NCBI GenBank assembly: GCA_021786375.1
Contig: JAJYNL010000115.1
Coordinates: 1 to 46,468, forward strand
Source of the DNA: Actinomycetes bacterium
GTDB taxonomy: Bacteria; Actinomycetota; Acidimicrobiia; Acidimicrobiales; Acidimicrobiaceae
Direction: 5' to 3'
Length of the DNA stretch: 46,468 nucleotides
In this document: positions 1 to 46,468 of the stretch, piece by piece
Position numbering within the stretch: the stretch's first letter is position 1
Layout: every line of letters starts with the position of its first letter
Position numbers and translations under genes: made by a program
Notes under the pieces: generated by a model
Database searches by the model: none
What the model was told of the DNA's origin: nothing
Seen by the model: only the letters and a program-made list of their open reading frames with translations

Positions 1-186
1 GACATCACCCAGGCCTACGCCGTGGGCAGGATCACCGCCACCCGGGAGAGCAACATGCTCACTCACGTCCAGGCGATGGTGACGAACTTCGTCGACAACA
101 GCATGTCGGCGCGGATGGGGCCGGGTTGGCCCGGAGGACCAATGGGCGGCCGGATGAGCGCTTCATCGGCAACGGCGTCCGCCTGA
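1..186 (+). CDS. C-terminal fragment of an unrecognised protein
   Basis: An open frame enters from the left edge and ends at TGA (184-186), leaving 61 residues. The visible part has a mixed helical stretch followed by a Gly/Pro/Met/Ser-rich tail (from about residue 37) that looks disordered. I do not recognise the family and the N-terminus lies outside the window. The strong hairpin terminator 24 bases after the stop supports a real gene end on this strand. The next gene is convergent. Confidence 0.5.
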   Translation, partial: DITQAYAVGRITATRESNMLTHVQAMVTNFVDNSMSARMGPGWPGGPMGGRMSASSATASA

Positions 187-209
187 CGCCTAGGTAAGGC
201 GAAAATGCA

Positions 210-241
210 AGAGCCCTGGCCAACCGGCCAGGGCTCTTTTT
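210..241. terminator. Rho-independent terminator between convergent genes
   Basis: A perfect 12-bp inverted repeat (210-221 with 226-237) encloses a 4-base loop and is followed by five T on the + strand. It ends the left-edge gene. On the minus strand the same stem is followed by TGCATTTT, so it may also stop transcripts of the convergent permease. Confidence 0.9.
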
Positions 242-291
242 CGTCTTGGTGGCGCCGCCCTCCTTGAGAGGCGGCCAAGCGTCCGGACGGC

Positions 292-1614
292 CTAGGCGCT
301 CACCGTGACCGGGGCGCGCTCGGTCGATCGGTTCAACAGGGCGTAGACAACTGCGGCAACCACGAGGCCAAGGTAATAACTGATGTCCCCTCCGTTCATG
401 GCCTTGGCTATCGGACCCTCGTAAATACTGGTGTCCATGAAGGGCACAATCACCACCAGAGCCGCCACGAAGGCAACCAGGGCACTACCCTCCACCACTT
501 CCACCGAGGCCCTGGAGAGGCGCCCCTTCCAGGCTCCGACCAGCACAATACCGATCCACGGTGCGATCCAATAGGAGATGAACAGAAGAAAGTTGTTGTA
601 GAGGGTAAGCAGATGAGAGGAAGAGGCATAGGCGAGCACGCCACCGACCACCGCCAGTGCCGCTGCAGCGTACGGGCGCAGGAAGGGCAGATCCAGAGAG
701 AGCAGCGACATGGTGGAGGTGTAGGAGTTCAGAGCGTTCGCCGTCGCCGTCCCCCCGATAATGGCCAGCTCGGCCAAGATCGCGTATCCGCCCATCAGTG
801 TCTTGACTATGGCGATGGTGCTGTCGTTGCCGAGCCCCAGCGCCCCGGCCATGGCCCCGACCAGCTCGGTCCAGGTGCAGGCCAGGAACGAGCCCGCAAA
901 GGTGTTGATGAAGACCCGCCTGCGGCTTGCGTCGGCAGGCAGGTAGCGGCCGTAATCCGAAGCGTAGGGCGCCCAGCTGAAGGAGTAGCTGGCCACGGCC
1001 GCCAGGAAGATAAGGAATGGTCCGTAGCTGAAGCCGGAGACGGCCGCATGCGCCAGCTTGGCGTTTGAAAGATGACTGATCGCGCTGGCGGTGAGCGCCA
1101 GGAACATGGCCGCCTGGAAGTAGGCCATCACCCTCTCGAAACGATGGATCACATCGTGGCCGAGGTAGACAATCCCGAGCTGCACCGCGATCATGATCAC
1201 GTAGGAGGGCAGCAGCGGCAGGTGAGCGACCGTGGAAATCGCCTCTCCTCCGACGGTGGTGTTGACGATGTACCACCCCAGCGAGGAGATCGCATTGAGG
1301 CCGGCCGGAAGATAGTTCCCTCGGCGGCCGAAGATCCTGCGCACCAAAGGCATCTGAGCCAGACCATAGCCTGTCGAGACGGAGGCGGTCGAGGCAAGGA
1401 GCGTGGACGCGAGCAGGTTGCCGACCACAACGCCGATGACGGATGGGATGAGCCCCAGGCCCAGGATTGGCCCCAGTAGGCCCACTAGGAACGGTGGCAT
1501 GCCCATGTTCGCCGACCACCACAGGAAGAAGAGCTGTTTGGGAGATCCCTTGCGCTGATCGAGAGCCACCTGCTCGATCCCCAGCCGTTCCACGTTCTTC
1601 AAGCCTAAGCCCAT
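292..1614 (-). CDS. NCS1-family purine/cytosine permease
   Basis: A 440-residue polytopic membrane protein with about 12 hydrophobic segments. The cytoplasmic lead GSPKQLFFLWWSANM runs into the first helix, and the mid-protein motif WAPYASDYGRYLP is characteristic of nucleobase:cation symporter-1 permeases (cytosine, purine, hydantoin or allantoin uptake). The substrate cannot be told from sequence alone. The frame stays open to 1668, but the extra 18 residues are unlike family N-termini and have no ribosome site. The ATG at 1612-1614 follows TAGGAGA and GGGG and is preferred. It lies downstream of the radical SAM gene on the same strand, after a spacer of about 470 bases, so co-transcription is uncertain. 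Confidence 0.85.
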   Translation of the reverse strand: MGLGLKNVERLGIEQVALDQRKGSPKQLFFLWWSANMGMPPFLVGLLGPILGLGLIPSVIGVVVGNLLASTLLASTASVSTGYGLAQMPLVRRIFGRRGNYLPAGLNAISSLGWYIVNTTVGGEAISTVAHLPLLPSYVIMIAVQLGIVYLGHDVIHRFERVMAYFQAAMFLALTASAISHLSNAKLAHAAVSGFSYGPFLIFLAAVASYSFSWAPYASDYGRYLPADASRRRVFINTFAGSFLACTWTELVGAMAGALGLGNDSTIAIVKTLMGGYAILAELAIIGGTATANALNSYTSTMSLLSLDLPFLRPYAAAALAVVGGVLAYASSSHLLTLYNNFLLFISYWIAPWIGIVLVGAWKGRLSRASVEVVEGSALVAFVAALVVIVPFMDTSIYEGPIAKAMNGGDISYYLGLVVAAVVYALLNRSTERAPVTVSA

Positions 1615-2088
1615 TCTCCTACCCCATCTCCATAACGACAGAGGCGAGAGAAAGTGGAGCTTGAGCATGGCTCGACCAGGATCAATCGCCTCTTGAGCGA
1701 CGAAATCCCTGGGAGCACTCGCTAACCCTTGGGTGAGCTACATATTACATGCTGCCGAGCCGGCGAACTGCACTCGCCGAATCAGCGACGCGTCAGAGAC
1801 GGAAGACCCAGGTCGTCGACGAACGGGCACCCCGAGCCACGCCCGTACCGTCCGGTGGGCAGATCGTCGCCCAGCCAGAGCTGTACCGAACGTCTGACAA
1901 AGGACCGGCCACGTTTCCCCATAACCGCCAGGATTCGCCTATTCACTACCGCCCTCCTTCCGAGCAGGTCATCAGATCCTTGGGTTCGCCTGGTATGTGC
2001 GCGAACCCGTTCGACAAAGTTAGAGGGGAAAAGTCAAGCGATGGTAAACGTAGTTCTGCAATCAAGTTAACCCTGTTTGCTCCTCAAC
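1615..2088. other. Noncoding spacer with one hairpin
   Basis: I see no convincing gene on either strand. The + strand frames here run antisense into the radical SAM gene and look like shadows. An 8-bp inverted repeat (1982-1989 with 2001-2008, 11-base loop) is the only clear structure and has no T-tract on either strand. I looked for a TPP riboswitch upstream of the permease: a GGGGTGCC-like stretch is present on the minus strand, but the CTGAGA and CTGATCTGG signatures are absent. Confidence 0.5.
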
Positions 2089-3153
2089 TCAAGGCCGGAG
2101 GGTGGCGATGCGGGCCACGGTCTGCGAGGGAAGCTCGGCGCCGGAGAGGATGCATCCGGGATCCGGCGCGAGAGGATCGCCAAAGACCGCGTACGCACGG
2201 GCCCTCGAGCCGCCACAGGCGACTGAGTAGTCGCACGCCCCGCAGCCGCCCGCGAAGCGGTGCGGGTCACGCAGCGAGGTGAAGAGCTCGGACTCGCGAT
2301 ATATGTCCACGATTGAGCGCTCCCGCACATTCCCTCCGGAAAGCGGAAGGTAGCCGGAAGGATAGACCTCGCCGAGATGGTCGATGAAGGCGAAGCCGCG
2401 CGCTTCCCGGACAATCTGGCGGGGTGGCTGGTCTCCCGTGTAACCGCCCTCGTGCTGGACCCTGACGTAGTGAGGGGCTCCGACTGCGGTCACCCGGAAG
2501 CCGACCTTGCCCTGGTAGTCGGCCAGATACTCGAGGACTCGCTCTATTTCTTGCGCATCGAGGCTCGACTTCAGGTTGGCCCTCCCCATGGGAATGACGA
2601 AGAAGACCTCCCAGCTAGAGACCTGGAGAGCCTTGGCAAGCTCGCCCATCTGCTCGAGCCCTTCGATCGTGAAGCGGCCGACGGAGGTGTTGAGCTGCAG
2701 GGACATACCCGACTCGACCACCGCATGAGCCACCTGCAAGGAGCGCTCGAAGGTTCCTTTTACTCCGCGGAAGCGATCGTGAATCTCCGGATTGGGCCCG
2801 TCGATGGACAACGAGATAGCCCGGACGCCCATCTCCGCCCAGTGGTGCACCAGCTCGTCGGTGATGCGAGGGGTGACGGAGGGGGAGATCGACGTTATGA
2901 AGCCGCGGGATATCGAGGCCTCGAGGATCTGGTCGAGGTCATCCCGCTCGGAGGGGTCTCCGCCGGTGAAGACGATGATGGGTTTGAAGGAAAGCTTCTC
3001 CGCCATGTCGTCGAGCACCGCGCCTATCTCCCCCACGCTCAGCTCGCCGGAGTTGCGATGGGGTATAGCGCGCGCCCGGCAATGGCGGCAGTGTAGCTGG
3101 CATGCCTTGGTCACCTCCCAGGTAAGGACGTGCATCGACTGAGAGAGATCCAT
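2089..3153 (-). CDS. Radical SAM/SPASM enzyme (AhbD/NirJ/PqqE-like)
   Basis: 354 residues. Cys18, Cys22 and Cys25 form the CX3CX2C site for the SAM-cleaving 4Fe-4S cluster. GGDP (64-67) is the SAM-binding motif. The C-terminus carries Cys304, Cys307, Cys313 and Cys334 in a CGAC...ACGGSRARAYA...DPGC pattern, a SPASM/twitch-type site for auxiliary clusters. The closest families I recognise are the haem-modifying AhbD/NirJ enzymes and the peptide-modifying PqqE-like enzymes; the substrate is unknown. No small precursor peptide or haem gene is visible next to it. The ATG at 3151-3153 has a perfect GGAGG six bases upstream, so the longer frame (to 3189) is rejected. Confidence 0.85.
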   Translation of the reverse strand: MDLSQSMHVLTWEVTKACQLHCRHCRARAIPHRNSGELSVGEIGAVLDDMAEKLSFKPIIVFTGGDPSERDDLDQILEASISRGFITSISPSVTPRITDELVHHWAEMGVRAISLSIDGPNPEIHDRFRGVKGTFERSLQVAHAVVESGMSLQLNTSVGRFTIEGLEQMGELAKALQVSSWEVFFVIPMGRANLKSSLDAQEIERVLEYLADYQGKVGFRVTAVGAPHYVRVQHEGGYTGDQPPRQIVREARGFAFIDHLGEVYPSGYLPLSGGNVRERSIVDIYRESELFTSLRDPHRFAGGCGACDYSVACGGSRARAYAVFGDPLAPDPGCILSGAELPSQTVARIATLRP

Positions 3154-3204
3154 GGCCAACCTCCATGAGGGTCCTGCACCTGAAGCCACGCATTGGCGGC
3201 TTTC

Positions 3205-3219
3205 TATAGCGAAGCTATA
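3205..3219. promoter_or_regulatory. Inverted repeat TATAGC-GAA-GCTATA, possible operator/promoter
   Basis: Two perfect 6-base arms separated by 3 bases lie 52 bases upstream of the radical SAM start. On the minus strand both arms resemble a -10 box (TATAGC and TATAGA), but neither has a good -35. A dimeric repressor site overlapping the radical SAM promoter is possible. No cognate regulator is visible. Confidence 0.35.
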
Positions 3220-3287
3220 CCGGCACCACCACTTCGGCTTAGGGCAGTTCGTCCCAAAGCACCTTGCCTAGGTCAGGGAGCAGGGAA

Positions 3288-3318
3288 GCCGCCCGCAATA
3301 ACTCGCGACCGCGGCGGC
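3288..3318 (-). terminator. GC-rich hairpin directly after glmS
   Basis: GCCGCC-GC pairs with GCGGGCGGC (one bulged base, 14-base loop) starting immediately after the glmS stop. The T-tract is poor (TTCCCTG), so it is a weak candidate terminator or a 3' stabilising hairpin. Confidence 0.35.
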
Positions 3319-5163
3319 TTATTCGACGGTTACCGTCTTGGCGAGATTGCGTGGACGGTCCACGTCGTAGTCCATGCCCCGGGCCATGTGATAGGCGAAC
3401 ATCTGTAAGGGGATCACGTCGACCATGGGCGCGAAGAGTGGATGGACCTGGGGCACACCCACGAAAGACTCCCCTGCGCGGGCCACGCCGGCGTCGACGG
3501 GGTTCCCAATCAGCACCACCTCCGAGCCTCTCGCCCGAACCTCTTCCACATTGGCGAGCAGCTTCTCGTGCAGGCGCGTGCGGGTTGCGATCACGAAGAC
3601 GACCGCGTTCTCGTCCAGCATGGCGATCGGGCCGTGCTTCAGTTCGCCGGCCGGATAACCCTCGGCCGGAAGGTAGGAGATCTCCTTCAGCTTCAGGGCC
3701 CCTTCCAGCGCCACCGGGTACCCGACATGACGGCCGATGAAGTAGAAGCGGGAGATGCCCGAATGCTTGCGCGCCAGATCCGCCAGCGTGTCCCACAGCT
3801 TTAGCGCCTCGTCCATGTGGGCGGGGATCTCCTGCAGCTGTCCGTAAAGCTCAGCCACCTCCTGGGGGTAGAGATAGCCGCGCACTCGGGCCAGCTCGAG
3901 AGCCAGCAGCATCAGTGCGCCGATCTGGGCCGTATGCGTCTTGGTGGCGGCCACGCCCACCTCCGGCCCGGCACGGGTATAGAGCACGGCGTCAGCCAGG
4001 CGCGCCATGGACGATCCGACCACGTTGCATACCGCGAGGGTCTGGGCGCCAAGGTTCTTCGCCTCGTGTAGCGCGGCAAGGGTGTCCAGGGTCTCGCCGG
4101 ACTGGCTAACCGCGACAACCAGCGTGCGCTCGTCGACCACCGGGTCGCGGTAGCGGAACTCCGAGGAGATGTCAAGCTCAACCGGCAGCTTGGTCCAGTG
4201 CTCGATGGCGTACTTGGCCACCATACCCGCGTGGTAGGAGGTGCCGCAGGCTACGATGAAGACTTTGTTGATGCGAGCAAGCTCGTCGGCCTCGAAGGTG
4301 GTTACATCCAGCATCAGCGAGCCATCGGCGTCTAGCCGCCCGGCCAGGGTGTCACGCAGTGCGCCGGGCTGCTCGAAGATCTCCTTCGACATGAAGTCAT
4401 CGAAGCCGGAGCGCTCCGCGGACTCCAGCGTCCAGCTGACATGGAACTCGACCAGGGGCACTGGCGTCAGGGAGAGGTCGGCCATCGTCGCCCCATCGGG
4501 ACCGACCGTCAAGACATGCTCGTCGTCGACGTGAAAGAAGGTGGATGCGCGGTCGAGGATGGCGGGAATGTCCGAAGCCAGGAACCAGCTTTCCCCATCG
4601 GTGCCGAGCACCATCGGAGCCATCCGCTTGAAGCCCACCAGGACCCCTGGCTCGTCAACGCTGGCCACCACGAAGGACATCGCCCCGCGCATGCGCGACG
4701 CCACCGATGCCACCGCGTGGGTCAGTGTGGTGCCCCCCCGAAGCTCCACTTCAACCAGGTGGGCAATCACTTCGGTGTCGGTCTCGGAGGAGAAGATATG
4801 CCCCTTTGCCAGCAGCTCCTCCTTGAGCTCGCGGTAATTCTCGACGATTCCGTTGTGGACGATGGCCACCCGCTCGCTGCAATCCAGGTGCGGGTGCGCG
4901 TTGAAGAGTGTTGGCGCGCCGTGCGTCGCCCAGCGGGTATGGCCGATGCCCGCATATATCTCCCCCACGTGCGCGGAGGCCTCCTTGTCCAGGGTGACGA
5001 GCGACTTGGTTCCCCCGGCGGCGCGATAGCGCGAGAACCCGTCGTCACGGTCGTGCACCACCACGCCGGCCGAGTCGTATCCACGGTATTCAAGGCGATG
5101 CAGCCCTGAGGTAAGCACCTCCACGGATGCACGCTTCCCGGTCACGGCAATGATTCCACACAC
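3319..5163 (-). CDS. glmS: Glutamine--fructose-6-phosphate aminotransferase (isomerizing)
   Basis: Makes glucosamine-6-phosphate from fructose-6-phosphate and glutamine, the first step of UDP-GlcNAc and cell-wall precursor synthesis. 614 residues, normal for the family. It begins Met-Cys-Gly, so Cys2 becomes the N-terminal nucleophile of the glutaminase domain (about 2-220), with GHTRWATHG (74-82) and HNGIVENY (103-110). Two SIS sugar-isomerase domains follow and the protein ends in the usual KTVTVE tail. The start is GTG. No clear ribosome site precedes it; a TATTAG box ends 11 bases upstream, so initiation may be nearly leaderless. glmM, the next enzyme of the pathway, lies upstream on the same strand. 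Confidence 0.97.
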   Translation of the reverse strand: MCGIIAVTGKRASVEVLTSGLHRLEYRGYDSAGVVVHDRDDGFSRYRAAGGTKSLVTLDKEASAHVGEIYAGIGHTRWATHGAPTLFNAHPHLDCSERVAIVHNGIVENYRELKEELLAKGHIFSSETDTEVIAHLVEVELRGGTTLTHAVASVASRMRGAMSFVVASVDEPGVLVGFKRMAPMVLGTDGESWFLASDIPAILDRASTFFHVDDEHVLTVGPDGATMADLSLTPVPLVEFHVSWTLESAERSGFDDFMSKEIFEQPGALRDTLAGRLDADGSLMLDVTTFEADELARINKVFIVACGTSYHAGMVAKYAIEHWTKLPVELDISSEFRYRDPVVDERTLVVAVSQSGETLDTLAALHEAKNLGAQTLAVCNVVGSSMARLADAVLYTRAGPEVGVAATKTHTAQIGALMLLALELARVRGYLYPQEVAELYGQLQEIPAHMDEALKLWDTLADLARKHSGISRFYFIGRHVGYPVALEGALKLKEISYLPAEGYPAGELKHGPIAMLDENAVVFVIATRTRLHEKLLANVEEVRARGSEVVLIGNPVDAGVARAGESFVGVPQVHPLFAPMVDVIPLQMFAYHMARGMDYDVDRPRNLAKTVTVE

Positions 5164-5465
5164 GCCAACTCAGGCTAATACGCGGAGTGGAAATAACCCG
5201 GTCCGGCCAGGCTGGTTCCCCGCCCGGCCAAGCGGGTGGCGACGTCAGGAGCGCTTCGCCCGGTGGTTCCGCTCCTCCCGGATCTCGCGGAGGTAAACAC
5301 TCACCATGGGGGTACTGCGCCGTGCGCACCAGTCCTCGGTCGGTGGTTCAAGGCCGACCTCTGCTCCCGAGCCGTTGAGCACGCCATCCCCGGGCCCAGC
5401 CCAGCTGAGTAGGCGACAATCCCGCCCAGGAACGGGCCGGGCGGTGAGAGATGAACCCGGTGTGC
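5164..5465. other. glmM-glmS spacer
   Basis: About 300 bases without a recognisable family gene; acpS or alr, which accompany glmS in some actinobacteria, are absent. On the minus strand there is a 6-bp hairpin (CCGCCC/GGGCGG) soon after the glmM stop and, at 5245-5307, a 20-codon frame from ATG encoding MVSVYLREIREERNHRAKRS. The frame looks protein-like but has no Shine-Dalgarno sequence. TATTAG at 5175-5180 could be the glmS -10 box. Confidence 0.4.
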
Positions 5466-6782
5466 TCAGGAGAGCGACGCGATCGCCGAGGCGATGTCGT
5501 CGGCGAAGGCGCGGGCGCGCTCCTCGTCGCGGGCCTCGACCATAACCCGGATAACCGGCTCGGTCCCCGATGGCCGCACCAGCACCCTGCCATCGTCGCC
5601 CAAGGCGTCCCGGGTCGCCCGGATCGCGTCCGCGACCGGTGCGGCCGCCATCACCGAACTCGCGTCACCGGCACAGGGCACATTTTGCAGAACCTGAGGG
5701 AAACGTTGCATTGCGGCGCCGGCCAACGACGAGGCGGAAAGACCCGAGGCCTTAATCGCAGCGGCCAGTACGAGCCCGGTGAGCATCCCATCGCCCGTGC
5801 CGGCCAGGTCTGAGAGAATGATGTGGCCGCTCTGCTCGCCCCCCAGGGAGAGTCCGTGCCTGCGCATCGCCTCGAAAACGTTTCGGTCCCCGACGTCGGT
5901 CTGAACCACGCCGATCCCCTGCGCCTCGAGGGCGAGGCGCAGGCCGAGGTTGCTCATCACAGTGACGGCTATGGCCCGATTGGCGAGCAGACCGCGCCCC
6001 TGGAGAAAGCCGGCCAGTATGGCCATGATGAAGTCTCCGTCCACCACCACGCCGTTCTCGTCGACTGCCAGAACCCTGTCGGCATCACCGTCGAAGGCGA
6101 GCCCCACGTGGGCCCTCTCCTGTCGCACGGCCGCTATCACCGCTTCGAGATGGGTGGAGCCGGCATTCAGGTTGATATTGGTGCCGTCAGGAGCGTCGTT
6201 GATAACCACCACCCGGGCCCCGTAGGATGCGTAGACCCGGCGGGCAAAGGAGCTGGCCGCCCCGTTGCCGGTATCGACGACGATTCTCATCCCCTCCAGC
6301 CGGCCGACCAGGCCGATGTGGGTGAGGTAGGCGAAGTAGTCTTCGCCGAGATGGCGCGAATCCGTGACTGTTCCGACGGTCTCATCCGCCTCGCCGTCCA
6401 GCGCGCTCACCCCGGCTTCGATTGCCGCCTCGGCTTCTGGCGAGAGCTTCGTACCGGCGGGGCCGAGAATCTTTATACCGTTGTCGAAGTACGGATTGTG
6501 GGAGGCAGAGATGACCGCACCAGGCAGCCCCAGGCGCGAACACAGGTAGGCCACTCCGGGAGAAGGGATCACCCCGACGTCGAGTACGGAGGCTCCCCGC
6601 GAGCAGAGGCCCGCCGCAAAGGCCGCTTGCAGCATCGAACCCGACGCCCGCGTGTCGCGACCCACAACAAAAGTGGAGCCGCTCACTGTTCTGGCCACGG
6701 ACTGGCCGAGGCGCAGGGCGAATTCGACGCTCAGCTCGGAATTTGCGCGGCCCCGCACGCCATCGGTGCCGAATTCCAGCAC
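5466..6782 (-). CDS. glmM: Phosphoglucosamine mutase
   Basis: Converts glucosamine-6-phosphate to glucosamine-1-phosphate, directly after GlmS in UDP-GlcNAc synthesis. 438 residues with the alpha-D-phosphohexomutase landmarks: the catalytic phosphoserine loop ISASHNP (Ser94), the metal-binding loop DGDADR (231-236) and the C-terminal phosphate-binding RPSGTEP. The N-terminal FGTDGVRG is typical of GlmM. The start is GTG, only four bases after the rpsI stop, so it is very likely translated from the rplM-rpsI transcript. This links amino-sugar supply to ribosomal protein expression, as in several other actinobacteria. Confidence 0.97.
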   Translation of the reverse strand: MLEFGTDGVRGRANSELSVEFALRLGQSVARTVSGSTFVVGRDTRASGSMLQAAFAAGLCSRGASVLDVGVIPSPGVAYLCSRLGLPGAVISASHNPYFDNGIKILGPAGTKLSPEAEAAIEAGVSALDGEADETVGTVTDSRHLGEDYFAYLTHIGLVGRLEGMRIVVDTGNGAASSFARRVYASYGARVVVINDAPDGTNINLNAGSTHLEAVIAAVRQERAHVGLAFDGDADRVLAVDENGVVVDGDFIMAILAGFLQGRGLLANRAIAVTVMSNLGLRLALEAQGIGVVQTDVGDRNVFEAMRRHGLSLGGEQSGHIILSDLAGTGDGMLTGLVLAAAIKASGLSASSLAGAAMQRFPQVLQNVPCAGDASSVMAAAPVADAIRATRDALGDDGRVLVRPSGTEPVIRVMVEARDEERARAFADDIASAIASLS

Positions 6783-6786
6783 GGTA

Positions 6787-7179
6787 TTACCGCTTCGAGT
6801 ACTGCGGAGCCTTGCGGGCCTTCTTGAGGCCGTACTTCTTGGACTCCTTCTCGCGGGCGTCGCGGGTGAGAAGGCCGGCCTTCTTCAGTACGGCACGAAG
6901 CTCCGGATCGAGCTCCACAATGGCACGGGCAAGGCCAAGGCGCAGCGCGCCGGCCTGGCCGGCGACGCCGCCGCCGTCAAGCGTGGCATCCACGTCGTAG
7001 TTGGTCTGCACCGAAGCGACGCGCATCGGCTCGACCGCATGCTGGCGGAGCGACGCGGCACCGAAGTAGTCCTCGAAGGGGCGCTTGTTGACGAGGATCT
7101 GGCCGTTGCCCGGGCGCAGGCGCACCCTGGCGACCGCCCCCTTGCGACGTCCGGTTGCTTGCACCAATGGCTTGGTCAT
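6787..7179 (-). CDS. rpsI: 30S ribosomal protein S9
   Basis: 130 residues, the normal length. It has the [13 protein letters not shown]-terminal strand and the very basic C-terminal tail ending QYSKR, which in S9 reaches the anticodon of P-site tRNA. It follows rplM by 21 bases and precedes glmM by four, forming an rplM-rpsI-glmM unit. Confidence 0.98.
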
Positions 7180-7200
7180 GGAATCGACTCCCGCGATCTA

Positions 7201-7653
7201 TCAGTTGGCGGCGCGGCGAGCGCCGGCGATTTCAAACTCGACTGGCTGCTGGGCCGTGTGCGGATGCACCGGGCCCGCGTAGACCTTGAGCTTCTTGAAC
7301 ATGGCCCGGCCCAGGCGGTTCTTGGGAAGCATGCCGCGGATGGCCTTCTCGACCACGAAGACGGGCTTGGTCTCCATCAACTCCGTGTAGCTGGTCGACC
7401 GCAGGGCGCCCGGGTAGCCGGAGTGACGATAGGCGAACTTGCGCTCGGCCTTGTTCGAGGTGAGCACAATCTTGTCGGCATTCACCACGATTACGTGATC
7501 ACCGGTGTCCAGATGGGGGACGAAGAGTGCCTTGTGCTTGCCACGGAGCAAGCGAGCGGCCTCGGTAGCGAGACGCCCCAGGACCATGCCCTCGGCGTCG
7601 ATCACGTACCACTTTCTCTCGATGTCGGCCGGCTTGGTGGAGTAAGTTCGCAT
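7201..7653 (-). CDS. rplM: 50S ribosomal protein L13
   Basis: 150 residues with the L13 signatures [16 protein letters not shown] near the N-terminus, [12 protein letters not shown] in the middle and [15 protein letters not shown] (about 104-118). L13 is an early-assembling 23S rRNA-binding protein. It is the first gene of the rplM-rpsI-glmM unit; a candidate promoter and a leader hairpin lie just upstream. Confidence 0.98.
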
Positions 7654-7686
7654 GGTCTCTCAAGTCTCAGGAATCGACAAATCTTC

Positions 7687-7715
7687 CGCCTTGGGGCCCA
7701 AAGCCCTCTAAGGCG
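7687..7715 (-). promoter_or_regulatory. Leader hairpin of rplM, candidate L13 autoregulatory element
   Basis: Within the roughly 65-base leader, CGCCTT (7687-7692) pairs with AAGGCG (7710-7715), and GGGC (7694-7697) can pair inside with GCCC (7703-7706). L13 leaders are known in other phyla; this one shows no identified match, so the function is inference. Confidence 0.3.
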
Positions 7716-7724
7716 CAAAGGGTC

Positions 7725-7730
7725 AGTATA
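7725..7730 (-). promoter_or_regulatory. Candidate promoter (-10 TATACT) for rplM-rpsI-glmM
   Basis: TATACT on the minus strand lies in the truA-rplM gap about 70 bases before the rplM start. The -35 region is GC-rich with no TTGACA-like box. A separate promoter here is sensible because the alpha group ends with a strong terminator beyond truA. Confidence 0.45.
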
Positions 7731-7757
7731 GTGGCCGGCTTCGTCCCCACCGCCAGG

Positions 7758-8603
7758 CTAAGCCAGCGTAAAGCGCCAAAGCTCCCTGAAGCCCCCGTCG
7801 TCCAAGGCTCCGAGGTCCTGATAGGGCTCTTTGTATCCCACACCAACCAGGTAGAGCCCATGCGGAGGGGCAAGGGTCACGCCCAGCGCGCGGTCCCGTG
7901 CGGCCAGCGCCTCGGCAAAGGCAGCAGCGGACTTATCCCCCACCGCCACCAGGCCCAAATAGCCTACCAGCGATCGAACCATCTGATGGCAGAACGCATT
8001 GGCCCTGATCTCGAGAGCCCAGAGCCCGGTCGCCACCGAGTAGAGCGAGACCTCCTCCACACGCCGCCGCAAGGATCCGCCAGCGGGGTCACGCCGGCAA
8101 AAGGTGGAGAAGTCAAGCTCCCCCAACATGGATCTCGCCGCCTCCCCTAAAGGGTCGGCACGAAAGTCGGGCCCCAGATGCCAGCAGAGCCGGCGCAGGT
8201 GAGGCACATCCGCCTCCCGGCTGGAGATGAGGTAACGGTAGCGCCGCCAAACGGCCGAGAAGCGGGCGTGAAACTCCTCTGGAGCGGCCCTCACCGCGAG
8301 AACTGAAATGGACGACGGAGTAAGAGAGTCAAGCGACTTGCGAACCTTTGAGAGGTCGAAGGGGCGCTCCTCGTCCAGGAAGAGCCCCACGACTTGGGCA
8401 AGTGCATGCACCCCCCGGTCGGTGCGCCCCGCGACGACGGTACGGAAGCGCTCACCGACGATGGTGCTGAGAGCCTCCTCGAGTGACCCTTGCACGGTCG
8501 GCAGGTCCCCCCGCTGCCGGGCGTAGCCGGCAAAGGCGGAACCGTCGTAGGCGATGGTCAGAGCGAGGTTTCTGGCCTCGATCTCGTGGTAGGCGTGGGG
8601 CAT
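7758..8603 (-). CDS. truA: tRNA pseudouridine(38-40) synthase
   Basis: Isomerises uridines 38-40 in the tRNA anticodon stem. 281 residues from the ATG at 8601-8603, chosen because AAGGAG lies four bases upstream and the protein then starts like the family, shortly before LTIAYDGSAFAGYARQ. The longer frame to 8687 would run into the rplQ terminator. The catalytic loop GRTDRGVHA carries Asp62, and FRANAFCHQMVR-type residues appear as ANAFCHQMVRSLVGYL. It sits between rplQ and rplM, a common actinobacterial arrangement. Confidence 0.95.
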   Translation of the reverse strand: MPHAYHEIEARNLALTIAYDGSAFAGYARQRGDLPTVQGSLEEALSTIVGERFRTVVAGRTDRGVHALAQVVGLFLDEERPFDLSKVRKSLDSLTPSSISVLAVRAAPEEFHARFSAVWRRYRYLISSREADVPHLRRLCWHLGPDFRADPLGEAARSMLGELDFSTFCRRDPAGGSLRRRVEEVSLYSVATGLWALEIRANAFCHQMVRSLVGYLGLVAVGDKSAAAFAEALAARDRALGVTLAPPHGLYLVGVGYKEPYQDLGALDDGGFRELWRFTLA

Positions 8604-8669
8604 TGGGCTCCTTGTCGGACCCGGCGACGCAGACGACTCTAGCGGTATCCCGGGTTCGGCGGCACATAG

Positions 8670-8697
8670 AAAAAGGCGGCGGGTCACCCCGCCGCCT
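8670..8697 (-). terminator. Rho-independent terminator after rplQ
   Basis: A perfect 10-bp stem (8674-8683 with 8688-8697) has a 4-base loop, and the minus-strand transcript continues with TTTTT. It closes the alpha-operon group 20 bases after the rplQ stop. Confidence 0.92.
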
Positions 8698-8716
8698 CGA
8701 TCGCTTCAAGCTCGGA

Positions 8717-9070
8717 TCAGACCAGCTCGATGACCGCCATGGGCGCGTTGTCACCCAGCCGCGGACCCTTCTTCAGGATCCGGGTATAGCCGCCCGGCCG
8801 CTCAGAATAGCGGGGTGCGATCTCGGCCACCAGCTTGTGGGTCATATCCTCGTCACGCAGATAGCCGAGAATCAAACGGTAGCTGTTGAGGTCTCCCCGT
8901 TTGGCCTTGGTGATCAGCTTCTCGGCCACAGGGCGCAGGGCCTTGGCCTTGGCCTCGGTGGTTGTTATCGACTCCGCCGCGAAGAGCGATGCGGCAAGAT
9001 TGGCAAGAATGGCGCGCTGGTGCTTTGCGTCCCCACCAAAGCGCTGCCCCTTTTTGGGTCTGGCAGGCAT
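8717..9070 (-). CDS. rplQ: 50S ribosomal protein L17
   Basis: 117 residues. The opening [18 protein letters not shown] and the [19 protein letters not shown] helix are diagnostic of L17, which sits near the polypeptide exit tunnel. It starts one base beyond the rpoA stop and is the last gene before the strong terminator. Confidence 0.98.
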
Positions 9071-9071
9071 G

Positions 9072-10010
9072 TCAGTCTCTCTTCCTAAGTTGCAGGCCGC
9101 GCTCGGTCAGCTTGCCGACCACCTCGTCCAAGGACTTCTGTCCGAAGTTGGTGATCGCGAGCAGGTCATCGGCCGACCGGGAAAGCAGCTCCCCGATGGT
9201 GTTGATCTGAGCCCTCTTCAGGCAGTTGCGCGGGCGTTCCGTGAGCTCCAGGTCCTCGATGGGAAGATCCAAGTCCGGCGAGCGAACCTCGATCGCGGCG
9301 GTCTCGGTGAGGGCGAGGCCCTGGGGCTGGTCGCTCATCTCGGCGATCAGCGTAGCGAGGCCGCGAAGCGTCTCCCCCGCGGAGGCAAGAGCCTCCCGCG
9401 GCGAGATCGAGCCATCGGTCTCGATGTCCAGCGTGAGTCGGTCGTAGTCGCGCGACTGCTCGCCGGCCGTGGCCTCCACGTTGATGGATACGCGGCGGAT
9501 CGGCGCAAAGATCGCGTCCACCGGGATGCGGCCGATCACGCCCGAAGAGCGGCTCGAGTCCGCGCCCTGATACCCCTTGCCCTTCTCGACTACCGCATCC
9601 AGGGCAAGGCGCCCCTTGTCGGAAAGGGTGGCGATCTGAAGATCGGGATTTATCACGTCGATGTCGGCAGTCACCTGGAAGTCGCCCGCCCGCACGACGC
9701 CGGGACCGCGCACGTCGAGACGAATCTCGACGGCCTCGTCCGACTCCGAACGGAAGACAACGTCCTTCAGGTTGAGGATGATTTCGGTGACATCCTCTTT
9801 GATGCCGGGGAGCGTGGTGAACTCGTGAAGCGCGTCGTCGAAACGCACTTCGGTGATCGCGGCTCCTGGAATTGATGACAGCAGGATCCTGCGCAGCGAA
9901 TTGCCAAGCGTATGACCGAAGCCCGGCTCAAGCGGGCCGATGGCAAACTTCTGGCGTCCGGCGATCTCCTCCCCCACCTCTTCAACGGAAGGCCTCTGGA
10001 TAAAGAGCAT
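9072..10010 (-). CDS. rpoA: RNA polymerase subunit alpha
   Basis: 312 residues. The N-terminal dimerisation domain (about 1-230) has the [17 protein letters not shown] motif that nucleates beta/beta' assembly. After a linker, the C-terminal helix-hairpin-helix domain (about 245-310: [29 protein letters not shown]) contacts UP elements and activators. The ATG has AGGAG upstream. It follows rpsD and precedes rplQ, the classic alpha-operon order. Confidence 0.98.
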
Positions 10011-10038
10011 CCTCTCTCCTTTTGTATCTGGTGGCGGG

Positions 10039-10665
10039 TTACTTCGAGTAGAGTTCGACGATCAGCTGCTCGCGGACGTCGGTGTCGATTTGCTCGCGAA
10101 TGGGAAGGTTGACCACGCCGACCTCGAAGGGACCAACGGTGTTGTCCAGCCAGCCCGGCAGGCTGCGGCGGTTGATACGCACGTTCTCCTCGATGACGGC
10201 CATGGCGCGGGCGCGCTCGATGAGCACGACCTTGTCCCCGCGGCGCACGCGGAAGGAGGGGATGGTCACCCGGCGCCCATTCACGGTCACGAATCCGTGG
10301 CGCACGAACTGCCTGGCCTGAGAGCGCGATACGCCCCACCCGGCCCGGAAGACCACGTTGTCGAGGCGCAGCTCGAGCATCCGCAGCAGGTTCTCTCCGG
10401 TGATGCCACCCTGTCGGGAAGCCTCCTCGAAGACGTTCCGGAACTGCTTCTCGAGCACGCCGTAGATACGACGAGCCTTCTGCTTCTCGCGAAGCTGGGT
10501 CAAGTACTCCGAACCCTGGCGGGTGCGGTCACGCCCATGCTCCCCCGGAGGGAAGGGGCGGCGCTCCATAGGGCAGCGGTTGGATTCACACTTGGAGCCC
10601 TTGAGGAATAGCTTGGTGCGCTCTCTGCGGCAGAGGCGGCACACAGGGCCTGTGTAGCGAGCCAA
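10039..10665 (-). CDS. rpsD: 30S ribosomal protein S4
   Basis: 208 residues. The N-terminal zinc-type segment has four cysteines (CRLCRRE and CESNRC, about residues 9-31), and a central S4 RNA-binding domain follows (about 97-160, LELRLDNVVFRAG). S4 is a primary 16S rRNA binder and the usual autoregulator of this operon. The start is TTG, supported by AAGGAG seven bases upstream and by agreement with the family's MARYTGP opening. Confidence 0.98.
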   Translation of the reverse strand: MARYTGPVCRLCRRERTKLFLKGSKCESNRCPMERRPFPPGEHGRDRTRQGSEYLTQLREKQKARRIYGVLEKQFRNVFEEASRQGGITGENLLRMLELRLDNVVFRAGWGVSRSQARQFVRHGFVTVNGRRVTIPSFRVRRGDKVVLIERARAMAVIEENVRINRRSLPGWLDNTVGPFEVGVVNLPIREQIDTDVREQLIVELYSK

Positions 10666-10686
10666 AGTCAGTCTCCTTGGAAAAAC

Positions 10687-11085
10687 TCAGACGCGACGGC
10701 GCTTCTTGGGGCGGCAGCCGTTGTGTGGGGTGGGGGTCACGTCACGGACGGAAACGATCTCGATTCCGGCATTGGCAATGGCACGGTGAGCGGTGTCGCG
10801 TCCCGAGCCAGGGCCCTTCAGCAGGACGTCCACGCGGCGGACGCCGTGCTCGGCAGCCCGCTTGGCAGCCGCCTCGGCAGCCAGCTGGGCCGCGAATGGG
10901 GTCGACTTGCGCGAACCCTTGAAGCCCACGTTGCCCGCAGAACCCCAGGAGATCACATTCCCGTCCGGATCGGTGATCGAAACAATGGTGTTGTTGAAAG
11001 AGGAGTGGATATGGGCTACGCCATGAGCGATATTCTTCCGCTCCTTCTTGCGAACCCGCCTTCCACCTGGCTTCGGTTTTGCCAT
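10687..11085 (-). CDS. rpsK: 30S ribosomal protein S11
   Basis: 132 residues with [23 protein letters not shown] and the C-terminal [16 protein letters not shown] tail, which is invariant in S11 of the small-subunit platform. It lies between rpsM and rpsD, as in other alpha operons. Confidence 0.98.
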
Positions 11086-11158
11086 CGACGCTCCTTTGAA
11101 TTCTCAGTTATGGCGAGTGCTCCGCACTCGCAAAGACCCGCCCTTGGACGGGGCGCTG

Positions 11159-11536
11159 CTAGCGCTTGACCTTCTTCTTCCCCGCGACGGTCTTCTTCGG
11201 ACCTTTGCGGGTGCGGGCGTTGGTATGGGTACGCTGACCCCGTACCGGAAGCCCCTTGCGGTGTCGGAGACCCTGGTAGCAGCCGATCTCCTGCTTGCGC
11301 TTGATATCTTGGGCAATCTCGCGGCGCAGATCGCCCTCAACCTTTTGATTGGCGTCGATGTAGGTGCGCAGCCTGGCGACCTCTTCGTCGGTCAAGTCGC
11401 GAACCCTGGTGTTGGGGTCCACGCCGGTCGCCGAACAAATCTGCTGCGAGGTGGTCAGTCCAATCCCGTAGATATAGGTCAGAGAAATCTCCAACCTCTT
11501 CTCACGCGGGATGTCTACTCCGGATATACGTGCCAT
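11159..11536 (-). CDS. rpsM: 30S ribosomal protein S13
   Basis: 125 residues starting [14 protein letters not shown], with the helix-two-turn-helix [16 protein letters not shown] and the basic C-terminal [16 protein letters not shown] that reaches the A/P-site tRNAs. It starts four bases after the rpmJ stop; a 73-base spacer separates it from rpsK. Confidence 0.98.
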
Positions 11537-11540
11537 TCGC

Positions 11541-11654
11541 CTATCCCTGCCGTTGCTTGTGCCGTGGGTTCTCGCAGATGACCAGCACCCGTCCGTGGCG
11601 GCGGATCACCTTGCACTTCTCGCAAATTGTCTTGACGCTAGGTCTTACCTTCAT
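11541..11654 (-). CDS. rpmJ: 50S ribosomal protein L36, zinc type
   Basis: 37 residues: starts [14 protein letters not shown] and ends NPRHKQRQG. Cys11, Cys14, Cys27 and His32 form the CxxC...C...H zinc ribbon, so this is the zinc-binding paralogue type. The ATG is at 11652-11654 and the TAG ends four bases before rpsM. Position between infA and rpsM is canonical. Confidence 0.97.
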
Positions 11655-11673
11655 TGCAACTCTCTTGGTTCCG

Positions 11674-11693
11674 GGCGGCCTCCTAGGGCCGCC
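11674..11693. other. Hairpin in the infA-rpmJ spacer
   Basis: GGCGGCC (11674-11680) pairs with GGCCGCC (11687-11693) across a 6-base loop, just upstream of rpmJ on the minus strand. There is no T-tract, so a role in translation control or mRNA stability is more likely than termination. Confidence 0.4.
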
Positions 11694-11743
11694 TATGGCC
11701 GGAGAGACAGATGTCCCTTCGGCGGCTTCTGGCTTGGCAGTGT

Positions 11744-11968
11744 CTACTTGTACCGGTAGGTGATCCGGCCGCGATTCAGGTCGTAAGGAGTGAGCTCGAT
11801 CTGCACACGATCGCCAGGCAGGATGCGGATGCGGTGCATCCTCATCTTTCCCGAGCTGTGGGCCAGCACCTTGTGGCCGTTCTCGAGTTCGACTCGGAAC
11901 ATTGCATTGGGGAGGGGTTCTACAACAGTACCCTCCAGCACGATCGCATCCTCTTTTGGCTTTGTCAG
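11744..11968 (-). CDS. infA: Translation initiation factor IF-1, CTG start
   Basis: OB-fold factor that binds the 30S A site during initiation. The core [34 protein letters not shown] and [13 protein letters not shown] is full length. A GTG at 11941 would give only 65 residues and cut off the conserved lead. Continuing upstream gives [14 protein letters not shown], as in other IF-1 proteins, and reaches CTG at 11966-11968 with AAGGAG exactly six bases before it. No in-frame ATG, GTG or TTG exists that fits. The 74-residue product matches the usual length, so CTG is the proposed start. It heads the infA-rpmJ-rpsM-rpsK-rpsD-rpoA-rplQ unit. Confidence 0.9.
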
Positions 11969-12038
11969 ATCCGGCTCCTTGGACTTACAACCAGCTCCGC
12001 GCTCCCACCCTTTTCAGGGCGGCTCGGTCCAGGCCACG

Positions 12039-12069
12039 ACTGTACCCAGACTTTCGCACAGAGTGTCAA
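12039..12069 (-). promoter_or_regulatory. Candidate promoter P2 for infA (TTGACA, 19 bp, TACAGT)
   Basis: A perfect -35 box TTGACA (12064-12069) is followed after 19 bases by TACAGT (12039-12044). The expected transcript start is about 65 bases before infA. The spacer is longer than ideal. Confidence 0.45.
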
Positions 12070-12070
12070 G

Positions 12071-12099
12071 TCTATACGCTTAAACGCTCCACGCTGCAA
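12071..12099 (-). promoter_or_regulatory. Candidate promoter P1 for infA (TTGCAG, 17 bp, TATAGA)
   Basis: TTGCAG (12094-12099) and TATAGA (12071-12076) are separated by exactly 17 bases, upstream of P2. This suggests tandem promoters driving the alpha group independently of secY-adk-map. Confidence 0.5.
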
Positions 12100-12124
12100 C
12101 TTCGCTCCGACCACGAGTCAGCCC

Positions 12125-12898
12125 TCAGTCATCGGCTGTGAGCACTTCCGGACCGTCCGGTGTGACCACGATGGTCTCCTCGAAATGGGCGGAAAGAGAC
12201 CCGTCCAGGGTGACCACGCTCCAGCCGTCATCCAGCAGTCTGGTCTCGGGCCCCCCGAGGTTCACCATGGGCTCGACCGCGAATACGTTGCCCGACTTGA
12301 GCCTCGGTCCCGGGCTCCCCGGCCAATAGTTGGGGACGTTGGGTGGCTCGTGCATTGCCGTTCCGATGCCATGGCCGACGTACTCCCGCACCACCGACAT
12401 GCCGGCGGCTTCCACCACCTGCTGGACGGCCCGACCTATGTCATGGAGGTGATTCCCTTCCTCCATCTCGGCGATGCCTGCCCACAGGCTACGCCTGGTT
12501 ACCTCCAAGAGACGTTCCGCCTCCTTGGAGATCCGTCCCACACCGACGGTGTAGGCGGAGTCACCGTGGTATCCCTGCCAGATCGCTCCACAGTCAATGG
12601 AAATTACATCGCCCTCCCTGAGGCGGTAGTTCCCGGGGATGCCATGGACGATCATCGAGTTGGGCGAGGTGCAGATGACCGCAGGAAAGCCGTGGTAGTT
12701 GAGGAAGTTCGAGCGGGCGCCGCGCTTATCAATGACCTCACGGGCCACCTTGTCCAACTCGGCGGTGGTCAAACCCTCGCGCACCACTTCACGGGTGCGT
12801 GCCTTTATCTCGGCAACGATCCTGCCGGCCCTGCGCATCTTGTCGAGCTCCGCCGCCGACCGGCGCACCGTTGCGTTCCACTTCAGGGGTTGCACCAT
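12125..12898 (-). CDS. map: Methionine aminopeptidase, type I
   Basis: Removes the initiator Met from nascent proteins. 257 residues in the pita-bread fold, with all five dimetal ligands visible: Asp102 and Asp113 (ISIDCGAIWQGYHGDSA), His176 (VGHGIGTAMHEPP), Glu209 (FAVEPM) and Glu240 (HFEETI). His85 (IVHGIP) is the substrate-side histidine. It follows adk by 13 bases in the secY-adk-map order. Confidence 0.97.
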   Translation of the reverse strand: MVQPLKWNATVRRSAAELDKMRRAGRIVAEIKARTREVVREGLTTAELDKVAREVIDKRGARSNFLNYHGFPAVICTSPNSMIVHGIPGNYRLREGDVISIDCGAIWQGYHGDSAYTVGVGRISKEAERLLEVTRRSLWAGIAEMEEGNHLHDIGRAVQQVVEAAGMSVVREYVGHGIGTAMHEPPNVPNYWPGSPGPRLKSGNVFAVEPMVNLGGPETRLLDDGWSVVTLDGSLSAHFEETIVVTPDGPEVLTADD

Positions 12899-12911
12899 CG
12901 ACTACGCCTCT

Positions 12912-13565
12912 CTAGAAACGCTCCACGGTCGCGAGGATCTCTTCGAAGATGGCATCGAAGTCGCCCTCGCCCGAGACCGTGACAAAGCATCCCTTGGCCT
13001 GGTACCAGGCAATCAACGGCGCCGTTGCCTCCTCGTATATGTCCAGCCTTCGCCCGATCGCTTCGGGGGTGTCGTCGGCCCGCTGAACCACCTCGCTGCC
13101 ACAGTCATCGCAGGTCCAGTTGGAGGCGGGCGGATGATGCACGGAATACGTGCGTCCACACCCGGTACAGACCCGCCGCGAAGAGAGCCTGTCCATCACC
13201 ACCTCGGTGGAAACTTCAAGGTTTATCACCAGCTTTATACCCTCAGGCTCGAGCATCTTGTCCAGCGCCTCTGCCTGGGCAAGGTTGCGCGGGAAGCCGT
13301 CCAGGACGAAGCCGTCGTCAGCGCAGCCGCGGCGCGAAAGGCGCTCCTCGACGGCCCCGAGAATCACGCTGTCGGGTACAAGTTCGCCCTTGTCCATATA
13401 GCCCTGGGCCAGCTTGCCGAACTCCGTGCCCTCACGCGCGGCGGCACGCAGCATGTCTCCCGTGGAAATGTGGGCAATACCCAGTGTGGCAGCAAGCTTG
13501 GAGGACTGGGTCCCCTTGCCCGCGCCCTGCTTGCCGAGCATGACGATGCGGTATGGCTTGTTCAA
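12912..13565 (-). CDS. adk: Adenylate kinase with zinc-type LID
   Basis: Interconverts ATP + AMP with 2 ADP. 217 residues with the P-loop GKQGAGKGTQ (11-20), the NMP-binding region STGDMLR (34-40) and the DGFPRN motif (89-94). The LID carries Cys133, Cys136, Cys152 and Cys155, the four-cysteine structural zinc site usual in Gram-positive long-form enzymes. It lies between secY and map. Confidence 0.97.
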   Translation of the reverse strand: MNKPYRIVMLGKQGAGKGTQSSKLAATLGIAHISTGDMLRAAAREGTEFGKLAQGYMDKGELVPDSVILGAVEERLSRRGCADDGFVLDGFPRNLAQAEALDKMLEPEGIKLVINLEVSTEVVMDRLSSRRVCTGCGRTYSVHHPPASNWTCDDCGSEVVQRADDTPEAIGRRLDIYEEATAPLIAWYQAKGCFVTVSGEGDFDAIFEEILATVERF

Positions 13566-13604
13566 TGTACATCCCCTTTTCCGCGCCGCCCAGGCGCAGA
13601 AGAT

Positions 13605-14900
13605 CTACTTGAGGAACCCCTGGTAGTTGCGCATCGAGAGCTGCGAGTCGATCTGCTTCATCGTCTCCAGGCTCACGCCCACCGCAATCAGCAGAGTTAT
13701 GCCGGCAAACGGGTACCCGGTCACGTGCCAGAGTGCCAGTACCACCGCCGGGAGCACCGCCACCAGCGCCAGGAAAAGGGAGCCGGGCAGCGTGATGCGG
13801 TTCAGGATCTTCGAGAGGTAGCGCTCGGTGGGAGGCCCCGGGCGAATGCCGGGGATGAAGCCGCTTTGCTTGCGAATGATGTCGGCCTGCTGGTAGGGAT
13901 CGAAGGCCACCTGTACGTAGAAGAAGGTGAACATGATGATGAGAACGCCATAGATAACGATGTAGTAGAAGCTGGTCGGCGAGACCAGGTGGTTGTTCAC
14001 GAAGGTACGGAACGTCTGCCAGGGAATGATATTGGAGAGCAGCACCGGAAAGTAGAGGATCGACGAGGCGAAAATGATCGGAATGACCCCCGCCTGGTTC
14101 ACCTTCAGGGGGATATGGGTGCTCTCGCCACCGTACATCTTGCGCCCCACCACCCTCTTGGCGAAGGTGACGGGGATTCTCCGCTGCCCTTGCTCGAAGG
14201 CAACGATTGCCACGAGAATCGCGAGGGCGAGTAGCACAATCACCGCGAACTTGAACGGGCCCGCCTGGGCCAGGATCGCATGTCCGCCTGTCGGTATGCC
14301 CGCCACCACGTTCGCGAAGATGATGATGGACATGCCCTGCCCGATGCCTCGTTGGGTGATCAGCTCGCCCAGCCACATGACCATTGCGGTACCCGCGGTG
14401 AAGGTCAGCACGATCAACCCGACGCGGGGCACCGTGAAATGGGGGATCAGGTCGACGGCCTTGCCGCTGGGAAGCAGTCCTGCGCCACCGTTGTGAAAGG
14501 CGAAGGAGAGCCCGGTTCCCTGGAGGAGCGCGAGGACGACGGTGAGGTACCGGGTGGTCTGGGTCAGCTTCTTCTCACCCACTGCTCCCTGATCGCGCCA
14601 CTCCTCGAACTTGGGAATGACCGTGGTGAGCAGCTGGATGATGATCGAGGAGGTGATGTAGGGCATGATGCCCAGCCCGAAGATGGCGAAGTGGGTCAGC
14701 GCGCCACCGGAGAAAAGGTTTAGGAACCCGAGCACGCCACCCGCACCGGCAGCGCTTTCAACCTGCTTGAGCGCGTTGAAGTCAATCCCAGGAACGGGCA
14801 GGTTTGCACCGAACTGGTAGACCATGATGATGAAGATGGTGAAGAGGACCTTGTTGCGCAGGTCCGCAACTTTGAAGATGTTCTTCAGGCTTCCAAGCAT
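13605..14900 (-). CDS. secY: Protein translocase subunit SecY
   Basis: 431 residues and about ten membrane segments. It forms the channel of the SecYEG translocon in the cytoplasmic membrane. It opens with an amphipathic LKNIFKVADLRNKVLFTI helix, has the plug-region sequence around ALTHFAIFGLGIMPYITSSI, and the cytoplasmic loop RNYQGFLK-type C-terminus. It follows rplO after a spacer with a strong hairpin and precedes adk. Confidence 0.97.
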   Translation of the reverse strand: MLGSLKNIFKVADLRNKVLFTIFIIMVYQFGANLPVPGIDFNALKQVESAAGAGGVLGFLNLFSGGALTHFAIFGLGIMPYITSSIIIQLLTTVIPKFEEWRDQGAVGEKKLTQTTRYLTVVLALLQGTGLSFAFHNGGAGLLPSGKAVDLIPHFTVPRVGLIVLTFTAGTAMVMWLGELITQRGIGQGMSIIIFANVVAGIPTGGHAILAQAGPFKFAVIVLLALAILVAIVAFEQGQRRIPVTFAKRVVGRKMYGGESTHIPLKVNQAGVIPIIFASSILYFPVLLSNIIPWQTFRTFVNNHLVSPTSFYYIVIYGVLIIMFTFFYVQVAFDPYQQADIIRKQSGFIPGIRPGPPTERYLSKILNRITLPGSLFLALVAVLPAVVLALWHVTGYPFAGITLLIAVGVSLETMKQIDSQLSMRNYQGFLK

Positions 14901-15008
14901 CCAAACCCCGTCGATTCCGCAGCGGTTACGCCGAGCCGCCTACCCAAGACTACAGCCGCGGCATGCAGAGCCAAATCCCGCCCCAATGTCATCGGCTCCA
15001 AATAGAGA

Positions 15009-15038
15009 GGAGCCGGGGCGCGCTCCGCGCCCGGCTCC
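15009..15038 (-). terminator. GC-rich hairpin between rplO and secY
   Basis: A 13-bp stem with one bulged base (15009-15022 with 15026-15038) and a 3-base loop carries GGAGCCGGG at its base. The minus-strand transcript continues TCTCTATTT, a poor T-tract. Partial termination or an RNA-processing boundary between the spc group and secY-adk-map is plausible. Confidence 0.5.
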
Positions 15039-15067
15039 GAGACCACACACCTCGCCGGAGTCCCGCG

Positions 15068-15568
15068 TCAGCGGTTGGCGTGGGCATTTCCCTTTACCGG
15101 TGGGCGGCCGCCCGGATACGGCAAGGGAAGCACCACGGCGGAACCGCCGGCGGCGCGGATGGCGAACTCCGCCGCACGCGAGAACTTGTGAGCGGTCACA
15201 GTCACCCCGGTGCGGATCTCACCATCGGCAAGGACCTTGACCAGCGAGCGGCGCTTGACGATGTTGTTGTTGGCCAGCACGGTCGGGTCGATAACCACGA
15301 TCCCCTCGTTGGCAAGCTCCTGGATTCGGTCCAGGTTGACGATCTCGTATTCCACGCGGAACGGGTTGTTGAAGCCCTTCAGCTTGGGTGTGCGCTGAGT
15401 CAAGGGCAGCTGGCCACCTTCGAAACCAACCGGAATCGTGTCGCGAGCGCCTTGGCCCTTGGTGCCGCGGCCGGCGGTCTTGCCGCCCTTGCCGGCGATA
15501 CCTCGGCCGACGCGCTTGCGCTTCTTCTTGGCGCCCTCGGCGGGAGCCAGATCATGCACTTTCAGCAA
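15068..15568 (-). CDS. rplO: 50S ribosomal protein L15
   Basis: 166 residues: the N-terminal VHDLAPAEGAKKKRKRVGRG and Gly-rich GIAGKGGKTAGRGTKGQ arm are typical of L15. The start is TTG with GGAG six bases upstream; a CTG follows directly but has worse spacing. Ends before a 167-base spacer. Confidence 0.97.
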   Translation of the reverse strand: MLKVHDLAPAEGAKKKRKRVGRGIAGKGGKTAGRGTKGQGARDTIPVGFEGGQLPLTQRTPKLKGFNNPFRVEYEIVNLDRIQELANEGIVVIDPTVLANNNIVKRRSLVKVLADGEIRTGVTVTAHKFSRAAEFAIRAAGGSAVVLPLPYPGGRPPVKGNAHANR

Positions 15569-15580
15569 CGGATGCTCCTA

Positions 15581-15772
15581 TCAGACTTCTTCGGAGACTT
15601 CGACCAGGTGGGAAACCCTGGCCACCATCCCTCGTATCTCGGGGCGGTCGGCGAACTCGTTCTTCGAGCCGATCTTTCCAAGGCCGAGCGCCCGCAGGGT
15701 TCCACGGTGCTTCGGCTTGGTGCCGATGGCGGACTTGACCTGAGTGACAATCAGCTTCTTCTCAGCGGACAC
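15581..15772 (-). CDS. rpmD: 50S ribosomal protein L30
   Basis: 63 residues, the usual short L30, with LIVTQVKSAIGTKPKHRGTLRALGL. The start is GTG; its Shine-Dalgarno GGAG overlaps the end of rpsE, so the two are translationally linked. rplO starts 12 bases downstream. Confidence 0.96.
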   Translation of the reverse strand: MSAEKKLIVTQVKSAIGTKPKHRGTLRALGLGKIGSKNEFADRPEIRGMVARVSHLVEVSEEV

Positions 15773-15780
15773 CTTCGCTC

Positions 15781-16317
15781 CTAAACCTGCTCGACTTGCT
15801 TCTGCTTCTCCTGGTAGGCCGCAAAGATCGGCCTCGGGATCACCTCGTCGGCGTACTTGCCGCGCAGCTTGGCAACCTCGTCCGGACGCTTCAGATCGCG
15901 CAGTCCGGCGATGGTGGCATGCGCCACGTTGATCGAGTTGGAGGAGCCCAGCGACTTGGAGACCACGTCGTGCACGCCGGCCATCTCGAGAATGGCCCGC
16001 ACCGCTCCACCGGCGATGACGCCGGTACCGGGAGCGGCGGGCTTCAGAAGCACACGACCCGCGCCGGCCTCGCCGATAACGGGGTGGACGATGGTGTTGC
16101 CGGCAAGAGGCACCTCGAAGAGGTTCTTCTTGGCCTCCTCAATGCCCTTCTGGACGGCAATCCCGGCTTCCTTCGCCTTGCCGTATCCCAGCCCGACGCG
16201 CCCGTTCTTGTCGCCGATCACCATCAAAGCGGTGAAGGAGAAGCGGCGGCCGCCTTTGACGACCTTGGCGACCCTGTTGACCTTGATGGTCCTCTCTTCA
16301 AACTCGGTATCCGCCAC
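15781..16317 (-). CDS. rpsE: 30S ribosomal protein S5
   Basis: 178 residues: double-stranded RNA-binding-type N-terminal domain ([38 protein letters not shown]) and the C-terminal domain ([20 protein letters not shown]). S5 takes part in decoding fidelity and helicase activity at the mRNA entry. GTG start, four bases before the rplR stop. Confidence 0.98.
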
Positions 16318-16320
16318 TTG

Positions 16321-16686
16321 TCAGAACTCCAATCCCTTGTTGCGGGCCGCATCGGCCAGCGCCGCGATCCGGCCGTGGTACTTGAAGCCCCCACGGTCGA
16401 AGACGACCTTGGTCACACCCTTCTCCGCAGCACGCTCGGCCAGGAGCTCGCCCACCTTGGCGGACGCCACGGCATTGCCGGTCGCCTGCGAGCGAAGCGC
16501 GGCCTCCACCGTGGAGGCTGCGGCAATAGTGCGGCCGGCCGCGTCGTCGACGATCTGTGCGACGATGTGGCGATTCGAGCGGAAGACGGCCAGGCGGGGG
16601 CGCTCCGCGCTCCCCACGACCGTCTTACGCACCCGGCGATGCCTCTTCTTGCGCAGCGCCTGGCTGTTCACAGTGTTTCTAGACAT
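16321..16686 (-). CDS. rplR: 50S ribosomal protein L18
   Basis: 121 residues with [27 protein letters not shown] and the C-terminal [20 protein letters not shown], which binds 5S rRNA. Starts ATG after a 25-base spacer from rplF. Confidence 0.98.
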
Positions 16687-16711
16687 TCACAGCTCTCCAA
16701 GTGCTCCGGCG

Positions 16712-17254
16712 CTACTTACCGGTCTTGCCAGCCTTGCGCTGGACCTTCTCGCCGAGATACCGGACACCCTTGCCCTTGTAGGGCTCAGGCTTGCGTATCT
16801 TCCTAATGTTGGCGGCCACCTGGCCAACCACTTCCTTGTCGATTCCCCGAACCACAACCCTGGTCGGGGTCGGCACCTCGAAGGTCACGCCCTCAGGGGC
16901 GACCACGGGAACCGTGTGGGAAAAACCGAGCGACAGCTCGATCTCTCCGGGGCCCTTGGCAACGGCGCGGTAACCGACGCCGATAATCTCGAGCTCCTTG
17001 GTGAAACCGTTGGTCACGCCCGTGACCATGTTCGCCACCAGAGTGCGCGAAAGGCCATGCATCGCCCTGGATAGCCGCTCGTCGTTGGGACGCTCCACCA
17101 GGAGCGTTCCCTCCTCCTGCCGGACGGTGATCTCTCCGGGCAGCGTACGAGAAAGCTTGCCCTTGGGCCCGGAGACGACCAGCTCGTTGGCGCCGGAAAT
17201 CTCCACGCTCACTCCTGCCGGCACTCCGACCGGAACCTTACCGATTCGAGACAT
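16712..17254 (-). CDS. rplF: 50S ribosomal protein L6
   Basis: 180 residues, two repeated L6 domains. [15 protein letters not shown] opens the protein, and the C-terminal signature [17 protein letters not shown] contacts 23S rRNA near the factor-binding site. Confidence 0.98.
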
Positions 17255-17281
17255 ACAAAGTTCCTTCGTTACTACGTGCCG

Positions 17282-17683
17282 CTACCAGACGTAGCAGATG
17301 ATCTCGCCGCCCATGTTCTGCTTGCGCGCCTCACGGTCGGTCATCAGACCCTTCGAGGTCGAGAGCACAGCGACTCCAAGGCCACCCAGCACGCGCGGCA
17401 CCGCATCGGCCCGGCTGTAAACCCGCAGGCCCGGCTTGGAGACACGCTGGATACCCGAGATCACCCTCTTACGGTCAGGCGAGTACTTCAGCCTGATCTC
17501 CAGGAAGTTGCCGGGCTTGCCCTCGGCCGGCTTCACCGAGAAGCTCTCGATATAGCCCTCCTTCTGGAGGATCTCCGCCAAGGCGCCCTTGAGCTTGGAG
17601 CCGGGCATTACCACGGTGTCGTGCATGGCCACATTCGCGTTGCGGATGCGCGTAAGCATGTCCGCGATGGGATCCGTCATCAT
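17282..17683 (-). CDS. rpsH: 30S ribosomal protein S8
   Basis: 133 residues with [13 protein letters not shown] at the N-terminus and the C-terminal [20 protein letters not shown], both diagnostic. Two adjacent ATG codons (17681-17683 and 17678-17680) are possible starts; the difference is one residue. S8 is the translational repressor of spc operons in E. coli; whether that holds here is not visible. Confidence 0.98.
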
Positions 17684-17698
17684 GGCTGTCCCTCCTTC

Positions 17699-17884
17699 CT
17701 ACCAGCTCGCCTTGGTGAGACCGGGGATCTCGCCAGCATGGGCCATCGTCCGCAGGCAGATCCTGCAGAGGCCGAACTTCCTGTAAACCGAGTGGGGCCT
17801 GCCGCAGCGGCCGCAGCGCGAGTATGCCCTCACCTTGTACTTGGCGGCACGCCTCTGCTTCTCGATAAGCGCCTTCTTGGCCAT
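17699..17884 (-). CDS. rpsZ: 30S ribosomal protein S14, zinc type (S14Z)
   Basis: 61 residues, the short zinc form. Cys24 and Cys27 (SRCGRCGR) and Cys40 and Cys43 (GLCRICLR) form the zinc ribbon. This zinc copy inside the spc group is usual in actinobacteria; a zinc-free paralogue, if any, would lie elsewhere. Confidence 0.97.
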
Positions 17885-17892
17885 CTCTTGAA

Positions 17893-18459
17893 CTAACCCT
17901 CTCTCTTGAAGGGGAAACCGAACGCCGCCAGGAGGGCACGCCCCTGATCGTCAGTCTCGGCGGTGGTCACGATGGAAATGTCCATCCCCCGGATGGAGTC
18001 GACCTTGTCGTAGTCCACCTCGGGGAAGATGAGCTGCTCGACTACGCCAAATGTGTAGTTCCCGTGCCCATCGAACGAGTTCGGGTCCAGCCCGCGAAAG
18101 TCACGGATCCTAGGAATTGCCAGGGAGACCAGCCGATCGAAGAACTCCCACATGCGATCGCCGCGCAAGGTCACCTTGGCGCCGATCGCGTTGCCGGCGC
18201 GCAGCTTGAAGCTTGCCACCGACTTACGAGCCCTGGTCACCACCGGCTTCTGGCCGGTAATCGTCTCGAGATCACGCAGCGCGCCCTCGAGCAAGGAGGC
18301 CTGCTGGGTTGCACGGCCGACTCCCATGTTGACGACGATCTTCTCCATGCGCGGGACCTGCATTACGTTGGGCAGGCCCAAGCTCTCCTTGAGCTGCTGG
18401 CGCAGAACGCTGTTGTACCGCTCCTTGAGGCGCGGAATCTCGGGTGCCTCGACGCTCAC
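17893..18459 (-). CDS. rplE: 50S ribosomal protein L5
   Basis: 188 residues with [18 protein letters not shown] and [21 protein letters not shown], the 5S rRNA-binding core, and the C-terminal [20 protein letters not shown]. The GTG start overlaps the rplX stop (GTGA), so translation is coupled. Confidence 0.98.
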
Positions 18460-18761
18460 AGCTCACCTCCACACTTCTTGCAGACGCGCACCTTGACGCC
18501 GTCGGAGTTGAACTTGTAACCGACGCGGGTGGGTCCGTCCGCAGAGCAGATGATCTGGACGTTGGACGCCGAGATGGGCATGTCCTTGTCGATGATCCCG
18601 CCCTGTGTCACTTTGTTGTTCGGCTTGAGGTGCTTCTTGGCGACGTTCACCCGCTCGATGATCAAGCGGTTCTCACCAGGCAGCACACGCGTCACGGTGC
18701 CTTCACGACCCCGTTCCTTGCCTGCCAGCACCTTCACCTTGTCGCCCTTGCGGATCTTCAC
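18456..18761 (-). CDS. rplX: 50S ribosomal protein L24
   Basis: 101 residues: N-terminal KOW motif ([27 protein letters not shown]) and a C-terminal CxxC-like end ([20 protein letters not shown]). The KOW domain starts 50S assembly on 23S rRNA domain I. GTG start, overlapping the rplN stop by one base. Confidence 0.97.
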
Positions 18762-19129
18762 TAGAGCACCTCCGGTGCAAGCGAGATGATTCTCATGAAC
18801 TTCTTGTCACGGAGCTCCCTGCCGACCGGACCGAAGATGCGGGTGCCGCGCGGCTGCATGGCATCGTTGATAATCACCGCAGCGTTCTCGTCGAAGCGGA
18901 TATAGCTGCCGTCGGCACGCCGCTTCTCCTTCTTGGTACGCACCACCACACACTTGACCACGTCACCGCGCTTGACGGCCGCCCCGGGGATGGCGTCCTT
19001 CACGGTCGCGACGAAGATGTCGCCGATACTGGCGTAGCGCCTGCGCGAACCGCCGAGCACCTTGATGACCAGAACTTCCTTGGCGCCGGAGTTGTCGGCA
19101 ACCTTGAGGCGGGTTTCCTGCTGTATCAC
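18761..19129 (-). CDS. rplN: 50S ribosomal protein L14
   Basis: 122 residues with [35 protein letters not shown] and the C-terminal [26 protein letters not shown], all invariant L14 features. The GTG start overlaps the rpsQ stop in a GTGA junction. Confidence 0.98.
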
Positions 19130-19401
19130 CTTGCACGCTCCACGATCTCGATGACCCTCCAGCGCTTGAGCTTGGAGAGCGGACGGGTCTCCTCAACCCG
19201 CACGGTGTCGCCGACATGGGCGTCAAACGTCGAGTCGTGCGCGTAGAGCTTCTTGGTCCGCTGCACCGTCTTGCGATAGCGGGGATGGCGCACGCGCTCG
19301 ATGATCGCCACCACGACTGTGTCGGTCATGCTCTCGGAGATCACCGTGCCCTCGCGCACCTTCTGTCTTGCCTCTTCCACGGCCTTACCCTCTTCGGTCA
19401 T
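19126..19401 (-). CDS. rpsQ: 30S ribosomal protein S17
   Basis: 91 residues from the ATG at 19399-19401, which overlaps the rpmC stop as ATGA. The frame is open much further upstream, but that part is the rpmC/rplP region in another frame. The OB-fold core [27 protein letters not shown] and [20 protein letters not shown] identify S17. A short Glu-rich lead of about 16 residues precedes the core. Confidence 0.97.
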
Positions 19402-19616
19402 CGGGCCACCTGCCCGCCTTGAGCGCTCTTGGCGCGCTCGTTCTGGATGGTACGCAATCGGGCGAGGTCCCTTTTCAAGGAGCCGACCCGCGCGGTGTTG
19501 GCCACTTGCGAGGTAGCCAGGTCGAAACGCAGGTTGAACAGCTCCTTGGTTATCTCCTCGATGCGCTCGGCAAGCTCTGCGTCTGCAAGCGCTCTCAACT
19601 CTGACGGCTTGGTCAT
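19398..19616 (-). CDS. rpmC: 50S ribosomal protein L29
   Basis: 72 residues, two helices: [29 protein letters not shown] and [21 protein letters not shown]29 sits at the tunnel exit and helps form the binding site for trigger factor and SRP. It starts two bases from the rplP stop. Confidence 0.97.
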
Positions 19617-19618
19617 GT

Positions 19619-20050
19619 CTACGCACCCACCCTCTCGGAAAGGTTGTCGCGAACCACGATGCGGGCCTTCATGGGCAACTTCTGGATCGCACGCTCGAGC
19701 GCGCCCCTAGCCAGCTCCTCGGAGACACCGTCCAGTTCGAAGAGAATACGGCCCGGCTTGACCACAGCCACCCAGAACTCCGGATTGCCCTTGCCGGATC
19801 CCATGCGGGTCTCGGCAGGCTTCTTGGTCACCGGCTTGTCCGGGAAGACTCGAATCCACACCTTGCCACCACGGCGGACGTGGCGGGTCATGGCGATACG
19901 GGCAGCCTCTATCTGGCGAGCGGACAGCCAGCCGGCCTCGAGGGCCTGAATACCGAACTGTCCGAAGTTGAGTTCGGTGCCTCCCTTGGCGACGCCGGTA
20001 CGGCGGCCACGCTGCACCTTGCGGTGCTTGACCTTCCTAGGCATCAACAT
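19619..20050 (-). CDS. rplP: 50S ribosomal protein L16
   Basis: 143 residues. The [16 protein letters not shown] opening fits the family (usually MLxPRxxKxRK), so the upstream of two possible ATGs is kept. [27 protein letters not shown] is the conserved loop near the A-site tRNA. It starts two bases after the rpsC stop. Confidence 0.98.
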
Positions 20051-20052
20051 GA

Positions 20053-20955
20053 CTAATCACTCTCCCGCTTGAAGTGGGTGGTCTCATGGGAATCCGGACG
20101 AACTCGCTTCTCGAGCTCCTCGCTGCGGTCCAGAATCTTCTCGAGGTTCTCGTCGGGTGCGGCCGCGGGTGCGGCGGCAACCTCTGCCGCTGGAGTAGCC
20201 ACCGGTGCCGCCTGAGCCGCGGCACGGCCACGGGTCTCACCTGTGCGACGACCACCACCGGCGGAAACGATCCTGCGCGGACGCGCGGGTGCCTCAGGCG
20301 TAGGCTCAGTCTGGCTGGGAACCTTGTAGGGCACGATGTCGCCCTTGTATATCCACACCTTCACGCCAATTCGGCCGAAGGTGGTGCGAGCCTCGCGGAA
20401 GCCGTAATCGATGTCGGCACGCAGCGTGTGCAGCGGCACCCGACCTTCGCGGTAGGACTCCTTGCGGGCCATTTCGGCGCCGCCGAGGCGGCCGGAGCAC
20501 TGGATGCGCACACCCTGTCCACCCGAACGCTCCACCAGCTGAAGCGCACGCTTCATCGCACGACGGAAACTGACGCGGCGCGAGAGCTGATCGGCGATGC
20601 TCTGGGCAACCAGGGAGGCGTCCAGCTCGGGCTGGGAGACTTCCTTCACGTTGAGCTGGACCTTCTCGTTCTCGATCAGCTGGCCGAGGTCGTGACGGAG
20701 CTCCTCGATCTTCTTGCCCTGGTGCCCCACGATCGGGCCGACTTTGGAGGAATAGATGTCGACACGAATGTCGCCCCGCTTACGCTCGATCTCCACACGA
20801 GACAGCTGCAGAGTCTCGAGGCGCTTGGTCAGGAAGTTGCGAATCTTCCAGTCCTCCAGCACCGTCTCGCGATAATTCTTGTCCTCGTACCAGGTCGACT
20901 TCCACTTGGTGGTAACCCCGAGACGGAAGCCGTACGGATTGACCTTCTGACCCAT
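20053..20955 (-). CDS. rpsC: 30S ribosomal protein S3 with C-terminal extension
   Basis: 300 residues. The core (about 1-212) has the opening [14 protein letters not shown], the KH domain ([20 protein letters not shown]) and the C-terminal S3 domain ([18 protein letters not shown]) at the mRNA entry channel. Beyond it are about 85 extra residues: a basic Arg/Gly patch, then a long Ala/Pro/Val-rich stretch, then a charged [17 protein letters not shown] helix. Such tails occur in actinobacterial S3 but vary in sequence. It overlaps the rplV stop by one base. Confidence 0.97.
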
Positions 20956-21635
20956 CAGTTCTTCTCGCTTCCCTCAGAATCCTCGCCGGCTGGCTCGCCC
21001 GTTACCTCGGCCTCAGCCACGGGGGCTTCGGTTGCTTCGGCCTCAACCACTTCAGCAGTCTCAGCCGTCTCGACAACCTCAGCGGCCTCGCTGGTCTCGA
21101 CTACCTCGGTCGACTCCACCGGGGGCGCTTCCAGGACATCCACCTCGACCGGCTCGGCCTCGACGGCCGCAACCTCAGGGGCCTCGCCGCCCAACGAGCG
21201 GCGAACGCGGGCGGCACGGCGGGCGGCACGGCGCGAGTCATCCGCGGAGCGCTTGCGAGCCACCTCGACCAGGCGCTCTGGCTCCATGCGCGAGACAACG
21301 ATGGTGATATGGCTGGTGCGCTTGCGAATGGCCCCGGCGCGCCCACGGGCACGTGGCCGGAAACGCTTCATCGTGATGCCCTCGTCTGCCCAGCACGCCG
21401 AGACGTAAAGCTCGTCTGCGGGGATCGAATCGTTGTTCTCGGCATTGGCCACGGCCGAGGCAAGCAACTTCAGGACCGGCTTGGCGGCCCCACGTTCGGT
21501 GTACACCAGGATGTCGCGGGCGGTGATGATGTCCTTGCCGCGGATCAAACCGAGCACCTCGCGAACCTTGGAAGCGGACGCGTGATGATTCTTGAGCACC
21601 GCACGGGTGCCAGGGATGGTTGCCACGCTGTTCAT
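20955..21635 (-). CDS. rplV: 50S ribosomal protein L22 with long acidic tail
   Basis: 226 residues, about twice the usual length. The core (1-120) includes [21 protein letters not shown] and the tunnel hairpin [27 protein letters not shown] basic linker (about 127-147, Arg/Ala-rich) follows, then about 75 residues (151-226) rich in Glu, Val and Ala with imperfect AEVVET repeats and almost no basic residue. Its ATG overlaps the rpsS stop (ATGA). The tail would emerge on the solvent side near the tunnel exit. Confidence 0.96.
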
Positions 21636-21913
21636 CTCCTCTTGCCGGCCTTCTCCTGCCCGGCGTGGTAACGGAAGGTCCGCGTCGGGCTGAACTCGCC
21701 CAGCTTGTGGCCGACCATCGCCTCGGTGATGTAGACCGGAACGTGCTTACGCCCGTCATGCACCGCGATGGTGTGACCCACCATGTCAGGAATGATGGTG
21801 GAACGACGCGACCAGGTCTTGATCACGCGCTTCTCACCCTTGGCGTTCTGCTCGTCCACCTTCTTCAGGAGGTGGGAGTCCACGAATGGACCCTTCTTCA
21901 GGCTCCTCGCCAT
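21632..21913 (-). CDS. rpsS: 30S ribosomal protein S19
   Basis: 93 residues: [41 protein letters not shown] and [15 protein letters not shown] are all diagnostic. S19 lies in the 30S head with S13. Starts 14 bases after the rplB stop. Confidence 0.98.
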
Positions 21914-21926
21914 CTGCTAAACCCCT

Positions 21927-22763
21927 CTATCGCCTGGCGCCGCGGGTACGGCGGCGGCGGATGATCAACTTGTCACTGTCCTTGCGCTTGGTGCGGGTGC
22001 GGCCTTCGGGCTGGCCCCAAGGCGAAACCGGGTGGCGGCCACCTGAAGTCTTGCCCTCGCCACCACCGAGTGGGTGGTCCACCGGGTTCATGGCCACGCC
22101 ACGAGTCTGAGGACGGACGCCCTTCCAGCGGTTGCGGCCGGCCTTGCCGATGGAGATCAGCTCGGCCTCTGCATTGCCGACCTCGCCCACGGTCGCCCTG
22201 CAGTCGATGGGTACGCGGCGCATCTCGGTGGAGGGAAGGCGCAGGGTGGCGAAGTCACCCTCCTTGGCCACCAGCTGGATGGACATTCCGGCGCCGCGCG
22301 CCAGCTTGCCACCCTGGCCAGGACGGAGCTCCACGTTGTGGACGGTGGTTCCGACCGGGATGTTGCGCAGCGGAAGTGCGTTGCCGATGCGGATGTCGGC
22401 CTCGGCTCCGGACTCCACCATCGCCCCCACCGCCAGGCGGGCAGGGGCCAGGATGTATGCCTTCTCGCCGTCGAGGTAGTGCAGGAGCGCGATCCGAGCA
22501 TTGCGGTTGGGATCGTATTCGATAGCTGCGACCTTGGCCGGAACCCCGTCCTTGCGCCGCTTGAAGTCGATGATGCGGTACTGACGCTTGTGGCCGCCAC
22601 CACGGTGACGCGACGTCTTGCGGCCGTAGCTGTTGCGCCCTCCGGAGGAGCGCTGGGGGGCCAGCAGGCTCTTCTCGGGGTAGTCCTTGGTTATCTCCGT
22701 GAAATCGGAACTCGACTGGAAACGACGCCCCGCGCTGGTCGGCTTTCTCTTCCTGATTGCCAT
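21927..22763 (-). CDS. rplB: 50S ribosomal protein L2
   Basis: 278 residues with the OB-fold and SH3-like domains and the peptidyl-transferase-proximal C-terminal loop [30 protein letters not shown] (in part), carrying the conserved His of [14 protein letters not shown]-type motifs shifted to HPLGGG. That is, the usual second His is Leu here, while the DH pair is kept. Ends in a strongly basic tail. Confidence 0.98.
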
Positions 22764-22773
22764 CTACCGCTAC

Positions 22774-23067
22774 CTATCTCTGCTGCTGGAACAACTCGAT
22801 GGTGCCCTCCTTGAGGGTCACCATGGCGTGCTTCGTGGAGGGGAGCTGGGTGAAGACGCCCGTCTTGCGCGAGCGGCGACGCTTCCCTTTGCGATTGAGG
22901 GTGTTGACCTTGTCGACCTTGACGGAGAAGATCTCCTCGATGGCCTTGCCGATCTCGACCTTGTTGGCTCGGCGGTCCACTACGAAGGTGTAGGTGCCGA
23001 CGTCGGAGAGGCCGTAGGACTTCTCGGAGACCACCGGGCTGATGATGATCGAATAGGGGCTCTTCAT
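22774..23067 (-). CDS. rplW: 50S ribosomal protein L23
   Basis: 97 residues: IIISPVVSEKSYGLSDVGTYTFVVD and KANKVEIGKAIEEIF-type (here RANKVEIGKAIEEIFSVKVDKVNTL) mark L23, a tunnel-exit protein that binds trigger factor and SRP. It starts three bases from the rplD stop. Confidence 0.98.
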   Translation of the reverse strand: MKSPYSIIISPVVSEKSYGLSDVGTYTFVVDRRANKVEIGKAIEEIFSVKVDKVNTLNRKGKRRRSRKTGVFTQLPSTKHAMVTLKEGTIELFQQQR

Positions 23068-23069
23068 CT

Positions 23070-23762
23070 TTACTCCTGGCCCTCCGCGACTTCGCCGGCT
23101 TCCTCTTCTTCGCTCGCGCCCAGCAGCGTCGAGCGCTCGAAGACGACCACGTCGGAACAGAGAATGTCGTAAGGATTCAGTTCGGCCTCGTCGATGAGAT
23201 GAACGTTGGGGATATTGGAGAAGGTGCGGACGAGGTTGTAGTCGTAGGGATCCACAACCAAAAGCACGCGCTTACCCGACAGGCCGGCGCCGGCCAGGAA
23301 GGCCAGCCCCGCCTTGGTCTTGGGAGTATCGTAGGCGAAGGCGTCGACTACGATCACCGCCTCGGAGGCGGCACGATCCGAAAGCGACTGATATAGCGCG
23401 GCCCTCTTCATCTTCTTGGGTGTGCGCTGCTCGTAGCTGCGCGGCTTGGGGCCGAGGGCCACACCGCCGCCCACCCAGTGAGGGGCACGGATGGAACCCT
23501 GGCGGGCGCGGCCGGTGCCCTTCTGGCGGAACGGCTTGCGCCCACCTCCGGAGACCTCGGCGCGTGTCTTGGTGGACTGGGTGCCACGGCGCGCCGCCGC
23601 CAGCTGGGCGGTCACAACCTGGTGCAGCAAGGCGATGTTCGGGGTGAGCCCAAAGACGGAGGGCTCCAGCGCCACTTCGCCGATGCGCTCCCCTTGGCGA
23701 TTTACGAGCGGCGCCTGGTGGCTGGCCAGCTCGCGAACCGGCTTCTCGATCACGTTGGCCAT
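23070..23762 (-). CDS. rplD: 50S ribosomal protein L4
   Basis: 230 residues. The tunnel-lining loop RRGTQSTKTRAEVSGGGRKPFRQKGTGRARQGS is conserved in pattern. The last 15-20 residues are acidic (EEEEAGEVAEGQE). In E. coli L4 represses the S10 operon by attenuation; a terminator-bearing leader sits upstream of rplC here, which makes that mode of control worth considering. Confidence 0.98.
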   Translation of the reverse strand: MANVIEKPVRELASHQAPLVNRQGERIGEVALEPSVFGLTPNIALLHQVVTAQLAAARRGTQSTKTRAEVSGGGRKPFRQKGTGRARQGSIRAPHWVGGGVALGPKPRSYEQRTPKKMKRAALYQSLSDRAASEAVIVVDAFAYDTPKTKAGLAFLAGAGLSGKRVLLVVDPYDYNLVRTFSNIPNVHLIDEAELNPYDILCSDVVVFERSTLLGASEEEEAGEVAEGQE

Positions 23763-23765
23763 GGC

Positions 23766-24407
23766 TTACTTCCCGCCTTTCACAGCGTCACGAACCACGA
23801 CGCGGGACCCCTTGGCGCCAGGAACAGCGCCCTTGATAAGCAACAGTCCGCGCTCCGCATCCGCTTTCACGACCTGCAGGTTCAACGTGGTCACCTTGTC
23901 CGAGCCGTACTGGCCGGCCATGCGCGTGCCCTTGAAGACGCGGGCCGGGGTGGCGCAGGCGCCAATCGAGCCGGGCGCGCGGTGCTTCTTGTGGTTACCG
24001 TGCGCAGCACCCTGGCCGCGGAAATTGTGCCTCTTCATTCCTCCGGAGAAGCCGTGCCCCTTGGAGGTGCCGGTGACATCCACATAGTCGCCGGGCGAAA
24101 GAATCTCGACGCCGTACTGCGAGCCGGCACTGAAGCCGGTGACGTCGTCGAGCCGAAACTCGAGAACCTCCACACCTGGATCCACACCGGCCGCCCGGAA
24201 GACGCCGGCCTCGGGCTTGTTAACGCGCCGAGGATCCTTGTTCCCGTAGGTGACGCACAGCGCCGAATATCCGTCAGTGGAGGGCTGCTTAACCCTCATG
24301 ACCCTGATTGGGTCAACCTTGACAACAGTCACCGGGATCACGCGGTTCTGGTCATCCCAGACCTGCGTCATGCCCAGCTTCCTGCCTATTAGAGCCTTGG
24401 TTGCCAT
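23766..24407 (-). CDS. rplC: 50S ribosomal protein L3
   Basis: 213 residues from the ATG at 24405-24407, chosen because the protein then begins [19 protein letters not shown] as in the family; an upstream in-frame TTG would add eight unlikely residues. [31 protein letters not shown] contains the loop reaching the peptidyl transferase centre. The Shine-Dalgarno is weak (GGAAAG, distant). A 214-base structured spacer separates it from rpsJ. Confidence 0.97.
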
Positions 24408-24621
24408 TTCACATGAACTTTCCACAAACAACGAAGCTCACGCTTCATCCGGTTCGCGGGCCATACGGCCCGCTAAGGCAGACACAAAAACTCCGCCTTG
24501 TTCGGGCGGAGCCTTGCCATCTGTTTGCCAGGAGGTCCTTGCACAAGAGTGCAAGCCTTCCCAGACGTCAAGACACGAAACTCTTCTAGCCTAAACGGGT
24601 TGGGGCCAAAGGCCGCCCCGC
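24408..24621 (-). promoter_or_regulatory. Structured leader with attenuator-like terminator before rplC
   Basis: On the minus strand, from rpsJ toward rplC, the spacer holds: a 7-bp hairpin CTTGCAC/GTGCAAG (24538-24555); a 7-bp GC stem (24491-24497 with 24505-24511) followed by TTTTT (24486-24490), a classical terminator shape; a 7-bp hairpin GCGGGCC/GGCCCGC (24456-24473); and a 5-bp hairpin (24433-24446) close to the rplC start. I see no convincing promoter after the terminator, so read-through must be regulated or partial. An attenuator controlling rplC onward is inferred. Confidence 0.5.
24486..24511 (-). terminator. Terminator/attenuator stem between rpsJ and rplC
   Basis: CTCCGCC and GGCGGAG pair across a 7-base loop and the transcript continues with five T. 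It lies in the middle of what is normally one S10 operon. Confidence 0.65.
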
Positions 24622-24948
24622 TCAGACGTTCTGGATCTTGATCTCGATGTCGACGCCCGCCGGGACGTCGAGGCGCTGGAGCGAGTCCACCGTTTTGGGG
24701 GTGTGCTCGACTATGTCCAGCAAACGCTTATGCACGCGCATCTCGAAATGCTCGCGCGAATCCTTGTGCTTGTGCGGCGAACGGATAACGGTATACCGGG
24801 AGGTCTCCGTGGGTAGCGGCACAGGCCCCTTCACCTTGGCATCGGTACGAAGCACCGTGTCGACGATCTTCTTGGTGGAGGAGTCGAGAATCGCCGCATC
24901 GTAGGCCTTCAGGCGGATCCTGATCCGCTGCCTGGAAGTGTCTGCCAT
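24622..24948 (-). CDS. rpsJ: 30S ribosomal protein S10 (NusE)
   Basis: 108 residues with [22 protein letters not shown], the tRNA-site loop [32 protein letters not shown] and the C-terminal DIEIKIQNV. It doubles as NusE in transcription antitermination and joins transcription to translation through NusG. It follows tuf after a spacer with a 12-bp hairpin and a candidate promoter. Confidence 0.98.
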
Positions 24949-24985
24949 CGCAATTCCCTTAATTCAGTTCAAAGTCAGCCCTAAC

Positions 24986-24991
24986 ATCATA
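24986..24991 (-). promoter_or_regulatory. Candidate -10 TATGAT before rpsJ, in CCCTATGATGT
   Basis: The 11-mer CCCTATGATGT (24984-24994 on the minus strand) also occurs upstream of rplK and, with TATAGT, upstream of rpsL. In each case a GC-rich hairpin replaces the -35 region. Here the same bases could form a small hairpin GCCCTA/TAGGGC (24978-24995), so the promoter role is uncertain. Confidence 0.4.
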
Positions 24992-25006
24992 GGGCCTACA
25001 ACCAAA

Positions 25007-25035
25007 GGACCGGCTCCATCAGCTGGAGCCGGTCC
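25007..25035 (-). terminator. Strong hairpin after tuf
   Basis: A perfect 12-bp stem (25007-25018 with 25024-25035) with a 5-base loop begins about 30 bases after the tuf stop and is followed by TTTGGTTGT. It is a probable intrinsic terminator with an interrupted T-tract, at the str/S10 joint. Confidence 0.65.
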
Positions 25036-25065
25036 CAGTACCTTGGCGAGCCGAAGCTGGCTTGG

Positions 25066-26253
25066 CTACTTGATGATCTTGGTAACCGCGCCCGCGCCGA
25101 CGGTGCGGCCGCCTTCGCGGATGGCGAAGCGCAGCCCCTCGTCCATGGCGATCGGCTTCTGCAGCTCGACCTTCATGGTCACGTTGTCACCCGGTACAAC
25201 CATCTCCTTCCCCTCGGGGAGGGTGATGGTGCCGGTGACGTCGGTGGTGCGGAAGTAGAACTGCGGACGGTAGTTGTTGAAGAACGGCTTGTGACGGCCG
25301 CCTTCCTCCTTCGTCAGGACGTAGACGTTGGCCTCGAACTCGACGTGCGGGGTGATCGAACCCGGCTTGCACAGCACCTGGCCGCGCTCAACCTCGTTCT
25401 TCTTGGTGCCACGGAGAAGCGCGCCGATGTTGTCACCGGCCTGGCCCTCGTCCAGCAGCTTGTTGAACATCTCGACGCCTGTGCAAACCGTCTTCTGGGT
25501 CACGCGCAGGCCGACGATCTCGACCTCGTCGCCAACCTTGACGATTCCGCGCTCCACCTTTCCGGTGACCACGGTGCCGCGGCCCTGGATGGTGAAGACA
25601 TCCTCGATCGGCATCAGGAAGGGCTTCTCCACCGCACGCACGGGCTCGGGGATGTAGCTGTCCACCGCGTCCATCAGCTCGATGATCTTCTCCTGCCACA
25701 CCGGATCGCCCTCGAGGGCCTTGAGGGCCGAAACGCGGATCACCGGGGTGTCGTCACCCGGGAAGTCGTACTCGTTGAGGAGCTCGCGCACCTCGAGCTC
25801 CACCAGGTCGAGGAGTTCCTCATCATCCACCATGTCCGCCTTGTTGAGAGCGACCACGATGTAGGGCACGCCCACCTGGCGGGCGAGAAGCACGTGCTCA
25901 CGAGTCTGAGGCATAGGGCCGTCAGCCGCGGAGACCACGAGGATGGCGCCGTCAACCTGGGCGGCACCCGTGATCATGTTCTTGATGTAGTCCGCGTGGC
26001 CCGGCATATCGACGTGGGCGTAGTGCCGGTTGGGCGTCTCGTACTCGACGTGGGCGATCGAGATGGTTATACCACGGGCCCTCTCTTCAGGGGCCTTGTC
26101 GATCTGGTCGAAGGGGGTGAACTTCACCCCGGGATTCCGTTCTGCCAGCGTCTTGGTGATCGCAGCAGTCAGGGTGGTCTTGCCATGGTCGATGTGCCCC
26201 ATGGTGCCAATGTTCACGTGCGGCTTTGACCGCTCGAACTTCTGCTTTGCCAT
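25066..26253 (-). CDS. tuf: Elongation factor Tu
   Basis: 395 residues. It delivers aminoacyl-tRNA to the ribosome as a GTP complex. G1 is GHIDHGKT (19-26), G3 reads DMPGHADY (Met where many EF-Tu have Cys), and G4 reads NKADMVDD (Ala where many have Cys). Domains 2 and 3 are complete and the protein ends [10 protein letters not shown]. It follows fusA by 79 bases; rpsJ lies downstream. Confidence 0.98.
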
Positions 26254-26332
26254 TGTGGTTAGATTGCTCCGTTACTCCGCACCGGCGCCATGAAGAGACG
26301 GCGACGGCTCCTTACAAGGTACCGATACTAGG

Positions 26333-28417
<2,085 letters not shown>

Positions 28418-28606
28418 TTCGTTCCTCAAAGGTCCACTCGGCCGGGCTGATCGCCTTGGGCCACAGGCGAGCACGTACGCTCGCCTTTGACGCCATCGGT
28501 GCCGCAAGCGGCCAGTGGCGCCCTTTGCAATCCGCGCGCCCTCAGTGCGCGCAAAGAGCCGCGCCCGCTTCCGCGGGCCCGGCTCCGAGTCCAGGAAAGT
28601 CTGCTA
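28418..28606 (-). other. rpsG-fusA spacer with stacked hairpins
   Basis: In transcription order: a 12-bp stem with one mismatch (28556-28561/63-68 with 28573-28578/80-85), followed by TTT; a GCGCGC/GCGCGC hairpin overlapping its 3' side; and GGCGAGC/GCTCGCC shortly before the fusA ribosome site. The first is a weak terminator candidate. No gene and no clear promoter box were seen. Confidence 0.45.
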
Positions 28607-29077
28607 TTACCAGCGGTAGTGCGCGAAGGCCTTATTCGACTCCGCCATCTTGTGCAAGTCCTCGCGGCGCTTTACGGAAGCCCCGATGCCGTTTGAGGCA
28701 TCCAGGATTTCGTTCGCAAGGCGGAGCACCATCGACTTCTCGCGGCGCTTGCGAGAGAAGCCGACGATCCAGCGGATGGAGAGGGTATGGGCGCGACGGC
28801 TCTTCACCTCCACAGGCACCTGATAAGTTGCACCGCCAACTCGGCGGGAGCGGACCTCGAGCTCGGGCTTGGTGTTCTCGATCGCCTTCTTCAAAATGGT
28901 GAGGGGATCGCCGCCGGTGCGCTCCTTGATGTTGTCAAGAGCGCCGTAGACAATGCTCTCGGCCAAGGTCTTCTTACCCCGGGAGAGGATCTTGTTGATC
29001 AACTGGGTGACCAGGGTCGAGTGGTAAACCGGGTCGGGAACGATCTCACGGCGTGGTGCTGGGCCTTTGCGCGGCAT
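28607..29077 (-). CDS. rpsG: 30S ribosomal protein S7
   Basis: 156 residues: [20 protein letters not shown] opens the protein and [28 protein letters not shown] is the hairpin near the E-site tRNA. The length matches the short (156-residue) actinobacterial form. It starts five bases beyond the rpsL stop. Confidence 0.98.
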
Positions 29078-29081
29078 CTGC

Positions 29082-29453
29082 CTACTTCTCCTTCTTCGCG
29101 CCGTAGCGGCTGCGCGCCTGCTTGCGGTTCTTCACGCCGGAGGTATCCAGCGCGCCGCGGATGATCTTGTAACGGACACCAGGGAGGTCCTTGACGCGGC
29201 CGCCCCTGACCAGGACGATGGAGTGCTCCTGGAGGTTGTGCCCGACCCCGGGGATATACGCTGTGACCTCCACACCTGAGGTGAGGCGAACGCGAGCCAC
29301 CTTCCGCAGAGCCGAGTTCGGCTTCTTGGGAGTGGTGGTGTAGACGCGCGTGCACACCCCACGGCGCTGAGGCGCACCCTTCAGGGCCGGGGTCTTGGTC
29401 TTGGACCTCTTCGACTCCCTGCCGGTGCGAACCAGCTGAGCTATCGTTGGCAT
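29082..29453 (-). CDS. rpsL: 30S ribosomal protein S12
   Basis: 123 residues with [19 protein letters not shown] and [16 protein letters not shown]. Lys43 and the later KDLPG motif, where streptomycin-resistance substitutions fall in other bacteria, have the common (sensitive-type) residues. First gene of the str group; the upstream spacer has a terminator-like hairpin and a candidate promoter. Confidence 0.98.
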
Positions 29454-29602
29454 CGGTTAATCTCCATCCAGCTTCCGCCAAGCGCTGCGGGAACCTCCCG
29501 CCGCGCGGCTTTCCAAAAAAGGCCGCCCCGTCTCTCCGAGGCCCTGCCCAAACTCTCTTCCATCGGCCAGCCGGGCCGATGGCGAAAAATTGCCAAAATT
29601 AC

Positions 29603-29608
29603 ACTATA
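29603..29608 (-). promoter_or_regulatory. Candidate -10 TATAGT before rpsL, in CCCTATAGTGT
   Basis: The minus strand reads CCCTATAGTGT (29601-29611), five bases after a large hairpin, giving a leader of about 145 bases. No -35 box is visible because the hairpin fills that position. The 11-mer matches the ones before rpsJ and rplK in 9 of 11 positions. Confidence 0.45.
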
Positions 29609-29613
29609 GGGTC

Positions 29614-29648
29614 CGGGCTGGGGCCGACCTGCATCGGCCCCCAGCCCG
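29614..29648 (-). terminator. Large hairpin after rpoC
   Basis: A 14-bp stem with one bulged base (29614-29627 with 29634-29648) and a 6-base loop starts 15 bases after the rpoC stop. T-rich sequence follows only after about 12 bases, so it is a candidate terminator of the non-classical kind. A second perfect 9-bp hairpin lies at 29560-29582. Confidence 0.55.
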
Positions 29649-29662
29649 ATCACTGATCGCGC

Positions 29663-37162
<7,500 letters not shown>

Positions 37163-37369
37163 CGAATCTCTCCCAGCTAGAGGTGACCATGAACATGGCG
37201 TGACTCACCGCACGGCGCTTTCGAGCTCGAAAGGCGAGAGCAGAGGGGGGCGAGTCTTAGTAATTGCACGGCAAAAGGACAGTCTACACCTAGAGACGCC
37301 AAAATGAGTCAATCCATTGTAGGACTGACCCCTGCACTTCCGGCCGTTTGCGGCCTCGCTGTTTGCTGA
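37163..37369 (-). other. rpoB leader
   Basis: About 200 bases from the expected transcript start to rpoB. It holds a small GGCCG/CGGCC hairpin near 37341-37354 and a possible second, weaker promoter (TTGACT at 37307-37312, TGTAGA at 37283-37288, 18-base spacer). No gene is seen. Confidence 0.4.
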
Positions 37370-37399
37370 ACTATACCATCGGCGCTGACAGCGCGTCAA
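37370..37399 (-). promoter_or_regulatory. rpoBC promoter (TTGACG, 18 bp, TATAGT) with palindromic spacer
   Basis: TTGACG (37394-37399) and TATAGT (37370-37375) are 18 bases apart on the minus strand, the best promoter match in the window. The interrupted palindrome GCGCTG-T-CAGCGC (37382-37394) fills the spacer and touches the -35 box, a position suited to an operator. Confidence 0.7.
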
Positions 37400-37415
37400 T
37401 GGTGTCTGCAGCAGC

Positions 37416-37446
37416 GCGTCCCCCGGGCGGTGAAGCCCGGGGGCGC
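37416..37446 (-). terminator. Hairpin after rplL
   Basis: A perfect 9-bp stem (37420-37428 with 37435-37443), extended by GCG/CGC past one bulge, lies 20 bases after the rplL stop. There is no T-tract. In E. coli the rplL-rpoB gap holds an attenuator and an RNase III site; this hairpin is in the matching place. Confidence 0.45.
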
Positions 37447-37462
37447 TTGAACGCTGGCTGAA

Positions 37463-37846
37463 CTACTTGAGCTCGACGCCGGCGCCGGCAGCCTCGAGCT
37501 GAGCCTTGGCCTTCTCGGCGTCTTCCTTGGACACCTTCTCGAGCACGGCCTTGGGAGCGCCGTCGACCAGGTCCTTAGCTTCCTTCAGGCCCAGGTTGGT
37601 CAGCGTACGCACTTCCTTGATCACCTGGATCTTCTTGTCGCCCGCGCTGGTGAGGATAACGTCGAATTCGTCCTGCTCCTCGGCCGCGGGAGCGGCCTCG
37701 CCTGCTCCACCGGCAGCCGGAGCAGCAACCGCGACAGGAGCGGCGGCGGTAACGCCGAACTTGTCTTCGAAAGCCTTCAGCAGCTCAGAGAGCTCGAGGA
37801 CGGTCATCGAAGCGATCGCGTCGAGAATCTCTTCCTGGGTTGCCAT
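37463..37846 (-). CDS. rplL: 50S ribosomal protein L7/L12
   Basis: 127 residues: N-terminal dimerisation helix, an Ala/Pro/Gly-rich hinge (about 34-55) and the globular factor-binding domain ([30 protein letters not shown]). It forms the stalk that recruits EF-G and EF-Tu and is present in several copies per ribosome. Confidence 0.98.
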
Positions 37847-37908
37847 CTTTTCTGTTTCCTTTCCTTTACTTCAAAGGTGTTTAGGTCGGCCCGCAGGCCT
37901 CCCACTCT

Positions 37909-37950
37909 CGCCCGCCAGCGCGGGCGAAGCCATGGCTCCTGGACGGAGCC
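37909..37950 (-). other. Two hairpins in the rplJ-rplL spacer
   Basis: CGCCCGC/GCGGGCG (37909-37926) and GGCTCC/GGAGCC (37934-37950) sit between rplJ and rplL. Neither has a T-tract. They may separate rplL expression from rplJ, since L12 is made in excess of L10. Confidence 0.4.
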
Positions 37951-37960
37951 GGCCCCCGTC

Positions 37961-38497
37961 TCAGGCGGCCTCTTCGCTATTCCTCTTGTCGACAAGTGCC
38001 GACAGGGCATAGGCGAAATTCTGCGGCAGCGCATTTAAGAGCGACGCGAAGTTGCGCATAGGAGCCGCCATGAGACCGGCCAACTGAGCGAGGAGTACCT
38101 CGCGCGACGGCAGGTCGGCCAAGGCGAGAGCCTCGGCGCCGGAGATAACCGAGTCCCCGAGCACTCCACCCTTGATCACCAAAGCCGGATTAGCCCTGGC
38201 GAACTCCTTGAGCACCTTGGCCACCTCGACCACATCGGTCTCGGCGAAGGCGAGCGCGGTCGGCCCCTCCAGCTGGGGGACCATGCCTTCCAGACCGGCA
38301 TTACGGGCCGCGAACTGGACCAGGGTGTTCTTATACACCTTGAAGGATCCGCCGGCGGATCCGAGCGCACGGCGCAGGGCCTCAAGGTCGGAGACCTTAA
38401 GTCCCCGGTACTCGGTGAGCACAACGGCCGCGGAGTTGGCGAGACGCTCGTCAAGCTCCTCGACTATCGCCACCTTCTCCGGACGGGGTTTTTCCAT
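37961..38497 (-). CDS. rplJ: 50S ribosomal protein L10
   Basis: 178 residues from the ATG at 38495-38497, which has GGAG upstream; the longer frame to 38530 would run into the leader terminator. The rRNA-binding domain (about 1-130, VVLTEYRGLKVSDLEALRRAL, YKNTLVQFAA) is followed by the C-terminal helix that binds L12 dimers. L10 with L12 normally represses its own mRNA through the leader upstream. Confidence 0.97.
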   Translation of the reverse strand: MEKPRPEKVAIVEELDERLANSAAVVLTEYRGLKVSDLEALRRALGSAGGSFKVYKNTLVQFAARNAGLEGMVPQLEGPTALAFAETDVVEVAKVLKEFARANPALVIKGGVLGDSVISGAEALALADLPSREVLLAQLAGLMAAPMRNFASLLNALPQNFAYALSALVDKRNSEEAA

Positions 38498-38507
38498 ATC
38501 GCTCCGT

Positions 38508-38543
38508 TCAAAACAATTGCCGCACTCCAAACGGAATGCGGCA
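38508..38543 (-). terminator. Attenuator hairpin in the rplJ leader
   Basis: An 11-bp stem with one G-U pair (38518-38528 with 38533-38543) and a 4-base loop, followed on the minus strand by AATTGTTTTG. It lies between the L10-binding motif and the rplJ ribosome site, so it can act as a conditional terminator. Confidence 0.6.
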
Positions 38544-38550
38544 GCACGAA

Positions 38551-38608
38551 AGACCTTCTAGTCACCTGCCCTGGCGGTTTCCCATTGAGCTTTCGCACCT
38601 AGGGGTCT
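38551..38608 (-). ncRNA. L10 leader (r-protein autoregulatory RNA)
   Basis: In the rplA-rplJ gap the minus strand reads AGACCCCTAGGTGCGAAAG, then CCAGGGCAGGTGACTAGAAG, then GTCT. The closing AGACC/GGTCT helix (38551-38555 with 38604-38608) and the repeated AGGTG segments are the pattern of the L10 leader, the target of the L10-L12 complex upstream of rplJ in many bacteria. Identified by eye, not by covariance model. Confidence 0.7.
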
Positions 38609-38651
38609 TCGGCGACTGCCATATCAAAATTTTGTTCGCAGGGAAGCCAGC

Positions 38652-39371
38652 TTAGCCTGCAAGCTCCTCGTCCGCGACACGCAAGTGGTTGGTGTCGACC
38701 TTCACCCCGGGGCCCATGGTGGAGGCGACGGTCACCGAGCGGAAGTAGCGGCCCTTGGCGGCGGCCGGCTTGGCCCGGCTCAGCTCGTCGATGACGGCGC
38801 GGAAGTTGTCGAGGAGCGCCTCGCTCGCAAAGGATGCCTTCCCAATCGGCACGTGAACGTTGCCGACGCGGTCCGTGCGGTACTCCACACGCCCGCTCTT
38901 GAACTCGGAAACCGCCTTGGCGACGTCAGTGGTCACAGTCCCGGTCTTGGGGTTGGGCATAAGGCCACGGGGGCCGAGCAGTCGGCCGAGCTTCCCGACC
39001 TGGGCCATCTGGTCCGGGGTGGCAATGGCCACGTCGAAGTCGAGGAAGTTCTCGCTCTGGATGCGGTTCACCAGGTCGTCGGCGCCAACCACATCCGCTC
39101 CCGCTTCGCGGGCGGCGATGGCGGCCTCGCCGGCGGCAAACACCGCCACACGCACGGCGCGGCCAGTGCCGGCGGGAAGCGAGACGGTGCCGCGCACAAT
39201 CTGATCCGCCTTGCGCGGATCGACGCCGAGCCTCACGGCCAGCTCAATGGTCTCGTCGAACTTGGCCGTAGCCAGCCGCTTTGCGGTCTCGACCGCCTCA
39301 ACTACGCTATGCAGCCGCGTACGGTCGTATGTGCCCTGAAGCGCCTTTACGCGCTTGGCAGTCTTGGTCAT
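38652..39371 (-). CDS. rplA: 50S ribosomal protein L1
   Basis: 239 residues starting at the ATG 39369-39371 (GGGAG upstream); the open frame continues 53 codons further but overlaps rplK. Signatures are [21 protein letters not shown] and [16 protein letters not shown]1 forms the mobile stalk at the E site and usually represses the rplK-rplA mRNA. Confidence 0.98.
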
Positions 39372-39408
39372 CTTTTCAATCTCCCAAGTAGGAAAATGCC
39401 CGCCAGGG

Positions 39409-39837
39409 TCAGTCGACCACCGCAATGCCCATCGACTTGGCGGTCCCAGCGATCTGGCGCTTGGCCGCCTCCAAGTCATTGGCATTGAGGTCGGGCATCT
39501 TGGTCTTAGCGATTTCGGCGAGCTGGGCATCCGAAATGGTGCCGGCGCTCACCCTGGTGTTGGTAGCTGAACCCTTCTCAACCCCGGCCGCCTGGCGAAG
39601 CAGAACCGGCGTGGGAGGGGTCTTTAGCACGAAGCTGAAGGAGCGGTCGTCGAAGATGGTCACCTCGACGGGGATCACCGTCCCACGCTGCGCCTCGGTG
39701 GCTGCGTTGTACTGCTTGCAGAACTCCATGGTCTGAATGCCATGGGGGCCGAGAGCCGTACCGACGGGGGGAGCCGGGGTGGCGGAACCCGCTGGCAGCT
39801 GGATCTTGACTATTGCGGTTACACGACGCTTTGCCAT
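39409..39837 (-). CDS. rplK: 50S ribosomal protein L11
   Basis: 142 residues from ATG 39835-39837. [24 protein letters not shown] holds the proline pair of the thiostrepton-binding N-terminal domain; the C-terminal domain [20 protein letters not shown] binds the GTPase-associated rRNA. First gene after nusG; a candidate promoter lies 60 bases upstream. Confidence 0.98.
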
Positions 39838-39896
39838 CTTTATTGTTCCACTCTTGGATAACTCACAGCGGCACGCAGGGGCCGCAGAACTCATAC

Positions 39897-39930
39897 ATCA
39901 TAGGGACTTGGCTCCCGGCCTCCGGCCAAG
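39897..39930 (-). promoter_or_regulatory. Candidate rplK promoter: hairpin then CCCTATGATGT
   Basis: The -10 candidate TATGAT (39897-39902) is inside CCCTATGATGT (39895-39905), identical to the 11-mer before rpsJ. A 6-bp hairpin CTTGGC/GCCAAG (39907-39912 with 39925-39930) lies directly upstream where a -35 box would be. The predicted leader is about 55 bases. Confidence 0.45.
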
Positions 39931-39939
39931 GGCGGCGCG

Positions 39940-40626
39940 TCAGGCCTTGGCGACCTGAGCGAATTCCAGCTCCACAGGCGTCTCGCGGCCGAAGATGTTC
40001 ACCAGGACCTTGAGCTTCAAGTGGTCCTCGTTGATCTCCGATATCATGCCCGTAAGACCCTCGAAGGCTCCGTCCTTGACGATGACCGGATCGCCCACCT
40101 GGTACTCGAGCTGCGGTCGCGTCTTGCGTGGACTCTCAGCCGCCTCCTCGGAGTAGCCAAGCAGCGACTCAACCTCCCGCCGGGAGAGCGGCGTCGGCTT
40201 GGAGCCCATACCCACGAAGCCTGTGACGCCGGGAGTGTGACGAATGACGTCCCATGTGCTGTCGTCGAGTTCGGCCCGCACCAGGATATAGCCGGGGAAG
40301 ACCTTCTTCTGGGAAACTACGCGCTTGCCGTTCTTGATCTCGGTCACGTCCTCCATCAGGATACGGATCTCGTAGATCTTGTCCTCCACCTGCATGGAGT
40401 GCATGCGGGTGATCAGATTGGAGCGCACCTTGTTCTCGTAACCCGAGTAGGAGTGGATCACGTACCACTCGCCAGGCATGTCGTAGGGGCTGACCCGCTC
40501 CGGGACCTCCTCCTCCTCATGCACCTCTTCCTCGCGGACATACTCCAGCTTGCCGGGCTCCGCCTTCTTGGTCTTGGTGGCAACGGACTCGCCGTGCTCA
40601 TCGGCCTCTTCAAAAAAATCGCTCAT
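39940..40626 (-). CDS. nusG: Transcription elongation/antitermination factor NusG
   Basis: 228 residues from ATG 40624-40626. An acidic N-terminal arm (about 1-50, with [12 protein letters not shown]) precedes the NGN domain ([30 protein letters not shown]) that clamps RNA polymerase, and a C-terminal KOW domain ([21 protein letters not shown]) that binds S10 or Rho. It follows secE by 23 bases. Confidence 0.98.
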
Positions 40627-40649
40627 CGCATGTCTTCCAGATCGAGGCC

Positions 40650-40943
40650 TCAGCCGAACAGGAACAGGACTGCCCGGGAAAAGGCCAGGTTCAAGAGAAA
40701 GATCAAACCTATCAGGATAATGAGGGTCACCAGCACGACCATCGAATAGTTGACCACCGTCTGGCGGTTCGGCCAATTGACTTTCCCAAGTTCATCGCGC
40801 ACTTCGCCCAAGTACCCGCGTAGCGTCGTGCGCTTGGACTCCGGCACGTTCTTCTGCGCCTGCACCCGCTTTTGGGTAGAGCCGCGCTCAGCCTCGGCTT
40901 GCCCCTGCTGGCGGGACATCAAGCGCCTGGTCTGACGATTCAC
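40650..40943 (-). CDS. secE: Preprotein translocase subunit SecE
   Basis: 97 residues: a hydrophilic N-terminal part, the amphipathic [21 protein letters not shown] helix typical of SecE, then one membrane helix (about 67-92). It clamps SecY. GTG start with GAGG six bases upstream. It lies 25 bases after tRNA-Trp on the same strand and is probably on the same transcript. Confidence 0.97.
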
Positions 40944-40968
40944 TGGGTACCTCGCTGGTAGTTCTTCG

Positions 40969-41041
40969 CAGGGCAGGAGGGACTCGAACCCCCAACCCCC
41001 GGTTTTGGAGACCGGTGCTCTACCAATTGAGCTACTACCCT
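40969..41041 (-). tRNA. tRNA-Trp (CCA)
   Basis: Full cloverleaf on the minus strand: acceptor AGGGTAG/CTGCCCT with one G-U pair, D arm AGCTCAATTGGTAGAGC, anticodon loop CTCCAAA with anticodon CCA, T loop GGTTCGAGTCC and discriminator G. The 3' CCA is not encoded. Position before secE is the usual actinobacterial one. Confidence 0.97.
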
Positions 41042-41053
41042 AGGGCCACATCG

Positions 41054-41059
41054 AGCATA
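41054..41059 (-). promoter_or_regulatory. Candidate extended -10 promoter of tRNA-Trp-secE
   Basis: TGGTATGCT on the minus strand gives an extended -10 (TG, one base, TATGCT) 12 bases before the mature tRNA end. The -35 region is weak. Confidence 0.45.
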
Positions 41060-41233
41060 CCAGCATTGCCCGCGTAGCCGGTGTTGGCAACTGCGGGGCG
41101 TCGGCGCTCTTCGAGACTCTCCAGTTTACCAGCAGCCCCGGCCATGGCATCGCTTGATGGCATTACCGCCGTCCCATCTGGCTCCCGCGACGGTAGAGTC
41201 TTATTGTCCGCCCCGGCCGACGCTGGAGATGCG

Positions 41234-41800
41234 ATGGAATCCACCACTGTAAAGAACCTCGTGGAAGAGGCCAAAACCGGCAGCCGGGAGGCCTTCGACG
41301 AACTCGTCCGGATTACCTATCCGCGTCTGCTCAAGCGGGCGGTCACCGTCACGGGAAATCTGGAGGACGCCCGCGACGCGGTGCAGGACGCCTATGTGCG
41401 TGCCTTCCGGTCGCTGGCCACCTTCCGAGGGGACTCTTCCTTCAGCCAGTGGATGCACACCATCGTCAACAACGCCTCCGCAACCCTGGCGGCCAAGGCG
41501 CGCCGACGCCGCTTCGAGCTGATCACCAGCTCCCGGCTTAACCATCGCGCCAATGTGGAGGCCGAAGAGGCGAGGGACCGGGACCCGGGATTGCTGGTCG
41601 AGATACAGAGGGCCGTCGAGCAATTGCCCGAGCAATTGCGGAAAGTCTTCGTGCTGAAGAGCTATGGTCTCGAGCACCGCGAGATCGCGGCTCGCCTGGG
41701 CATATCGGAGTCGAACGCCAAGGTAAGGCTTCACCGGGCCCGAGTGATGCTACGCGCCAGGCTCGGTTCGCTCGGAGACGGTCACTCCGAGGCCGGCTGA
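41234..41800 (+). CDS. ECF-type RNA polymerase sigma factor
   Basis: 188 residues. Sigma region 2 (about 19-88) has EAFDELVRITYPRLLKRAV, DAVQDAYVRAFRSLATFRG and the -10-reading helix FSQWMHTIVNNA. Region 4 (about 125-175) has LPEQLRKVFVLKSYGLEHRE and the recognition helix ISESNAKVRLHRARVMLR. There is no sigma 3, so it is an extracytoplasmic-function type. The ATG at 41234 follows GGAG; a longer frame to 41081 overlaps the tRNA-Trp promoter zone. No anti-sigma gene is adjacent: the next gene is convergent rpmG. The ECF subgroup was not assigned. Confidence 0.93.
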   Translation: MESTTVKNLVEEAKTGSREAFDELVRITYPRLLKRAVTVTGNLEDARDAVQDAYVRAFRSLATFRGDSSFSQWMHTIVNNASATLAAKARRRRFELITSSRLNHRANVEAEEARDRDPGLLVEIQRAVEQLPEQLRKVFVLKSYGLEHREIAARLGISESNAKVRLHRARVMLRARLGSLGDGHSEAG

Positions 41801-41836
41801 GCCCCCGCGAACGAGCCAAGCCGTTAAACGCCGGAA

Positions 41837-41853
41837 GGCGGCCGTAGGCCGCC
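41837..41853. terminator. Hairpin between convergent sigma gene and rpmG
   Basis: GGCGGCC and GGCCGCC pair across three bases, 37 bases after the sigma-factor stop and 40 after the rpmG stop. No T-tract follows on either strand (ATTTT appears 12 bases later on +). Confidence 0.4.
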
Positions 41854-41892
41854 CTCACCCGGATTTTCACTGCCACCTTCAAGGGCGAGAGG

Positions 41893-42057
41893 CTATCGAG
41901 TCTCCTTATGGGTGGTGTGGGTCCGCTCCCAACGGCAGTACTTCTTCATCTCGATCCGCTCGCGGTCGTTCTGCCGGTTCTTCGTGGTTATGTAGTTGCG
42001 GCGCTTGCAGCTCTCGCAAGCGAGGGTCACCTGTACGCGCTTCTCGTTCTTTGCCAC
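41893..42057 (-). CDS. rpmG: 50S ribosomal protein L33, three-cysteine form
   Basis: 54 residues: starts [20 protein letters not shown] and ends [14 protein letters not shown]. The first zinc knuckle CESC is intact, but the second reads C-R-W-E, with Glu where actinobacterial zinc-type L33 has the fourth Cys. GTG start with GGAG six bases upstream. It follows tRNA-Met closely and is probably co-transcribed with the two tRNAs, as in mycobacteria. Confidence 0.95.
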
Positions 42058-42109
42058 TTCTCACTCCATCTGGACATGCGCTGCCGGCGCTCCACGCCTC
42101 CGGCACGAC

Positions 42110-42186
42110 TGGTAGCGGCGGTCGGACTCGAACCGACGACCCCACGATTATGAGCCGTGTGCTCTAACCTGCTGAGCTACGCCGCC
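42110..42186 (-). tRNA. tRNA-Met (CAT), CCA encoded
   Basis: Acceptor GGCGGCG/CGCCGCT with G-U at the first pair, D arm GCTCAGCAGGTTAGAGC, anticodon loop CTCATAA (CAT), T loop GGTTCGAGTCC, discriminator A followed by CCA. The anticodon stem lacks the three G-C pairs of initiators, so it is an elongator; tRNA-Ile(CAT) cannot be fully excluded, but the neighbours (tRNA-Thr, rpmG) fit elongator Met. Confidence 0.93.
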
Positions 42187-42190
42187 CCGG

Positions 42191-42263
42191 AGCCCCCTGT
42201 CGGAATCGAACCGACGACCCCAGCCTTACCATGGCTGTGCTCTGCCGTCTGAGCTAAGGGGGC
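42191..42263 (-). tRNA. tRNA-Thr (GGT)
   Basis: Acceptor GCCCCCT/AGGGGGC, D arm GCTCAGACGGCAGAGC, anticodon stem CAGCC/GGCTG with loop ATGGTAA (anticodon GGT), T loop GGTTCGATTCC, discriminator T. No encoded CCA. It is five bases before tRNA-Met, so both come from one transcript. Confidence 0.97.
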
Positions 42264-42286
42264 AGCCTTCAAAATTTGGCCTTTTT

Positions 42287-42292
42287 AGTTTA
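42287..42292 (-). promoter_or_regulatory. Candidate -10 TAAACT for tRNA-Thr-tRNA-Met-rpmG
   Basis: TAAACT on the minus strand lies 23 bases before the tRNA-Thr end in an AT-rich patch. No clear -35 box is visible. Confidence 0.35.
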
Positions 42293-42373
42293 CATGCCTC
42301 GACCATCTTGCTGCCTGCCGACGTAGCAATTGCGAATTCGCTCCTCCGACCAAGTATTCTCGAAACAACCGAG

Positions 42374-42883
42374 ATGCCAGAAAGCCCCGAAATCAGCTTC
42401 CGACCCGTCGTGCGCGCCGACGCAGAGGCGATCATGGAAATATACAACCGGGAGGTGCTCGGTTCGCGCATCACCCTCGATCTGGTGCCTCGCTCCTACT
42501 CCGAGCAGCTTGCCTGGATTGATGAGCACTCAGGCGGGTATCCGGCAATTGTCGCGGTAAAGGACGGCACGGTCATCGGCTTCGCTTCGGTCTCTGCCTA
42601 TCGGATACGGCCGGGCTACTCCACCACCGTGGAGGACTCGATCTACATTGATGCCGATCATCGCGGCATGGGGGTTGGCAAAGCGCTTCTCTCCAGGATC
42701 GTAGACGCCGCCGCCAGGCACGGCTTCCACGCCTGCATGGCCCGCGTGGCGGCCGGGCACCAGGCCTCCCTGGCGCTGCACTACTCGGTCGGCTTCTTCG
42801 AGGTCGGCATCGAGCGCGAAGTCGGCCGTAAGTACGGCAAGTGGATCGACATGGTGCTCCTGGAGCGGCTCCTCAACCCCTAG
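42374..42883 (+). CDS. GNAT N-acetyltransferase, phosphinothricin-acetyltransferase-like
   Basis: 169 residues. The acetyl-CoA loop DHRGMGVGKALL (95-106) with RGMGVG is clear. The N-terminal ISFRPVVRADAEAIMEIYN, the middle YRIRPGYSTTVEDSIYI and the late GHQASLALHYSVGFFEVG place it in the Pat/YncA-like group, which acetylates the amino group of phosphinothricin, methionine sulfone or related small amines. The real substrate is unknown. The ATG at 42374 matches family N-termini; a TTG at 42308 would add 22 unlikely residues. Its stop overlaps the convergent glycosylase stop. Confidence 0.87.
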   Translation: MPESPEISFRPVVRADAEAIMEIYNREVLGSRITLDLVPRSYSEQLAWIDEHSGGYPAIVAVKDGTVIGFASVSAYRIRPGYSTTVEDSIYIDADHRGMGVGKALLSRIVDAAARHGFHACMARVAAGHQASLALHYSVGFFEVGIEREVGRKYGKWIDMVLLERLLNP

Positions 42884-43533
42884 AGCTCGAGCACCCTCCA
42901 CAGATACCAGGTGGCTATGGAGGCGCTGGGGCTGTAGTGCTCTTTCTGGTCCGCAAGCTCGCGCGCGCTGGGCAGTTCCGCCAAGCCGTACAGCTTGGCG
43001 TACCCTTTACGCACCCCCAGATCGGCGGGTGCCCATACGTCCATCCTCCCCAGGGTGAAGAGAAGGAACATGTGCGCCGACCAGGGACCAAAGCCCCATA
43101 GCTCGCAGAGTCGGGAGGTGACTGCCTCGTCGTCCATCTCCACCAGGGACTCCAGAGCGAGCCTCCCGGAGGCGACCTCTTCCGACAGGCCGAGCAGCGC
43201 ACGCGCCTTGGAGGCCGAGAGTCCCAACGAGCGCAAGCGGTCGGCTCCGAGGGACAACAGCGTCTGTGGTGAAAGCTCTCCCCCACTCGCTTCTGCGAGG
43301 CGCGTCTCGAGCACTCGCGCCACGTTGCCGGATAGCTGCTGATGCAAGATCGGCACGGCCAAGCCTTCGAAGAGACGGGCTCGCTTCCTGTCGACGTCGA
43401 GCTTGAGAGTGCCCGCACCCGCGGCGATGAACTCGGGCTCTCCCGCAGATGCGCGTACCTCTCGGAATTCAGGGTGTCTGAGTAGGAAAGCAGCGAGCGC
43501 CGCGGCGCCGCCAGCCGCCATAGCCGCGAGCAC
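42880..43533 (-). CDS. DNA-3-methyladenine glycosylase II-like (AlkA family)
   Basis: 217 residues of the HhH-GPD superfamily. The buried ILHQQLSGNVA helix (62-72), helix-hairpin-helix LWGFGPWSAHMFLLFTLGR (145-163) and the catalytic Asp171 in ADLGVRKG match AlkA-type alkylbase excision enzymes. There is no C-terminal iron-sulphur cluster and no Ada-like domain. The GTG start abuts the stop of the upstream mannosyltransferase gene; an ATG four codons later is an alternative. Co-transcription with that gene is likely. Confidence 0.88.
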   Translation of the reverse strand: MLAAMAAGGAAALAAFLLRHPEFREVRASAGEPEFIAAGAGTLKLDVDRKRARLFEGLAVPILHQQLSGNVARVLETRLAEASGGELSPQTLLSLGADRLRSLGLSASKARALLGLSEEVASGRLALESLVEMDDEAVTSRLCELWGFGPWSAHMFLLFTLGRMDVWAPADLGVRKGYAKLYGLAELPSARELADQKEHYSPSASIATWYLWRVLEL

Positions 43534-45060
43534 CTATTCCGAGTCCGCGAAGCGCGCCGCAACCACCGAAAGGCGGCCGAAGGCAGCGTTCACCGGTGTC
43601 CAGGAGAAGCGAGCGGCAACCGCCCAAAGGGCCGCGACGGCAATCAGTCCATAGGCAGTCCAGGCCACGATCGTGCCGCCGTAGGGATCGCCGAAAACCA
43701 TACCCAGCACCGACACGCCGACCACGCCATAGGCCACTCTCTTGGTCGGCATGGTGGCGAGCACGATCACGCCCCAGGCAATGTACCAGGATTGGATCAC
43801 CGGGCCAAAAAAGACCAGGGCCAGCAACGAGTACCCGATTGCCTTCTCCAGGCCGAAGTGGCGGAACCGCACGACGAAGTAGAGGCCCGCGGCGCCCGCA
43901 GCCGCCAAGCCAAGAGCACGGAAAACCGTGAGCCAAGTGGCGTGACCGAGGGAAAGACCGACGAAAGAAGTGATGCGGTCGACCCATCCGGTGAGGGCGG
44001 TGGTCGGCACTGCAGGATTGAGGACCAGGCCAGGGGTCCCCAAGTTGTGGATCCACCCCCATCCAAGTCCGGTGGCGGTCGAGACCACCGCAATGGTCGC
44101 GAGCGCCACGGCTCCATAAGTGAGCGCAGGCCGGATCTTGGTGCGGAAGTCGTTGCCGGGAGTGGCCCCCCACGCAATGAAGGCCAGCGCCACGACCGCA
44201 GGAACCTTCACCGCAGTGGCCAAGGCCACCAGGACAACCGCCAACATCGGATGCCGGCGCGCATAGGCAAGGAGACCCGCCAGGAGGAAGAGCATCATGT
44301 AGACGTCGTTGTGCGCCGACGACGCCAGATGGAAAACCACCAGCGGATTTAGGCCGACCAGCACCAGGGTCAGGCGGCCGTCATAGCCGAGTTCACGCGC
44401 AAGCTGGGTGGCGAGCCAGGCAACCGCGACCGTGGCCACAATGGCCAGGGCGCGTATGACAAGCATCGTCGCGAAGGGATCATGGAAGGTGACCTGGGCT
44501 ATGAGCCCCGATAGCCACAGGAAGATGGGACCATAAGGCGCCGGCGCATTCCCCCAGAGTGGGTCGACCGTGTTCAGGTAAGGCGTCGCTCCCAGAATGT
44601 TCGGCCCGTACTGGTAAGGCGATATGTGCCGCGAGACCATCTCGCCAATCGCCGAATAGGCGTAAACGTCGCGCGAGTAGAGCGGGCCGGCAAGCAGCAG
44701 CGGCGAGTACCAGGCCACCGCCATCCAGACGAGGTCCCTCAGGGTGTAGTGTCCCTCGCGCACCGCTCGGACCAGCTCCCACCAGGCAAAGAGGCCGAGA
44801 AGGAAGCCCACTGCAAAGATCAGGTACTCGGGTACGCCGGCAATGGCGGAGATGGTGAGGGGCCCGTTCGGCATGCCGAAGAACCAGGAGCCCAGAATCT
44901 TAGAAGTGAGCGGCGAGTCGGGGGCCAAGGAGGAGATGAGGATGAGGATCGAGCTGAGCGTCCCGGCGGCGAAGAGTAGGCGACGAGAAGGAAGGCCGCC
45001 TCGCAGCACTCCCTTGACCTCATCCTGCAGCGTGCGCATCTCTTTGACCGAGGTGCCCAA
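43534..45060 (-). CDS. mptB: Polyprenol-phosphomannose alpha-1,6-mannosyltransferase, MptB-like
   Basis: 508 residues with about 12 membrane segments, GT-C fold. The first extracytoplasmic loop has SRDVYAYSAIGEMVSRHISP, then NTVDPLWGNAPAPYGPIFLW, the loop pattern of MptA/MptB enzymes, where the Asp of the RDVY segment is the expected catalytic residue. In corynebacteria and mycobacteria these extend the mannan core of lipomannan and lipoarabinomannan on the outer face of the membrane. The exact glycan here is unknown. TTG start with GGAGAGG just upstream; an ATG seven codons later is possible. Confidence 0.8.
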   Translation of the reverse strand: MGTSVKEMRTLQDEVKGVLRGGLPSRRLLFAAGTLSSILILISSLAPDSPLTSKILGSWFFGMPNGPLTISAIAGVPEYLIFAVGFLLGLFAWWELVRAVREGHYTLRDLVWMAVAWYSPLLLAGPLYSRDVYAYSAIGEMVSRHISPYQYGPNILGATPYLNTVDPLWGNAPAPYGPIFLWLSGLIAQVTFHDPFATMLVIRALAIVATVAVAWLATQLARELGYDGRLTLVLVGLNPLVVFHLASSAHNDVYMMLFLLAGLLAYARRHPMLAVVLVALATAVKVPAVVALAFIAWGATPGNDFRTKIRPALTYGAVALATIAVVSTATGLGWGWIHNLGTPGLVLNPAVPTTALTGWVDRITSFVGLSLGHATWLTVFRALGLAAAGAAGLYFVVRFRHFGLEKAIGYSLLALVFFGPVIQSWYIAWGVIVLATMPTKRVAYGVVGVSVLGMVFGDPYGGTIVAWTAYGLIAVAALWAVAARFSWTPVNAAFGRLSVVAARFADSE

Positions 45061-45107
45061 TCAGCCTCTCCAGATCCGGCGGACACGCCTTGAAACCGCG
45101 CCGCGTC

Positions 45108-45135
45108 TGCATAGAGATTAGCCCTCGCGGAACAA
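45108..45135 (-). promoter_or_regulatory. Candidate promoter of the mannosyltransferase gene
   Basis: TTGTTC (45130-45135) and TATGCA (45108-45113) are 16 bases apart, about 50 bases before the TTG start. Both boxes are imperfect. Confidence 0.35.
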
Positions 45136-45317
45136 ATTTGGAGTAGGTCTCAGCAGCTACTCAGGCAATCCGGAGCATAGACCCGGAAGGAGAGCCATGG
45201 CGTGGCGCGCCCTGCGCCCTCAGGCTACGTGCCGCTCGTGGGAAATCCGATCGCGGGCGCTTGGTGCCGGCTACGCATCCCCGGCGACGTGCCTGCGCCA
45301 GCCGGGTGGAAGGGGAG

Positions 45318-45399
45318 TGGGCCGGGTAGGATTCGAACCTACGTAGGCTGAGCCGGCAGATTTACAGTCTGCTCCCTTTGGCCGCTCGGGCACCGACCC
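45318..45399 (-). tRNA. tRNA-Tyr (GTA)
   Basis: 82-base class II tRNA: acceptor GGGTCGG/CCGGCCC, D arm with GCCCGAGCGGCC, anticodon loop CTGTAAA (GTA), a long variable arm CCGGCTCAGCCTACG-type, T loop GGTTCGAATCC, discriminator A. CCA not encoded. Divergent from the YajQ gene. Confidence 0.96.
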
Positions 45400-45426
45400 T
45401 TGGTGTGCGGAATATCCTATATCAGC

Positions 45427-45915
45427 GTGCCTACTTTCGATGTCGTCTCAGAGGTCAACCTCCAGGAAGTTCGGAACGCCGTTGACCAGGCAAACCGCGA
45501 AGCTTCGACCCGCTTCGACTTCAAGGACACCGACTCCAAGATCGAGTTCACCGATAAGGAGCTCCACCTCTCCTCAGCCTCGGAGGACCGACTGCGGGCC
45601 CTGGTGGTGGTCCTGGAAGAGAAGCTGGTCAAGCGAGGTGTATCACTCAAGTCGCTCGAGCGCGGCCAGGTGGTCGAAGGCTCGCGCGGCTCGGCCCGCC
45701 AGACCATCAAGCTCGTTGCCGGTATCTCTACGGAGAAGGGCAAGGCGATCAACAAGTTGATCAAGGAGCTGAACCTGAAAGGTGTCACCGGGTCGATCCA
45801 AGGTGACGCTGTGCGCGTCTCGGGCAAGAAGCGCGACGACCTGCAGACAGCGATCCAGAAGCTCAAGGAAGCCGATTTCGGCATCCCTCTTCAGTTCAAC
45901 AACTTCCGGGACTGA
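45427..45915 (+). CDS. YajQ family nucleotide-binding protein
   Basis: 162 residues, normal length. PTFDVVSEVNLQEVRNAVDQ opens the first ferredoxin-like domain and STRFDFKDTDSKIEF follows; the second ends KLKEADFGIPLQFNNFRD, all invariant in the family. Some members bind cyclic di-GMP or tRNA/GTP; the role here is unknown. The GTG start has no Shine-Dalgarno, and TATCCT (45413-45418) ends nine bases upstream, so a leaderless mRNA is possible. A long hairpin follows the stop. Confidence 0.94.
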   Translation: MPTFDVVSEVNLQEVRNAVDQANREASTRFDFKDTDSKIEFTDKELHLSSASEDRLRALVVVLEEKLVKRGVSLKSLERGQVVEGSRGSARQTIKLVAGISTEKGKAINKLIKELNLKGVTGSIQGDAVRVSGKKRDDLQTAIQKLKEADFGIPLQFNNFRD

Positions 45916-45925
45916 GCGAACCGCG

Positions 45926-45973
45926 CGGCTTACGGGGTGGAGGCCGCCGCTTCGGCCGCCACCCCGTAAGCCG
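45926..45973. terminator. Long inverted repeat after the YajQ gene
   Basis: Two perfect 15-base arms (45926-45940 and 45959-45973) enclose 18 bases that contain an inner GGCCG/CGGCC stem. It begins ten bases after the stop codon. No T-tract follows, so it is a non-classical terminator or 3' stabilising hairpin; it could alternatively mark the border of the mobile element to its right. Confidence 0.5.
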
Positions 45974-46023
45974 GCAGACGCAGCATTATCTCTGGCTCCC
46001 ACTGCAGCCCGCGATGGCCGAAC

Positions 46024-46347
46024 ATGGCCGTCATCATCCCCCGATGGAAGGTTGCCAACCCAGGACTCCTCCGGGATCCAGCGGTCACCACCATCATCAT
46101 TGAACACCCGGACCGCTTCGCCAGGTTCGGGGCCGAGTACGTGGCCGCCGCACTCGCAGCTGAAAACCGGCGCATCGTCGTCGTCGATGACACCGAAGTC
46201 GACGGCGACCTCGTGCGTGACATGACCGAGTTGATGACCTCGCTGTGCGCCCGCCTCTACGGCAGGCGCTCGGCCGCCCACCGTGCGGCCAGGGCCGTCG
46301 AGGTCGCCGTCGGTGGCCGGCACTCGACCCAGAGCGGAGCCCCATGA
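46024..46347 (+). pseudogene. Truncated IS607-type serine recombinase (C-terminal part)
   Basis: The frame contains LLRDPAVTTIIIEHPDRFAR, then FGAEYVAAALAAENRRIVVV, then DLVRDMTELMTSLCARLYGRRSA. These correspond to the end of the catalytic domain and the C-terminal helix of IS607-family resolvases. The N-terminal MerR-like helix-turn-helix and the catalytic Ser segment that should precede are absent: upstream sequence gives no matching frame and reaches the YajQ hairpin within 50 bases. The first ~17 residues (from ATG 46024) look unrelated, so the exact breakpoint is near 46070. The stop overlaps the tnpB start (ATGA), the usual coupling in IS607 elements. Confidence 0.75.
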
Positions 46348-46468
46348 TGGGCGCTCCAACGACGACAGTGGCGCCAGAGGCGCCCATCACGAAGAAGCGC
46401 TCACCACGGAGAAGGTTCGTCATCCCCGCTGGCTGGGTCGCCCGGGGCTTCACCTTCGAGGTCACATG
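46344..46468 (+). CDS. tnpB: TnpB (IS605 OrfB family), N-terminal fragment
   Basis: About 41 residues are visible. After a variable lead rich in Ala/Pro/Thr comes KKRSPRRRFVIPAGWVARGF then TFEVT, resembling the first strand of TnpB proteins from actinobacterial IS607 elements. TnpB is an RNA-guided DNA nuclease. The RuvC motifs and zinc finger lie beyond the edge, so integrity cannot be judged. Confidence 0.6.
   Translation, partial: MMGAPTTTVAPEAPITKKRSPRRRFVIPAGWVARGFTFEVT

Follow-up and report, generated by a model that had tools for sequence, protein, structure and literature searches.

Comparative sequence analysis identifies the stretch before rplC in Acidimicrobiia, a class of soil and water bacteria, as a conserved, covarying leader RNA. 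Within the genomes searched, the RNA was seen only in this class and only just upstream of rplC. It lies where the S10 operon is split, with rpsJ joining the str genes and rplC heading a new unit that carries its own candidate promoter and leader. The RNA is most likely a ribosomal-protein leader (r-leader), a well-known kind of regulatory RNA, and represents a candidate control point for the largest ribosomal-protein operon across a whole bacterial class. Where the operon is split, a regulatory RNA would stand at its new head, with S10/NusE left with the elongation factors. A single RNA and a few proteins would now suffice for a direct test of which protein regulates this operon in bacteria other than enterobacteria.

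Gene order and features of the rpsJ-rplC spacer

In the window (the whole 46,468-nt stretch of DNA that was analyzed), the ribosomal-protein genes are all on the minus strand, as the run rpsG-fusA-tuf-rpsJ and then rplC-rplD-rplW-rplB-rpsS-rplV. The rplC ATG is at 24407-24405, and the spacer between rpsJ and rplC occupies exactly 24408-24621 (214 nt). The features of the spacer and its flanking genes, with the basis of each, are as follows.

24622-24948, minus strand: rpsJ (S10/NusE), end gene of the rpsG-fusA-tuf-rpsJ run (NCBIfam PRK00596.1/TIGR01049, gene order)
24581-24595, minus strand: TTTAGGCTAGAAGAG, candidate -10 region (TAGGCT) of a putative rplC-operon promoter (comparison of TAnnnT boxes)
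24473-24572, minus strand: conserved leader RNA of approximately 100 nt, positions 1-101 of covariance model R1 (R1 match)
24526-24569, minus strand: core of the leader, a P1 helix around an internal loop (AGG / GACC) plus the P2 hairpin (covariation)
24555-24538, minus strand: hairpin CTTGCAC-TCTT-GTGCAAG, which is P2 (sequence)
24490-24513, minus strand: P3 helix, GGCTCCGCC...GGCGGAGT, with the invariant core UCCG/CGGA (alignment)
24511-24505 and 24497-24491, minus strand: stem CTCCGCC/GGCGGAG (sequence)
24490-24486, minus strand: run of five T residues (T5) directly after that stem (sequence)
24481-24494, minus strand: leader tail GGAGTTTTTGTGTC, in which T5 is genus specific, other genera having GGAGC(G/A)TT(T/G)GCGTG (comparison)
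24433-24473, minus strand: two further hairpins, GCGGGCC/GGCCCGC (24473-24456) and GAAGC/GCTTC (24446-24433) (sequence)
24415-24424, minus strand: presumed rplC Shine-Dalgarno region, TGGAAAGTTC (sequence only)
23766-24407, minus strand: rplC (L3), head gene of the leader-borne unit, then rplD, rplW, rplB, rpsS, and rplV (NCBIfam TIGR03625)

The original prediction had described a terminator-bearing leader in this spacer. All of the hairpins that it named, as well as T5, are present, and its terminator stem corresponds to P3. The two hairpins situated past the leader, ahead of the ribosome-binding site of rplC, were recognized by eye and in near relatives only. When the spacer was folded (24409-24621), a minimum free energy of -93.3 kcal/mol was obtained, compared with -76.9 ± 4.5 kcal/mol in dinucleotide shuffles (z = -3.63), none of 200 shuffles being equally stable. 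A generic terminator scan of positions 17000-36900 returned 13 sites, with 13.7 expected, and the CTCCGCC/GGCGGAG stem was not among them. The stem and T-run alone are thus no better than chance here, and the case for an RNA in the spacer is carried by the comparative evidence and not by these two elements.

Several other features of the window were recorded. L4 (23070-23762, minus strand) is 230 amino acids long, with approximately 30 residues preceding its family match, and scores higher with the "sunset domain" L4 model than with the general one, at a value below the cutoff of the former. With 226 amino acids, L22 (20955-21635, minus strand) is roughly double its family match in length (residues 12-114) and carries a long C-terminal extension. 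Upstream of the str genes, a stem with T6 (29525-29542, minus strand) may mark where the preceding unit ends; the long open reading frames of that unit, at 29663-33598 and 33599-37162, resemble rpoC and rpoB, by size alone.

Structure, covariation, and distribution of the leader RNA

The rplC loci were gathered from 60 related genomes and 80 named contigs, and the rpsJ-rplC spacers were excised. A sequence-only MAFFT alignment (A1) was made from 24 of the 47 segments located among 49 loci tried, using only those with a clean anchor. All three helices were supported in this alignment, with 18 of 24 pairs altered on both sides. The covariation score was 0.376, compared with 0.150 in shuffles, and none of 500 shuffles scored as high; sliding of the pairing partners abolished the score. 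P1 and P2 covary strongly and the outer pair of P3 also covaries, while the lower part of P3 (UCCG/CGGA) yields no covariation because it is invariant. In the core alignment (A3, 55 of 80 cores), 11 of 12 pairs were altered on both sides, and G4, U5 (bulged), G14, A39, C40, and C48 were invariant across the 55 sequences. Columns 12 and 38, in the internal loop, covary in a non-Watson-Crick manner (GG in 32 and AA in 10 of the 55), which suggests a noncanonical G.G or A.A pair in the predicted protein-binding site. An MI-APC analysis to which no structure was supplied, performed on a model-fitted alignment, placed P1, P2, and outer P3 pairs among its top nine. The original prediction had made its case depend on conservation or covariation of the stem in relatives, and it came through this comparison, a conserved, covarying RNA having been found between rpsJ and rplC.

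Across genera, the motif consists, in order, of GACGUC-P1, the internal loop (NNG / NACC), the P2 hairpin, and the closing strand of P1 with CA, followed in its 3' part by an A-rich linker, P3 (GCUCCG...CGGAGC), and the tail GUUUGCGUG.

Using R1, a single match was found in the window's own genome (61.5 bits, E = 3.8e-17), the window sequence being part of the seed. After the omission of 14 duplicates or near-duplicates, 97 of 111 rplC loci were scanned; 93 carried a same-strand match (90 at E < 1e-5), ending 1 to 190 nt (median, 36) before rplC. Among the 60 relatives, 46 had one match at E < 1e-12, and all 46 matches were on the rplC strand, directly upstream of the gene. The other 14 comprised 4 without an rplC match and 10 from genera g4, g5, and g7 of the window's family; no strong R1 match was found in these 10, of which the two inspected retain the core with a different P3. 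In an even draw of genomes, 134 of 296 from the class matched R1. Across the phylum, 47 of 396 genomes matched at E ≤ 0.001, with the strong matches all within Acidimicrobiia. None of 12 regions around weak out-of-class or secondary R1 matches contained an S10- or str-operon gene; the one such region inspected whole was discarded, as it held the end of a cold-shock-type gene (named by inspection) and a hairpin.

Candidate promoter and division of the S10 operon

To the 5' side of the RNA, in a span bounded by rpsJ or a 90-nt limit, a TAnnnT hexamer was found in 85 of 87 loci (89 leaders, 87 scored), compared with 38.6 ± 4.2 (maximum, 51) in 200 shuffles. Matches to TATAAT at five or more of six positions occurred in 22 loci versus 5.6 in shuffles. 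The window's own TAGGCT is a weak match (three of six), and no clear -35 box was seen for this candidate promoter.

For 68 of the 89 distinct leaders, rpsJ was present in the upstream DNA, at 140 to 2591 nt from rplC and never within 100 nt; the distance exceeded 1 kb in nine of the 68 loci. In one locus (L105), the interval contains a same-strand trypsin/PDZ-like protease gene (named by inspection), and a long opposite-strand open reading frame adjoins the leader. Thirty comparison loci were taken from genomes with no listed R1 match or with a weak match elsewhere only. In 23 of these, rpsJ and rplC lay within 76 nt of each other (gene starts are approximate). The remaining seven have long spacers, and with model R2 the core was clear in four and matched at E = 0.012 in L169, whereas no motif was found in L165 and L191. 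Three of the 23 short-spacer loci were also searched with R2, with no significant match. As the RNA occurs with a long spacer and leaderless loci are mostly short, the RNA accompanies the rpsJ-rplC split. The spacer would hold a separate promoter and then a folded 5' leader for the rplC-rplD-rplW-rplB-rpsS-rplV... operon. The proposal that S10/NusE is detached from the unit beginning with L3 and L4 is borne out by this placement of the leader.

The distance between tuf and rpsJ was 30 nt or less in 30 of 65 loci. In the window's family this gap is wider (approximately 69 to 138 nt, versus 5 to 30 nt in many other families), which may mean that rpsJ is to some extent uncoupled from tuf in this family as well. 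A 13-bp GC-rich hairpin and then a T-rich stretch are located between tuf and rpsJ in the window (25006-25036, minus strand).

Proposed function and relation to known leaders

Both a consistent place ahead of a ribosomal-protein operon and a secondary structure with covariation were found, as expected of an r-leader, its location in a 5' untranslated region being inferred from the -10-like box. We consider it probable that the rplC operon has its own promoter and a structured, autogenous ribosomal-protein leader that acts on translation in preference to termination. By analogy with other leaders, autogenous repression is its likeliest function: an operon-encoded ribosomal protein in excess over rRNA would bind the P1/internal-loop/P2 element and the invariant P3, and this binding would lower expression of the operon. 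Class-wide, control at rplC translation appears more likely than intrinsic termination, because only one genus has the T-run and because a median of 36 nt separates the end of the leader from rplC. In 85 of the 89 leaders, the accessibility of the rplC Shine-Dalgarno sequence and start was compared between native and shuffled leaders, and the region was predicted to be more open behind the native ones (0.54 versus 0.47, P = 2.5e-7), which would fit a leader that is on by default.

The original prediction reasoned that, should transcription run on from rpsJ to rplC, the spacer would have to act as an attenuator, with L4 a candidate ligand; in this model, an intrinsic terminator or attenuator halts transcripts at T5 under L4 control. 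The stem and T5 at 24511-24486 are consistent with such a mechanism, a T-run of at least five is present in all 10 distinct members of the window's genus that were scored, and L4 of Escherichia coli works by attenuation (PMC10931766). However, among the 83 of 89 leaders scored for T-runs, just 11 have four or more T residues after P3; 10 of these belong to members of the window's genus, and the 11th (L031) has four. Outside this genus, the tail is mostly GC(G/A)UU(U/G/C)GCGUG. T5 is thus a variant, found at the level of one genus, of a tail that is otherwise conserved, the apparent stop signal being a by-product of the RNA's fold, and the combination of a GC stem and a conserved U-run that marks intrinsic terminators was found only within that genus. 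Judged from these tails, the RNA is not primarily a terminator across the class; a termination component in the window's genus is possible, and to that genus the terminator reading is confined. Passage of transcription from rpsJ into rplC is also not supported, given the -10-like box that intervenes after rpsJ and ahead of the leader, the other genes that part the two in some of the class, the intervals of more than 1 kb, and the opposite-strand open reading frame of L105. Attenuation of this kind is therefore distinctly unlikely as the general explanation. We attach still less weight to the idea that the spacer is simply the end of the str operon and a new promoter, with hairpins that serve only for termination or insulation, no protein being bound. 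Two units do meet at the spacer, and a hairpin also follows rpsJ (24619-24602, minus strand), but the internal loop, bulged U, and invariant UCCG/CGGA, together with the covarying P1 and P2, are unlike terminators, and the RNA is downstream of the promoter box and remains next to rplC even in loci where rpsJ is several kilobases distant.

Given a ribosomal-protein leader, L4 is the most likely ligand, a tentative choice on weak evidence. It is favored by its control of the corresponding E. coli operon and by the presence, in the S10 leader of that species, of a GCUCC...GGAGC hairpin. That the leader binds another ribosomal protein of the operon and not L4 (L3, or L23, L2, L22, or S3), a reading that overlaps the preferred one, is a somewhat weaker prospect; L3, next likeliest as an individual ligand, would be a rather unlikely one. 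L3 is encoded by the adjacent gene, and the ligand of many r-leaders is the protein encoded first, or alone, behind them (Eckert and Weinberg 2020, PMC7247131); against this, regulation of the homologous E. coli operon by L4 is well established (PMC10931766), and the GCUCC/GGAGC hairpin is common to P3 and the E. coli leader. Mimicry of rRNA, sought for both the whole motif and the core, was not found, which counts against L4: R1 found no 23S or 16S match in three Acidimicrobiia rRNA loci, R2 with filters off reached at best 12.9 bits (E = 0.48) in an rRNA locus, and a pattern scan gave one match, in one rRNA locus of the three, while a control locus gave a comparable match by chance. Two apparent copies were rejected, namely, GUCUGGGAAGGC as 23S helix 19 (the L4 region), which makes up half of P1 and changes from genus to genus together with its partner, and P3 as 16S helix 18 (E. 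coli CUCCG/CGGAG), a helix that reads ACGUAG in the two Acidimicrobiia loci in which it was located. L4, the ligand named originally, is thus left plausible through one post hoc hairpin resemblance, with no rRNA mimicry found.

The 3' strand of P3 contains a near-invariant GGAG, with an NUG codon 7 nt on (consensus) in 73 of 89 leaders (56 GUG, 13 AUG, and 4 UUG). This codon has no fixed frame with rplC and no conserved open frame, and an upstream open reading frame was rejected, as the frames are uniform (23/24/26) and the lengths scattered. A very doubtful variant of the leader model is an internal false start, in which a 30S subunit held at the noncoding GGAG-NUG decoy would keep rplC untranslated; a ribosomal protein clamping P1-P2-P3 would hold the subunit there. 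If true, the S10 operon would be controlled by trapping, a mode that would have arisen when rpsJ (NusE) stayed with the str operon.

In E. coli, L4 controls the S10 operon at both transcription and translation (PMC10931766, in part). The S10 leader of E. coli is likewise a structured leader of an operon with rplC-rplD-rplW-rplB, but it precedes rpsJ, whereas the Acidimicrobiia leader follows rpsJ and precedes rplC; rpsJ and rplC are 32 nt apart in E. coli, versus 140 to 2591 nt in leader-bearing loci. A GCUCC...GGAGC hairpin like P3 occurs in the E. coli leader and in 13 of 5,000 shuffles, the comparison being post hoc; we take this hairpin to be the "HD" element needed for L4. On the E. coli leader strand, R1 scored no higher than 5.0 bits (E = 0.78), and with R2 there was no significant match. 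The E. coli leader is, by these searches, not a homolog, and the Acidimicrobiia RNA, with neither a homologous structure nor a position before rpsJ, is not a leader of the E. coli L4/S10 type.

The L4 r-leader of Archaeoglobi (rplC, rplD, rplW, rplB, and others) is a predicted leader before rplC and rplD that resembles the Acidimicrobiia RNA in gene setting; it is archaeal and borderline according to its authors (PMC7247131, in part). None of the 20 r-leaders in Table 1 of the same study (Eckert and Weinberg 2020) precedes rplC in Actinobacteria. The RNA is also unreported in the portions consulted of PMC11109978, PMC6429828, PMC2864571, PMC7186457, PMC10931766, and PMC2704228, and no such leader is mentioned in the corresponding portions of the other motif surveys searched. 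The ribosomal-leader families of Rfam 15 are likewise cis-regulatory RNAs of ribosomal-protein operons; no Rfam 15 family reached its gathering score at the window locus or 19 homologs (20 loci), and matches at the window locus with E values up to 5 were chance-like only. Taken as an r-leader, the Acidimicrobiia RNA is a new family of a known kind in an uncommon genomic setting.
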